Shown: one piece after another, positions 1 to 64,000 of the stretch
How positions within the stretch are numbered: position 1 is the first letter of the stretch
Layout: each line of letters opens with the position of its first letter
DNA from: Micrasema longulum
Lineage: Eukaryota; Arthropoda; Insecta; Trichoptera; Brachycentridae
Assembly: GCA_022494885.1 (NCBI GenBank)
Contig: JAGVSM010000826.1
Coordinates: forward strand, 1 to 64,000
Direction of reading: 5' to 3'
Length of the DNA: 64,000 bases
Notes under the pieces: model-generated
What the model saw: the letters and a program-made list of their open reading frames with translations, nothing else
What the model was told of the DNA's origin: nothing
Database searches by the model: none
Made by a program: the position numbers and the translations under genes

Positions 1-435
1 GAAGATAAAACAGCTTAAGCTGTCTATGTCTAAGGGAGTCATTAGGAACATATAGAAAAATACTCTCCGTTACACCTATGTTGATCGTAATACCACGGAT
101 CAATCGGAAAAAATACAGCAAGTATGCATTTCTTCTTTTCTCCAAACTATTGTAGCCAAGCATTCCCAGTATGAAGTCAGACGGGTACAACCACGGATAA
201 TATCCGCACTCCCTTAAGTAAAGATACCTCAAAAATTTCTTCTGAACCATCTCCAGCATAAGAGAGTACTTCAATTCGTGGGGTGCCCAGATCAGAGATC
301 CACACTCAAGTCTGCTTCGCACCAATGAGTTATAAAGAAGCCTTAGAACACGAGTATTCAAGAACACCTTAGCTGTTCGGAGAACAAATCCCAACATTTT
401 GCGCGCATTGTCACAGACAGTCCCTATGTGAGTAT
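1..435 (-). mobile_element. LINE reverse-transcriptase C-terminal fragment, cut by window start
   Basis: On the minus strand one frame stays open for about 140 codons, from near 425 to the window edge, without a start codon. It reads like the region after the catalytic core of jockey/CR1-type LINE reverse transcriptases. A KMLGFVLRTAKVFLN block is followed by LYNSLVRSRLECGSLIWAPH, then VQKKFLRYL and a C-terminal VPNDSLRHRQLKLF. The palm motifs (FADD) would lie upstream, so only the tail of ORF2 is present. The open frame suggests a fairly young insertion. The same protein tail recurs at 59628-59800 (minus) and 41945-42066 (plus), so this is a repeat family rather than a host gene. Family assignment rests on remembered consensus motifs. 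Confidence 0.7.
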
Positions 436-1288
436 TTATTCATTTTTCTTTGTTCTTTCATATATTCAATTACACTTTGTTACAAGTAAATTACGAACTT
501 TTGAATTATTTTTTTATATCTTCTTAAGCATTTTTTTATCGACTTAACTTTTTAACCTTTCTGTAACTGCTGCCTATTTTTATTTATAAACTTAAGCATA
601 AGCAAATTTGTGCTGTAAAAGCCATATCGGCGTTAAATGTATTTAAAAATAAAAATGAATGAATAATGATTATGATATTTACCAAATAATATTTTAGTTT
701 TTTTATAACACCATCTTTGATGATTTCAAAGTGTTTGGCGAATTCACTAAATACTCGTTGTTTGTTTTATATCTGAATTTATCAAACCTTGGACAAACTT
801 AAAAAAACCTACTCCATACCAAAAACTATAAGGACGTAATAAAAAACCGTGTTTTGCTAACTTCCGAGGCTCTAACAGAATATATTCTAATAATTTGAGG
901 ATTTTTAATTTTTTCGTTGCTTCATATAATAGCCACGCTGATGATTAAACGTCAAATGGTGTATATAACCGCTTCAAAAGAATGTATGATTTCCATAGTA
1001 AATAAATCAACAAATATTTATTTAATAGCTAATTAATATTTTCTCAAGTATCACTCTTATCAATACATAAGATTACTGTTATTCTAATAATGAAACTGTT
1101 TTTTTAGTTTATTTTTACCTGCGTATATTTATTGGAAATTTATGTGTATAAACTCTAATATTCTGTCAGAAACTAGGTAATTCGAGTACCTTGCTTTAAG
1201 CTCCTTGACCAACTAAAACAGATTATCTCTTCTCATTTTGCAACACAAATTCTCAGTTCATTTGATCTATTGAACATTTAATTGCGTT
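436..1288. other. AT-rich spacer with the IR 3' flank
   Basis: No coding signal was found. The stretch holds poly-A/T runs and the 3' flank of the minus-strand receptor gene. No repeat shared with the rest of the window was recognised. Confidence 0.5.
1128..1133 (-). promoter_or_regulatory. Candidate polyadenylation signal of the IR gene
   Basis: AATAAA reads on the minus strand about 156 bases past the receptor stop codon. This is the first canonical hexamer I noticed downstream. In such AT-rich DNA the motif is common by chance, so this is only a candidate. Confidence 0.3.
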
Positions 1289-3175
1289 CTATTTTTGATG
1301 GAACCAGTTGTTTGTCAATCGGTAATGAACCATTTCTCCGATAAATGCCACGATTGAAAGTATTGTCCCAATAACTAGTATAATGAAAGGACCCGCTACG
1401 TGAGCTATCTTAATTACAATTGGACTGTCATCTGCTTGAACCTGAGACATTTCAAAATCATCAATCCATTTATCAACGAACCCGGCTTCGGATATCTTAT
1501 AAATCCAGTTGTCCACGCCTTCTTTAAGCGGGGAGAATTTTTGTAGGGCTAGTGAAATCAATTGAGATCCATAGGTCTGCTTTAAAATATTCAAATAACC
1601 CTTTTTTAAATGTTTCCTATTAAACAGTTTCACCCAATCTCTTAAGTGCAATACAGTGGCGCTCTCTCTGTTAAACGCAATTCTCTCCACAATATCGTTG
1701 TATTCAACTGATGAAACAATTTGAAATCTATTATAAATTTCTTTTATGATTTCTTCGTTTACGCTCGAAAGTAAATCAAACGTTATTGTTGTTCCATAAA
1801 AATTCAATCCTTCACCCAACATGTCTTTCATTGTTTGTATATTGTCCTCGTAACTTGTGCTCGTAAGGAATCCTACGAGAGAGCTTTGATACATATTTCT
1901 GAGTATCATTGACATACACATCCATAGTGCCACGATGTAACAAGCAAACCTACCCATTTTTTCAAACTCGGCGGGAAAGCCCAACGTCACTCCCCAAATC
2001 GTTTCTCCGATACTTCTTACTTCCACAGTTTTATTGTAAATTATTAATTTAAGCAGAGATAAGAGAAAAACCAGTCCAATCACTAAACATATTGTTAAAG
2101 TCCACACAATCCACTTAAACGGTAGAAATATTTTTGTAGCCGGGGACGTTTTGTCCGATGAAGCTATTATCCATACTAGATCCGCAGTTATGTATATATT
2201 TGATATGCCAACATAATGAGTATTTTCGGCATTGCAAATGAAGACTCCAACACCAATATCCGTGTTGTTAGCAATTAATTCTCCCATGGCCCCTGTCCAG
2301 TGAGTTCCATTTATATGCCCCCATCGCTCAATTTCTGACACATTGGATGTCAGCTGAATTGAAAAATTTAGCAATTCAGACAATAAATTGATCATATTGC
2401 CCTCGACACCATCCAAAGTAACGGAGTCATCAGTGTTTTGTTTGACTGTCACATAAGTTTCGCGAGATACCGTAGACACACGCACCGGACACCCTCTTAG
2501 ATTTAACGTTTTTTGTGGAAACAAACTAAGGCTTTTAATGTACGAGAAGTTTGTACACACGCCAAGCTCTACCATTGTTGTATCTCTGCACACGGTGGAG
2601 TTGAATGGATAAAATGTGAATAAATGCAACTCTTCGTCAAGATCGGCAACTACAACAACATTTACCATGTTAAATGACGAACAAGCATCCAAAACGTTTT
2701 GAATCACTGCTCTCCGTTTTGTTGAGTTTTCCGAGTCTCGTTTTAACACGAATATGATTCTTCCTGCATAAGAAAATCGATCACTAGGAACTAAATTGAT
2801 ATTAGATATAAAAGATTCCGCGTCATCTGAGACAATTATAAAATTTTCAATGCTGTATTTAGTATAGAAAGGACGATTGTGCATGACCGCGAAAGCTGAG
2901 AAGTTTCTTATATGAAACACAATTTGATTAATGGTTCCTTGAAGCTCTGGATTATCTTTTATTTGTATTCGATCATCTTCTGTATTCGTGGTTACGATAA
3001 TTGGCACCCTTTCTTTACGAGTAAAATGTGCCTCAGTTATGTAACCAACACATGCTCCCAAAGCAATGTTTTCGAAGTACCGCTCATCGTGTTTATCCAT
3101 AAACTCTTCAATGTTACTGGAACAAGATGGCGCAAATAACTCGTACGCAATGAACATAATAAAACATCTAATCAT
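1289..3175 (-). CDS. Divergent ionotropic receptor (IR), intact and intronless
   Basis: This 628-residue single-exon protein has the layout of insect ionotropic receptors, variant ionotropic glutamate receptors that act as chemosensory cation channels in sensory-neuron membranes. A hydrophobic start (residues 1-20) looks like a signal peptide. A poorly conserved N-terminal part precedes ligand-binding lobe S1 (about 228-345). M1 lies at about 353-380 and the pore plus M2 at 392-437, with WGVTLGFP and RNMYQSSLVGFLTS. Lobe S2 (about 441-585) has the typical SPLKEGVDNW...EAGFVDKWIDD ending, and M3 is at about 587-612. The arginine that binds the glutamate carboxylate in true glutamate receptors is not evident where S1 should carry it (around HYVGISNIY, 320-328), as in many divergent IRs. 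Lack of introns also fits that group. The ligand is unknown. The start is the first methionine before the signal peptide; the stop is TAG. Confidence 0.9.
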   Translation of the reverse strand: MIRCFIMFIAYELFAPSCSSNIEEFMDKHDERYFENIALGACVGYITEAHFTRKERVPIIVTTNTEDDRIQIKDNPELQGTINQIVFHIRNFSAFAVMHNRPFYTKYSIENFIIVSDDAESFISNINLVPSDRFSYAGRIIFVLKRDSENSTKRRAVIQNVLDACSSFNMVNVVVVADLDEELHLFTFYPFNSTVCRDTTMVELGVCTNFSYIKSLSLFPQKTLNLRGCPVRVSTVSRETYVTVKQNTDDSVTLDGVEGNMINLLSELLNFSIQLTSNVSEIERWGHINGTHWTGAMGELIANNTDIGVGVFICNAENTHYVGISNIYITADLVWIIASSDKTSPATKIFLPFKWIVWTLTICLVIGLVFLLSLLKLIIYNKTVEVRSIGETIWGVTLGFPAEFEKMGRFACYIVALWMCMSMILRNMYQSSLVGFLTSTSYEDNIQTMKDMLGEGLNFYGTTITFDLLSSVNEEIIKEIYNRFQIVSSVEYNDIVERIAFNRESATVLHLRDWVKLFNRKHLKKGYLNILKQTYGSQLISLALQKFSPLKEGVDNWIYKISEAGFVDKWIDDFEMSQVQADDSPIVIKIAHVAGPFIILVIGTILSIVAFIGEMVHYRLTNNWFHQK

Positions 3176-3419
3176 TGTAAACAGGGAGCCTTTCGCGTAG
3201 TTTGGTGATACGATTCACTATTATAACTGTGTGAACAAAGGATAATTATTATACATATGCATGTGCAAAATAATTGTTTCCATAGTTAATTTACCTGACG
3301 CTAAAAGGAAGTTACACGCATTCTCAAAATAGCAGTTTACTATCATTTTTAATAATATGATTTTCTGAGATATTTTAGCAACTGGAATACCTAAGCGTAA
3401 TGATATATTTTTAAACATT
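3176..3419. other. Upstream flank of the IR gene
   Basis: This is the presumed promoter side of the minus-strand receptor. I saw no clear TATA box or initiator, and the small open frames here have no recognisable content. Confidence 0.4.
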
Positions 3420-3570
3420 GATAAATGTTACGCAATATAGTTCATCAACACTAGAACAAAAAAAAGCACATTTTATGGACAGTATTTTGTTGAAAAATGT
3501 GTACACCATACGTGATCCAGGAATTACCATAGACACAAAACGTATGTTTGATACTAACATTAGTCTGACG
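3420..3570 (+). mobile_element. Short LINE reverse-transcriptase remnant
   Basis: The plus-strand frame contains VYTIRDPGITIDTKRMFDTN. This resembles the KDLGIxxDxKLxFxxHI block that follows the catalytic region in jockey/CR1 reverse transcriptases. Nothing recognisable flanks it, so it is a small broken remnant. The call rests on one motif. Confidence 0.5.
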
Positions 3571-4522
3571 TTTAAAAATAAATTGCTAAAAATTCACTTA
3601 CTTTATATGAATTCAAACTCCTTCATCATATAACAAGTTAAGGCCAAATAATGAATAGCTTAGAAAATATAAAACTAAAATAAACGATCGGAAAAAAAAG
3701 TTAATTATTTTAATTTTTTTTCAAATCCCTCACCATTAATCACCATATTACAGTTAAATGACATTCCCCCTCCTTAATTAGCTTTTTACCCCTGTCAGTA
3801 CCATTTTTAAAAAAAAGATGTATGTTTAGTTTAAAAACTACACCTGTAAATGGAAAGATATGTAATTTTCGAAACTGAATATTTAGTAGTGCTTCAAATT
3901 AATTTATCAATATCTTTCCACGTATTAGGGGTCAACATTTGATTCAGGCAGGAGAAAATTAAAGCTTCGGAAATCGTGCTTTTGCCGTTGCCAGCCCCTC
4001 GGCCTAGAACCAATAGCGAAATATCACGTTTTTAAAACATTTTAAAAAGCATTAAGGGTCTATGCCTATGAAATACTGTCGAGAAAACAAATATTTAAAA
4101 AAATATTTTTAAATTTATAATTTTTAATTCCCGCGGAAATGGTCATTGCATTGGCCACGCCCCTAATACGTCACGATTCATGTTCATTTTCAACTTTGTT
4201 TGAAACCGTTAAAAATTTTAAAGAACATCGTCACGAATCTTGCCGTCACAATTATCAATGCCATATTTTTTTTAAAATTATTTTTTTAAAGTTATACATG
4301 AAAAAATATTTTCACCATATTGATTTTGAAATAAAATAAACTATTCAAAATCCTTTCTTTTGTCTACAAACATTTAGACAAACTCAAATATTGTATTCTA
4401 AATCCATTTCATATATTTTTATCGGTATTCGTAGTATGGGATATTTCCCTAAATCATCGACGTCCCAGTCAGCTCAGATAAATCTTATTTCTTTCGTTTA
4501 CCATGACCTCAACGTTAGCTCA
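3571..4522. other. AT-rich intergenic stretch, nothing recognised
   Basis: There are two short open frames (4139-4339 and 4391-4708), but neither shows domain-like content, and the second runs into the tail of the LINE copy that follows. No repeat was identified up to 4522. Confidence 0.4.
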
Positions 4523-5203
4523 GTTTTATTTTATTTATTTATTCACACTTTTTATCAAAATACAATTCCATATTCACTTTGCCCAGCTAACAAGGGTACA
4601 TACCCCGTTCCAAGCAAGGCAATTACATTTTTATATAGTATAATAGTTAACAAATTAATAAAGAGCACAGACAAAAAAAAAAAAAACTTATTCGGATACA
4701 CATTTTGATTCATATACATACAGACATACACACATATACACACATGTATGTATAAATATACACATATATACACATGTACATACACACACACGTACATACA
4801 CCCATGCACATACACATACATACATTCATAAAAACATAGACAATTTATTTATGCGAAACTTCATGGTTGTCATCTATAAATATTAATTTTTTTAAATTAT
4901 TCCTTATTTTTATATTTTATTTTTGACATCCAGTAAGATTCTCCAATCCGTGGCATGCATCAACTTTTCTGACTCCCTACGACCAATGTCATGAAAGAGT
5001 GAGGTCAACACCTTCCGTAACTTGACAACACTCCCGTCTTTCCACGATTCTGGCAAAAGGTTATGGACCTTTTTGCCTACGTTATAGTGTTGTCTCGATG
5101 CCAGAACAGTGTTGACCCCTTCACTTAGTATCAGATCCCTATTAGAGTATCTTGTATTATGGTTGTGGTTGACGCTTGGGTAAATGTCTCTCTTTATGTG
5201 TGT
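4523..5203 (-). mobile_element. LINE 3' end, family 1, copy 1
   Basis: This is a truncated LINE tail in minus orientation. It starts with an A-rich tail (T-rich on plus), then the TTCACTTTGCCCAGCTAACA motif, a CA/TA microsatellite (about 4710-4810) and the end of ORF2. Copies are at 44495-45262 (minus) and 54650-55570 (plus). Comparison with the longer copies shows homology stopping near 5203, so this copy is 5'-truncated. Open frames across the microsatellite are artefacts of the repeat. Confidence 0.7.
4710..4812. repeat. CA/TA-rich microsatellite inside LINE family 1
   Basis: Imperfect CATACACA/CATATACA units fill the stretch. The same low-complexity block lies at the same place in the copies at about 44680-44790 and 55245-55390, so it is part of the element's 3' UTR. 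Confidence 0.75.
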
Positions 5204-5640
5204 TGCAGTTAGAATGCAAGTTTATGTATAAAATTGTAAAGCGCCCTCAAGGTGACTTTTTACAAAAATGGCGCTGTATAATCAGCCAAACGTACATTGA
5301 CAAGAGGTTAGTGGTGATTTCACAACTGTGTGATGGTGGACGTGTAAATTTGTTTTGGTTTTTGTAATAAATTCAAGTTTGGGAAGCATAAAATGATGGT
5401 GACGAACTTTGTAGCTTAAAACTTAATACCTACAAACCAAACAGCAAATGTAAATTAATTCCCATACCTACAATATGTAGCAATATTTCCATTATCAGAT
5501 ATTGCATTCAGGACAAATAACAGCTATTTGTGGTGGTAATTAGAGGGTACTTCCATTTGGAAAATCTGAGGGATAATATGCTCAAATTCTGTTAATGACT
5601 GTCGCATATCACAACAAATCTACGACCACGTTTATTAGGG
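5204..5640. other. Spacer; part shared with 34755-34800
   Basis: The stretch starts with AAAATTGTAAAGCGCCCT, which recurs near 34773 and suggests an old insertion into a common repeat. The remainder has no recognised content; the 63-codon open frame at 5176-5367 spans the junction and is not a gene. Confidence 0.35.
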
Positions 5641-5730
5641 CAGTGGTCGGCAAACAGCGGCTCGCGAGTCACGTACGGCTCGAATACGGCTCTCCAGGGC
5701 CTCGATTATGATGGTAAGACAAAGAAGTCA
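5641..5730 (+). mobile_element. hAT-like transposon terminus
   Basis: The block begins CAGTGGTCGGCAAACAGCGG and continues with CTCGCGAG. CAGxGGTxGGCAAAC followed by CGGCTCGCGAGCC is the terminal-repeat pattern I know from hAT elements of animals. I did not find the matching inverted end, so this is one end of a truncated or rearranged copy. Expected 8-bp target duplications could not be tested. Confidence 0.45.
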
Positions 5731-5933
5731 TACCTTCACCTTACGGTATAGTTGAAGATAAATTCCCTCTTGCGATTGTAAAGATATACTACCGACCCCC
5801 CTCACTTAAAGTTTTAGGTCGGTACATCGATATAAAACAAGGGGAAGCGTACGTCACGGAACACATATCTACGCTTTAAAATGACAAAGCTTCAGTATGA
5901 CGTCATAGTTGAAAATAAAAGTCTCCCGACTGT

Positions 5934-6121
5934 ATATTTTTTTAAATTTTATTTTTGCACCACAACAGGCCAGGAGGCCCAATTACAGTGGTGAATTACA
6001 CCACAAAACGCCCAGGCTTGAGAAAAATCACACTGAATTTTTCTGTTCTCACCGGGAATCGAACCCGGAACCTTCCGTGAGTGATTCAAGCGTCTTGATC
6101 ACTACACCACGGAGGCCGGCT
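5934..6121 (-). mobile_element. tRNA-derived SINE, family A, copy 1
   Basis: Read on the minus strand, the right end is a tRNA-like head with box B (GGTTCCGGGTTCGATTCCC). A body follows, with CACTGTAATTGGGCCTCCTG, then a T-rich block on plus that represents the A-rich tail. Four further copies lie at 20200, 22381, 34349 and 46795. The flanking DNA (TACACTACCGA on one side, TATACTACCGA near 5790) suggests it landed inside another repeat. It is a SINE and not a functional tRNA, because the cloverleaf does not close. Confidence 0.75.
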
Positions 6122-6239
6122 TAAAGGTACACTACCGATACCCCCACTATCAAATTTTGATGTAAGTACATCATTTTATACCGACGGGTCTAAAACCCCT
6201 CGATACGTTTATTTACGTATTAAAAGTGACAAAAAATTT

Positions 6240-6900
6240 GTCCCACCATGCAACTTTTACTTCAATTATGATTTATTAAAATTTTTAATCGTTTTGAGAT
6301 GAGCACTTTTCTTCTTAAAAGCCTATTAAAAATATGAGAGAGAAATAAGTAAATTTTAAAGTCGAATTTAATTCTGACATAACTGTCACTTTAATAAAAC
6401 GAACGCCTAGATGTGAACAAATGTCGCTAGATTCTCTTCTATTAACAAATAAGAGTATCTAGGTGTTAGAAAGTTACCACTCTAAAAAAATAATTAATTT
6501 ATTATATTTTTTCCATCTGTTTTACTATCTTTCCGAGTGTATGTATCGAGACGTTAAAGGAGCCGGCTTTGTAGTCGATCGGTAGATACATACTGACGAT
6601 CGTTAAGCGTACTGTCTAAGTGATTTCCAAAAATCATACAAAATTCATGTTCAAGCGAGTATTTTTTGCTTTAATTGGGATTTATTGGAGTTTATAATCG
6701 CCTTGAAGTGAGCACTTTTTATTACAGAAGCCTATTTAAACTATAAATGAGACCTATTTTAAATGTTAATGACGTAAGGAACGCGGACTAATTGTTTGCG
6801 GTCATTCCATTGGCTTGTTTCAATCATATGATGTCGATATGACAAGTAGGTAGAACATACCGAGGTAGTACAGAAGTTAAGTATACCGTCTCGATATATA
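6240..6900 (+). repeat. Diverged tandem duplication, about 410-base period
   Basis: The block at about 6270-6350 (AATCGTTTTGAGATGAGCAC and its flanks) reappears at about 6680-6760 as AATCGCCTTGAAGTGAGCAC. The similarity extends over roughly 100 bases on both sides. Short TACCG and GTCTCGAT-like words recur between units. The two copies are diverged and hold no coding frame. Confidence 0.5.
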
Positions 6901-7237
6901 CAGATGAAGATAGCGTTCATAATCGAGGCACAGCTCATGTTTCACTTTTCGTTTGATTCATTTTTGTCTATGGGTCGTCGTAATGAAGAACTTTTAAGAT
7001 TATTGCCAATGAGAGATTTAACACGTGGCGACGATATTGCAAACGATGTCATTAAATGCAGAGAACCATAAAATTAAACTCGATATAATTGTTTCGATTT
7101 CAGGAGATGTTTTTTCAACAAAAGGTTTCTATCTATATTTATTTAACGATATCTTTTTTATTTAGTTAATTATTTTGTTGTATATTTTGTACAATACTAT
7201 ACAATACAATACAATATTGTGGAACTTTTTTTTTATC

Positions 7238-7437
7238 TAATCAACAGGGTTATGGAAGCCCTGGCAGATTAGCATTCATGAGTATATACATATATAAAAA
7301 CACCTAATCTAATCTATTCAAATTTACAAAAGATATAATTATGGAATAATCTAAGCGGACATGGCAAGTGTATAATCGCGAGTCAGGACTCTCAGGAGTG
7401 ACAACACCGCCTGTTTCTTGAATGCTTGCCTTTGCTG
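7238..7437 (-). mobile_element. Repeat 3' end, family 3, copy 1 (LINE-like)
   Basis: The reverse complement aligns over about 200 bases with 23080-23336. Shared words are GGCAAGTGT, TCGCGAGTCAG and GACAACACCGC. The plus-oriented copy ends in an AAAATA-type tail, so this copy is inverted. It is a 3' end fragment without protein-coding sequence. Confidence 0.6.
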
Positions 7438-7936
7438 TAGGAACACATTTTTATTTTGTATATTATATATATTTATGTTTTTTTCTATACAATGATATTT
7501 TTCAATGTTTTTATTCATTATTGTTGTACAATTCTATTTTGCTTTAAATTACTGATATTATTGATTGTTATTATTTTTTATCCTATTTTCTTATGTGTGA
7601 TTTGAAAATGGTTTTGCTAATTATTTATATTACGCGTTCCTTTATTTTGTTTCAAACTAGCACTAAAAAAAATGCTTCGTCAAGTGATTCGCATTTTTGG
7701 TTACAAATATTATTGGTAATTTAATTGTTTTTTTTTTCTCGTTTCACCATCATATAGTCTTATCTTGTATAAAATAATATTTGTTATTTTAAAATAAATA
7801 CTTATTAATATTTTCTGAGATCAATTATTTATTGACAATTCTCGATGAAATTCCATTGTAATTATGTAATAACTTATACTTAAATATATTTACATATAAG
7901 TTATTAATTTTAAAACACTTCCACTTATTTTTTTGA
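7438..7936. other. Very AT-rich spacer
   Basis: Almost only A/T runs. No coding frame or repeat shared with the rest of the window was recognised. Confidence 0.4.
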
Positions 7937-8317
7937 CCAATTACGTCCATCGATAATAATAAGAATAAAAAGTGGGAAAAATTAAATTATATTGGAAATA
8001 ATAGCAATAAAATAAAACAAGTGTTACAAAAAAATAATCTTTTAAATTCGTTTTATAATAAAAAATCTTTAAACCAAACATTAATTAATAGTAAAGATCA
8101 GGTCAACTCATTTGAACAAAGCGGAATATATGAATTAAAATGTACTTGTCCTGGTTTATATATAGGACAAAGCGGGAGAGCAATTAAATTTAGACTGAAA
8201 GAACATTTAGCTTCACATATATTAAATTACGATATATCAAACTATGTATCACATTTAAATGAGTTAAAACACAATTTCGACGAATCAAAAGACATATTTT
8301 TTTTACATATATGACAT
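7937..8317 (+). mobile_element. Penelope-like element remnant with GIY-YIG domain
   Basis: The frame is open from 7937 to the stop at 8315-8317. It encodes YIGNNSNKIKQVLQ, then a lysine/asparagine linker, then SGIYELKC and LYIGQSGRAIKFRLKEH. These are the GIY and YIG motifs, the following arginine and the conserved EH of GIY-YIG nucleases. The preceding YIGxxSxKIxxxL block is typical of the region between reverse transcriptase and endonuclease in Penelope-like retroelements, so this is the C-terminal end of their single protein. The reverse-transcriptase part is missing. At 8318 the sequence switches abruptly into an unrelated LINE tail. No start codon belongs to it; it is a broken gene. Confidence 0.75.
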
Positions 8318-8895
8318 TCAATATGGGATTGCCCTGAACTATTATCTCTCATCAACTTCAGGGTGCCTGGAAGAATGACTAGACAGGTGCCACCGTTTTG
8401 TAGCAACAATTCACGGACAGTGTATACACTGTATACTTGTAATGCCGTATTAAACAGACTTCATGAACTCGGCAATAGTTATTCCCACGTATCTGATATA
8501 TTTAGTATAGGGTATTGTTCCAATAGAACAAACCTTTTGAACTTTTTCAAAGATGGTGAATGGTAATTATATTTATTTATTCATGCATTTCATAAAATAT
8601 ACCGTTTTTTGTCCACTTGCCCAGCTGTATAAAACAGTACTTATGATTTTCTTGTTCTTTAACTTTAAAATATTTTATTATTTAATCTGTTTTTTACATT
8701 TATTCTTGAATTATTTAAACTTTCTACTGAATATGGTGTATAATTTTTAAAATATAAATCTTGTATTATTTTTTGGTTTAACTTTTTTTTATAAATCTTG
8801 GGTAAAAGGAAATTTAAGTTTAAAAAAAAAAAAATATTAAGCCAAATATGTTAGTATTATAAATTTTTGTAAAAGGCAGATTTGCCGTTTAAAGG
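8318..8895 (+). mobile_element. LINE 3' end, family 2, copy 1
   Basis: The stretch encodes VPGRMTRQVPPFCSNNSRT and, further on, SYSHVSDIF and a short 3' region ending in A-rich DNA and GGCAGATTTGCCG. This is the usual C-terminal tail of a LINE ORF2 (R-rich block, then a DIF motif). A copy in the opposite orientation at 21385-21905 matches over nearly its whole length. The stop after DGEW and the following frame match between copies. No reverse-transcriptase core is present. Confidence 0.65.
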
Positions 8896-9199
8896 TCTAA
8901 AGTTAGAAAGATTAAAAGTTTTAGAAATAAAAATCCCATTAAATCAGCAAATAGAATTCAAAAACTCACTCTTCTTAGTCCTCTTAGTTGAACCCTGTAC
9001 ATTTCAATAAAACAATTAATGCTTTTTATATAATAGAATCCTCTCTTACAGTACACCGCCAACATATATTTCAATAATTTGTCCCACTCTGTTCTATTGA
9101 AATATTGCGTATGTTAATATCATATGTATCTCTTTCAACTTTTTTTAAAATGTACCTACACTTAAGATGATATTTAGTTTTAAATAAATTATCCTTACA
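8896..9199. other. Spacer, nothing recognised
   Basis: AT-rich DNA between two LINE fragments. No coding frame or repeat similarity was noticed. Confidence 0.35.
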
Positions 9200-9897
9200 C
9201 TGTACGCAGTAATTAGAAGTTGTGTGGAGCTCACAATACATAACAAACATAGAAAGGATTGAAAATGTTCAACGGATTTTTTTTAAATACCTAGATTATA
9301 AAAACAATAAAACGTTTTGTACTTACAGCCAATCTGCCAAACAAAATGGGTTTTTACCCTTGAAAATAGACGCACTGTATCTGAATTATGCTATTTACAT
9401 AAATTATTAAATAATAAAGTAGACTCTTTTAACCTACTCTCCAAAATTAATCTTAATGTCCTCTTTCGCGTGACGAAAAATAAGTATTTATTCCATCTGC
9501 CAGTCTGTAGCACAACACTCTTTCCTCTATCGTTCTTGCTCTAACTTTAATGCTTTTTTTTCAACTATTGTTTTATCTTACATGCCCCTTAATTTATTTA
9601 AAAATAAATTAAGACTCATTATTTCTGGCTCTGATACTATTCCACTTACTATTTAATGATGCTCACACCTACACACACCTGAACACTTACTCCTACACTA
9701 ATACACATAAACACACATCTACACTTACTCTCATACAAATACACATAAACACACCCTTTTGTTGTAACACAATTTAATAATATGTATGATTCTTCTTTAG
9801 AAACTTTGCTGGTCTGCCTTTAACCTGTATTTTTTTTAAATTCTACTATATCGACAATTGTTGACTGTTTGTTTCTTTGAAATAAATAAATAAATAA
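9200..9897 (+). mobile_element. LINE ORF2 tail with frameshift and A-rich tail
   Basis: Two overlapping frames (9222-9410 and 9317-9544) together give the conserved tail of a jockey-type reverse transcriptase. The first has SSQYITNIERIENVQRIFFK and KYLDYKNNK. The second has LHKLLNNKVDSFNLLSKINL and NKYLFHLPV. The switch between frames shows at least one frameshift. The 3' UTR holds ACACxTAC-type repeats and closes with AAATAAATAAATAAAT at about 9882-9897, a typical LINE 3' tail. Confidence 0.65.
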
Positions 9898-9899
9898 TA

Positions 9900-9970
9900 T
9901 TCACCAGTCCGAAGATGCCCATTAGAGGGTGAAAGCACTAATTGGTCAAACAAATAAGTGGAAGGATACC
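9900..9970 (+). repeat. Degenerate hammerhead-like terminal motif, family D
   Basis: ACCAGTCCGAAGATGCCC...GTGAAAGCAC...TTGGTCAAA matches the motif at 45683, 46098 and, inverted, 44250-44310. It directly follows the LINE tail. The core differs from the hammerhead consensus at several positions, so it is probably inactive. Confidence 0.4.
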
Positions 9971-10139
9971 AAGTATTTTTAATGAATAACTTATATGTAA
10001 ATATGAGTTATTAAATCTTCATAATAATGTTTTCATTAATTATTATAAAATTCATAGTTTTTTTATAGTTTTTTATTATCGTTCCAAAAATTATGTTTAT
10101 GTCATTTCTTTTGCCAGCATGTAAAACCAACATGCGAAA

Positions 10140-10285
10140 TCCATGCGAAACCGGTAGACATAGAAAAGTCGGTAAATAGTTATATACAAATATTTAATAA
10201 CATTTAGTAAAATGTTTGGCCACAAAGTTGATGCTTTAAATATTAATAATAGATTATTTATTGAAAATTTCCTTCGATTGTTAAC
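10140..10285 (+). repeat. Dispersed repeat related to 16845-17000
   Basis: GACATAGAAAAGTCGGTAAA and ATATTTAATAACATTTAGTA match the reverse complement of 16845-16960 and, in part, 17560-17640 and 36430-36480. In the copy near 16.9 kb this body follows a hammerhead-like core. Here that core is replaced by unrelated sequence. Confidence 0.5.
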
Positions 10286-11451
10286 TTTGACATTTGACTA
10301 AAAACCGGATTATACGCAATTGCATATTACATATTTTGGCTATTTTTACAGCATATTTTACTGATAACTTGCTAATAAGGCATATTTACGATATTTTTAT
10401 CAGTAACTTTTAAAATGTAAAAGTTGCAATCGACAATTGAACTCCAAATTGCCAGAGACATTTCCACATAAACTTGACGAGATATGGTTTCTAGAAACTT
10501 ACTTTATACTAAAGTAAGAAATAAGAGTAATAAATAATATGCCGAATAAAGAGTAAGTACTAAATGGAATAAAACAAAAATAAATAATAAAAAACATAAA
10601 AGTATCAGGATATATAAAAAACAAATAAAAGAAAAGTATGGAAGAAAAGCAGATTTATCAATTTTTGCTGATTGCTAATCTTGAACTTTAAAAAAATTGA
10701 CAACCTCGTCCTATCGATGTGATATTATTTATTTATATTTATCAATAACAAATTAAAATACAATATTACAGCTAAATACATTTTTTTACATTAATCAAAT
10801 ACATATATTTACATTAACGTTTCCCATTACGTAAAAGAAATAAAAAATTCTTGTGTACATAATGGGGAGTGACGTCTTACAAAAGATTGTTTTATTTTAA
10901 TCAATAATATTTTTAGAATAACATAAATAAATTACAAAAAAGATTTTAACGATGTTTTCAATCATTTCAAGCAGAATTATAAATGTATTTTTTTACTTCT
11001 TCCTTAAATTTATTGTATTCCTGACTGTACTTTTAATTATCTTTGTTCATTTCATTAAAGAAAAATATTCCTCTGTAAGTATAATGATGTTTTGCAGTAG
11101 TTGTTTTTAATTTAGGAATTAAGATATTACCACCTGTTCTAGGTCGCGTACTTACGTTTTGAGACCTAGAAATACTACTGTTTATTTTATCTTTATGTAT
11201 TTGATAAATGTATATTGTTTACGTAGTGAGTGTAATACTTAAGCATCTTTTAGCCTTTAACATTTAATCCGGTCTCTAGATATGACTATCTATAAATATC
11301 ATGTTAAGTGTGACATTACGCACTCGTATGAGGTTTTAATGAACTTTTTAGTTACGGCAGTTTGGCATAGTAGGTTCGCTTCATTCCAAATTCTATTAAA
11401 TGTCACACTTAACTTAAAACACGGTTTTTTATACTTTAACCTCATAGTGCA
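10286..11451. other. AT-rich spacer
   Basis: No supported gene. Short open frames at 11282-11577 overlap the SINE that follows. No further repeat was recognised. Confidence 0.35.
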
Positions 11452-11640
11452 GGAGTTGGCTCGGTCGTCTATCATGCTTGAGATTCTAGGTTCAATTCCA
11501 GGCAGGTGAAATTGAGATATTGGTTTGAAACATCGTTCTATATTACAATATTTTGTCGTTTCTGTATCGTCTGGCACCTGATGCGTAAGATACCTTACCT
11601 TCTATGTAACAAATATGATCAAGATTGCACTAGCAATGCT
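11452..11640 (+). mobile_element. tRNA-derived SINE, family B, copy 1
   Basis: The tRNA-like head contains TTCTAGGTTCAATTCCAGGC (box B). About 100 bases on, the body carries the family signature CTGGCACCTGATGCGTAAGA and TATGTAACA. Related copies are at 17121-17281 (minus) and 58527-58700 (plus), with tail-only pieces at 18728-18830, 34580-34660 and 47150-47215. Confidence 0.6.
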
Positions 11641-13899
11641 GTGGCTACTACATCACTCGGTGCGGTTAATAAATACGCAGTTTAATTATTTTTCACAAAA
11701 ATACATTGAAACTGCTTCAAATGTGACTGATTCAAATAATTTCTGGGAAAGAACAGATGTGAACTGAACTAATTAGAACAATTTTTCTTTCGATTCAATA
11801 AACAGAATTTTTAAATATATTTTTTACCACTAACAGTCATAGGCGGCTTTGATGTTAATAATTCATACGATAATTTGTTAAAACAGTTTCTAGTAGTTTC
11901 AATTGCATTTAGATAATTTAATAAGGGTCAGTGACGATTAAAAATAATTCCAAATCAAATATTTATTTCTCAATGGCGTACCGTATTTAGGACTTTAAAA
12001 AAAAGCATTATGAAATCATAAAATACTTTTAACTACTATAAAAAAAACAAATCAAATATTATAATACATTCACGAAATTTTACTGTATACACGGAATATT
12101 ACGTCGGTAGACATAAGTCGAAACATAATTCATAAAATATTTAAATAATTTTCAAACAAAATTAAAGAGATATATGTCCACCTAACAAGGCAATGGCCCT
12201 TTATACTATCATTGACGAGTTTTGAGGTCTTGAGATCAAACTCTAAAATTTTGACCTTTATTATTTATTAATTTACCGACTAGGGTAAGAGGAGGCATAA
12301 TGGGAACGCGGGGCATAACGGAAAATCCAATACTACAAACAGTTAACGTGTTAACTGTGTGTTAAACGGGCAGTCCATTTTATATTGAAATTCAGCGGTT
12401 AGTACGGAAGCGATAAGAAAAGAAAGTGGAAGCTGATTTTTTTTTTTAATAAAAAAAATTTGTAACTCGAATCATAAGAATATAACATTTATTTTATTGG
12501 TTGGTTGGAATAAATTATCATTTGACAACAAGCCCTCCAATGTACAATTAACATTTTGTATTAAAAAATAAATAAATACATTGGATATCTTCAAGTGAAG
12601 ATCAATGTATCATATTTTTTGTTTTGTACAAAATTTGTGCATTACTAGACACGGGAGCATAACATATCCTTAGGTACGGGGGCATGATGGGGAATTAGCA
12701 ATTATTTAGCTTTTCACATACTACATTGGAACGTCACGTGAAACCCTGAGTTATTTAAAATCCGTGTTCCCTAAAACCATAGCATAGTCTAATTATCGTC
12801 AATGGATGACCACTGAGACGTTTTTGACCAGGTTCAATCGTTTATCCAATCTCCTGGTGCTTCGCTCAGCAATAATGCGTTCTGCATTTGGATTGTGATA
12901 TAATACACGCAAAATATCGAAATAACTGAAACTGCAAGCATAAATGCAATATTAACCATGTACCCCATACTGCCCCTACTACGGAGCTTTATAGAATGTT
13001 CTAAGAGTAGTTTATTTATTTACTAATGGACTTAGTTTATTCAAAAAGTGGCAAACACAAATCTTTACAATGCATACAATTACAACTGAATAAAAAAAAA
13101 ACTAAAGAAAATCAAAGCTAGGACCAAAAAATAAGATAATTACTACCTTAAGACAAGATCTGGGGCCTTATGCTGGACTCGTTTGTCTTTAGAATCGTAT
13201 GTGACTTCCGTAATTCGACTAGTGACAGTATTCTTGAACCACCCGTACGCATGCAGTCGATTAAAAACCAATCGACTTTATCTCGAGTACCACAAAGCAC
13301 TCGACATTGACAATTGATTGCGACATCGTAACTTCAGATATAAAAGTTCCTTCTTGTAAATCGCTCGGCATTCATGTTTGACGAGTAGGTATTTTTGTTT
13401 TATTTAAATTTAAAATTTACATCTCTGATCAATGTTATGATGAAGGCGTATCAACAAATGTTCAACAAGTATAACAACTTATTTTTAATCCATGATAAAA
13501 TGAAGCTTCACTAGCAACATGATTTTAAAAAAAATTATCGCTCGTTAATGTCAAAATACGTATTTGAGAAAGATGTAGATGTGTGTTATGTCAAAAGAAA
13601 ATAACAATTATAAATGTTGCAGTGTCTCAGTAACACATTTTCTTTTATTTTTTTCAAATTATTCCATACACAAAATATTCAACGGAAGAAGTCTGACAAG
13701 AAACAATATAAGTTTACGTGTGGCAGGAGAGCCATAAATAAATACGGATTTGTTAGTGCTGCCACTTTCTCATTCGTCTTTGTAATTAAATTGTCGGAGG
13801 GTTTTCAAGAATAGCATTATGACAAAGCAATCGAGGTGCCCAACCGACTATTGTCGAGTGGGTGACAAAATACCACCTCTTCTAGCATAAAATTCTTGG
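11641..13899. other. Gene-free stretch with GGGCATAATGGG-like words
   Basis: No supported coding region. Between 12290 and 12985 the words GGCATAATGGGAACG, GGGGCATAACGG, GGGGGCATGATGGGG and CCCCATACTGCCCC recur. They suggest an old transposon with related or inverted ends, but I could not define its borders. The rest (13020-13890) shows no clear domain content. Confidence 0.35.
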
Positions 13900-14060
13900 T
13901 CTATTTTAGTGATTGTTTAATCTAGAAAGACTTACACCAAAAAATTCCAGATCTTGTCTCGAGTTTACAATGCGACACAATCGGGACATTGGTGCATGCA
14001 AGCTATAGTTTGCGCTGTGCTGATTAACGAACAGTACAATATTCTTCCCCAACCGGGTTG
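13900..14060 (-). mobile_element. LINE fragment related to 42590-43400
   Basis: CCAGATCTTGTCTCGAGTT and the following bases up to a GAACAGTAC word match the start of the degraded minus-strand LINE at 42590. Only this short part is shared. The orientation is taken from the larger copy. Confidence 0.4.
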
Positions 14061-16319
14061 TGTAAAAAAACAATTTCTTAATTATATAATTAGTTCCTCA
14101 TCCTAAGAATACGCCAAATTCTAGTTTAATGTATAATAGAAGTGTTGTGATAATTAATAATAGTCAAATGTACGTTGGTTTCCCTTAAATCCCCCTCCTC
14201 CGCTATTTCTACAGTCCAAAAAAGTTTAAAAAAATAAATTACTTACATATTTTATATACAAGTATGATAAAAAGAAAATACACTTATATAAAAATATTAA
14301 AACCTGGACAGTACAATAATGTTTAAATAAGTAAAAAATACTTAATTGAGGTATCTACACATAAAAAGAAATATTTTAGTAATTTTTTTCTAATGATTTT
14401 AGTAAAAATTCATACAAACGTTATATGAAAGTTATAAAAAAACAATAGTCTGTAAGTTGTTAAAAAAAATACAGGCATTTTAATTCATTCAAATTCTATG
14501 GTATTTTTCTTAAATTCTGCGCTAAATGCCTTCAATAATAACTTTTTTTATGAACAAATGAGTTTTGTCCTTTTTAAAGGAGGAATATTTTGGTTGTAAA
14601 CATTTAATTTCTTTAGTCTATTTTTAGCTCAATTTTACTATTCATGTTGGTCATTCTACGACATTTATATATTTTTTTTCTTTAATAGAATTTCCGCTCA
14701 CGTTCTCATTATTTGACAGACATCAAACAAAATTAAACAGCGTAGAGAATATGTAAAATCCGTTTATCGGTCGCCTTTGAAAGTACATATTTACTTTTCC
14801 TCGGATAGTATAAATATAAATGTCTACTCAAAAGCTGTTTGTTCTTTGTAAAGAATATTTCTCAAGCCTTAACTTTCAATAAAATAAAGAATTTACTGCG
14901 AAAAAAGCTCAGTTTTTACACGAAGTGATAAACCAGTACAATTACTGGTATTTGGGCTTTATTGGAATTTTATCGTCATGTTTCATTAATTTATTATATC
15001 AATTACAAATAATCAGTATAAAACCGATTCCAGGCCCATTTTTTCGCCTTGCTAAAATATATGAAAAGTTTTTTTTGGTTAAAATAGTGGATCATTGAGT
15101 TTGTGCATACATTTTACAGAAATTTAGTGTTTGTCAGTAAAGCATGTTTTTATTGTCATGCGATATTAAAAAAAAAAAAAAAATGTATTTTAGCAAACTA
15201 ATATTAAGTATTTTATATAATGATATGGGCATATGCACAAAATCATAGCACAGCTAAAATGTTCTTTAAAATAATTATTGTTTATAATCTCAATTCTTGT
15301 TCACAATATGATTAAAAAGGTCTTAACTCACATGGTGGTATTTTTCAAAAATAGTTTGATACAATTTAGTAAGTTTTTATTACGTAAAATGCTGCAAGTG
15401 AGCAAGCCATTTTTTTTAACTGTACACAACAATTAATCCGTTTTTGTATCATATCGTTTGTTTTACATTCGAAATTTAGTACAAAAAATCTCCATAATCT
15501 ACGGATAATTTTACGAAATTATAAATAATTCCATTAATTTATATTTAAAGTATAAGATTTTTATTTTGAGTTCTTGTTAAAATGATAACGAACTTATTTA
15601 TTTATCATAATGACAAAATAATGAACTCTTGATTTCGTACAATTTATTTGTTAGGTTAGGTTAAGTAATGTCGCGTTTCCATAAAATCAATCTTTCAAAT
15701 CAGTTTCGGACTAGGATATTGAAAGTTAAATTAACACATCCATGGTTGTGTGAGCCTTGATTTAAAAAAAACATCACAATATATAATATAAGTACCAACA
15801 AAATTTAAACTAAAAGTACAAATAAAATATAAAATAATAAAAAATCGTTTTGTTGCGGAAGTTTTTACAAATTATAAAATCTTAATTCGTACGTTTGCAA
15901 ATAAGAAAAAAGTCGGTAAAATTAAGCTTGCACAAAAGTAAGACATAGGTGTACAAAATATCTTGGAAATGTGATTATTTATTTATTTTATTGGGTAAAC
16001 AAATAGTATGCACAAAACATAATATTGTCAATTTCTTTGTGTATAGTAGGACACCCATACACATACCAAAAAAATGTTTACTTTAAATGAAACAATTCAA
16101 ATTATGTTAAATAAAATAAATGCTTAAGATAAGGAATGAAAAGATATGTTTAATAAAAAACATATTTATGTACGTGCTTCTCTCAATATTTCTAAGACTT
16201 TTGACTTAAATTTTCGTTCACTGTCATGAAAAATATCAACTTCGGTAAATCTACAGTTATATTGCTCGCATATTTCAGATTATTTTAAATAGTTACTTGA
16301 CGCTTTCCCAGTGTAAAAC
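14061..16319. other. Long AT-rich gene-free stretch
   Basis: No coding frame of substance was found. It contains many homopolymer runs, the longest being A15 near 15171. No repeat family shared with other parts of the window was recognised. Confidence 0.4.
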
Positions 16320-16560
16320 AGAAGATATTGTCTTGTCGGTCTAGATTCTAGATGTTACAAGGAATGGAAGTACTTCATGTAGAACAGGGGAATAAATTTT
16401 ATTGTTTATTAGTTTGTACAAAAATAAATGGTCTAACACATTTTTCTTCGATTTTGAATAGAGTTTATGAAGAAACATGTTAAAAAAGTGAGAGAATCTA
16501 GTAATGAAAAACTCCCTCTGAGATGTGATAAATATAAATGTCAAAAGCAATATTGTTCAA
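16320..16560 (-). mobile_element. LINE ORF2 C-terminal remnant
   Basis: The minus-strand frame (16550 to 16341) contains VLDHLFLYKLINNKIYSPV. This resembles the DLxxLYKLLNNxIDSP block near the C terminus of jockey-like ORF2, also seen at 9317-9544. The frame ends soon after, and the upstream palm region is absent. Confidence 0.5.
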
Positions 16561-16844
16561 TATACAGGTAGCCTTTTCAATAGCCATAACCATTAACAGG
16601 TTGGTCCTTTATATTGAAATGTGGCACACTCTAAGCTGACACTGTTTAAGTCTAAGGTAATTAATTATCTGGATCATAAAAGCTAACGCTCCGCATAATT
16701 TCAGAGTTGTAGACAGTACCTCGAAACCATGTAAAGAATTAACATACCTCTTCTTGAAAAAATTGTCTTCATACGTATTATAATAAAAACACAATAATAT
16801 TTTGGGAATTACTAATTGTAATTTTATCAAAAGTGAATTATTAA

Positions 16845-17060
16845 AAGTAAAACATTTATTACTAAAATGTAAAGCATTTACTTTGTGGTCGAAAATTTTA
16901 CTAAATGTTATTAAATATTAGTATATAACCACTTACTGACTTTTCTATGTATATCGATTTCGAGACGTACCCGTCTCTTCGTCAGGACACCAATTTAACC
17001 AACATGTAGAACACAGTATACACCTTCACCATAGTCATCATCATCATTCCTATTTCGCAT
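16845..17060 (-). repeat. Repeat with hammerhead-like core, family C
   Basis: On the minus strand a CTGACGA...GAAATCGATA core is followed by the body TACATAGAAAAGTCAGTAAG, which recurs at 10140, 17560 and 36380-36480. This looks like the terminal part of a Penelope-like or retrozyme-like element. No protein-coding sequence is attached. Confidence 0.5.
16945..16995 (-). ncRNA. Hammerhead-ribozyme-like motif
   Basis: On the minus strand CTGACGA is followed by one extra A and a 6-bp stem (GAGACG, GGTA loop, CGTCTC). Then come GAA, the self-complementary hexamer ATCGAT and A, the expected cleavage position. A short stem I (GTGT with ACAT, after one mismatch) can form. Core residues CUGANGA and GAA match the hammerhead consensus. 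A minimal palindromic helix III is known from hammerheads in Penelope-like elements. Activity is not shown. Confidence 0.5.
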
Positions 17061-17120
17061 ATAATGGCGTATTTGACACTGCATTGATATACACCAATCG
17101 AAGCGTATCTTGATAATTTT

Positions 17121-17281
17121 TGTTACATAAAAGTAAGTTGATCAGTATTACGCTTCAGGAACCAGTCCAGGGACTATGAAATATTCTTGATCAAAATATT
17201 TCAAATCAACCATGTCGGGAATCGAACCCGAGACCTCTTGCTTTGTAAGAAAGCACGCTGACCATTACACCACGAGGCCGA
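17121..17281 (-). mobile_element. tRNA-derived SINE, family B, copy 2
   Basis: On the minus strand the head carries box B (GAGGTCTCGGGTTCGATTCC) and a tRNA-like start near 17281. The body ends with the family words CCCTGGACTGGTTCCTGAAG and CTTTTATGTAACA. It lies about 440 bases upstream of the odorant receptor start codon. Confidence 0.65.
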
Positions 17282-17554
17282 CAATCACCATAGTTGTTGC
17301 ACAAAAATATAAAACCAACACGACATGCATTTTAATAAACACATGGACTGATTAGAGCGAACATGCACTGATAATATTATGAAAACATGTTATGTTGTTT
17401 GAGAAATAGTTTTAAAAAAATGGGCAAGGGGATAAAGGGAGGGGCTTGAGTTTAATAGGTTTAGAGTTTTCATTACAATAGAACATCGTTTAACGGGCTA
17501 TATTGAGAGGTTGTTTGATTATTGATCAAAATAACATTTTTTTGAAGGTTTTTT

Positions 17555-17645
17555 TTAAACAGGTAGACCTAGAAAAGCCAGTAAGCGGTTATATACAAAT
17601 ATTTAATAACATTAGGTCAAATATTTATTTTATGCATCGAATGTT
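17555..17645 (+). repeat. Repeat family C fragment upstream of the OR gene
   Basis: CAGGTAGACCTAGAAAAGCC followed by GCGGTTATATAC and AATATTTAATAACATTAGGT matches 10155-10270 and the reverse complement of 16880-16960. It ends about 75 bases before the receptor ATG, so the receptor's 5' leader or proximal promoter lies in or next to mobile DNA. Confidence 0.5.
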
Positions 17646-17718
17646 ATTTTTTCATTGTGATTCAATTAATTATTCTTTAGATATTAATCCTAAAATTTCC
17701 ATTCTAAAAGTGACAAAG

Positions 17719-17954
17719 ATGGCAGTTATCATCCCTACAAGAGTAACGCAACCTGCGAGGTTTATCTCAGTGCACAAGTTTTGGTTTAAATTCTTCGGCC
17801 AATGGTACAATAACTACCCCATTCTGTCATTTATATTCTGGTTGCATCTGGCGTACAGAATCTCCATCTGGTGGATGTTGACGGTTTTCCCCGTAGGGGG
17901 GGAAATCTTTTACCTGTACCACACTGGAGATGACATAGGAAAAGTTGCAGAAGG
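17719..17954 (+). CDS. Odorant receptor (7tm_6 family), exon 1
   Basis: This exon encodes residues 1-78 plus two bases of codon 79. Insect odorant receptors form ligand-gated cation channels with the coreceptor Orco in dendrites of olfactory neurons. The ATG at 17719 has a favourable context (A at -3, G at +4). It gives an N-terminal cytoplasmic segment of about 32 residues before TM1 (about 33-57, within NYPILSFIFWLHLAYRISIW), the usual spacing for this family. In-frame methionines further upstream exist, but the sequence there overlaps a repeat. The exon ends at GAAGG before donor GTAATT. The split glycine codon is completed by exon 2. The name rests on the joined five-exon protein; the ligand is unknown. 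Confidence 0.85.
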
Positions 17955-18029
17955 GTAATTATGTTTAAAGTTGTAATTTTTTTATATTTTTTATTTGAGT
18001 ATTTCATGGTTTTTAACTGTTTTTTTTCT

Positions 18030-18735
18030 GCACCCTATAGTGCATAGAGCGTAGCGTTGATACACCGACTTTTTATTTCTCTTCAATCTGTGCCTCATGT
18101 CTGAGGATGGTAATTACGCCTGACTCCAGGCATGGCTTATCTGTTGCCATCAGTCTTCCTCCATCTGGAACGGTCTTGTGCTCTTCTATAGCCATTCGTC
18201 AGTGATGATTCTGATAATTCAGTGACTGTGCCGCTCTATTTTGTCAGTTGACGTCCACGCGACCTTGTCCCTTTGACACTTCCCAGGAGAATAGTTTTCT
18301 CCAAACTCTCAGAGTTCCCCCAGGAAATATAGCCAAGAACTGCAGAATTCTTTTCTCGCACATGAATGTTAGTCTTTCTCTTATGTCCAGTTTCTGGAGT
18401 ATAGATGTATTCGTACGTCTGGCCCTCCACGAAATCCGCAGCATTCGCCACCAACACCACATTTCGAAAGCTTCGATTTTTTTCTTTTCAAATTCTCTCA
18501 GTGTCTAAGTTGCGCAGTAAGAATAATGGCACTACTTTATTAGCTCGATCAATGACCATAAGCTTTGTTTTGCTCATATTCATTGAGAATCCCAGGTCTA
18601 AACTAGCAGCATCTATTCGGTCAATTAGTTCTTTCATTTCAATCTCTGATGATGCAATAAGTGTGGTGTCATCAGCATATCTCAGTTTGGATAACTTTCT
18701 TCCTCCAATTGAGAACTTTTTTTATTACATGATGG
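18030..18735 (-). mobile_element. LINE reverse-transcriptase fragment with YADD motif
   Basis: On the minus strand, starting near 18735, the sequence encodes KLSKLRYADDTTLIASS, containing the catalytic YADD of reverse transcriptase motif C. It continues with LDLGFSMNMSKTKLMVID (motif D). Further down the frame shifts, and a SVKGTRSRGRQLTKWSG block with RRAQDRSRWR follows, as in many LINE C termini. Stops and frame changes between these blocks show decay. The part upstream of YADD is missing, so this is a 5'-truncated copy inserted opposite to the receptor gene. Confidence 0.7.
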
Positions 18736-18830
18736 TAAAATGATCGGTCTCACGCTTCAGGTGCCAGTTCAGGGACTATTAAATATTTCAATTTAAAAAC
18801 ACATTCCAATGATGGAATTCTTCGGGAATG
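18728..18830 (-). mobile_element. SINE family B, tail-only piece
   Basis: TACATGATGGTAAAATGATC followed by ACGCTTCAGGTGCCAGTTCA matches the body of the SINE at 17121-17281 in the same orientation. The tRNA-like head is absent. It abuts the truncated end of the LINE fragment. Confidence 0.5.
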
Positions 18831-19934
18831 ACTCCTGTTTTGCATATTTTCAACAAATCTTTTTAAACATAGTTTTTCGTTGTAGTAAGGTTTCATTAAG
18901 GCAGATATTTTTACTTGAACAAAAACTAGCTAAACTCACATACTAGTTGTTTTTACTTGTAATAAAATCTTTGGATGTGATATTGTTTTGGTAACGAAAA
19001 CCAGACAAAGATAATTAACCGTTTTTTATTATATATTCATTATTAAAAACATAAACTTGAATTAAAAAATAATCACTAAAAATCATTTAAGTGAGTTTCT
19101 TTGTAAAGGTTTGAGAAGAAATACTATATATGCGTTTTTACTTGCTCTACAATTCTCTGAAACTCAGTTAATGGCGGTAATATCATTTAACCGATTATAC
19201 CTGTAGATGGAGGGTAAAAATTTGAAGTTAATTGTATTTATAACTCAAATATGCCAAAAACGTAGTTAACCGGTTTTCCTTGAATACCCACGATATGTAC
19301 CCGACTGCACCCAATACCACCAATATCTCATTTTTACGAAATTGTTGACTGCTGGTTGCTGCTTTCTGCATATCTACGTTTATTGTGTTTAGTTTTTACG
19401 ATAACCTGTCTACATAAAATTATGTTTCGTGTACATGACATAAAACGAATATGTTTCAGACGTAAAACGCAAAAGTATGGAATCCATTATAGTTTTTCTT
19501 TATCTTGTCCTGCATTTCCTTTTCTAGGAATGGAGAATAAAATAAGCTATCGCGCTTTCTGAGTAATGCCTTCGGGCCAACTTCTGACTGTGAAAACGTA
19601 CGAAAAAACTTCGTTGAAAGACATCATTTTCGCATTGACATTTTTCCCTTGTTCTCCTTTTATTTATTCGCATAAAATAGTATAAATAGTTTATCAGATT
19701 GTAAGATAGAATATTAACCATGGTTTGAATATATCCAAATGTTTGATGCACATCACCCGCATGATGAAGGTTTAATATATTTTTTCGTAATTTTATTTTT
19801 AATTTATACCAAAAAAAATTAAATATTTTTTTTACTATACTATCTACTTTTTATATTTTGTTTAATGTTAAAGCTGTTACTTTCCAAAAAAGAGACTAGC
19901 TCTTGTACTTGAAGAGTGAGTTTTACTTCACAAA
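18831..19934. other. Intronic AT-rich spacer
   Basis: No coding content or repeat was recognised. Open frames at 19356-19751 look random. Confidence 0.35.
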
Positions 19935-20110
19935 ATTCAACAGAAAGAAGAGTTAAGAAAATGTGGACGTTTAAACTTAGGCAGAATAGTGAATATAACA
20001 CGAAGCGTAAAGTGGCCATTTAAACTAGTCAATGACAAGCCATAAGTCCTGAAAATGCCTAGACCTTCATAATCCTTTGTTTTCCTCTCTATTGCAATAA
20101 ATTGAGAAGA
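19935..20110 (+). mobile_element. Foldback MITE fragment, copy 1
   Basis: AAGTGGCCATTTAAACTAG followed by AATGACAAGCCATAAGTCCT and AAATGCCTAGACCTTCA is the right-arm consensus of the palindromic MITE best seen at 50615-50965. The left arm is degraded. Confidence 0.55.
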
Positions 20111-20199
20111 AAAAAAACCAACATTAATTTTACAGGCAATATCAAGATTCGGTAGTTGTCGTTTTGTCGGTATTTTTAATTTTTATGTAGAATATATAT

Positions 20200-20375
20200 T
20201 ATTTTTTTTGCACCACAACAGACCAGGAGGCCCAATTACAGTGGTGAATTACAGCACAGAACACCCAGGCTTGAGAAAATCACTTTATTTTTTTTTTGTG
20301 TTCTCACCGGGAATCGAACCCAGAACCTTCCGTTTGTGAGTCAAGCGTCTTGACCACTACACCACGGAGGTCGCT
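20200..20375 (-). mobile_element. tRNA-derived SINE, family A, copy 2
   Basis: Same structure and orientation as 5934-6121: T-rich end, CACCACAACAGACCAGGAGG body, then box B (ACCGGGAATCGAACCCAGAA on plus) and the tRNA-like end ACACCACGGAGG. The few differences affect the B box of the tRNA-like part. Confidence 0.75.
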
Positions 20376-21384
20376 TTATAAATATATATTGTTTAAGTTA
20401 GTATTTTTTTTTTAATTTTTTTAAGCTGGCGCATGGCTGTGTTTTGTAAAATTCAAATGAATACATGTTATATAATTGAATGGCGGCTGGCGGATGGCTG
20501 AAAACACTTTTCAATTTTTAAACTTCTTTTTATACCAGTTGGTCGAATAAAAAAATATTTTAAGTATGTCCAAATGCGCGTAAAAACAGCTTAATTTCAC
20601 TCTCATATATTTCTCCCACGTTGTGCGTGAAATCATAATTCTATCAATAAAAATAAATTAACCCAAACATAAGTATATTTCGCTCTTTAAAATTTAAATC
20701 GGCAGATGTAAAAGACGAATAAAAAATACTTTAACTTAGATCAAACGGATTACACCTATTAATAGAGAGGGCTTTTTTTAGAAAAATTTCAAGAAAGAAG
20801 ATGATTCCAGCTAAAAATACTTAGATACTACGCGAAAAAGTTTGAAGTAAGAGGCTTAAAGGATTTGCAATGTGATCGATTAGAATTAGGATACTTTTTT
20901 GAACAACGATGACAAATAATAATGTCTTTTTCTAAGCCTCCGATTTATACGTTTACAGTCGTGAATCTTGAATGTCTGGTATATTTATTAAGCAATTTTT
21001 TTTCAAAATCAAAATTGTTTGTTTATATTTGTATGAATGAAAAAGTTTATATTGAAATAGACAAATTCACATGACAGGTGATTTATTTTTTTGAATAATT
21101 TAATGTTTTTTTTAAACTTGGATAAATATATAAACTTTGTACACTATGTGGAAATCTGTTATTAGTTCTCAGTTTATACACTATATCTGTTTGTTTACTA
21201 AAAATATGTATTTAGAACTGTTGATTTCCCAAATAAAATAAAATAAAATAAAATAGAGTAACTGATTAAATGTATTATGTTGAGCTGAGCACTGAACTGG
21301 ACGACATGCTACATATTAGAACTGTCTGAGGCTGTTCAAACTTCACATTGTTATCGCATTGTATGAACTACATATTTATATTTT
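20376..21384. other. Intronic spacer; possible LINE 3' tail at 21225-21256
   Basis: No gene was seen. AAATAAAATAAAATAAAATA at about 21233-21254 resembles a LINE (AAATA)n tail, but the bases before it match no other copy here. Confidence 0.35.
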
Positions 21385-21905
21385 ATTAACATTAGCGGCA
21401 AATCTGCCTTTTACAAACATTTATAATACTACATATTTGGGTTAATTAAAAAAAATATTTTTTTTTAAAATTAATTTCCTTATACCCAAGATTTATATAA
21501 AAAAAAAATTAACCTAAAAATTATACAGCATATTTAGTAGAAAGTTTAAATAATAAATCATTCTACAGTAATACAACAAGAAAATCATAAGTACTGTTTC
21601 AAACAGCTGGGCAAAGTAAACAAAAAACGGTATATAATAAAATGCATGAATAAATAAATATAATAACCATTTACCATCTTTGAAAAAGTTCAAAAGGTTT
21701 GTTCTATAGAAACAATACCCTACCCTAAATATATCAGATACGTGGGAATAACTATTGCCGAGTTCATTAAATCTATTTAATACGGCATTACAAGTATACA
21801 ATGTCCGTGAATTGTTGCTACAAAACGGTGGCACCTGTCTAGTCATTCTTCCAGGCACCCTAAAGTTGATGAGAGATAATAGTTTAGGGCAATCCCATAT
21901 TGTAG
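21385..21905 (-). mobile_element. LINE 3' end, family 2, copy 2
   Basis: The minus-strand frame 21858 to 21514 begins with MPGRMTRQVPPFCSNNSRT and matches the copy at 8318-8895 in protein and 3' UTR, including the GGCAAATCTGCC end. The sequence upstream of the methionine also matches, so the true LINE frame is longer than the open frame shown. The copy is 5'-truncated near 21905. Confidence 0.65.
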
Positions 21906-22380
21906 TAGATTGACTAATGTTATCTGACTGTGTAACTAAGGGTGTTAGTATTTATATATATTGCCCAGTGTTCATTTGGCTTATTTATGAGATTTTGAGG
22001 TCGTGTACTAATTCCATGTTTCTCAGCGATTTTACATCCACTCGTATCAGCAGTTTGTTAATAGTCAATTAAATGTTTTGATAATCAATTGTTAACATGC
22101 AGGAAATGTTAAAAAATTCTTTTCTGAATTGTTCATAATATGATTGAAGATCGGCTGATAGATGTTTATAAAAAACCATGTTCATGTAATAATTTTTATT
22201 TTAGTATTTTTTTATAATATGCATGCTTCCATCTCCCATTATGTTGTATCCCAACTTAACACATGGCTTTTGGCCTCATAAGGTTAGGAATAAGTAATTT
22301 ATTTTTTTGTAATATAAACCTTTACATGAATTAATAAATAAAAAAAACATATGTTAGAACTGGGAGTGGACGTGGAATGT

Positions 22381-22552
22381 TTTTTTTAACATTTTAATAA
22401 GCCAAAGGGCCTAATTACAGTGGTGAATTACAACAAAGAACACACAGGCTTAAGAAGAATCTCATTATTTTTTTGTGTTCTCCCCGGGGATCGAACCCAG
22501 AAACTTCCACGTGTGAGTCAAGCATCTTAACTACTACACCACAAATGCCACT
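22381..22552 (-). mobile_element. tRNA-derived SINE, family A, copy 3
   Basis: More diverged than copies 1, 2 and 5. The body reads CCAAAGGGCCTAATTACAGTG; the box B region CGGGGATCGAACCCAGAA and the end CACCACAAATGCC are recognisable. Confidence 0.65.
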
Positions 22553-22624
22553 AATTATGATAAATAGTAATCAATTTCGACAATTTTTATAGCGCCATTT
22601 CCTCGAGTAATCACTTCAAGGGCG

Positions 22625-22745
22625 CTGATGATGATTATATCTATGTCTAGGGCTTATGACCTGTCATTGGTTGATTTAAGTGGCCATTTAATACGCTTTT
22701 TAACATTTAGCATTATATCTATGTCTGAAAATCCATATTTCTTCA
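22625..22745 (-). mobile_element. Foldback MITE fragment, copy 2
   Basis: AGGGCTTATGACCTGTCATT and TTTAAGTGGCCATTTAATAC are the left-arm consensus of the MITE. The right arm was not found. Confidence 0.5.
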
Positions 22746-23079
22746 ATTATTCCAACTTTTGATTTTAGTCAACTTACAGGTGAAATTTTTCGACCTGCTG
22801 TTAAAATCAACAGGCCGAAAAAACGTCTTATGCCGAATTAGTTGCAAATGAAAATATTAACTAAAGAAAAACGTATTGTGCCTATGAACACAATACATTT
22901 ATATATATTGTATCATAAAACACACACCATCATTATACCCATGACTTCACCTGATGGTGCATAGGCCACTGCATTTGAACACTAAATGCAGCGTATATTA
23001 ATAATATGTCACGTGAAGGTTCAGTAATCAGCCGTACTCATCAGACGGCGGTCCTGAAACATGAAATATTGTAAAATAC
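22746..23079. other. Intronic spacer
   Basis: It contains a short inverted word pair around 22785-22815 (TTTTTCGACCTGCTGTT against AACAGGCCGAAAAA), with no other features. Confidence 0.3.
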
Positions 23080-23336
23080 AAACAACCTTTAAGATTTTAA
23101 GAGTTTAAGGCAGGCATTTAAGAAGCAAGCGGTGTTGTCTCTTCTGACTCGCGATGTCACACTTGCCATTCCCGCCTAGATTATGCTATATACATACTTT
23201 TTGTTAATTATACATTTTGTTAATTTAATTAGATTTTAAGAATGTTTAGATTAAGTATTACTCATTAATGCCAATATATTAGGACTTACTTAAGCCTGTT
23301 GATTGGCTTAAAAATAAAAATAAAAACCTTTAAAAA
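23080..23336 (+). mobile_element. Repeat 3' end, family 3, copy 2 (LINE-like)
   Basis: It matches the reverse complement of 7238-7437 and ends with an A-rich AAAAATAAAAATAAAAA tail, which sets its orientation. No protein is encoded. Confidence 0.6.
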
Positions 23337-23342
23337 CATTAT

Positions 23343-23445
23343 TTTATGTCGACCTTCCCAGCATTCGAATCCGGACCCTCAAGCATGGTGGGTGAACGCG
23401 CCAACCACTACAATTGCCAAATCCGTCCCGACTCAGAGACAAACA
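23343..23445 (-). mobile_element. tRNA-like SINE head, family D
   Basis: On the minus strand TTGAGGGTCCGGATTCGAAT provides a box-B-like word after TTGGCGCGTTCACCCACCA. A related head is at 52045-52115 and, on plus, 33795-33860. No functional tRNA fold is evident. Confidence 0.45.
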
Positions 23446-23514
23446 ACACAATTATAATAAATTGTGCTTTTAAGTTTTAAATGTGTTGACATACTCCCTT
23501 TCTTTGTTTTACAG

Positions 23515-23726
23515 GCTGTACTTAATGCTGAGTGAAGCTTACATGGCTTTTAAGCTTATAGCCTTCATGTACAACCGGAAAAAGGTTCTATTACTGATTG
23601 ATCACCTACACAGTAAAGAATTTTACGCAACAGAACCGGAACATGTAAACTTCATAACGAACGCAATTGGTAAAGCTCGCTTCGTTTCCAAGGGATATCT
23701 TTACATGTGCCTCTCGGCAATCGTAG
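23515..23726 (+). CDS. Odorant receptor, exon 2
   Basis: The exon completes glycine 79 and encodes residues 80-149 plus the first base of codon 150. It starts LYLMLSEAYMAFKLIAFMY (second hydrophobic segment, about 80-98), then the intracellular RKKVLLLIDHL loop, a polar stretch with TEPEHVNFI, and RFVSKGYLYMCLSAIV, the beginning of TM3 (about 138-157). The acceptor follows TTTGTTTTACAG and the donor is GTAAGT. Phase fits both neighbours. The loop pattern KxxxLLxxL between TM2 and TM3 is common in insect odorant receptors. Confidence 0.85.
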
Positions 23727-23869
23727 GTAAGTAAATCACCTTATTTATTTGTTTCTTAAAATAAATCCATTTGTAGATTTTTGTGAAGATGAATAACTGA
23801 TTTAACTAACTGGTTAAAAAAAATATATATAAATGGGTGAAATTTTTTATCAGATGAAACTTACCCGCA

Positions 23870-24020
23870 TTAGTAAAGGTTTCAGCTCTTAACTGCATAA
23901 CAATCAACAGATGGAAAAAATAAGAAATATGGATGTTCAAACATTATGTTAACTAACGTTACACAATACGAAAATAGGCCATATAAACTAGCCAATGACA
24001 GATCATAAGCTCTCTTAAGG
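23870..24020 (+). mobile_element. Foldback MITE fragment, copy 3
   Basis: AAAGGTTTCAGCTCTTAACTG, ATATGGATGTTCAAACAT and CAATGACAGATCATAAGCTC follow the consensus seen at 36785-37125 and 51155-51380. The end of the right arm is lost. Confidence 0.55.
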
Positions 24021-25914
24021 ATGTAGTCTGGTAAAACGAACGCAAAATGAGGAAATCATATGATTTTGCCATTTTCAAACGAATGTTTTTTTTCAATCGC
24101 GAAATAATGAAAAACTAAAACAAATAAATTTGATAAAAACAATTATTAAAAAAAATATTTTTATAAAAAAATATACTTAAAAGTTTTATGTAACTAAAAT
24201 ATAATTATTTTTAGACCGGCAGATTACGCCATATCAAATTAAGACTAAACTTGAGTATCTAGGATCTCAATAAAGACTAAGTATTGAACAAAAATTTGCT
24301 GCTAAAAAAATATAATAACATAAAAGTGGCGGCGGCCAAATTTTTTTTTTTGTTTTTAAAATGAAATACAAACATTTAAATTCACATACATTTTTGTGAT
24401 ATTTTCCTTTATTTTTACTTAAAATTATGCCTTCGGTAATACTTAAAAAAAAAATTAAATACTTTAGTTGAAACCTTTTTACTTAGAATTGTTTTCTCTT
24501 TTTTTGAAAAAATAAGATAATTCTGGTTGTAATATTCAATTTAAAACAATATTTTAATGACTTTTTCGTGACTTTCAGACCAGCCCTTACCGAAAACGAT
24601 TTGGGGACAGTCTTTAAAAATGTCTAAAAACTTAAAATATTGTTTTTAAAAAAATCGCTTACTATTTTATATCTAAATGGTGTTATGCAAAGATGTGTCA
24701 AGCAACACAATCGAAAATTTGAGTTTTTGGAAGAATTGTACTCCAAAAGTGATATCCTTACTTTGGGAAAATAGTTGGATGAGTTTATGGTACACTTACG
24801 AATTCTCTGCAATATCTCGATGCGTACCGAAAACCATATAACTGGACTAAAAACATTGTAACACTGCTTAAAGGTTTTTTACGTATTGCTGCGAATGAAT
24901 ATCAATATGTGGCTAACATCATAACAATATTGCGATAATGTGTTAACTTCGCAAAAGGCGCTTTCCTTGCCAGAATTGTCGACAAGTTTTGTTTATTACC
25001 AACGGCAGTCAACTTTTTGTAATCTAGGAATTCATATTGGAAGTAAATCAAAATGTATTTTACATCTGGTTTAGAATATGTAGCTTTTTTTCAATTTTAT
25101 TTATTTTCCACAAAAAAAATTCCATCGCAATATAATACATTCAGTAAAAAAGAAAAATTTATAGTATTTTTTAAAGCAACATAGTTTAAATAGTTTTTGC
25201 ATAATTGTATAACAAAGGTTCTCTGTAACTATGTAGTATCCCACTTTCGTGTTAATTTATTTAATTACGATGTTTTTTTTTAAATGAGGAATAATCTTAT
25301 ATATATAGAGTATATGTATCTGGAATACTTGAGTTCTTATTATTTGCTCAAATGTTACAATTTTGGACCGTTTCCTGAAAGTCGTAAATTACTAGTACTG
25401 GAAAAATGGAAACCGAGTTGTGGTGTGGGTTTTTTTTTAAAAAGTTTTATTTATTTTAACAAATCAGTAACATAAATAATTGAATTTTCGTTCCCGCAAA
25501 GCCGAAACTTGTCTGCGGGTTACATTACATTAAAAAAAATTAAATATAAGTAAGTACATAGTTTAATAATAAATAAATAATAAAATATATTTATATGCAC
25601 ACTTAAGTTTTGATGTTTTTAATATTTTTTTGACTATTTTTTAGAATGAATTGAGGTTTTTTTTCCTCACGATTTTCAGCTGGTATTAAATTTTACAGTT
25701 TTGGTTCTACACTTTCCATTGTTCTATCTCCATATTGTTCTATCTTCTGTCGTGGCACCGTCAACTGCTGTGCCGATACTTGTCGGGTCACGATCTGGTG
25801 GATTACTTTGGATTTAAAACTGCAATCGAGGAATTGATCTGTCATTATTTTATACTGACACTGTTTGTTGATTGGCAAAACATTAACATAATCAAATAAT
25901 ATTTTATTGTTGTC
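24021..25914. other. Intronic AT-rich spacer
   Basis: No coding content beyond chance frames, long A and T runs, and no family shared with other parts of the window. ACCGAAAAC occurs twice (about 24590 and 24826), too short to interpret. Confidence 0.35.
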
Positions 25915-25995
25915 TTTTGCCTCAATCAATCAATTTGAACCTTGGACCTTTGGCCCGTGAATCCACAATACTACCACGGGACTACAACCTGGTCG
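25915..25995 (-). mobile_element. tRNA-like SINE head, isolated
   Basis: On the minus strand CCGTGGTAGTATTGTGGATT, then CCAAAGGTCCAAGGTTCAA, resembles box A and a degraded box B. It is similar to the head at 34205-34295. No body was recognised. Confidence 0.4.
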
Positions 25996-26849
25996 ATAAA
26001 AAGATAATCACCTTTTTTTGTTCTAAGTATTTTTTATATCAAACAGCCAAGCTAAATCTCAAAGATGATCTTAACTTACCAAAACGATGAAACCGATCTC
26101 TGGTTATTCCAAATGGGTATAGGTATTTAAATATCAATCGTCTTTTATTTCTACCATAAATATCTAAAAGTTATCATAACTTCGTTTTTGTTGAGATATC
26201 GGCCTATTCCGATTGACTTTCATTTGAATTATTCCCGTAAATATGTTCCCTGTTTGGAAGTGGATTTATATGTAAGAAAAATGTCTTAATAGTTCTCTTC
26301 AGTATTTTACTGCCCTAAAGATTTTCTTTTTCACCCTATTGATCTCTGATCGACATAATTTTAACACAATATTCTTGAAAACACATCGACTGCTTAACTT
26401 ATCTTCGAGGTTAGAAAGTCTAGTAAGTTTGTTTGTAGGTCAGCCGCGTTGACCTCTTTGGGAAAATGCTGAAATAATATGTTCCTTCTTAAGTGTTTTT
26501 ATATTCTTGACACGACGCAAAAGTTAGTAAAGTGATGTTGCAGAATCTGTCTCAATAACTTTGAATTAGAATATTTACGAGTATCTTATTTATATGATGC
26601 CATAATACCACTCTTTTTATCTATTATTGGAAACAATTTATGGTCGTGTAGCAGAGAACAAAGTACTTAAATAAACATTATGAGGTTGCTAACACTGAAA
26701 CACCTTTTTTAGTGAAAAGCTGATAAGAACCTAACTTCACACTATACGAGCTTCTATATTACACTTGAAAGGACATCGATCATTGCATTTCTTTCTGATC
26801 GTTTGTCTCACCTGCACGCAGGGCTTTTGGATTTACTATTTTTTTTTTT
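25996..26849. other. Intronic spacer, nothing recognised
   Basis: No gene, repeat or structured element was identified. Confidence 0.35.
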
Positions 26850-27260
26850 AACATATAAATTATCAAGTCCTACTGAACTGCAAAAAATGCAGTTCGTCAG
26901 CAGGTGTTTATAGTTAAATTATGTTATATAAACACAATCTTATCTCTTAAATTCTATAAACATATAAGAACTCTTATTACCATGGAAAAAAAAAGAAAAT
27001 ATGTACATCGAAAATAAAAATTGTCCAAATAAAAAAGAAAAGCACACAAAAAATAAAAATAAAAAACCACGTTTTAAAACCCAGATTCTTAGCAGACGTC
27101 TTTCTCTTGAGCTAGATAAGTTTTTTTGAATTTTTATATTTAATGGGAGCATATCATATATTTTTGGTATACTGTACTCTAGAGTTTTTTTACCGTATTT
27201 CATATTGAATTTAGAGAGAGCTAGTCCATTTGCACTATTATAGTTTAATGATGATAAGAG
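26850..27260 (-). mobile_element. LINE ORF2 C-terminal remnant
   Basis: The minus-strand frame has MKYGKKTLEYSIPKIYDMLP followed by LNIKIQKNLSS and a basic RRLLRIW. This is the RxxYGxxSxxYxxPKxYNxLP...FKRxLKxWL ending common to many LINE ORF2 proteins. The 3' UTR toward 26850 is AT-rich with a small hairpin (CTGCAAAAAATGCAG). The upstream catalytic part is missing. Confidence 0.6.
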
Positions 27261-28199
27261 AAGGACATTTGTAATTATATTTGTACTATATTAAGATCTT
27301 ATAAATACATAATATTATGCACTACTCCGGATGCTAAAGAGCACTAAAATTTATAAAATGTTTTTTTTTGTATTTCAATAAATAAATAGAAAGAATGATG
27401 ACGATGATAAATACTTTAAACTCAAAAACCATATCAGTCTGACAAAGTTGCTATAGCAAAAAACCTATAAAAAAAAACGGAAAAAAGTGGATGAAAATGT
27501 CACTAAATATTTCAGACGTGTCTAATAAAGGGTCAGTTGCACCAAATTAGACAAGTTAAAAAAAAAAAAAAAATCCGTTTTCGTCAAAATGTACAAAATA
27601 AAACAATATGGATTCAAGTACGCGATTGAACTATTTTAACGAAAGCGCATAAATTATTTATCTATGTTCGACTAAACATTTAATGGTGTAGCTGGCTTCG
27701 AATAGATTAACTCTTGAAAGGCTGTGCTAAAAAAAGTCCTTTGGGTGCGGTGCTTTAACATCGTATTTTATCAAGCAAAAAACTGAACATTCTGAGGTTT
27801 AGGCATTAGAAAAAAAAAACATGGAGACATTATGTTTAATAATTGCCTATCCATAATTAATAAAAATAATAATCTTATTTTATATCTACAGGCCTGTTAT
27901 AGCAAAATAAATTTAAAATCATAAAGGCGCCGGTCATTTAACTAACGTACACACTACTCACTTCTTATAACCGAATGAATCTCTTTCATACAAACATCGG
28001 CCACTGAACAGCGTCACTGTTTTCTTTGTCATGAATTCTATTTTCGTGCTCTCTTATACAGTTTAACAGGTTTATTGTTGTATTAGCGTCACTTTCGTAC
28101 ATATGTATAATTATTCTTCGCATAGCAAGAAAAAATACTTTTTGTATTCAAATTCTGCATATTTATACCTTTTTATCGAATCACGCGGTTAACCAAATA
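27261..28199. other. Intronic spacer with poly-A runs
   Basis: There is an A16 run near 27558. No coding content or shared repeat was recognised. Confidence 0.35.
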
Positions 28200-30290
28200 T
28201 AACAAAAATCAAAGACAAAAATGGAAAATCAGTAAAAAACAAGGAATCAATCTGAAAAGTGATAGAAACATTCTACACGGAATACTTTACATCAAATATA
28301 AACCATAGCGTGCAAGAAGAGGTGTAAATAATGAATGTAGGATCTGAAGAATTGCCGGAAATTAAGCAAAACGAAATTAAATATGCCTTGAAGTATATGA
28401 AAAATAGTTAAGCCCCAGGTGAAGGCAAAATTACTAACAAAATGTTAAAATTAGGTGGTAGAAAGCTAACAAAAGCCATAAAAATATTACTCGGTATGTT
28501 TAGAAGAGGAAAAAATACCCGATGATTGGCAAAATGCAGAAATTTACTCATTGTTTAAATAAGGCGACAGTGACAATCTCGAAAACTACAGACCAATCAG
28601 TGTTACATCACACCTACATAAATTGTTAACAAAAATTCTAACTAACCGATTGACACAAAAACTTGATTCTTATCAACCTGTAGAAAAAGCAGGCTTTTGC
28701 AAAGGCTTTGGAACTAAAGACCGCATCCAATCTATTTGACTACTCACATAAAAGTCAACTGAACACATAACACTACACTTAGCTTTAATCGACTATCAAA
28801 AAGCGTTTGACTCAGTTGAAAAATGGGCTGTTATTGAAGCATTCCAAAATTCTCGAGTTGATTCTAGATACATTAGATTAATAAAATTAATTTATGACAA
28901 CGCTACTATGGATGTGAGAATTAGTGAGGATACAAAAACTGATAAAATCAAAATAGAGAAAGGCATCAGACAAGGGGACACAATATCGCCAAAGCTCTAT
29001 ACGCCAGCTTTAGAGGATGTATTTAAAACCCTCAATTGGGAAAATCTGGGTGTAAAGATCGATTGCATGTACTTAAGTTACCTCAGATTCGCAGATAATA
29101 AAGTGGTCATAAGTAAAGACATGGATGAACTAGGCGAAACGATTATGGAACTACATGAGGCTTCAAAAAGGATTGGTTTGGAAATAAATATTTGTAAAAC
29201 AAAGATTATGAGTCCAACAGGACGAGACATTTTCATTAACAATAATAAAATCGAAGTGGTTGATGAATATATATATCAAGGACACAAAGTCATACTTGGT
29301 AAAGATAACTAGATAGCGGAGTTACCAAGAAGAAAAGGGCTAAGGTGGGCTGCTTTCGGCAAACTTAAATATATGAGTGCGAATCTTGGCACCTTACCAA
29401 AGCTCAAAACACAAAACTTCTGAGTTTTGAGAGAAAGTGCTCAAAAAAAAAAAGGTATAAGGTGGTTTGATTTAATAACTAACATTGAAGTCCGAAAACG
29501 GACGCAGCAGCCTCCTATAACGAGCGTCTTGAGGATGCGGCGGTGGACCTGGCTTAGTCCTAACATGAACCCAAGTTGCCTCTTTTTTAAACCTGTGGGA
29601 TTACGCCGTCCTGGAAAGCCGTCAATGATGACTTTATTTGGCGGAATTAAGGGGCACTGGATTGACATGGAAAGAAGCGAGAGTGCTGGCTGGCGATAAG
29701 GTCTCCTGGAGGCAACTGGTGATGTTCACATGCCCTACTTAGGAGCGTATTTGGAAAAGAAGAAAAAGAAAGAATATATTTTTGAAAATAAATAAGTCCT
29801 TATATGCTTGAAAAGACAAGTATATGAATCGTGCATATTGGCGGTGACAACATACGGACTAGAAACCATGTCTATAACAAAAAAAAGTAACCAGAAATTA
29901 AAATGCACGCAACAATCCAGGGAAAGATAGATGCTCGGTGTATGTCTAAGAGACAGAATAAGAAATGAAGAAATAAGGCGCTGAACCGGAGTCATGGATA
30001 TCATGGATCGTGCAGCGAAATTGAAATGGCAGTGGGCAGGGCACTTGGCGAGACAAAATGATGGCAGGTGGACACCCAGAATAATAAAGTGAAGACCATG
30101 GGCAAACAAAAGAAGTGTTGGAAGGCCACATAAAAGATGGGTCGACGACATTGCCTCTATTGCCGGTAAAATATGGATGATGAAAGCGGGTGATAGAAAG
30201 GGATGGACACGTTTGGAAGAGGCCTTTATCCAGCAGTGGAGAGAATAAGGCTGAAGAAGAAGAAGAAGAAGAAGAAGAATAATATACTTA
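28200..30290 (+). mobile_element. Decayed LINE ORF2, interrupted by another LINE piece
   Basis: Conserved reverse-transcriptase blocks appear in order on plus. The finger region has NYRP-like SKTTDQS in a shifted frame. Motif A is IDYQKAFDSVEKW near 28790. The clean frame 28908-29312 holds GIRQGDTISPKLYTPALEDV (motif B), LRFADNKVVIS (motif C) and GLEINICKTKIMSP (motif D). The catalytic FADD is FADN here, so this copy could not have been active. After an insertion at about 29425-29790 the C-terminal part resumes: LKRQVYESCILAVTTYGLET, LGVCLRDRIRNEEI, LKWQWAGHLARQNDGRWTP and RKGWTRLEEAFIQQW. It ends in a GAA microsatellite at about 30252-30281. Many stops and frameshifts are present. Confidence 0.75.
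29425..29790 (+). mobile_element. Second LINE fragment nested in the 28.2-30.3 kb LINE
   Basis: The frame holds RTQQPPITSVLRMRRWTWL, KPVGLRRPGKPSMMT and GLLEATGDVHMP (shifted). This matches the RRRWxWxGHVLRM...PxGxRxxGRPxxTW...DRxxWRxLV ending of a different LINE group. It separates two parts of the host LINE that are normally continuous. The end is AAAGAAGAAAAAGAAAG, an A/G-rich tail near 29755. Confidence 0.6.
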
Positions 30291-30959
30291 TACAATTTCC
30301 AAAACTGATAAATGTTTATTTGAAGATTACAAATATATTAAATTCACATTTTATTAAATGGAGACTCATGTTTCCCCACAGCTACACAAGAGTTAAGTTG
30401 TCATCCTGTCATAGACTTTTTTAAATCTAAAATAAAATGATGCTGTCAAACTTCAAGAAAGCGCTATATTATTTAAAGTAATTTCGTTCATATAACGAGG
30501 TTATGCCAATATGCGCCAAGCCTCAACTTCAAAATAAAATATCTGTTCCACGTCAGCACCGTTTTCTTTGCCTTTTTGTTATTCTTTAAAAAACTGAGGC
30601 AATTTAACAATCTTTCTGTCAAAAGAAGAGAAGCCAGTTGCGTTAAATAAAGTTTAAGCCTTTGATTGATGATCTACGGAACGTCTCTACGGAGGGATCA
30701 TACATCTTTAGGAGTACAATAGAACCCAACGTTGAGTCTTCGTTCAAGTATACGTACAAAACTTAAAGATAATAAGAATATACCGCTAAAAAGAAAGCCA
30801 TATTGATTTATTTAACCAATTTTTAACCTCACGCAAAAAGGGTAAAGAATTTTTCCAATATGCGTGTGTATTATATTTTTGGTATCAACGTTTTATAAAA
30901 AAAGAAGCTTTGAAATTCACCAAATATTTAACACATTTACACAAAATAAAAACAATGTC

Positions 30960-31110
30960 ACAGGATAGTCTGTATGTAGCTGTAGACAGGATGCAGAGCC
31001 GTGAAAGGTGGAGGCACATAGTGAATAGAATGTCTGGGGAAAGTACTAATGATCGTGACCCTCAAAACAAGAACGAAGAAGAAGAAGAAGAAGAAGAAAA
31101 TAATACATTT
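30960..31110 (+). mobile_element. LINE 3' terminus with GAA repeat
   Basis: It encodes AVDRMQSRERWRHIVNRMSG then TNDRDPQNKN before a GAAGAAG microsatellite at about 31075-31099. This is the (D)RxxWRxxV...DP ending followed by the GAA tail found in several insect LINE groups. Only the last 50 codons or so are present. Confidence 0.55.
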
Positions 31111-31254
31111 TTTGATACTGTTCGTCTAATTGCAACATGGTCATGAGGAAAAATGACAAAATCCGTCAAAATTTTTCTCAAATTCACAGTGAAAGGGGTC
31201 ATTAAACCCGTAGAGTAAAATTCAACTAAAATCGTGGTTTATGAAATTGAAATA

Positions 31255-31370
31255 CATAAAAATAAAATAATTTTGTTTTTAGCAACTATTTTTTTCCACC
31301 GACCGGTTTTAAAGCTAAACAAGCTTTTTTCTCAAGTTTGGCTTAAGATAAAATAAAATAGGGTAGAATT
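31255..31370 (-). repeat. Hammerhead-like repeat, family B, degraded copy
   Basis: On the minus strand AAAAGCTTGTTTAGCTTT, then AAAACCGGTCGGTGG, matches the better copy at 37225-37390. GAA of the core is AAA and the CUGANGA part is lost, so this copy is inactive. Confidence 0.45.
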
Positions 31371-32903
31371 TATAAGTTATCAGTATGCTGCAAATGAAAG
31401 AAATGAATCAAGTCTTTTTTTCTTGAAAGGTTGATAATGTGATATGGATACGTTCGAAACAAGACAGGAGTGGACTAAAAGAAATATTGTTTATTTGGGT
31501 ATTTATTATTTGTTCTTTTTATGAATCGCTTTGTTAATTTCTACGATTTACAAATTGTCTAATTTTATATTCAACATTAAGAACTTTTGTTCCAGTGTCT
31601 GATACTTCGGGATTTTCCATTTGTGGTTCTTTTGAATATAAGCAGTGAAATAGTAAGCAAAAATACTAAACGTTCTGGACGAAACTAAATCCTGACGTCA
31701 CGAGTGATCCATCATGTCGCGTTTTCGTAAAAGGCGTATTTTTTAGAAAATTATGAATGAAAACATTTTCCACAATATTTATGTTGATTTTGAAAATACA
31801 ATTAATTTTTCTGAATCCTTTTCAAATATTTTTATCGGAATTCGTAGTATGTGATTTTTCCCTATTTTAGTACAAACGCAATGTCCTATCACTGTGTTGT
31901 GTTTGTAATGGTAACTGAGTTTATTTTTAATGTAAAATAAGTTTTGAATGACAACGGTTGGTGATAAAGTGAAACAGGTAATTTTAAATTTTATTTTGTA
32001 CAATTTTTGGACTAGAATTTGATAGCAGTTTCATTACGTTATTTTATAAAGAAATAAATTCAAATTGAAACTACTGAATTCTCAATGCACATTTTTTTTT
32101 ATTTCAGAAGATGTTAAAGAATGTCCCAATTCAGGAAAATATTGTATGTAGACACAAAATATTTTTATTTTTCCAATTACAAACACGTATAGAATATTTA
32201 AGAACGCCTCAAATGCAATTTGTTCTGAAAGTAGTAAGCAAGGCTTTTGTAATTAGTAATTTTGTACACGAACTAATTATTACTGTCCGACTTTCCTACT
32301 GTGCCAAACTCTCTAATTTAAAGTTGTATTAATTACAAAGACTTCGTTTGTTCAAATTACTAGTTTTCTGTACGTGTACATACAGTACTCAGAACTAACA
32401 AGCTTCTAGAATTAACTTATTATTGATGGAAATAAAATTAACTTGACAATGAGAAAAGCTCTAAAAATATTTATTTATTTTCGCCCATAGGACTTTTATG
32501 TTTGCATACTGTGAATAAAAATTTACAAAAAAATATATTTAAAGTATAACTTCATATTTTCGTTGTATTAAATCACTTAATATATTTGATCTACTTACCG
32601 GATTCAGTACACGACTGTTCCATTGTCAAGGTTTAAAATGAACTAACACTATATGTTTTATTTTATTTATAACATACTGAAAAATACATTATCTGCTAAT
32701 ATGGATTCCGTGTTCATTCTTTGAAATAAAACGTATTCTGAGATAGGTACTGTTTTTAACAGAAATTGAAGAAATTAACAAGAACAAATAGTTTTTTTAC
32801 AATGAGACAAATGTCATAACTATGATAAATATGCAGACAATGTTAAATTTATTAAATTACTTCTTTTATGATTTTAATCTTGAGTTACTGGTCAATTAAC
32901 TAG
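31371..32903. other. Intronic spacer, nothing recognised
   Basis: No supported gene was found. Open frames at 31779-32003 and 32111-32332 lack any recognisable domain and have the composition of random AT-rich DNA. Confidence 0.35.
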
Positions 32904-33693
32904 AGCTGACGCGTTCGCAAAACTTACACAAACGCATTTTGAATCTACAGGATTGATTTTAAAAAGGTAACATGAAATTTTAACCAAATGTGTCATCTTT
33001 AAAAAAAATCCCAGATGGATAAGGGATTTGTATTTATGAAAAAAAAACAGTAGGTCAATAAAATGTTAAATATTAATTTATTTTTATTAAATATTAATAT
33101 TTTTTTGTAATATTTTGTGTCTAGCCAATAAAAAGGCTAGTTTTCTGCCGCCATTCTCGGCCATTTATTTTTTAGAAGCGACACGTTATTAAATAAAATA
33201 ATAAACGATATTTACTTAACTGTTTTTATTCGTTTCAATAGATAAGTGATTTATTTGAAAAGATAGCACATTTGACTTAGTCAATTTAAATCAAATGTGC
33301 TATCTATGAAAGTATTTTTAATCAATATTCTGTACATTAAAAACGTGTTTGTGTAAGTATCTCGAACGCGCCGGCAGTAGAAAATGGACCTGTATATGAT
33401 TAGATTAAATGATAAACTATATTTATTAACCAGTATTTAAAATTCGTAGCTAAACATTGAAATCATATTACTATATTTTTACTATTAAGAATTGTAGCAA
33501 AATTCAGACGAACGCAGAAGCATCCTGTTTATATTTTATTACCATATCATAAGCAACTAGTAAAGCAATAGTGGTCTTTGTCACGCTCATAAGCGCATCT
33601 GAGCGCGAGAGAGATAGAGATTATTTTCATAATGCGTTTGCCGTGCGATGACATACACAATACGTTTGTGTAAGTTTTGCGAACGCGTCAGCT
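32904..33693. mobile_element. DNA transposon or MITE with 31-bp terminal inverted repeats
   Basis: The left end AGCTGACGCGTTCGCAAAAC plus TTACACAAACG is repeated as an exact reverse complement at 33663-33693. A third, imperfect inverted end lies inside at about 33338-33372 (GTTTGTGTAAG...CGAACGCGCC), so the element may be a composite or two nested copies. There is no transposase frame inside, so it is non-autonomous. Clear target-site duplications were not evident. Confidence 0.65.
33261..33308. repeat. Hairpin inside the inverted-repeat element
   Basis: AGATAGCACATTTGA is mirrored by TCAAATGTGCTATCT with a short loop, a 15-bp perfect stem. Confidence 0.7.
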
Positions 33694-33794
33694 TAAAAAA
33701 ATCTTTCCGATATTTATATCTCCCGACTCGATGGCAACTCTCAGGTAAAAATCCTCAATAAGAAAATCGAGTGAAGATAATTCCGACTAATAAT

Positions 33795-34050
33795 GTAGTG
33801 GTTGGTGCAATTGCCTACCAAGCTCGAAGTCCCTGGTTCGATCCCTTGAAAGGTCCGCAATAATATTTATTAAAAAATATATTAAAAATCCTATAATGGA
33901 CATAGGCTATTGTGATACAAGTAAATATCGGTTTTGTTACCATTCGTGTTTGCAATCTAGTCATGAGAATAAATGCCAATATCCGGAAAAGGCCTTCCAG
34001 ATCATTTCCCAACACAAAGTGAAAGTAGTAAGTTAAATTCAATTAAATCG
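33795..34050 (+). mobile_element. tRNA-derived SINE, family D-like
   Basis: GTAGTGGTTGGTGCAATTGC (box A region) is followed by TCCCTGGTTCGATCCC (box B) about 30 bases later, then an AT-rich body up to about 34050. Similar heads, inverted, are at 23343-23445 and 52045-52115. The anticodon arm is not tRNA-like. Confidence 0.5.
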
Positions 34051-34109
34051 CGATAAATGAGATTGAAAACATTAATATAATAACTTGTTTAATGCAAAAA
34101 AAAACTTCA

Positions 34110-34300
34110 AAAGAAAAAAAGAAATATTTGCGTTCTTATTATTTACGCAAATATTTAATTTTGAGGGCCATTTTCAACGAATTGTAAATAACTCACTATT
34201 AGAAAATGGGAATCAAGTTGAGGTAGAGTGGGATTCGAACCACGGACCTTTGATCCGTTAGTCTGAGACACTAGCCACGGGACCACAACCCGATTATATT
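34110..34300 (-). mobile_element. tRNA-derived SINE, family C, copy 1
   Basis: On the minus strand the head reads TCGGGTTGTGGTCCCGTGGC, then GGTCCGTGGTTCGAATCCCA (box B). The body TAGTGAGTTATTTACAATTC and an end with AAATATTTGCG...CGCAAATATTT (an 11-bp hairpin) follow. Copy 2 is at 49870-50010. Confidence 0.6.
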
Positions 34301-34348
34301 TGATGTTTACATATATTTATAAATATATACCCGGGATTTGGAACACAT

Positions 34349-34507
34349 ATTTTTTTTAAAAACTACAACAGTCCAGAAAGCCTTAAAAAGTGTTTTTTTA
34401 AATGAGGTGAATAAAGAACAGAGCACCCAGGCTTGAGAAAAATCACATTTCAATTTTCTTGTTCTCACCGGGAAGCGAACCTGGAGCCAATACACTACGG
34501 AGGCCGT
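34349..34507 (-). mobile_element. tRNA-derived SINE, family A, copy 4
   Basis: A rearranged copy: the body has CACCCAGGCTTGAGAAAAAT and box B is CACCGGGAAGCGAACCTGGA on plus. It ends ACACTACGGAGGCCG. A deletion removed part of the head between box B and the end. Confidence 0.65.
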
Positions 34508-34579
34508 TTTATATGAGTGAAACCGATAGGAAGACCAACGGTCTTTGAACATCATTTAAATTATATTAAATACGTAGAG

Positions 34580-34660
34580 GATTGTACTTTCACCGCAATT
34601 CCTGGCCTGGCACCTAAAGCGTACGGATGATCACCTTACCGTATGTAACAGATGATTGAT
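34580..34660 (+). mobile_element. SINE family B, tail-only piece
   Basis: CCTGGCACCTAAAGCGTACG, ATCACCTTACC and TATGTAACA match the body of the SINE at 11452-11640. No tRNA-like head is attached. Confidence 0.45.
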
Positions 34661-35329
34661 ATATGCTTAATTTTATGAACTAATGATGTGCAATATGCAC
34701 CGTCGTGTGTGGACAGGGTGATATGGTAATAATGATGATAAATAATCAAAAATAAAAATGTTACGTAACTACAAAATTGTAAAGCGCCCTTTACGTGAAT
34801 TTTCCTCAAATATAAATAGTACAATTGTGTACAATTTTTTAAACATTTATTTAAAATTTTAATTTAAATCTACAAAATGATTTTGCCAACAATGCTCATA
34901 TGTCCAAAATGCACTGAATATTATTCTTCCTTTGAAGAAATATTATACATAATTGCTAAATCTATTATCAGCAATGAATTTAATACACGAACTAAGGGAT
35001 GTCGTAGACTCTTTGGATCAAGGGACAAAGGGGATTTTCTGTTTAAACACTGGTAAATATTGTCAAAACAATCCACGTTCAGTTGGAATTAGAATAGCCA
35101 TGTGGAGGTATGAATATATTTGCCTTCGGACAGAAACCCGAAACAAACATAACAAAAGGATTTATGTAGAAGTTTAGTCTGAAGGAAACGGTACGATGTT
35201 ATAACAGTTATTGCTGTACGAAATATTTTTATTTAAGTTTACGTGGAAAAAAAAACATAAAAATAAACACCTTAAAACAAAGATGGGTAATATTTTAGAG
35301 AAGAGAAATAAAAAAGTTACTGGGCTTAT
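34661..35329. other. Intronic spacer
   Basis: No gene was seen. AAAATTGTAAAGCGCCCTTT at about 34773 is shared with 5230. Confidence 0.35.
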
Positions 35330-35430
35330 CACTTATCGTTGGCAGATTAAAATGGCCACTTTACATACTGTATAATCCTCACCGTTCTGCGCATGTTTGT
35401 TCATCCATATTCCTTCAATTAAATTATTTG
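35330..35430 (-). mobile_element. Foldback MITE fragment, copy 4
   Basis: AAATGGCCACTTTACATACTG, ACCGTTCTGCGCATGTTTG and CATCCATATTCCTTCAAT are the central and left-arm consensus of the MITE. Confidence 0.5.
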
Positions 35431-35734
35431 TGAAGTTAACCTTTAAGTATTTGCGTAAAAAAAAACTATATCTGTATGTTGATTTGTATTTTCTTTAGTA
35501 TAGTATGATATTTAATGTTTGATAACTTTGTAAATATTCATAATATCTTTTTAAAAAATATTTTTAAGTAAATTATGACGGGGGCATAGAGGGAGACTAA
35601 GGTAGAGGAAAAGGGCGTATTTACTGAATGAAAGCTTTTTCTGTCCTCATTTTTAATTCCAATCACTAATAAAAAAAGGGTATGGAAAGTAATTCGTGAA
35701 AATAGCGTGTATGACATAGTCACTCGGGAATATA

Positions 35735-36290
35735 TAAAAGTTTATTTTATTTTATTATTTATTTTAATCAAGCGGCTACTACTGTGAAAGAGGAGGCAAA
35801 AAAATTAGAGCGATGACCGGGTATTAAAAGGGTTCTCTCGTTACTAGAACGAAGAAATAGTCCGTGTTGTGAAAGAGGTTGGATGAGCCCTCTCAGATAA
35901 ACAGGGGAAGTGGGATTATTTGGAAGATTGTGAAGAAGTGATATAATGTGAATGTTTTTTCCATGCCTGATACTGAGCCAGTAGTTGCGTGCGATACTCG
36001 GTTATGTGGTCAAATTCGCGAAGATCGAAGATATAACGAATACAAATATTCTGCAATCGTTCTAACTTGTCAAGTACTTCAGAGTTAGCATCTGGATAAC
36101 ATACATCCGCATAGTCTAGGAGTGGAAGAAGTAAGCTCTGGACTAATGTTTGCTTAACATTAATTGGCAAGAAATTCTGTAATCTAAGTGAGAGCAAACT
36201 GATATAAAGTCTAAACAGTTGTGGGTGAAGGTGGGTTTTCTCCCTGAAACATTTATTGATGCGGGTGAAATTCATCTCACTGAATTATTT
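35735..36290 (-). mobile_element. LINE ORF2 C-terminal fragment with A-rich tail
   Basis: The minus-strand frame from 36275 to 35916 contains LPINVKQTLVQSLLLPLLDY, ADVCYPDANSEVLDKLERLQ and NICIRYIFDLREFDHI. This is the post-catalytic LPxxxKxxLxxxLxxPxLxYxxxVY...LxxLQNxCIRYIF block of a LINE reverse transcriptase. It is open for 119 codons. The 3' side continues to an A-rich tail (TTTTATTTTATTATTTATT on plus) near 35740. The upstream part is missing. Confidence 0.7.
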
Positions 36291-36374
36291 CACCACTCTT
36301 CTAAATATTTATATTATTCTACAATTTTTGTTTATTTTAATTATTATAATTTTTCAAATAATTTGCAAGTTAAT

Positions 36375-36480
36375 GTTATGATTGTCCTGAAGAAGATACG
36401 TGTACGTCTTGATAGATATAAATATATATATATAAAAGTCAAAAATTGAGATATACAAATATTTACCGACATTCATAACA
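36375..36480 (+). repeat. Repeat family C with degraded hammerhead-like core
   Basis: GTCCTGAAGAAGATACGTGTA, CGTCTTGATAGATATA and AAAAGTCAAAAATTGAG correspond position by position to the minus-strand copy at 16945. CUGANGA is kept, while GAA has become GAT. Confidence 0.45.
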
Positions 36481-36593
36481 AACATATTGTTCTGTACCGT
36501 ATGTGAAAATTCCGCTGAAAATATCATAAAAACATACCTTTTAAATCAATTAAGTAATAATATACCAGGTTAAACCAAATCAAAACAGTTAAT

Positions 36594-36745
36594 GGAAAAT
36601 TATTCATTATGATAAAATAAATAAACAACTTTGTTTTTAACCACTAAATTATTATTTTTTCCACCTCACCGGTTTTAAAGCAAACAAGCTTCTTCGTCAA
36701 GGTTTACGTAACTAATTAATTATTTCCTATTTTATTTTTATCATG
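36594..36745 (-). repeat. Hammerhead-like repeat, family B, inverted partner
   Basis: It is the reverse complement of 37225-37390, with ACCTTGACGAAGAAGCTTG and GCTTTAAAACCGGTGAGG on the minus strand. Together the two copies form a large inverted repeat around a MITE. Confidence 0.55.
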
Positions 36746-36784
36746 TTTACAAAGTCCATAAATATGAAAGAAGTATAAAAATTG

Positions 36785-37125
36785 AAAAATTGTTTTCAGG
36801 CGTTGCCTAGTAGGTGATTTGGTTCAGCCGGATGAATCTCACCCACGGTAAAGGTTTCAGCTCTTTTGGTTCAAAAAAACATATGGAAGAGTCGGGAAAT
36901 GTGGATGTCCAAACATGGCAGAATGGGTAGCCATTATGTGTAAAGGCCACCCAAACAGCCATCAATGACAGGTCATAAGCCCTGTAAATGCCTAGACTTC
37001 CATATTCCCTTCTCAAAAAATTTTTTCCCTCTCTGTTGAAATAAATTTAAATATGAACAACTCCCTAGGGAGGAAATCCAGCCAGTCTGCAAGCATTTGG
37101 ACATAATCAAACATTGTTAAACAAT
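36785..37125 (+). mobile_element. Foldback MITE, copy 5
   Basis: It begins GGCGTTGCCTAGTAGGTGA, passes GTGGATGTCCAAACATGGCA and TCAATGACAGGTCATAAGCC, and ends CCCTCTCTGTTGAAATAAAT, then ACTCCCTAGGGAGGAAATCC. The right arm matches 50780-50965. Confidence 0.6.
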
Positions 37126-37224
37126 ATTTCTTTTAGTTCACTCCGGTCTAGCTTAAAAAATAATCACATTAAATGACCACCCTTTTAGGAAAAAAAAACT
37201 TGATATACTGGCTCCACGTGTAGT

Positions 37225-37390
37225 ATTTAGTTAACATGATAAAAATAAAATAGGAAACAACTCATTAGTTACATAAGCCTTGACGAAAAAGCTTGTTTGC
37301 TTTGAAACCGGTCGGTGGAAAAAATAAAAAATTAGTGGTTAAAAACAAAGTTGTTTTATTTATTTTACTATAATAAATTACCGCAAAGTT
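37225..37390 (+). repeat. Hammerhead-like repeat, family B, best copy
   Basis: GCCTTGACGAAAAAGC, loop TTGTTT, GCTTTGAAACCGGTCGGTGG. The core reads UUGACGA (first base differs from CUGANGA). A 5-bp stem AAAGC/GCUUU, then GAA, the self-complementary ACCGGT and C follow. The rest is AT-rich and shared with 31255 and 36594. Confidence 0.5.
37275..37322 (+). ncRNA. Hammerhead-ribozyme-like motif
   Basis: This is the core part of the preceding repeat. Helix II and GAA plus the palindromic hexamer ACCGGT and C are as expected for the minimal hammerheads of Penelope-like elements. C3 of the core is U here, which would probably abolish or reduce cleavage. Confidence 0.4.
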
Positions 37391-39076
37391 AGTGCTGTAA
37401 ATATAAATTTAAATTATTCATTAATTTATTCCCCAAAGACAAAAACTCTTATAACCGGTTAATTCATAATCATGGGTCATATCTCGAGGATATCTTAAAT
37501 AACTTAGTTAATATTTCTAAAAATATTTTGACGATTGTTGCACACCAAAAAACCTTTTAAAGATTTACATTAACAGGAAATCGCTACGCTTAAAAAACGT
37601 TAAACGAATACAAACTATTACCAAGAGGGGAATTTGTTTCTTGGTTTCTTTCAATGTTTTTCAAACAAACTTTCCGCCCTTTATTTTTTACTACCCTCGC
37701 CTTAACTTATTTTGCCAAGAAGAGGCAAAAAATACACGAAAGTTGTAATGTGAGAAGCTTGAAGCCAACGTATTAGACTTAAATAAAAACTATTTACTGT
37801 ATTTTGTTTTATTGTATATTACAGAAGTAAATATCAATTATGAGTATTTTGTAGTACTTTGATATTTCTTTAACAATAAATATTTTTAAAAATAAAAACA
37901 GAATTTTTAAAAACTGGAGAAAATCGCTTTGAACATTGTCATAATATCAAGACAAGAAAAATACCAGACACCCATTTGGAATAAATACAGCGTAGTAAAA
38001 ATATGCTTTATTTAAGGGAGAAAATAATTACAAAAAAGGCAAACAGAGTATGTAAAAAATAATATTAAAAAATAATATAAACTGAAACAAAAAGAATAGT
38101 AGAAAAGCGTATATTATGTTGAGGTGTGTATAATTATATCTCCTTTGGTTTTCATTGGAACATTGTGTCAAGAATCTATCAATATTTTGAACCTAAGCAA
38201 TAATTTTTTTACTTTAAAAAAAAAAAAATATTTGTTTATTTTTCAAAACATATATTATTTACATAAAAATATAATTACAAAAATACACTTTAGAAAAATA
38301 CATCTTAAAATTAAGCTATAACATGAATTGGAAAAAGTACAGACAAAGACTACAGCGTCTGAGCGTGGGCCACTAATAGCCATTAACGGGCCAATAACGG
38401 CACAAATCTGAAGTTGTCGTTTTTTAATTAAGTATGCAAATGTCACGGAATTAGTTAACGGCATAATTAAAAAAAAAATACCAACGTGACCGTAAGCAAA
38501 AACGACAATGGTGCATTATATTTTTTTTCTCAAATACAAGAAATAATAAAGATAATGATCACTATGCCATTGTTATTTATGAAAACATTCGAGTACAGAT
38601 GGCATAAATAAGCAAAATTTCAATTGAGCCTTCGTTTTTTAGAATAAATTTTAGTTTACTGGTAGCACGAGTTTATACTCATATGTCCCTGCTCTCCTGT
38701 AAAACGGGTTTTTTTAGTTGTGCCACTGTTTTTCCCGGTGTCCGATTTATTCAAATTATATTTGTCTTTGCATGGTTTTTATTACTGATTCCTAATTCCT
38801 AATTCCTAATTTCGTATCATCATTAATTAATGTTAATTTTAGGATTTTCATTTAAATCAAGGATTTAAAAAAAAAATATTTTAATGACAATGCGTAAAAA
38901 CAGCTAGCGTTTAAATGACTTGACGTTTTTTTGACACATTGATTTTCAAGGTGTAAATATAGCGCTATGTACTTCTTTTAGTTACGATCGTCTTTTTTAA
39001 AATCAGTAATGCATGAACAATCTGCCAGTCACAATAAATTGCTAAAAAAATATATCAGTTCACTTGACTGTTTCAG
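37391..39076. other. 3' part of OR intron 2, AT-rich
   Basis: No gene. Three tandem CCTAATT(C) units lie near 38791-38811. The bases just before exon 3 provide a normal pyrimidine tract. Confidence 0.35.
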
Positions 39077-39265
39077 TTGGATGCCTCATGCCAGTGACAG
39101 AAAAATTTCACGTGCTTCCCACGAATGTTAAGTACCCTTTCTTCGACGTTATGTTAACCCCAGCCTACCAAATAGTCTACCTTCTACAAATATACTCCAA
39201 GACTGCTGTGGTTCTTCTGGATGGCGTACTGGATACGATCATGCCTGCATTTATCGCGCAAGCTC
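39077..39265 (+). CDS. Odorant receptor, exon 3
   Basis: The exon completes valine 150 and encodes residues 151-212 plus the first base of codon 213. GCLMPVTEKFHVLPTNVKYP is the end of TM3 and the second extracellular loop. FFDVMLTPAYQIVYLLQIYS, with a proline-tyrosine and Y-x-x-Q pattern typical of insect odorant receptors, leads into TM4 (about 175-205). It ends DTIMPAFIAQA. Acceptor GACTGTTTCAG, donor GTAAGA. Translation through the donor hits a stop soon after, supporting splicing. Frame is continuous with exons 2 and 4. Confidence 0.85.
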
Positions 39266-39464
39266 GTAAGAAAACAATATTTTTGTATGTAAAACACGTG
39301 AGAAATAAAACACCATACAACAGAACCATTATTGTGTAAAATATAATTAAAACGTTAATATTTTAAAATGTTGCATGTACATGAATAAAAAAAAACCCAC
39401 AGAGGGTTGATTGAAACAATTGTAGCTGCTTTTGAAAAAATAAATAAATTTCATTTTTTTCTCA

Positions 39465-39670
39465 TAATGGAGTTCCCGCACGCGTCGGACAGCTCCTTAA
39501 GCTGGACACTGCTTGTATCAGCGAAACAACGCGTAATGATTGTTTACTTTTGCTGTCACCAGAGTGCGTTTGTTGAGGGGTGTGGATTGGTGGGCAGTGT
39601 TTTCCTGCTCGCGAATCAAAGCGCTCTGCAGTTGCAAACCGCGCAAAATTTTGTTAGAATATTTTTGTTG
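39465..39670. other. Island of higher GC in the intron
   Basis: Between AT-rich flanks, this block holds words such as CCCGCACGCGTCGGACAGC and GCTCGCGAATCAAAGCGC. One frame is open (39407-39676, 89 codons), but the protein is not recognised. It could be a foreign insertion or an unlisted repeat. Confidence 0.35.
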
Positions 39671-41004
39671 GTATAAATAACAATATTGCCTTACAACGGT
39701 ATTTAATATAATTATTTCTTGTTTACAGGTAAGTGATTAATTATATTTAAAAATAGATTTAATTGGTTATTCCACATTTTTTCATTAAAAATATTTTATT
39801 CTCTTAAATCTAACGGCATCTAAGACCGGAGAGTTTTATTATTCACAGTTCGTTTATTCTCTTGTCAGATTGCTTTACTTTTTTTACAGATGATATAACA
39901 TTATGGTAAAACCAGCAGCACTGCGACTAAATAAAGCTCAAGACAGTGTAAAAATTTAAATAGTCATGGAAATTTTTTTGCAGAAGAAACCTTCCCTGCA
40001 GAGTACATCTGTAATCTATGGTGTGCCTAAAAGCACTCAGATTAATCATTTAATTTTCCGTCTTTATTTGAAGAACTATCATTATTTTTTATTTTATTGT
40101 TTCTAGTAGATAAAACCTATTTTGTACCCCTTAGAATAAACAAAATGTGAACTGTCCGAAAAGAAGGGATAGCTTTTCAATTTATTATAACTAAACTTTA
40201 ATATGAAGCTAAATATATAACAGTTACTAAGTGTAAATTTTTATTCCATTTCTGTCAAAACATAATAATGAATATCCTGAATTTTTGAATGAACCGATTT
40301 GTGTTGAAAATTAATTTGCCTTTTTTTTAATTTCCAAAAAACCTTATGTGTCTAGTATTGGGCGTCGTGTCCCTAATCATAAAATATCTTACAATTTAAA
40401 TTGAAAAATGACCCTAAAATAAAACTAAGACAAATAATTTTCCATTTAATCATCAAATGCTATAGTAAATAATACCGAAATAAAAATGTAAGAGATCGCA
40501 TAAAAGATAATGATGAGGAAATTGTAGTTACTAGTACTAAAAACTTCAGTAAAAATTCAGTTAAAAAGTTTAATAAAATTCTAGAATCCGTGTAATCATG
40601 ATCATGATATTTTCTTATTTTTCTTATACGCTTTCCTCATTTAGTTCTTTATTCTCGGCACTAAAATTGTTTTACTCGTTTTTTATTCGCATTTTATTCC
40701 TATTATCACGTTACGGGCGTAATATATTATTAAGTTTTTTTTGGTTCATTTTATAAGATTTTTTGTCAGTCTTTGGTTATACTTTGAATGGGTATTCATT
40801 TTTACTATTCAGTCGATCGTATTCTAGTTCATTAGTCGAACAAATAAAATAAAATATATAGTCGTATGTAAGATACGCATATTCAAGTTAAATTTCACTC
40901 TATCGTATTCACTACGGCATTGCAAAATGCTATCAAAAAAGAATAACTCCGAAAACAACATATAAATATTATGGATACCTAGTTCGAATGAGATCAAGAG
41001 CTTT
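39671..41004. other. Intronic spacer, nothing recognised
   Basis: AT-rich, with no coding or repeat signal that I could support. Confidence 0.35.
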
Positions 41005-41125
41005 TTTGAGAATGAAATATGGAAGTATGAGCATTTACAGTGTTTGTGACCTGTCATTGACTGATTTGGTAAATAACTTTACACGCTTTGTAACACGTTT
41101 TATGGTTCCAATTTGCAATATTCCA
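41005..41125 (-). mobile_element. Foldback MITE fragment, copy 6
   Basis: GAATGAAATATGGAAGTATGA, GTTTGTGACCTGTCATTGAC and TTTACACGCTTTGTAACA follow the left-arm consensus; the right arm is missing. Confidence 0.5.
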
Positions 41126-41218
41126 TTTTTTATTTGATTTAATTTTACTGGGAAAAAAAGGAAATGAAATAAATAAAAAAGTTGTGACCGACCGAAGTTT
41201 CTGCTAAAAATATTCAAA

Positions 41219-41260
41219 AATTTTGGCAAGGCCAAAACCTGTAGTCGGGATGTGTCGAAT
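41219..41260 (+). repeat. Short repeat shared with 58290-58330
   Basis: GGCCAAAACCTGTAGTCGGGA resembles ATCCCAAAACCAGTAGTTGGGA near exon 5. It may be a further degraded hammerhead-like terminal motif. Confidence 0.3.
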
Positions 41261-41944
41261 TACGTTCGGCTGTTCTCGGGTGCATCTTATGGCTCGTGAC
41301 TCGACGGCGTGACCTGTGAACTTCAGTTTGTATTGGCTTTCGACTGGTGAATATTGTTAGTTATTAGATAAATTTTATGTCATTTATTTCATTGAATGTT
41401 TAATAAATTACTTATTTCAATAAACTTATAAACGGAATTCACTTATTATAAATGACATAATCATATTTTAAAAAGGCAAATTAATCATACACTGATAAAC
41501 ATTTCACACATAGAGACTTGAAGCGAGCGATGTTGGAGATTAGTCTTATAGACACGGTTTGACATGAGATTATAAGAACCAAAACACGAGTGTTGGACTT
41601 TAATAAATGAGTTTCAACGTTGAAATGATGTTGGGATGATCATTTTTCAGAATCCTGTGTAACTCGTTAGTTCGGACCAGGCTTGAAAGTGCTTCGGTGA
41701 TATGCAGCCTACACGAGGCGAGATATTCCCTCATGTTGAGAGGGCTCAGAAAAAAATCTGAGGTATCTCTATATGAGGGATTATGGTAGTTATCCGTGGC
41801 TTTATCCCCCGGATTTCTTTTGAGCATGCTTGGGACCAACGTAAATAAATAGTTGAGCATGCTAGAAGGGATGGTTTTGCACTGACCCATTTTTTCAGAC
41901 TCGTAACAGGTTTCATCGAGATTTCAGCCATTTTAGAGAGTATC
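41261..41944. other. Intronic spacer with unclassified open frames
   Basis: Two overlapping minus-strand frames (41600-41890, 41746-41946) show no confident domain. A transposon remnant is possible but unproven. Confidence 0.3.
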
Positions 41945-42066
41945 AATTTTTATGATCGTGATGGTTATCTCCCGACTTCCAGAACCAACCTGCCACTGGA
42001 TTTGCCGATTGTAAAAGCAGTCAGGCAGCTGAACATTATCATTTTGGAGATCGACATCTTTTACAT
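41945..42066 (+). mobile_element. LINE C-terminal remnant (same family as 1-435)
   Basis: The plus strand reads YLPTSRTNLPLDLPIVKAVR and QLNIIILEIDIF. The minus-strand piece at 59628-59800 reads YLPTFKNNLPLVMFKGRAVR and QLNMISSEI. They are the extreme C terminus of one LINE family. It ends where the hAT-like MITE begins. Confidence 0.55.
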
Positions 42067-42073
42067 CAGTAAA

Positions 42074-42360
42074 ACAGGTGGTTTAGTCCTAAATAAAAAA
42101 GTACCGGAGCACACCACCACATGGCAAAGTAGGATGAAAGTGAAAGGGGGAGGGGGGAACACATGTTTAGATTTTTGACAGTTATCGGTAATAAATACGT
42201 TTGTTGTTATTTAAAATCGTTTGAAGAGACTTAGGTAGATATTTTTTTGAAACGTAATATTTGTTCCTGACCAGAGCCGGAGCGCCGCTTCGCTCAGATA
42301 AAAAAAAGTGCCGGAGCGCCGCGCGCCGCTTCGGTGCGCTCCGGCCCGACTACACCACTG
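42074..42360. mobile_element. hAT-like MITE
   Basis: The left end CAGGTGGTTTAGTCCTAAAT leads to GTACCGGAGCAC. The right end, reversed, reads CAGTGGTGTAGTCGGGCCGGAGCGCAC. CAGTGGTGTAGTC is a typical hAT-type terminal repeat. The inside has a GC-rich right half (GCCGGAGCGCCGC twice) and no transposase. Flanking 8-bp duplications are not convincing. Confidence 0.5.
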
Positions 42361-42589
42361 AGTATATCTATGGTTAAGAGGCAAATACTCTTGCTATTAG
42401 AGAGAGTATTATTTCTTAATAATGTCGAAATTTATTAATTAACGAACACTGTTCATGTTAACAATTTATAGGTTTTGAATATAACAATTAAAGAATAGTT
42501 AAAAACCTATTTAAAAAAGAAAAGAAGCATTGACAAACATATGGGACATCAAGAAGGAGTCTAGACTATTTATTCAGTGCTCGTTTAAA

Positions 42590-43400
42590 TCGTTGTAAAC
42601 TAAAACTAAAAAAATCCAGATCTTGTCTCGAGTTAACAATACGACAGAGACAGGTCATTGGAGAATTAAAGCCATAGTTTGTTCTATGCTGATCGATGAA
42701 CAGTACTTCATTGTTTCTGAACCTACGAGTCGGAATATTAAATTTAACTTATTCCAGTAATGATAGAACATCGATTATACCATTTAGTATCTCGAACATA
42801 TATATGGAATTAATATTAGTTTTACGTTTTTGTACACTAGAAATATTTAATATTGACTCTATATCAGCATAAGAATAATAACCTTTCTCTAGTCCAAGCC
42901 TCTACGCTACTTTTTGAAACAAGCGATGTTGGACTGATTCAATGTGATTTATGCGATGGGCATAGAATGGAGACCAGACCACGGAGGCATATTCTCGAAG
43001 AGGGTGACAGTTGAGCAAAAAATAGTTTTGATTGTACGAACATGAGTAAAATCAGAGGATATTCTTTTAATGAAGCCAAGTAATTTCCAAGATTTATTTA
43101 CTGTATTATCTATATGCTCATTTTATTTCAGTTTAAAGTCCAAAACAATTCCTAAATCTCTGATGGACTTAACTACATCCATTTCGGAGTTTTCTATAAG
43201 GTATTCGAAGGAAATCGGTTGTTTTGTTGTATGAAATGACATTATTTTGCATTTTTTAATATTTAGTTCTAATTTATTGACTTTACACCATTGCGCATTG
43301 GTTAAAAGAGTGAATGTCTGATTGAAGAAGAAAACAGTCTTTTAAAGTTTGAATTATTTTGAGAATTTTGTTGTCGTCCGCGAAGAGCCAAAAGTGAGAG
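42590..43400 (-). mobile_element. Degraded LINE reverse-transcriptase fragment
   Basis: On the minus strand, near 43400, the sequence reads LFADDNKILKIIQTLK, carrying the FADD catalytic motif C. Then come LQSDIHSFNQCAM (motif D area), TKYYKMQNNVISYNK, a K(S)IRDLGIVLD-like block at about 43160, and downstream tail sequence to 42590. Several stops and a frameshift break it. A short related piece lies at 13900-14060. Confidence 0.6.
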
Positions 43401-43639
43401 TTAGAGAATTTTTGTGAATAGATTTATTTTTATTGATTTAGAGTTAAAGAATGATTTCATTTATTTATTTAAGATTTTAATAACTATTGCTGAAAAATTC
43501 GTGGCTTGATATGTTGTCACAATATAACGCCTTAAATATTTTGTTATTTGTAATATTATTTTGGTAAAATAAATTTATTTGAATATTTGAAAAATCCTCG
43601 GTGGTTGAGCCGATAATTTGTTTCAATGTATTTTAGCCA

Positions 43640-43995
43640 GAAGAATCGCATGTTTGTAGATACTGGCTAATTTTGATTTGTGAGGTTGCCACGCCTGACG
43701 GGACATTTTGTTGGTTGGCAACACTGCTCGTCCTCCGCGCCTCTCTTCGCTTTTTCAACGAGTTATGTTCGCACGATTTTCTAATTGTTGAAAAGTATTT
43801 TTCGCTTTTTCGCCGTAAAAGTTAATATAACGCCGCAAACATTTTATCATCCATCGCCATTAATCATCATCCGCCGCGCCGCCTCCAGACTCCAGACAAT
43901 TGTGTGCATGCAGTTTTCCTGAACACCAGTTTCCCCGTTAGCGCGTGAGCTGATCGCCGACAAGGAAGAATACTAAACACCAGGTTAGTCAGTGT
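43640..43995 (+). promoter_or_regulatory. GC-richer island with a splice-donor-like end
   Basis: It stands out in base composition (CGCCGCAAAC, CCGCCGCGCCGCCTCCAGAC). It starts with a small hairpin (GTTGCCA...TGGCAAC). It ends with AACACCAGGTTAGT, which fits a donor (CAG, then GTTAGT). It might be the promoter and first exon of a nested transcript or a retroelement 5' end. No coding frame supports a product. Confidence 0.3.
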
Positions 43996-44129
43996 TTTTA
44001 CATATTGATTTTCTCTGGTTTGAGTACATTTTAAAAGATTGTTGGCTGCATAATCCACTAGCTCACATTGGCAGTTTTGGAGAAAATAATTTGATTGTCC
44101 GACATAAAAAATATATTTAAATCGCAAAA

Positions 44130-44310
44130 GGAGAATTCTTTTGTTGATATTTCTTGATAAAACTCCATAGTTAATGATTTTGATAAATTATAAATAAAGA
44201 TATCAATGAAACTTCATGGTTTAGTTTTAATTTATTATTATTTTGACCAACAAGTGCTTTCGCCTAATTAGACATCTTTAAGACTAGTGAATTGTTTACA
44301 ACGGGGAACC
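44130..44310 (-). repeat. Family D terminal repeat, inverted copy
   Basis: It is the reverse complement of 45670-45840: TATGGAGTTTTATCAAGAAA on the far side and CCAACAAGTGCTTTCGCC on plus. The hammerhead-like core reads TTAAAGATG...GGCGAAAGCACTTG on minus and is degraded. Confidence 0.5.
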
Positions 44311-44494
44311 ATTGATAAATTAGAATCATTAGAAAATAATAGAATTAAACTTAATGCAGTAATAATTAACCAGCAATCGGAATTATCGAACTCTCCTTTA
44401 CTTGAACCATTAATTTAATACATAACTACGCTCTGTTTGATTTAATTATTTACAACAAAAATAATATAATTAACATAAACTTGACCATCAAAAT

Positions 44495-45262
44495 GTATTT
44501 ATTTATTTATTCACACTTTTTATCAAAATACAATTCCATCTTCACTTTGCCCAGCTAACAAGGGTACATACCCCGTTCCAAGCTAGGTAATTACATTTTA
44601 ATATATTATAATAGTTAACAAATTAATATAGAGTACAGACAAACAAAATATAAACTTATTCGGATACACATTTTGATTCATATACATACAGGCATACACA
44701 TATATACACACATATATATAAATATACACATATATACACATGTACATACACACATACGTACATACACCCATGCGCATACACAGACATACATTCATAAAAA
44801 CATAGACAATTTATTTATGCGGAACTTCATGGTTGTCATCTATAAATATATATTTTTTTAAATTATTCCTTATTTTTTATATTTTATTTTTGACATCCAG
44901 TAAGGTTCTTCAATCCGTGGCATGCATCAACTTTTCTGACTCCCTACGACCAATGTCATGAAAGAGCGAGGTCAACACCTTCCGTAACTTGACAACACTC
45001 CCGTCTTTCCACGATTCTGGCTAAAAGGTTATGGACCTTTTTGCCTACGTTATAGTGTTGTCTCGATGCCAGAACAGTGTTGACTCCTTCACTTAGTATC
45101 AGATTCCTATTAGAGTATCTTGTATTATGGTTGTGGTTGACGCTTGGGTAAATGTCTCTCTTTATGTGTGTAACCACTACCGTTCTCAATATATACTGTT
45201 GAATAATATTCAGTACTCTGAATTCTTTGAAGAGCAAGTCACTTGGATAGCGAAATGTTTTT
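44495..45262 (-). mobile_element. LINE 3' end, family 1, copy 2
   Basis: Tail, CAGCTGGGCAAAGTGAA word, CA/TA microsatellite (about 44680-44790) and ORF2 end. The minus-strand frame 45237 to 44956 has LFKEFRVLNIIQQYILRTVV, then NRNLILSEGVNTVLASRQHY, as in the plus copy at 54700. It is truncated upstream near 45262. Confidence 0.7.
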
Positions 45263-45669
45263 TTTTAAATGACTTGGATTAAAGATTTTTGTGCAATTGC
45301 TACAGGTTCAAGGGCGGTTTTTTTTTTGTATTACTTCTTTTCATAAACATATGTTTTATCTAGGTATGTATCTCGAAATATTTCGTCATTCATCTATAGT
45401 TATGTAAACTTCCCTGTCAAAAAATCAAAGTATTGTGCTAACTTTATCTGTTAAAATGAGTATTTCCTACTTTGTTGTATTTCGCCATGTGTTCTTTTCC
45501 CACCTTTTTAATAATAAATGCTCAATCCCAATTTTGGTCCAAAAACTCCCAAAAATAAACTGTTTAGCAAAGTAGTTGTAAATATTTATGTTTTCCGTCC
45601 TCTGTTTAAATACTTATTTGATCTTCTTATCTCCAAAATATGTTAAGAATAGTATAAAATCTGTTAACG

Positions 45670-45840
45670 TTGTAAACAATTTACCAGTTTTGAAGATGCC
45701 TACTTAAGCGAAAGCGCTCGTTGGTCAAAATAATAAAAAAGTAAAACCAAACCAAGAAGTTGAATCGATAACTTTATTTTTAATTTTATCAAAATCATTA
45801 ACCATGGAGTTTTATCAAGAAAAATCATTGAAAACATCAC
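45670..45840 (+). repeat. Family D terminal repeat, copy with hammerhead-like core
   Basis: ACCAGTTTTGAAGATGCC, TACTTAAGCGAAAGCGCTCG and TTGGTCAAA. GAA is followed by the self-complementary AGCGCT and C. ACCA and TGGT can pair as stem I. The first core base is U and stem II is weak. The body continues as at 46085. Confidence 0.5.
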
Positions 45841-46084
45841 TACTTATAGTACTGAAAAATTTTTACGGTATAAATGCTGATTGAGAGATTAATGCCTCCA
45901 AAAATCTTGTTCTCTTTCATAAATTTGAGTCAACAAAAACAGGAGTGTTTTAATTTTATAAATTTACAGTCTCACATCATTTAGATGTTAGAATGAGGTT
46001 ACATGCAATATTTGATCTGCGGTGCTATTCTGTAAGTTCAATTCTAATGATTTCTTATGATTCTAATTTATATAATTTTTTCCT

Positions 46085-46225
46085 GTTGTAAACAATTCAC
46101 CAGTCTTGAAGATGCCTGCTTAAGCGAAAGCGCTCGTTGGTCAAAATAATAAAAAAGTCAAACCAAACCTAGAAGTTTTATTGATAACTTTATTTATAAT
46201 TTTATCAAAATCATTAATTAAGATT
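46085..46225 (+). repeat. Family D terminal repeat, second direct copy
   Basis: AACAATTCACCAGTCTTGAA, GATGCCTGCTTAAGCG and AAAGCGCTCGTTGGTCAAAA repeat the unit 45683-45760 about 410 bases downstream in the same orientation. Penelope-like elements often carry such direct terminal repeats. Confidence 0.55.
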
Positions 46226-46794
46226 ACAATTGTTTTGCGTTACAAAAGCATGATTTGAGTAAAAACTAAATGTCTCTGTAACCTTAAACGCCAGCTCAAA
46301 AAAAAAAAGAAATAATATAAGTTGAAACAAAAAAAAAAATATGTTTGCAAAATAATATAGATCGCAAAATAAGTATATTTACGTCCGTTTAAATATGGTA
46401 TTTATAGAATTAATGCATTTTGATAGATTAAGTTATAAATTGAAACTATTTTATCATTATTAGGATAACAGATCTTGTAAGAGAGGAACATTACTGAAAA
46501 TGTTTTGCTCCGTAGAACTTTCAAGAAATCCATTAGGTTAAAGCGTTTTAGTGAACAGGGGTAAAACGTGTACAAGTTTTAAAATTCACACTTAACCGAC
46601 AAAAAAGAGTATTTATTTGCCTTGTCTACTAGAAGTGCTTTCGTAATTACACGAAGACGTTATCATATAAGAAAGCCTTAATAATGTTCATATTATTTTT
46701 AGTAAACTGAAAACTGTTTTTTTTTGTCCATGTGAATATACCCAAATTTGAAAAAAAATGTTAATGATTTAAATATCTAGCCTTTATTTATTTT
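46226..46794. other. Intronic spacer
   Basis: AT-rich, nothing recognised. Confidence 0.35.
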
Positions 46795-46978
46795 TATTTT
46801 TATTTTTTTTTTTGCACCACAACAGGCCAGGAGGCCCAATTACAGTGGTGAATTACACTACAGAACAACCAGGCTTGAGAAAAATCACATTTTAATTTTT
46901 GTGTTCTCACCGGGAATCGAACCCGGAACCTTCCGTGCGTGAGTCAAGTGTCTTGACCACTACACCACGGAGGCCGCC
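46795..46978 (-). mobile_element. tRNA-derived SINE, family A, copy 5
   Basis: It is very similar to copy 1: CACCACAACAGGCCAGGAGG, box B CACCGGGAATCGAACCCGGA and end CACCACGGAGGCCG, with a T13 run at the tail side. Likely one of the youngest copies. Confidence 0.75.
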
Positions 46979-47149
46979 GTGATCTGATGTCAAACTAAAT
47001 AAATACTTTTTCATAAAATCATCATCCTTCAAAACTATAAAAAAAAACGTCCTGATGGACGCAGTATGTAAAAATCCCGAAAAAAAAATCGATTGGACAT
47101 TAGTCCGCCTCATAGTATCATGATAAATATATTTTGAAGTAAATTCGCT

Positions 47150-47215
47150 ATTTTATTTTACTGTCCCTGGACTGGCTCCTGAAGCGTAAGATTTATTGGT
47201 TTAAGTGACCACTTT
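47150..47215 (+). mobile_element. SINE family B, tail-only piece
   Basis: CTGTCCCTGGACTGGCTCCT then GAAGCGTAAGATT matches the body of 58527-58700. It is fused to the foldback MITE that follows. Confidence 0.45.
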
Positions 47216-47505
47216 GCACTGTGTGTAACATTCACCATTCTGCCTAAGTTAAAATATTAATGTATCTTCAATTCTTCGAACTGTTGATTTTTGTGATGAA
47301 ACTTACATACATCAATAAGGTTTCAGTTCTTGAATTTCACAAAAATTATCACATAGAATAATTGAAATAATGTAGAAATAGGGCGAATAATGAATGTGAC
47401 ACAGAGTATACAGTGGTTGCTTAATCTAGCCAATTACAGGTTTAAAGTCCTATAAATATCTAAACTTTCGTATTCCTTTCTCTAAAAATGTTATTCATGT
47501 CAAAA
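47190..47505. mobile_element. Foldback MITE, copy 7
   Basis: The left arm has AAGTGACCACTTTGCACTGT and TTCACCATTCTGCC. The right arm has CAATTACAGGTTTAAAGTCC and TATCTAAACTTTCGTATTCC. Both arms are present but diverged. Confidence 0.55.
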
Positions 47506-48439
47506 GTGATCATTTTAATTAAAACTTTAAATAAAGACCCATATTAAAGCACATTCATTTCAAATCTGTTTTAAAAACATGGAAAAGCCTTTTTGTTTTT
47601 AATTAATTTACTATTCCATGTGAAATATGCAGACTCGTTGATTATTTTTTACGTCATCCTATCAAAGTTTAAAAAAATTCAATCGGCTTTTGTCGATTGA
47701 AAGTAAATTTGAATATTTGTACATCTACAGTTTAGATTAACACTTTCACGTCCGAATATCTTTGAACTAATGGCGCGAATATTGTACTAACGAGAATTTT
47801 TTTAGTAAAATTATTATTTTTTGTTCACGTATAAAATTTTGTTATCAATTTAATTAGACTTTTATCAAGATATTGAACTGAAAATTGATAAACAAAAAAG
47901 TCTAAAAACTATAGTAAACTAATAAATAAATAAACGCAAACTGAATAAATAAATAATAATGTTATGCCAAAAAGAACTTTGTTTTAAATTATAAAGATAT
48001 CACCGCAATCAACTTATAAAATAATTCAATAAAAGTCACTCAAACCCCCCCTACACATAGGTTTTCAAAAAAATAATTTTTTTAACTATGCAAAGGCTTA
48101 AAGCGTGAAATTAGGGGATGAATTTATTATCATCCTAAACCATCTGCAATATTTCTGAAAACCCGCCAAGTACCTGTTTTGTAAACTTGATAAAATAAAC
48201 AATTAATATTGTTTGTTAATATCAGGACTTTCATCAATAACTATGTACGTGTTCAATCACCTTTTTAAACGCTTTATCAACATTTATTTATCCGGGACCT
48301 TATTCTGTAACTAATTTGTTTCGTCATTTCGTTCGTATTGTATGAGCGGGAATAAAAGCAAAATACGATTTTGATTGCGTTAAAGTGAAATTGTGACAGA
48401 ATAAGTACAGACAAAAATACGTAAGAAATTAGTATTTGA
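47506..48439. other. Intronic spacer
   Basis: No gene or shared repeat was recognised. Confidence 0.35.
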
Positions 48440-48860
48440 CCTAAAAAAGCTCAACAGAAATCAAGTGATGATTATCACTAGAGCCCTTACAGGACACTGC
48501 AAATTAAACAAGCACCTTGCTAGAATGAACTTCACCGAGACTTCTAAATGTAGGATCTGCAGTGCAGATGAGAAAACACCTATGCGCATTCTATGTTGAT
48601 GTGATGCTTTACATCATAAAAAAGGCCTAATTTTCGGGGGATCACTAGTTAAACCTGAGGATGTTAAAGAACTCGCCCCCTACTTGACAGTCCGACACTT
48701 TACGGATCTGGCTTGGAGAAGGAGATTTAAGAAAATGAGAACTCCCGCCTTCCACATAGAAGCCAAACTCTTTGTAAACCCGAGCTTTGAGGTCAACAAC
48801 TATTTATGAGGACCCGTAACAATAGATCTTCACCGTTCGGAGTGACGTCAGAAGCTTGCA
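48440..48860 (+). mobile_element. LINE C-terminal fragment with zinc-knuckle-like motif
   Basis: The plus strand encodes LNRNQVMIITRALTGHCKLN, KHLARMNFTETSKCRICSAD and, after a stop, CDALHHKKGLIFG and YLTVRHFTDLAWRRRF. This is the TGHCxLxxHLxxMGxxxxxxCRxCxxxxET..H.LCxC ending of LINEs with an RNase H-type ORF2. The TGA within LC-x-C and a missing histidine show it is broken. Confidence 0.7.
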
Positions 48861-49229
48861 TAGCACTGACTCCCACCTCTAAGAATAAAAATAACAATAA
48901 GAAAAGCATTAGTATTTTTTTACTAGTAAACAATACAATGGTTTATTTTTGTAAATCTGTTAGCTTCAAAACAGTCTTACATCAAGTGAAATTAGTCTGT
49001 TATTTAACATATTTGTTAGAACTATCTTTTCAAAAAACGTGTGTGTTTTTTATTTGAATTTTCAAGGAGTCAATATAATAAAAACATGTTTATGAGCCAC
49101 CAGCTGCTCATAAGAAAACAAATGGTAGTCATTGGTTTGCTGCACTAGTAGTAATTCAAATCGCCACCTGTTTTTTGAAATAACGGTTGGCAAATAGTTA
49201 ATCTATTTAATTTTTCTATATCAACATAC
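48861..49229. other. Intronic spacer
   Basis: The 83-codon open frame at 48806-49057 overlaps the LINE end and shows no domain. Confidence 0.3.
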
Positions 49230-49390
49230 ATATATATTGTAAGCATACAGCTTACCCACCACGTACCGCACACCGCATTTGAAGACATAAATCTCCTCAG
49301 CGGTGCCCACATACACAGCAAAATTGATCGTTGTCTGACGAGAAAAGCTGCCCGAGGCAGTTTTCTGTAATTTTGTAGTATTAACATCAG
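49230..49390 (+). repeat. Dispersed repeat shared with 56930-57110
   Basis: GACATAAATCTCCTCAGCGG, TGCCCACATACACAGCAAAA and GACGAGAAAAGCTGCCCGAG match the reverse complement of 56930-57100 (GACATAAGTCTTATTGGCGG, TGCCTACATACACGA, GAGAAGCTGCCCGAAGGAGC). Family unknown. Confidence 0.5.
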
Positions 49391-49869
49391 CGGAAAGAAT
49401 ATAATCCAGAAATAGTTTATTGAATTGTGGAAAAGAGTTAATTCTTCAGTGACTAAGATTCAATTGATTGGTCATGATCAATTAGCCAAAATGATTACAA
49501 AACTTTTTAAAAGCTTTAAAATTCGTTTTGGAAGCCACTAGATCTGTGTATTTGACAATACCTATAACAGAATCATGAACAATAGCGAGATGTTCCATTT
49601 GGTAAACATAGAGAGGAAGAAAAGGACAAGACACGGGATGTGTTCAGTAAATTGATAAGGATATCAGCAGCAGACCAAAGAGGTATCAACAATGTTTAAT
49701 TTTTAATTTTATGTTTTTATTTAGCTACACCTGATAAAAATTGCGTAGACGTTAATCAGGGATAACACAAGAATATTTTAAGAGGTGACGAATTGGAGCA
49801 AAAAATAAAGGAAACCCTCCCTAAAAGGAAAGATTCCCATTTTTTTTAATTTTTTTTAATTTAATTTTT

Positions 49870-50010
49870 TTATAAAAAGAAATATTTGCGTTCTTATGAT
49901 TTACCCAAATATTCAATTTTGAGGGCCATTTCAACGAGTTGTAAATAACTCACTATTAGAAAATGGAATCGAATTGGGGTAGAGTGGGATTCGAACCACA
50001 ACCCGATTTG
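49870..50010 (-). mobile_element. tRNA-derived SINE, family C, copy 2
   Basis: It matches 34110-34270 from the AAATATTTGCG hairpin through TAAATAACTCACTATTAGAA to GAGTGGGATTCGAACCAC. A deletion removed the middle of the tRNA-like head. Confidence 0.6.
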
Positions 50011-50089
50011 ATTGCAATAAAATTATGACTTGGCCAGTTTTCGTTGCATGCTCACGATTTATATGCTAATTGCAACGTGTCGCTGGTCG

Positions 50090-50249
50090 GATGTGTTAAA
50101 ATGCCGGTATGCAACGCATTAATTTGATCCTTTTTTTTCGTTAAGCTGATTATTTGTTTTTAAGTTTCAAAGCCGGTCGGCAACGAGTTATTCTGGACGT
50201 TTGTTTTAAAATACCGGCCGGCAACGTGTTAAGCTAGATGTTTGTTTTC
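50090..50249 (+). repeat. Three diverged tandem units just before OR exon 4
   Basis: The units are GTTAAAATGCCGGTATGCAA (about 50095), TTTCAAAGCCGGTCGGCAAC (about 50165) and TTTAAAATACCGGCCGGCAA (about 50205). Each continues with CG(C/A/T)(A/G)TTA and a GGACGTTTG-like word. The last unit runs into the polypyrimidine tract and acceptor of exon 4. Confidence 0.55.
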
Positions 50250-50251
50250 AG

Positions 50252-50444
50252 TTGGTCAACTGGACATATTGACATTCAACCTGGAGAATATTCAAATGCT
50301 GGCGGAGCGGCATGCCGAAAAACAAAAAGCCTCGTGGAAAAATGAACCAGACGTACGAGGAATACCAAACAAGGGGTGCAGTTTGGGGACGGTGATCAAG
50401 GGAAAGCTTGGAGAGTACATCAACCATCATATTAGCATCGTTAG
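50252..50444 (+). CDS. Odorant receptor, exon 4
   Basis: The exon completes leucine 213 and encodes residues 214-276 plus two bases of codon 277. GQLDILTFNLENIQMLAERH matches the QLxxLxxxLxxI region after TM4 that is conserved in insect odorant receptors. A charged, variable intracellular loop (AEKQKASWKNEPDVRGIPNK) follows, then KLGEYINHHISIV, the LxxxIxHHxxI motif before TM5. This His-His motif is among the best-conserved parts of the family and the strongest evidence for the call. Acceptor TTTGTTTTCAG, donor GTATGC. Phase matches exon 5. Confidence 0.87.
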
Positions 50445-50614
50445 GTATGCATACTCAAATATAAAATTAGCATTCGCATTGTGATTTCGCAATGAAATAT
50501 GAAGAGCATTATCAAATGCTAATATAAACTGCTAAATTAAATAAAATTTATAAAAAAGTAAAAAAAAACAATAAGCTGTTGCAAATGTGAATAATCATCA
50601 AAAACTAAAAATGC

Positions 50615-50965
50615 AATTTTTATTTCAACAGAGAGGGAAAACATTTTTGAGAAGGAAATATGGAAGTCTAGGCATTTACAGGGGTTATGACCTGTCATTG
50701 ACTGGTTTAAGTGGCCACTTTACACACTGTGTAATATTCACTATTCTGCCCATGTTTGAACATCTACATTTCCTCAACCAGGCCAGGCCACTTAAATCAG
50801 TCAATTACAGGTCATAAGCCCTGTAAATGCCTAGACTTCCATATTCCCTTCTCAAAAATATTTATTCTCTCTGTTGAAATAAATTTAAATATAAATAACT
50901 CCCTAGAGAGGAAATCCAGCCATTCTTCAAGCGTTTGGACATACTTAAACATTGTTGAAATAAAT
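50615..50965. mobile_element. Foldback MITE, copy 8 (best palindrome)
   Basis: The left arm (TTTCAACAGAGAGGGAAAAC, GGAAATATGGAAGTCTAGGC, TTATGACCTGTCATTGACTG, GTGGCCACTTTACACACTGT) is mirrored by the right arm (CCACTTAAATCAGTCAATTA, AGGTCATAAGCCCTGTAAATG, CTAGACTTCCATATTCCCTT, CTCTCTGTTGAAATAAAT). The arms exceed 100 bases around an asymmetric loop with CCATGTTTGAACATC. No protein is encoded. Confidence 0.7.
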
Positions 50966-51044
50966 ATGCAATTACAATATTTGAGTTTGTCCAAATTTTT
51001 GTAAACAAAAGACTGGATTTTACCCCCTCGGGGGTAATTAATAT

Positions 51045-51412
51045 TAACACATTACAACAGGGATGGAGAATACCTTAAAAAGGGAAAATGGAAGTCTAGG
51101 CATTCACAGGGTTCAAATCAACTGGTCCAAGAAGAAGTTAAAAATTTGAAAATTGTTTTCAGGCGTTGCCTAGTATGTGAAATAATTCGGTCAGATGAAT
51201 CATCCATAAAGGTTATGGCTTTTTAACTTCATTAAAATCAACAGATGTGAAATTGAAGAAATATGGATGTTCAAACAAAGGCAGAATGGTAAATGTTACA
51301 CAGTGTGTAAAGTGGCCACTTAAACCAGCCAATAACAGATCATACCATGTAAATGCCTAGACTTCCATATTATTTTATTGAGGGTAGTCTCCATCCCTGT
51401 TGTAATTTGTTA
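51045..51412. mobile_element. Foldback MITE, copy 9, with distinct outer ends
   Basis: The outer ends CATTACAACAGGGATGGAGA (left) and TCTCCATCCCTGTTGTAATT (right) form a terminal inverted repeat of about 27 bases. Inside are the family words GTTGCCTAGTATGTGA, ATATGGATGTTCAAACAAAG and AAGTGGCCACTTAAACCAGC. It lies directly after copy 8. Confidence 0.65.
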
Positions 51413-52044
51413 TATATGCAATTGAATTCAGAATTTCAAAAACCAAACAATTATCACAAGCATTAAAACAATCGAATTCAAGTAATAAAAAAATACAAGA
51501 TGTGTTTCAAATTAACACACAGGTATTGAAAAATATCATCATCATTATTACCCCTTATCTGAACTCGAAGAAACATGCATGTTGTAACTCCTGGGAGAAC
51601 AAAAAAAAATTGATAATAAAAAATATAAAAAATCTTATGGGTGGTTTTGTATAAGCGGTAACGCGTTTTTACTCTGGAAATGTAAAACTGTAAATATTTA
51701 ATATGTGATAGGGGAAAAAATAAAATAAAATGTACAATTCATCCTATTTCACATTTATCATTTATGTACTCCTTACAATAAACAATAAAAATAAGGGCCA
51801 ATGTAAAATATCATTTTTTCTTGCCAACATTGTGTAGAGGGTCGATGTCAATCACAAAACTTATTTAGTTAAGTATTTTATAAACAAATAGATATATGAT
51901 AACGTTTTTTATTGGTATTCGTTATTAAACAGTTTTGAACACGTCAAACAGTTTATTGTAATGCCACAAAATGACTAAAATATTACTCTCCTGATTTATT
52001 GTGATTTTTGGCATTGATCTTCATACATCTAAACCACAGATTAC
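51413..52044. other. Intronic spacer
   Basis: AT-rich, nothing recognised. Confidence 0.35.
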
Positions 52045-52115
52045 ATGTCGAACCCCCCAGAAATCGAACCAAGAACCGGAACCATGGTAGGCAAACGTGC
52101 CAACCACTACGAGAG
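52045..52115 (-). mobile_element. tRNA-like SINE head, family D
   Basis: On the minus strand CGTAGTGGTTGGCACGTTTG (box A), then GGTTCTTGGTTCGATTTC (box B), closely parallels 33795-33850 and 23343-23445. The body is absent. Confidence 0.5.
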
Positions 52116-52539
52116 AGACTTTTCTCCATTCGATTAACTTTTCCGGGAGTCGAAAACATTTGTCATGGAGTCTAGTTTTATTTCATGCATAGAACCGCAT
52201 TTTTTACCCTCCCGGGGTGTATTCCAAACGCTCTGGCAGCCGTAAAATACACTTTTGTTTAGCGTATTTTGTAAGTAAATACACGAAATAAAAGTGTTTC
52301 CTACGGCCACGGAAGCAATAAAATTAGTAAAAAGCTGAAAACGTTGGGAAAAATGCAAGATGTAAAATCTCACTAAGTGTTTTGAGGAGAAAATATCAAA
52401 ATTTTAGTAAAATATTAAACAGAACATTTTATAAATAAAATGTTTGGCTTTTATATAAAAAAAGGTAGAAGTCATACAAGCTGAGTGGGCAGGGGAGCCG
52501 TTGTAAGCTCCTTACTGAATTAATTATTTGACAAATAAT
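52116..52539. other. Intronic spacer
   Basis: The minus-strand 79-codon open frame has no recognised content. Confidence 0.3.
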
Positions 52540-53080
52540 TTAAGGTGCTACCTTAAAGGCCGTTTACACGTGAACAATATAATATTGTTCTGTTTCAGGA
52601 CTCGATAATTATCCGCATGTAAACTGCAATTTGTTGAAAAGATTTTTTTCTGAGACACTGTCATGGAGATAGACGGGCAGCCTATCTTCGTAAAAAAATG
52701 GTTACCGCCTCCACCGTGCGCGGCTGCATTGTCTTCGTATAAACGCGTACGGACAGAACCTTATATCAATAGCGATTCGCTCGACGTGTACGAGTCGCTC
52801 CTCCGCATTTTTTCTGCCAAAAATGTTGGCAGAATAAAAACATTTTTATTTTTTAGTTGATTCCTGTAAAAATTTCAATATGTCATGGTATGAAATAATG
52901 TATATGACAATATATCGTGAACTCGCTCGTTATAAACGTCTTCGTGCGTTAATTTTCTCAGTGCCCACGTGCTCAAGCCCAAACTACTGTCGAATTTTCG
53001 TATTGTCCTAACGTTCTGTCCTGCGCGGCTCAAGCTGTTTACCGAGCTATAACAAAATAATATTGTTTTGTTTTAGATAA
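52540..53080. mobile_element. Possible Harbinger-like or other DNA transposon remnant
   Basis: GGCCGTTTACACGTGAACAA resembles ends of insect Harbinger-type elements. GCTATAACAAAATAATATTG near 53046 partly mirrors ACAATATAATATTGTTCTG at 52574. Between them lies a GC-richer stretch with a 65-codon frame (52663-52860) of unknown nature. Borders are uncertain. Confidence 0.3.
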
Positions 53081-54445
53081 TTTTGTAATCGATACTTGAA
53101 AACAAGTTTTAAGTGCGTAAACTTAATAATGAAATACGCAAAGCCGTAAAAGTAGTATTGTGTTTGTTCAAATTTTTTTTTTGTTGTTAAAATCAACATG
53201 GTAACCAAAAAGCAAAAGTAACATGAACTTGTTTCGAACTTAGTTCTTTCGAATAACATGACTTAAACTAATTTTATTTTTTAATATACACGTCACGCAG
53301 TGCCTTTTACCTTAAAAAGATACACATTAAAAATAATATAAACATTTATATATAATGTGAAAAAACTTTAAATTAAATTAAAAAGTATTATTTTACAAAA
53401 ATACTATATAGATAACACAGCAGTTTTGTATAAAAAAACATACTTAAATATAAAAAAAATAATTAAACAATGTGTGCAGACAAAATTTTAAAGGAAAATA
53501 ATTTATTTGTATTTTTCTTTAAAGGGTAAAAAATATAAGTAAATTAAATACAATGAAATTTATTGTTGAAATATAGAAAGGAAAAAAAAATCCGAAATTT
53601 CATCCTTTTCTCCAACTTTTCGCAGTCCTAACTGAGCGGAACTGCATACTTAAATCATTTTCTCAATTTTGGTGACACGTAAATCTTTATCTAAATGCCA
53701 CGGAAATACGAAATTCGTTAAATACTGAGACTAAAAAAACTTATTTTCGAAAAAATTTGCATTTTTTCAAAGGGGAAAAAATTCGTGGAATAATTGAGGC
53801 TAAGAGAAAATCTTAGATTACAAAAAAAATAGCAAAAGCATTTATCATTTCATGCTATAGTTAGCATGCGAATGTTTTTTTTTTATAGCATTAATTTTCA
53901 TCACTAATACACATAAGTACTAGTCCTGCATTCATACCACGTTCGCGGAATGCCAGCATTAAAGAAGAATGTTTGTTTTAAAAGCAAGTAAAACGTGTTT
54001 TAGAATATCTGTATATATTTTTTATTTTGTCACAGACGCACAGCTGCATACATACAAATACAAGATAAAGTTTTGTACGTATGACATTTCTTTGGTCCTT
54101 TGGCGTCCGTTTGAAATGGTTTTCATGTGAATTTATTATTAAACATACTTCAAAAGAAATGCTTTTGACATACGTTTTAATAAAAAAATATATTAAAAAT
54201 ATTTTTTTTGTAACATTAAAGCGAAATGTGTTTTTTTTATTACAAAAAACAAATAATTACGCCATTTCCTCATAGGGAGAGAAAGCAGAGAAGATTAAAC
54301 AAAGAACGCCCATTGTCTACAGTCCTGACTTACTCTGAATTCATACATTGCAAACATTAAGCGCTTGATCCATTTTTTCATCCCACTTAGAAATAAACTT
54401 AAATATTGTGTTTGCAGACAATTGGTAGAATTCCATATTTAATTT
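53081..54445. other. Intronic AT-rich spacer
   Basis: No supported feature; many A/T runs. Confidence 0.35.
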
Positions 54446-54643
54446 GGTAATGTATCCAAAATAAAACAAGTTTATTGGATTATAATTCTACTTTATTTTT
54501 TATAAAATAAACGAAGGGTATATTGTGACGCGTTTCGTCTTGTAAGGACATTTAAACGCGTCACAATATACCCTTTGTATATCTTATAAAAAATAAAGTA
54601 GAATTATAATCCAATAAACTTGTTTTATTTTGGATACATTACC
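54446..54643. repeat. Near-perfect hairpin with 90-base arms
   Basis: The left arm 54446-54535 starts GGTAATGTATCCAAAATAAA and ends GTGACGCGTTT. The right arm 54554-54643 is its reverse complement with only a few differences (for example CGTTTATTTTATAAAA against TATATCTTATAAAA). The 18-base spacer includes CTTGTAAGGACA. Read outward, each arm begins with AAACGCGTCACAATATACCC, and on the left arm's minus strand GACGAAACGCGTC fits the GAA-ACGCGT-C end of a minimal hammerhead. It looks like two head-to-head copies of a retroelement end. Confidence 0.75.
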
Positions 54644-54649
54644 AAAATA

Positions 54650-55570
54650 AACTTAAAGTCCTGAACCTGAAACACCTACACCATGCACTGGCAAATTCTG
54701 TGTTGATTTATGGTCTAATTGGCTGGGGAGCTTGCACAAAAGTCGCCCTTGATCCTGCAACAATTACACAGAAATCTTTAATCCGAGTAATTTTTAAAAA
54801 ACCATTTCGTTATCCAAGTTACTTGTTATTCAAAGAATTCAGAGTACTTAATATTATTCAACAGTATATATTGAGAACGGTAGTGGTTACACAAATAAAT
54901 AGAGACAAATACCCAAGCATCAACCACAACCATTATACAAAATACTCCAATAGGGATCTGATACTAAGTGAAGGGGTCAACACTGTTCTGGCATTGAGAC
55001 AACACTATTGCGTTAGCAAGAAGGTCCAGAATCGTGAAAAAGCGGGAGTGTTGTCAAGTTGCGGAAGCTTTTGACCTCGATCTTTCATGACATTGGTCGT
55101 AGGGGAGAAAGGTTGATGCATGTCGTGCATTGGAGATGCTTACTGGATGTTAAAAATAAAATATAAAAAAAAGAATAATTAAAAAATATATATATATACA
55201 AATGGCAATCATGAAGTTTTGCATTATATTAAATAGTTTGTTTTATGAATTTATGTATGTGTATGCGCATGGGTGTATGTACATGTGTGTGTATGTATGT
55301 ATATATGTGTGCATATGTATATGTGTATATATATATATGTTTGTATATATGTGTATGTGTTTGTGGATGTGTATGTGTGGTATGTCTATGTATCAAAATG
55401 TGTACACGAGTTTATAATTTATTCGTCTCTGCGTTCTATTAAATTGTAGACAATTATCATGTATTAAAATGTAATTGCCTAGCTTGGAACGGGGTATGTA
55501 CCCTTGACAGCTGGGCAAAGTGAACATAAAATTGTATTTATGATAAAATGTTTAAATAAATCAAATGCAC
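54650..55570 (+). mobile_element. LINE 3' end, family 1, copy 3 (longest ORF2 part)
   Basis: The frame 54700-55074 has VLIYGLIGWGACTKVALDPA, RVIFKKPFRYPSYLLFKEFR, VLNIIQQYILRTVVVTQ and NRDLILSEGVNTVLALRQHY. This is the post-catalytic part of ORF2. The 3' UTR has a TG/TA microsatellite (about 55245-55390) and ends CAGCTGGGCAAAGTGAAC before an AAATAAATC-type tail near 55555. It begins almost directly after the long hairpin. Confidence 0.7.
55245..55390. repeat. TGTATG-type microsatellite inside LINE family 1
   Basis: Imperfect TGTATGTG/TATATG units, the reverse complement of the blocks at 4710 and 44680. Two overlapping open frames across it encode cysteine/methionine/tyrosine repeats and are not genes. 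Confidence 0.75.
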
Positions 55571-56089
55571 GCACGCCGATTATTTCCACTTTTGACATGT
55601 TCATCTCTTAAGTATCTGTTGGATTTGGTCGTGCCAGGTCTTCTTCGGTGCCCGTTGTTTTCTGAATCTATGAATATTTGCATCGTAAATATTTTAGCGG
55701 TTGCTTTGCGGTCCATTTGCTAAGAGTATTTATGCCCAAACCAACACAATAAGTACTCCTATCTCAATTTAGTCAAAAATACTTGCCTTACATGATGCAT
55801 GGATTTTGACATTTTTATAACTATCGTATATGGTTTTACCACACATTTTGCCTGAGAGATCGTATTTTGACAGTGTTTTAACTTTCGAATTCCAAATCCA
55901 TGATAAAATAAGCATATATTTGTTTTTTTATTTTGATTTCAAGTCAATTGACAAATAATACCTAAGAATCAACTATGTTTCTTAAGCTATGACGAAATCG
56001 TCAGCATTTATATAATCATTTGCTAGTATTTTAGCAGATTTAATAAACTTGTAATTAACTCCATGAAATATGTAAATTAATATTTTAAT
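55571..56089. other. Intronic spacer
   Basis: CTTAAGTATCTGTTGGATTT and TCGTGCCAGGTCTTCTTCGG lie near the start and may derive from another element, but no copy was found here. Confidence 0.3.
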
Positions 56090-56425
56090 TTATTTCAACA
56101 GAGCGGGAAAATATTTTTGAGAAGGAAATATGAAAGTCTAGGCATTTACAGGGCTTATGACCTGTCATTGGCTGGTTTAGGTGGCCACTTTATACACTGT
56201 GTAACATTCACCATTCTGCACATGTTTGAACATCCACATTTCCTCAACTCTTCCATCTGTTGACTTTGTGAAGTAAAAAAACTGAAAATGCCTAGACTTT
56301 CATATTCCCTTCTTAAAAATGATTTCCCTCTCTGTTGAAATAAATTTTAACATGAACAACTCCCTAGGGAGGAAATTCAGCCAGTCTGCAAGCATTTGGA
56401 CATACTCAAACACTGTTGTAAATTA
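56090..56425. mobile_element. Foldback MITE, copy 10
   Basis: The left arm TTTCAACAGAGCGGGAAAAT, then GGGCTTATGACCTGTCATTG and AGGTGGCCACTTTATACACT, is complete. The right arm is short (AAATGCCTAGACTTTCATAT, TCCCTCTCTGTTGAAATAAA). It retains the central CTCTTCCATCTGTTGACTTT seen in degraded form elsewhere. The same 3' neighbour (ACTCCCTAGGGAGGAAATTC) follows as in copies 5 and 8. Confidence 0.65.
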
Positions 56426-56639
56426 ATCTTCATTTTAATACACGCAACCCACGCAACAAAACTTGTGGTAAAATAAGGTGAAAAAATATAATCATCTTTA
56501 CGCGAAAAACGTTCAGTATGGTATCTTCACATTTAAGTGATTGGTTTTATGTTCTCGTTGGTAAATATTTTATTTGAATTTGTAAGGTATTTTATTGCAA
56601 TAATATTTTGCAATTGAAAGCACTTTGAAAGACGAAAAA

Positions 56640-56990
56640 AATGTTACTTCAAAATGTCCTTTGTCATTCTTCGTGCTGCTGCGGATATCCTAATCAATCT
56701 TTTGAACACATACTGTGGTCTTGTCCCTCCCTACGATTACCGAATGGAACTTCTCGCTACTATCCATGGCCCTGTTATAGGTCTTGTTGGATTCACAGAT
56801 CTGGCGGCTACCAAAAAGAATTTCGAGGCTTTTAAATAGCTTTGTTATCATTTCGGCTATTTAATATCCAATCAATTTAATCCCAGTCAGTCAGAAAAAT
56901 TCAATTAGCTCTTCTTTTTTTCCAACGACGTGCATATTACATCCTTCAGATAACCTTTTTTAGTACAAAGATGCTAAGGGTACCAGATTA
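56640..56990 (+). mobile_element. LINE C-terminal fragment, frameshifted
   Basis: One frame gives CGYPNQSFEHILWSCPSL and the next YDYRMELLATIHGP and LAATKKNFEAFK. Together they match the CxxCGxxxxSxEHLLWxCPxxxxxRxxLL ending of a LINE ORF2. The change of frame marks a small indel near 56725. Confidence 0.55.
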
Positions 56991-57110
56991 CAGCTCCTTC
57001 GGGCAGCTTCTCTCTTTGGGCGACGAGAAATTTTTTCGTGTATGTAGGCACCGCCAATAAGACTTATGTCCTCAGATGGTGCGCAAGCCATTGTCATTCT
57101 TCGAACCCTC
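56930..57110 (-). repeat. Dispersed repeat, second copy (see 49230)
   Basis: It is inverted relative to 49230-49390; matching words are listed there. It partly overlaps the end of the LINE fragment. Confidence 0.5.
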
Positions 57111-58289
57111 ATAAATCTATTGTTATGAGTACCAAGTTAGCTATCGGTAAAAAGTTTTAAATTTTAATTGGTCTCCTGGTATTTTATTACAGGAAACCAC
57201 CTAGTCTTTTTTTTTCTAAACAATTAAATCAATCGCACTCCATCCTCCCGTTGCAAAGTATTATTTTAATGGATGCGCTGTAATACTTTAAATTAAAAAG
57301 GGCTTTATATTGTTACTTTTTTTACTAAAACTTGGCACTGGAATTCGCCGGAATTAACCTTGATTTACCCAAATTAACTGGAATTTAAATCACAACTTTA
57401 TCGCTATTTAAACCAATTGATGTTATTACTTATGTCTTCCAGTAAATGTAGTGGAAAAACGTATAAAATAACAAATTAATTATGGTTACCCTATAAATGC
57501 GTTAGAAATATTTTATTTTTATACCCTAAAAGTCATGTCCAATGAACGAACTCTTTGTTTTTTTTTTAATTATTAAAATTAATATATTTTTTTATATTTT
57601 TTTTTGTTTTTAACAATAAACATAAGTGATAAAACTGAGTATTCAAAAAATAAAGCATAATTACATAGCAATAAAATACATATTAATAGTAAAAATAGCA
57701 AACAAAAAAATCTCACAAAGGCATGGCCTGTTCGTGGGTATAAAATAAAATGTTAATGAATTTTTGCTCCTATAATAAATAATGGACAGTTAAAATTTTT
57801 GTGTAACATAAAAAAGAAAATGTAAAATATTCTGTTAATTATTACATGGCATTTTTTTTTATAGTAATTAATTAAGGAAATAAAAAATATTTAAAAAAAA
57901 ACACAAAAATATTATTAAAGGGCAACAAAACAAATCATAAAAAAAAGAGTTCATATCTTTAGTTTAAATCCAAGATAGTGCATGTTTTTAAAAGAAGGAA
58001 ACTTTTTAAAGTTTGGAATCAATGAAATATTATCAGTAAAAAAAGAATAAAAAAATTTTGGGACGATAAAATATGCATGTCTCTGTGCGAGCCTCGTTTT
58101 ACAATGTGGTATTTCTAACACACGATTCCTTCTTTGACATTGACGCTATACCATATACTATTGTACACTTCAGAAGCCTATATAGATACATAACACACCT
58201 ATTTTCTATGTGTTTGTTTGCCTTAACTTACGTTGAGTTAGTAAGTTACACTTAGAATTTATACCTTGACTATTGGTTATTCTTCGTTC
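57111..58289. other. Intronic AT-rich spacer
   Basis: Long T and A runs, no gene. The 60-codon frame at 58073-58255 has no recognised content. Confidence 0.35.
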
Positions 58290-58330
58290 TGAAGAGGTTT
58301 AGGCATCCCAAAACCAGTAGTTGGGAACAA
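58290..58330 (+). repeat. Short hammerhead-like repeat next to exon 5
   Basis: GTTCTGAAGAGGTTTAGGCATCCC is followed by AAAACCAGTAGTTGGGAAC. CUGAAGA is intact, GG...CC can pair, GAA is AAA, and GTTC pairs with GAAC as stem I. It is related to 41219-41260. It lies 44 bases before exon 5. Confidence 0.35.
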
Positions 58331-58373
58331 TAATATGCGAACATTACATATGTGATTATTTCTTCATTTACAG

Positions 58374-58473
58374 TTATATCTCAAAAGTTGAAGACGCTTT
58401 TAGTGCTGCCGCCGCAATTCAGTTTATGTTGAGTGGACTTGTAATTTGTCTTATTGGAATACAGATTCTTTCG
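58374..58473 (+). CDS. Odorant receptor, exon 5 (last in window)
   Basis: The exon completes serine 277 and encodes residues 278-310, ending in phase 0. YISKVEDAFSAAAAIQFMLS contains the VExxFSxxxxxQF pattern that precedes TM5. GLVICLIGIQILS is TM5 itself (about 288-307). Acceptor CTTCATTTACAG, donor GTAAGT. A typical odorant receptor has 380-420 residues, so TM6, TM7 and the C-terminal tail should follow in one to three more exons. None is recognisable up to base 64000, where the intron holds a SINE and LINEs. The gene is therefore partial in this window, not necessarily broken. Confidence 0.87.
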
Positions 58474-58526
58474 GTAAGTAGAGATTTTTTTTTTTTTTAC
58501 AAAAATTGAGGATAAATCTGTCTCGT

Positions 58527-58700
58527 TGTGAACCGGTTGGTACATTCGCCCACTATTTTTGAGGTCATGGGCTCGATTCCTGACAGGGTGGATGTAAATT
58601 ATATTGATTTTAAAGGGTTGTTTAAACTGCGAAATTTCATCGTTCCTTAACTGGCCCCTGAAGCGCAGGACTGATCATTTTACCTTCATATAACAATTAG
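58527..58700 (+). mobile_element. tRNA-derived SINE, family B, copy 3
   Basis: GTGAACCGGTTGGTACATTC (box A), GGTCATGGGCTCGATTCCTG (box B), then TTAACTGGCCCCTGAAGCGC and CTTCATATAACA. This is the most complete plus-strand copy. Confidence 0.65.
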
Positions 58701-59627
58701 TCAAAATACGCTGCTATTGGTTTACAAATGTAGCACCTTATATACCACTGGAAAAAAATAATTGATAATTCTGACCTTACAGTATACTTATATTATAAGT
58801 TAACACGAAAGTGTATTTGTTTGCTTTTTTCTTGTTTCTATCGCGTTCCAATCTTCTTAATGTTTAGCACAAAGATATCCGAAAAGCTAACAATTGTCAT
58901 AAGCTACTTTTGTTTTAAAAAATAATCCTTTTTCGGGAAAACTTTTAGTGGAAAATTAATACTCAGTTAAAAATGAATTAATAATTAAACAGAATGGCGA
59001 TTGTACGTCGCCATGATAGTTGATAGACCGGCAAGCGATATATACTACTTTTTATACAGAAAAAAAATCTCATGAGATCGGAATAATTCTTATTGTTAAA
59101 CGCCAAAACTTATTCATTTACAAATATCTCCTTAATACCACGCGAGCGAAGGGAAAGAAAATCCAATTCTGTAGGAAATTATACTTATTTGTATGATTTC
59201 TTTATTCAAAACACGTAACCGTCGAGAATACATATTTTTTTGATACAAAATTAAAGTAAAATAATTCTTTGCTTCCGACTAAATGGAAAAAATACGTTGT
59301 TATATTTCACGTTTTGTATGCAACAAAGTTGATACATGTTGACGAAAACGTAATTATGATTTAATTTAACTTTTAACATTTTTAAAACAACATTTTTTTG
59401 GTGAATTCGGCTCTTAGTCAAAACTGCTATCCATTGCATAACGGAATGATCAATTGATGGTGATTTCATTTATTTTTTGTTATACCAAAACACCATTAAT
59501 AATGAAATAAAAATGAATAAGGCGATGAATTGAAACAAAATACCATGTCAAGAACCCTTCAACAATGGCCCAATATTAATAAAGCGCAATACTCCCAAAT
59601 TAGAGTATAAGCCTCTTAATAATAGTT
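58701..59627. other. Intronic spacer
   Basis: No supported feature; the minus-strand frame 59251-59469 has no recognised content. Confidence 0.35.
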
Positions 59628-59800
59628 TCACTGATATGAAAGGTATCGGATTTCCGAAGAGATCATGTTAAGCTGCCTGACTGCTCTTCCTTTGAACATG
59701 ACCAGAGGCAGGTTGTTTTTGAAAGTCGGGAGGTAAAATAGTATGTGCTGACGCTGCCGTAGATATTCATCCGGAACGTAAAATCTCATCATCATCATCA
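59628..59800 (-). mobile_element. LINE C-terminal remnant (same family as 1-435)
   Basis: The minus-strand frame has MRFYVPDEYLRQRQHILFYL, then PTFKNNLPLVMFKGRAVRQL. It overlaps the end of the fragment at 1-435 (YVPNDSLRHRQLKLF) and extends it to the C terminus. A short ATC repeat (about 59788-59802) separates it from the next fragment. Confidence 0.6.
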
Positions 59801-60270
59801 TCGTGTCATCTTTGATGATAAATGCACTTTTGTTCCCCATATGAATGAGATGGTAAATAGAATCACAAAAACCCTACGCTTTGTTATCAGAACCACAAGA
59901 GAGTTTAAGTTTTTTGATGCATTAAAAATACTATACATGACCCTAGTAAGAAGCCAGTTAGAACATGGGTCCTCAGTTTGGTCTCCTCATTATGTTACCC
60001 ATATAAACAGCATGGAGAAGGCTCAACACAAGTTTTAAAGATTTATAAATTGCAAATTAAACATTCCAATTGAAGAGCTCAACTATAAATGTTTAATGAA
60101 GCAGTTAAAATTAATATGTATTAGTTATCACCTTCTATCGAAGGGAAATTTCAGATTTTGTGCAGCTTTTCAAGTTATTAATTAATGTTGTTGACAGTCA
60201 CAAACTTAAAAATTGTGTGAATTTTTATGTGAGACAGCGTGGAACGAGACAAAATACTTCTTTTGCTGTT
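59801..60270 (+). mobile_element. LINE reverse-transcriptase C-terminal fragment
   Basis: The plus-strand frame reads VIFDDKCTFVPHMNEMVNRI, TKTLRFVIRTTREFKFFDAL, KILYMTLVRSQLEHGSSVWS and INSMEKAQHKF. This is the DxKLxFxxHIxxxxxKAxRxLGFIxRxxxxF...LYxxLVRSxLEYxSxVWSP...IExVQxKF block of jockey/CR1 reverse transcriptase. A stop follows KF, and the downstream part continues in decayed form (RFINCKLNIPIEEL) to about 60270. It belongs to the same broad group as 1-435, but it is oriented opposite to its neighbour at 59628. Confidence 0.7.
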
Positions 60271-60679
60271 GATTTGCATAGTTTAAACTTTGCCAAATAC
60301 CAATTAATTTATACCAATTAAAATCATAACTTTTTAATCACTTCTTTTTTAAATTATAAAAATGTACTAAGTGTTATACTTATTTTACTGTTTATGCTAT
60401 GGTACATCGCCACTGTTACTTCAATACTTTTTTATTTAAACCCTTTATTTATTTACACTCGCATCATATCATCTGTCAAAATTACAAACGTCAAAAATTT
60501 ACTCCTCTAAACAAATCAAGAATTTTAGAAATTTAACTGTTAAAATAAACATAATTTTTATCTAAATAGTGCAAAAAAGTGATTTTAAATATTTAAAATA
60601 GTTTTTGTTTATTTTTATACTGAACTGTGCTGAAGAAAAGAGTGATTAAAGATTCCCAAAAAACCTACCTACTTTAAAG

Positions 60680-61540
60680 ATGGCCCCAAAAAAGGACTCA
60701 AAATTAAAGACTACTGAACCTTTTCCAGCATCACCAGCTGCAGCCGCCCAACTCTTCTAGGCTAACTTGGAGTTGGCAAACGCGCTATCTGCCCTTCAGA
60801 CAGAGGTCAATCGGCTAAGTAAAAGTTTTGAAATAATCCATCAGCAGATAAGTCAGGTCACCAACCAATACGCAACTATTCTGGAGGCCATCAAATTTGT
60901 CAGTGAACAGAATGAAACGCTTAGCAAACGCCTGACAGAACTGGAAGGAAAAGAAAACGAGAATAAAAAAAATCATCAAAATCAACTAGAATTGATAAAG
61001 AGAGTGGATTATTTGGAAGGAAAATTAGACGAAGAGGAAAAAATAAAAATACAAAATAATATTGAAATCCGAGGATGTCCTGATAATCCCCAGGAAACAA
61101 ATAGTTATCTGTCGAAAATCATCAATAATATAGCTACGATAATAAGCTGGGAACTGGGCCAAGAAATCGCATCCATAGAACGCTCGAGGAGGCTTCCAAC
61201 ACAAAATACTCCAAGCTCCATTGTTTTAACAATGCGTACCAAAGAAGGTAAAGACTCTTTCCTGCAAAAAATCAAAACATACAATAAGGAGTGCATAAAA
61301 AATAAAAAACAGTGTATAAATTCAACTCTTATCGGCTTAAAGGACATAAAACATACAAACATTTTTATCACGGAACAATTGACAAGAAGGTGCAAGTTTC
61401 TGCTGGCGAAAACCAAACAGTTAGCTAAAACCAAAGGAATAAAGTATGTATGGACCAAAAACGGAAATATTTTTACTCGTAAAGCAGAAGGTGAAGGATG
61501 TTTTCGGGTTAAAAGCGAGACAGATCTACTTAAGCTATAA
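60680..61540 (+). CDS. LINE ORF1 protein (coiled coil plus FP25-like domain), one internal stop
   Basis: From ATG 60680 the frame would encode 286 residues, but codon 27 is TAG (60758-60760). Beyond it the frame is open from residue 28 to the TAA at 61538. ORF1 proteins bind LINE RNA and form the ribonucleoprotein. Residues about 35-125 are heptad-rich and predicted coiled coil (trimerisation in related proteins). NIEIRGCPDNPQE at about 127 begins a conserved domain resembling the baculovirus FP25 / L1 ORF1 fold. It has RSRRLP, the SSIVLTMRTKEGKDSFL strand-helix, ITEQLTRRCKFLLAKTKQLA and the YVWTKNGNIFTRK end. No CCHC zinc knuckles were seen. The alanine/proline-rich N-terminal 26 residues precede the TAG. 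Translation could also start downstream at an internal codon. Confidence 0.75.
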
Positions 61541-63560
61541 ATATATAAAATCTCCGCACTGTAATATGATTCATTGCTCCACTCAATATACTTTGTGCGT
61601 CTCTGTTTATAAAATTACAAAAATAATTAAAGAAATGTCGACCATTACAAACCTTACTCATAATTCTCATCTTATGGTTAACTATTCTCCAGCTTATAAA
61701 GCATTGTACATAATTATATCCATCTTTCTATTGTATTGTAATGCAGAACGTCATAATATTTTACCTTTAATCTTTATGCATGTACATCTGCTAATTGTTA
61801 AGCTTGATATAAGTCTCATAATATGCTATAGTATTTTAGATAAGATTGAGCAGATTACTTGTGCTATTCAATATTTAAAGAACTTTCAGTGTATCATAGC
61901 AAGTTCTATATTCATGAGACACACAATCCCAAAGAGATCTCAGAGATTGTTTTTATTATATAATGATAAAACAACATTACATCACTTTCAATTCAACCGG
62001 AGCAATGCACACAGAAATAGTATTGTTGTCAAATATATTCATAGAACGACAAACTGTCATAGTCAATTCATAGAAATTCAAAAACAAATTATTTTAAACC
62101 ATAGATTTATTGTATTCATTATTTTTATATCTATTTTTCTATTCTTTCTCGTGCCGTATTATTATTTTGCTGTGTTAAAATCTTATATGCCAGAGAATCA
62201 GAATAAAAAAACTACTTTTAGTTTTAATCAAATATGTTCATACGAAATTCTATCTTTCTTCCAAGTTTTAAAAAAATGGCCTTATTATTTATACTATTCA
62301 TATACTTATAAATTCAATTTCTTAGATTCAAATTATATTATGGATATGGAATTACGTTCCTCTATATTTGAATCAAATTGGATTACTATGCTACTGATCT
62401 GTAAATATACTATATTTCTACCTCAGATACGAGAAATAGTTTTACACTATTTTTCTATCTCATGCTACTTTTTTATTGTTGTCTTATTTTTTCATTGTAT
62501 AATTCTATTACGTCATATATATACAAGTCATGAAAAATTAAACTATATTATTTCATTACGTTATTACAATGCTAAAGTATGTTCTTATTATTGTATTTTA
62601 CTATATTGCTACCGTTTTATTTTTGTTTACGTACTCTTTATACTGTCATTTTCGTATTGTGTGGCAAAAGATTACACAGCACTGAATGAGACTACACTGA
62701 ATTTTACATATTTATATACTAATATAACCTTGAACACTTTTGACTCTAACCAAATGAATCTAAATACTGTAAAATTTGTCACCCTTTATACCTATGTTTA
62801 TAACGATTTTACTTTTCTCTTTATATTATTTACATTGAATCTCTACTTTTGTGAAGAATGCCTATATTTTTTGTATCCTTACTTTTTAACAATTCTAAAA
62901 ATGATTTATTTTAATATCATCTTAGTTTCATATACATATAACTTTACTTTTGTGCTTCTATTTATTAAACCAAATTTTTTATATTGTTTTTATAGCATGT
63001 TCTATTTTTCTTTGTCAGCTCACTTTTTATATCTGTATATCATGATATTTATAACTACGGTTTATTTTAAGGTTAATTTAAATGACTCCACAATGTACCT
63101 CTTATACCAGGATTTAAATATTGCATTTATACTTTCTTGTCATAAATGTAATAATTACAATGATTTTTATTTTGCTCTTTTATACTATATACTGACTCTT
63201 ATCTACATTTATAAATATATGTATCTGTACTTTCTATTAAATAATTGTAAAATTCTCACTGTATGTATCTTAAGTATATGCTGTAAAATTTCTATGACTC
63301 TGCTACCGTATAAAATGATCTACATAGTATCACTCCCAGTAATCTCTATAATGACTATGACAATGTTTACTATTTTTTTGGATGCTGCAAGTGCTACGAT
63401 TCACTCTATAATCTTTTATATAAAGCTTTTCTCAAAAGAGTTAACGACTGAAAATAATCTTATTCAAACTGTTCTGTTGAATTATCTTGTAAATTCTGTA
63501 AATCAGTCAATTATTTTTGTATCACTCATTGTAGTACTGTTTTCTCTAGGGCGCGAGTGA
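61446..63560 (+). CDS. Unrecognised polytopic membrane protein encoded within a LINE
   Basis: The open frame has up to 704 codons. The first 40 overlap ORF1 in another frame, so I favour the ATG at 61566 (residue 41), 25 bases after the ORF1 stop, or ATG 61635 (residue 64). The protein is rich in Tyr, Phe, Ile and Leu. About 11-13 hydrophobic segments can be placed: 84-98, 105-130, 220-244, 331-356, 377-405, 440-466, 470-508 (possibly two), 511-540, 573-598, 601-618, 622-645 and 683-700. A basic, polar loop (157-218) follows the second. Three N-x-T sequons cluster at 414-430 in one loop, suggesting a luminal or outer side. I recognise no family: not a reverse transcriptase, endonuclease, chemoreceptor or envelope protein. 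It uses about 70 Tyr codons (TAT/TAC) with no TAA/TAG in frame, hard to explain without translation. Function unknown. Confidence 0.7.
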   Translation: MYGPKTEIFLLVKQKVKDVFGLKARQIYLSYKYIKSPHCNMIHCSTQYTLCVSVYKITKIIKEMSTITNLTHNSHLMVNYSPAYKALYIIISIFLLYCNAERHNILPLIFMHVHLLIVKLDISLIICYSILDKIEQITCAIQYLKNFQCIIASSIFMRHTIPKRSQRLFLLYNDKTTLHHFQFNRSNAHRNSIVVKYIHRTTNCHSQFIEIQKQIILNHRFIVFIIFISIFLFFLVPYYYFAVLKSYMPENQNKKTTFSFNQICSYEILSFFQVLKKWPYYLYYSYTYKFNFLDSNYIMDMELRSSIFESNWITMLLICKYTIFLPQIREIVLHYFSISCYFFIVVLFFHCIILLRHIYTSHEKLNYIISLRYYNAKVCSYYCILLYCYRFIFVYVLFILSFSYCVAKDYTALNETTLNFTYLYTNITLNTFDSNQMNLNTVKFVTLYTYVYNDFTFLFILFTLNLYFCEECLYFLYPYFLTILKMIYFNIILVSYTYNFTFVLLFIKPNFLYCFYSMFYFSLSAHFLYLYIMIFITTVYFKVNLNDSTMYLLYQDLNIAFILSCHKCNNYNDFYFALLYYILTLIYIYKYMYLYFLLNNCKILTVCILSICCKISMTLLPYKMIYIVSLPVISIMTMTMFTIFLDAASATIHSIIFYIKLFSKELTTENNLIQTVLLNYLVNSVNQSIIFVSLIVVLFSLGRE
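63535..63549 (+). promoter_or_regulatory. Splice-acceptor-like site at the ORF2 border
   Basis: TACTGTTTTCTCTAG has a pyrimidine tract and AG. The TAG is also the last stop of the ORF2 frame, which is open from 63550 on. Splicing here would remove the membrane-protein frame. No matching donor was identified with confidence. Confidence 0.3.
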
Positions 63561-63600
63561 ACCACATAGTACGTTTGATGAATTTGACCTTATACCTCTG

Positions 63601-64000
63601 ATGGAAACCATAGAATCAAATGTTGCTAAACAATTTTTAAATAATGGTTCTTCCATCAAGGTATTTTCTATGAATATTAGAAGCATAAACAAAAATTTTG
63701 ATGCCCTAATGGTTGTTTTAACTGAACTAAATTGTGATATAGATGTTATCATACTGTCAGAATGCTGGATAAATGAATATTATATTCCTAAAACTATTGG
63801 AAACTACAACCAATGTCATTCTTGTAATAATAAACTACAAAATGATGGTGTCGTTATATTTGTAAAAAGTAAACTAGCTTTTACAAGTAAGGAAGTATGC
63901 TTTCCACATTCCAATTGTATTGAAATTGAAATTAATAATATGATGACTATTCTAGCTATCTACCGTTCTCCTCACAACACAAACATAACGTCTTTCTTAT
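63601..64000 (+). CDS. LINE ORF2, endonuclease N-terminus (partial)
   Basis: From ATG 63601 the frame is open to the window end (133 codons). It begins the apurinic-like (EEP) endonuclease domain that nicks target DNA for LINE integration. Motifs: SMNIRSINKNFDAL (catalytic Asn at about residue 25), DIDVIILSECW (catalytic Glu at about 54), NDGVVIFVKS and MTILAIYRSP. The reverse transcriptase should follow outside the window. The frame could extend upstream to 63550 (acidic ASEPHSTFDEFDLIPL) if joined by splicing. No damage is visible. The group is CR1/jockey-like by motif wording. Confidence 0.8.
   Translation, partial: METIESNVAKQFLNNGSSIKVFSMNIRSINKNFDALMVVLTELNCDIDVIILSECWINEYYIPKTIGNYNQCHSCNNKLQNDGVVIFVKSKLAFTSKEVCFPHSNCIEIEINNMMTILAIYRSPHNTNITSFL

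What the first reader, a model, noticed from the sequence alone, without database searches (positions are those of the whole stretch)
61446..63560. A 700-codon polytopic membrane-protein ORF sits between ORF1 and ORF2 of a LINE
LINEs normally encode ORF1 and ORF2 only. Here a separate frame of up to 704 codons fills the interval exactly: 25 bases from the ORF1 stop to the likely ATG, 40 bases from its stop to the ORF2 ATG. In DNA this AT-rich, about 70 TAT/TAC codons and many TGT/TGC codons without one in-frame TAA, TAG or TGA point to recent selection for translation. The product has some 11-13 hydrophobic segments and a cluster of three N-glycosylation sequons, and I cannot assign it to any family. 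An element making its own multi-pass membrane protein raises ideas such as nuclear or ER membrane anchoring of the RNP, transfer between cells, or capture of a host gene. All of these are inference.
Basis: partly seen in the sequence, partly recalled or inferred. Interest (0 to 1): 0.88.

Follow-up and report, generated by a model that had tools for sequence, protein, structure and literature searches.

The report
Stop-free spacer ORF inside LINEs
A family of jumping genes carries, between its two known genes, a stretch of up to about 700 codons that is kept free of stop signals although the protein it would spell looks random, which suggests it serves to carry ribosomes to the second gene rather than to make a membrane protein.

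Summary
The 704-codon ORF is real. It lies between ORF1 and ORF2 of a multi-copy LINE and is open in 6 of 8 copies that span it (one of the six, C599, is probably an allele of the window locus). It is not a unique insertion. A second family (B) shares the first 56%, then switches to unrelated DNA at 62621, yet the frame stays open to a different ORF2. Other families have middle ORFs of other sequence (451, 619, 480+, 104 codons). The membrane-protein reading fails: hydrophobic segments match a stop-free random null (9 seen, 9.3 expected), codon-position signal is weak, and N/S over expected is 0.85-0.93 against 0.43 for ORF1+ORF2. Stops, however, are avoided: 3 of 234 changes against 11 expected, and none between B and L057 where simulation expects about 8. 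So selection seems to keep the frame open, not the amino acids. Best model: a translated spacer that hands ribosomes from ORF1 to ORF2, ending in a stop/start overlap (L031, L032, L035) or at a conserved GGCGC (A, B, L057, L034). Against it: one lineage has 0.8-1.1 kb stop-ridden spacers with intact ORF2, and one family shows some amino-acid constraint. No expression data.

The parts
60469..64000 (+). LINE family A copy, cut by the window end; alignments of copies begin at 60469 (four of seven other copies, L010, L011, L013, L014, also share about 8 bases just upstream)
   Evidence: in sister copy L010 the element runs about 6.7 kb
60680..61540 (+). ORF1, Baculo_FP_2nd domain at its end (probable coiled coil before it, judged by eye); nonsense TAG at 60758-60760 in this copy
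61443..61540 (+). overlap of ORF1 with the open middle frame (+1 relative to ORF1)
61446..63560 (+). middle ORF, 704 codons, stop-free but with amino-acid content and evolution close to those of unconstrained sequence
62621..62622 (+). junction where family B copies (96.8-97.8% identical upstream) switch to unrelated DNA, the middle frame staying open
63550..63554 (+). GGCGC at the end of the middle frame, the only one in the interval; also found at this junction in B, L057/L058 and L034; reads Gly-Ala in the ORF2 frame
63550..64000 (+). ORF2 open frame (+1 relative to the middle frame), ATG at 63601; EEP endonuclease then RVT_1 in sister copy L010

Best explanation
The middle ORF is a translated spacer. 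The LINE is selected to keep one frame open from within the 3' end of ORF1 to the start of ORF2, so that ribosomes which have translated ORF1 can enter the middle frame, cross about 2 kb and reach ORF2. The peptide made on the way is largely unconstrained; its hydrophobicity is a by-product of T-rich DNA. At the far end ribosomes pass to ORF2 by termination-reinitiation where stop and AUG overlap (L031, L032, L035) or, in A, B, L057 and L034, at a conserved GGCGC, where ORF2 is in the +1 frame in A, B and L057 (a +1 shift, or reinitiation; in L034 the copy is broken and the frame is not settled). SHOWN: the open frame, its recurrence in unrelated sequences, stop avoidance, near-neutral amino-acid change, the junction geometry. 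INFERRED: that the frame is translated, that ORF2 depends on it, and which mechanism acts at each junction.
For: Inter-ORF stops per + frame: A 51/0/54, B 47/0/38 (includes the part shared with A), L031 0/37/35, L032 0/60/44, L035 0/7/4. Among six mids (A, B, L031, L032, L034, L035) blastp finds similarity only for A/B and L031/L032, which share DNA, while ORF1s of the families are related. Codon-position statistic z 0.9 (A), 2.1 (B 3'), 1.6, -0.5, -0.4, 0.9 for mids against 6.5 and 5.9 for ORF2 and 1.9, 3.7, 4.4 for ORF1; B's 3' part thus overlaps the weakest ORF1. N:S pooled 167:64 in mids (0.85 of expected, CI 0.63-1.15) against 119:91 in ORF1+ORF2 (0.43, CI 0.32-0.57), Fisher p 0.0007 (counts); A alone p 0.018. 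L031 v L032: mid dN/dS 1.72 (CI 0.74-6.7), ORF1 0.29; in the overlap all 4 changes are silent in ORF1 and amino-acid changing in mid. B v L057: 93 ungapped codons at 76% nt identity, dN/dS 1.28 (CI 0.73-2.6), no stop; a neutral simulation over B's 261 codons gives 7.9 stops at d 0.24, 0 of 2000 runs without one. Stop-gains in mids: 3 of 234 changes, 11 expected, p 0.004; for comparison ORF1+ORF2 have 4 of 214. 13 of 13 listed B copies matched over the full length have no stop in B's own 3' part. ORF2 AUG relative to the mid stop: -1 (AUGA) in L032, -5 in L035, -11 in L031. ORF2 of B (copy L022) has no Met in its first 117 codons. Precedents: SART1 stop-start coupling, in a review (PMC5972666, passages); L1 work cited in PMC4072516 (passages), where termination just upstream of the ORF2 start is called key and a 445-bp spacer inhibits.
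Against: L029, L044 and L033 have 0.77-1.08 kb spacers with 18-43 stops in every + frame, although ORF2 frames of 988, 988 and 1031 codons are open on their contigs and L029 and L044 are 99% identical: a long spacer can stay closed. L031-family copies show N/S 0.44 of expected in mid, i.e. some constraint, and B's 5' part 0.67 (B alone p 0.19). Hydropathy varies along mid A a little more than in the null (p about 0.01-0.02); L032 has 7 hydrophobic segments against 3.7 (z 2.0). Frame relations are not uniform (ORF1 to mid +1 but 0 in L035; mid to ORF2 +1 but +2 in L032). Six of ten fetched B copies have the mid frame broken. L057 has an in-frame Met of ORF2 upstream of GGCGC, so there the motif need not mark the start. 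A relay does not explain why a 2-kb spacer is kept at all. No RNA or ribosome data.
Confidence: 0.55

Rival explanations
1. A fast-evolving accessory protein, probably membrane-associated, in an arms race with host silencing; its sequence changes so quickly that dN/dS is about 1 or above.
For: Stops avoided; dN/dS point estimates above 1 in L031/L032 and B/L057; hydropathy slightly more clustered than random; in-frame 45-codon tandem units in L057; some constraint within the L031 family.
Against: Composition close to stop-free random DNA in the six mids tested; glycine 1 of 672 codons in mid A outside the ORF1 overlap, below even the nucleotide expectation; T is highest at codon position 3, not 2; both confidence intervals include 1; units within L057 pooled dN/dS 0.93; no Pfam domain in the mids of A, L031, L032, L057.
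Confidence: 0.22
2. Middle frame and ORF2 (perhaps ORF1 too) are joined by +1 frameshifts into one polyprotein, the middle part being a long unconstrained linker.
For: ORF2 is +1 to the middle frame in A, B, L031, L035, L057; ORF2B has no Met before residue 118 in copy L022; conserved GGCGC at the junction, read there as xGG CGC; CGG and CGC make up 1 of 40 Arg codons in ORF2A; in A the Gly-Ala it encodes lies upstream of the first AUG.
Against: CGG and CGC are not so rare in ORF2B (4 of 36 Arg codons) or ORF1A (4 of 13); L032 is +2 with an AUGA overlap, L031 and L035 have overlapping AUGs; L057 has an ORF2-frame Met before the motif; no proof that any shift occurs.
Confidence: 0.13
3. No current function: the frame was inherited open (grown by in-frame duplication of stop-free units) and has not yet decayed.
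For: 45-codon units in L057, self-match spacings mostly multiples of 3 (10 of the 12 listed); near-neutral dN/dS.
Against: Units have diverged far enough that 5.6 stops are expected and none is seen (P 0.002); same for B v L057; A shows no internal repeats beyond chance.
Confidence: 0.07
4. A stop-free retained intron (T-rich, G-poor, ending TTTTCTCTAG|G in A) kept open to escape nonsense-mediated decay of the unspliced genomic RNA.
For: Base composition and the sequence TTTTCTCTAG/G at the end of mid A.
Against: Middle frame is not in ORF1's frame in A, B, L031, L032; no such end at the junctions of L031 and L032 shown; no donor site tested.
Confidence: 0.03

Closest known systems
SART1 LINE, UAAUG stop-start coupling of ORF1 and ORF2 (Kojima et al. 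2005, seen only as described in PMC5972666)
   Same: ORF2 start overlaps or abuts the stop of the frame before it in L031, L032, L035
   Different: Here the frame before ORF2 is an extra ORF of 104-619 codons, not ORF1, and in A/B the AUG is 40 nt away or absent
Megabat L1 family 1A with a 445-bp intergenic region (PMC4072516, passages)
   Same: Long spacer between ORF1 and ORF2 that persists in evolution
   Different: The megabat spacer is described as an intergenic region and was inhibitory; here it is 1.2-2.0 kb in A, B, L031 and L032 and free of stops in one frame
Bdelloid rotifer LTR elements with additional ORF3s, some with transmembrane domains (PMC5408684, passages)
   Same: A retroelement with an extra ORF
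   Different: Those are third ORFs of LTR elements, several with recognisable domains (env, esterase, exonuclease); this one lies between ORF1 and ORF2 of a LINE and shows little protein-like constraint

Membership tests
non-LTR retrotransposon (LINE) | ORF2 with endonuclease and reverse transcriptase | tested here: met
   RVT_1 5.4e-34 and Exo_endo_phos 3.5e-7 in sister copy L010; the window holds only the first 133 codons
non-LTR retrotransposon (LINE) | ORF1 of a type known from LINEs upstream | tested here: met
   Baculo_FP_2nd 5.7e-15; that this domain is usual in insect LINE ORF1 is recalled
non-LTR retrotransposon (LINE) | Dispersed copies with 5' truncation | tested here: met
   full and 5'-truncated copies on many contigs
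non-LTR retrotransposon (LINE) | clade (CR1, Jockey etc.) and 3' tail/target-site duplication | not tested
   no RT tree built
polytopic membrane protein / captured host gene | more hydrophobic segments than composition predicts | tested here: not met
   9 v 9.3 expected in A; 3 v 5.1 B3', 4 v 3.4 L031, 3 v 3.5 L034, 1 v 0.4 L035; L032 7 v 3.7 is the exception
polytopic membrane protein / captured host gene | recognisable relatives | tested here: not met
   Pfam, PHROGs, NCBIfam, PDB sequences, 5.8 billion proteins: none (one PDB match at E 0.5 taken as chance); but ORF1 also found none in the last, so it covers such elements poorly
polytopic membrane protein / captured host gene | purifying selection on amino acids | tested here: not met
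   pooled N/S 0.85 of expected, CI 0.63-1.15; L031 family alone 0.44
termination-reinitiation coupling (SART1 type) | stop and start codons overlapping or adjacent | tested here: inconclusive
   met in L031, L032, L035; 40-nt gap in A; no AUG in B copy L022
termination-reinitiation coupling (SART1 type) | ORF2 output depends on translation of the upstream frame | not testable with these tools
   needs a reporter assay

The most novel reading that the evidence does not exclude
Several LINE lineages of one genome maintain hundreds of codons of translated but sequence-neutral spacer: natural selection acts on readability of the RNA by ribosomes, not on the product. The spacer is a ribosome conduit from ORF1 to ORF2, and because its sequence is free it also acts as a zone where LINE 5' and 3' modules are exchanged without loss of function.
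Probability: 0.45. Interest if true: 0.87.

Novelty: new variant of a known kind. Interest (0 to 1): 0.74.

Why it matters
[quoted passage not shown] A spacer kept open in one frame but near-neutral in content makes the reinitiation idea directly testable, and would be a case of a long ORF whose product is not the point, a caution for gene annotation by ORF length.

Tried and rejected
Membrane-protein and captured-host-gene readings: tested by composition, hydropathy, selection and homology, not supported. Structure prediction of the single sequence: mean pLDDT 37.9, pTM 0.25, uninformative; no fold search made. Relatives in viral contigs (middle ORF, ORF1, ORF2 start), prokaryote contigs (middle ORF, ORF2 start), phages and plasmids (middle ORF): none; the short blastn matches I take as chance. 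Internal repeats in mid A: none beyond chance. A/B fixed differences: only 5N:2S in mid, 1N:1S in ORF1, too few; copy-level ratio there 0.59 for mid and 0.30 for ORF1. Of 23 loci fetched upstream of ORF2, seven (L037, L040, L041, L042, L047, L048, L049) are truncated or hold unrelated DNA upstream and were dropped from the survey.

Literature: nine searches; I saw listings only, and only the best-ranked part of the list. None of the titles and abstract starts shown describes a LINE with such a middle ORF; the library is open-access only. Of the four papers opened passages were read, no whole text.

Full report
OBSERVATION. ORF1 before it has a Baculo_FP_2nd domain. ORF2 after it is cut by the window; in the sister copy L010 it holds Exo_endo_phos and RVT_1. 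The window copy is probably dead: ORF1 has a TAG at 60758 and ORF2 is open for only 502 codons.

COPIES. In the window's own genome (584 Mb, 5184 contigs) the region has 46 matches; the tool scores only the best candidates, so this is a lower bound. Family A: 8 copies span the whole middle frame and 6 have it open at 705 codons. One of these, C599 (L009), also matches the 380 bp of flank upstream of the element that its contig holds, 99.5% over 3911 bp in all, and is probably an allele of the window locus, so 5 of 7 independent loci. ORF1, less than half as long, is intact in 3 of the same 8. Three 5'-truncated copies (L016-L018) have open frames of 671, 662 and 641 codons down to the stop; the search reports one TAA in the longer stretch it aligned in C332 (L018).

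A SECOND FAMILY. Ten fetched copies (L019-L028) are 96.8-97.8% identical to the window up to 62621 and then unrelated in DNA. In L022 the middle frame runs on for another 261 codons to a different ORF2 that is 36% identical to A's. The whole frame is open in 4 of 10 (L022, L023, L026, L027). Recurrent one-base breaks fall at the same A-rich places in both families, in ORF1 as well as the middle frame, so some may be assembly errors. B's own 3' part is stop-free in 13 of 13 copies listed over its full length.

SURVEY OF RELATED LINES. The ORF2 N-terminus finds 123 matches, again a lower bound. I fetched the DNA upstream of ORF2 at 23 loci, L029-L051. Seven have a middle frame: L031 (451 codons) with sister L045, L032 and L043 (619), L034 (250), L035 and L051 (104). 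L045's is broken by a frame change. Five are compact (L030 and L039 of one family, L036, L038, L050). Four have a long closed spacer (L029, L044, L046, L033; in L046 no open stretch above 85 codons lies in the interval, which also holds an insertion). Seven are truncated or uninformative (L037, L040, L041, L042, L047, L048, L049). L057 and L058, found through B's 3' part, carry a relative of it joined to yet another ORF2; L058's frame is broken once. L032-type frames are stop-free in 5 of 5 copies matched over the full query, L031-type frames in 3 of 4.

PROTEIN-LIKE OR NOT. Against simulated DNA of the same dinucleotide make-up with stops removed, the middle frames show little coding signal beyond stop absence (z -0.5 to 2.1), while ORF2 (5.9, 6.5) and, less strongly, ORF1 (1.9 to 4.4) do. 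In A, glycine is 0.4% over the whole frame and 1 of 672 codons outside the overlap, hydrophobic windows are 9 against 9.3 expected, and T is richest at codon position 3. So the membrane character follows from T-rich DNA. Contrary signs: hydropathy along A is a little more uneven than random (p about 0.01-0.02), and L032 has more segments than its null (7 v 3.7).

SELECTION. N/S over expected: A mid 66:21 (about 1.05), ORF1 and ORF2 about 0.4-0.5; B mid 0.67 and 0.93, ORF1 0.31, ORF2 0.55; L031 family mid 0.44, L032 family mid 0.91. L031 v L032, which share ORF1 and the start of the middle frame: ORF1 0.29, middle 1.72. B v L057: 1.28 over 93 codons. Pooled without B/L057: 0.85 (0.63-1.15) against 0.43 (0.32-0.57), p 0.0007; with B/L057 0.93. 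These counts pool singletons, which include post-insertion changes and errors, and assume a 2:1 transition bias. Stops are avoided: 3 of 234 changes against 11 expected (4 of 214 in ORF1+ORF2), and none where simulations expect 7.9 (B to L057, over B's 261 codons; only part of these align to L057 without gaps and the last about 40 are read in another frame) and 5.6 (five repeat units in L057). I conclude that openness is selected and the amino acids mostly are not.

JUNCTIONS. ORF1 and the middle frame overlap by 98 nt in A and about 155 nt in L031/L032, the middle being +1. At the other end L032 has AUGA, L035 and L031 have the ORF2 AUG 5 and 11 nt before the stop; A has a 40-nt gap; ORF2B (L022) has no Met before residue 118. 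A, B, L057/L058 and L034 share GGCGC at this very point, its only occurrence in the searched stretch of each (expected 0.03-0.06), absent from the stretches searched in L031, L032, L035, L029 and L033. All ten fetched A copies read GGGCGCGA here; of the ten B copies six show GGCGCTAG in the range searched and four (L020, L024, L025, L026) do not (I did not look at what those four read instead). In the ORF2 frame GGCGC encodes Gly-Ala, upstream of the first AUG in A, which hints that ORF2 is read from before the AUG; in L057 an in-frame Met precedes it. That this is a +1 frameshift signal is inference.

MECHANISM. A relay of ribosomes, known in short form from SART1 and discussed for L1 (PMC5972666; PMC4072516), here stretched over an extra frame. 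The main objection is the L029/L033 lineage, whose long spacers are closed although ORF2 is intact; such elements would need another way to ORF2. A second is that L031-family copies show some amino-acid constraint.

MODULARITY. Two chimeric junctions (A/B at 62621, L031/L032 at L031:1908) lie inside the middle frame and leave it open, and L057 joins a B-like middle to another ORF2. In the last about 40 codons B and L057 are read in different frames between compensating one-base indels yet end at the same TAG (read by eye from the alignment). L057's middle frame holds 45-codon units.

Noticed in passing
window 1289-3175 (-): Intact 628-aa ionotropic-receptor-like ORF (LBD_receptor, Lig_chan), which points to an arthropod host (the host inference is mine).
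   Followed up: no
window about 59820-60160 (+): C-terminal ORF2 remnant of another LINE upstream of the element, same strand, judged by eye from the translation.
   Followed up: partly
window 59625-59736 and 41965-42075 (-): A 112-bp repeat at 76% identity.
   Followed up: no
window 17206-17280 (-): tRNA-like gene, called tRNA-Cys by ARAGORN, 39.9 bits in Rfam.
   Followed up: no
L029, L044, L033: LINE lineage with a 0.8-1.1 kb A-rich, stop-ridden spacer between ORF1 and an intact ORF2; how ORF2 is reached is unexplained.
   Followed up: partly
L057 3-1445: Middle frame holding degenerate 135-nt tandem units, self-match spacings mostly multiples of three.
   Followed up: partly
L056 1-2184: Copy of the L032 family in which a one-base deletion in the ORF1/middle overlap region leaves one open frame of at least 727 codons spanning ORF1 and the middle frame.
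   Followed up: no
L022 3290-6328 (element orientation): ORF2 of family B has no Met in its first 117 codons.
   Followed up: partly
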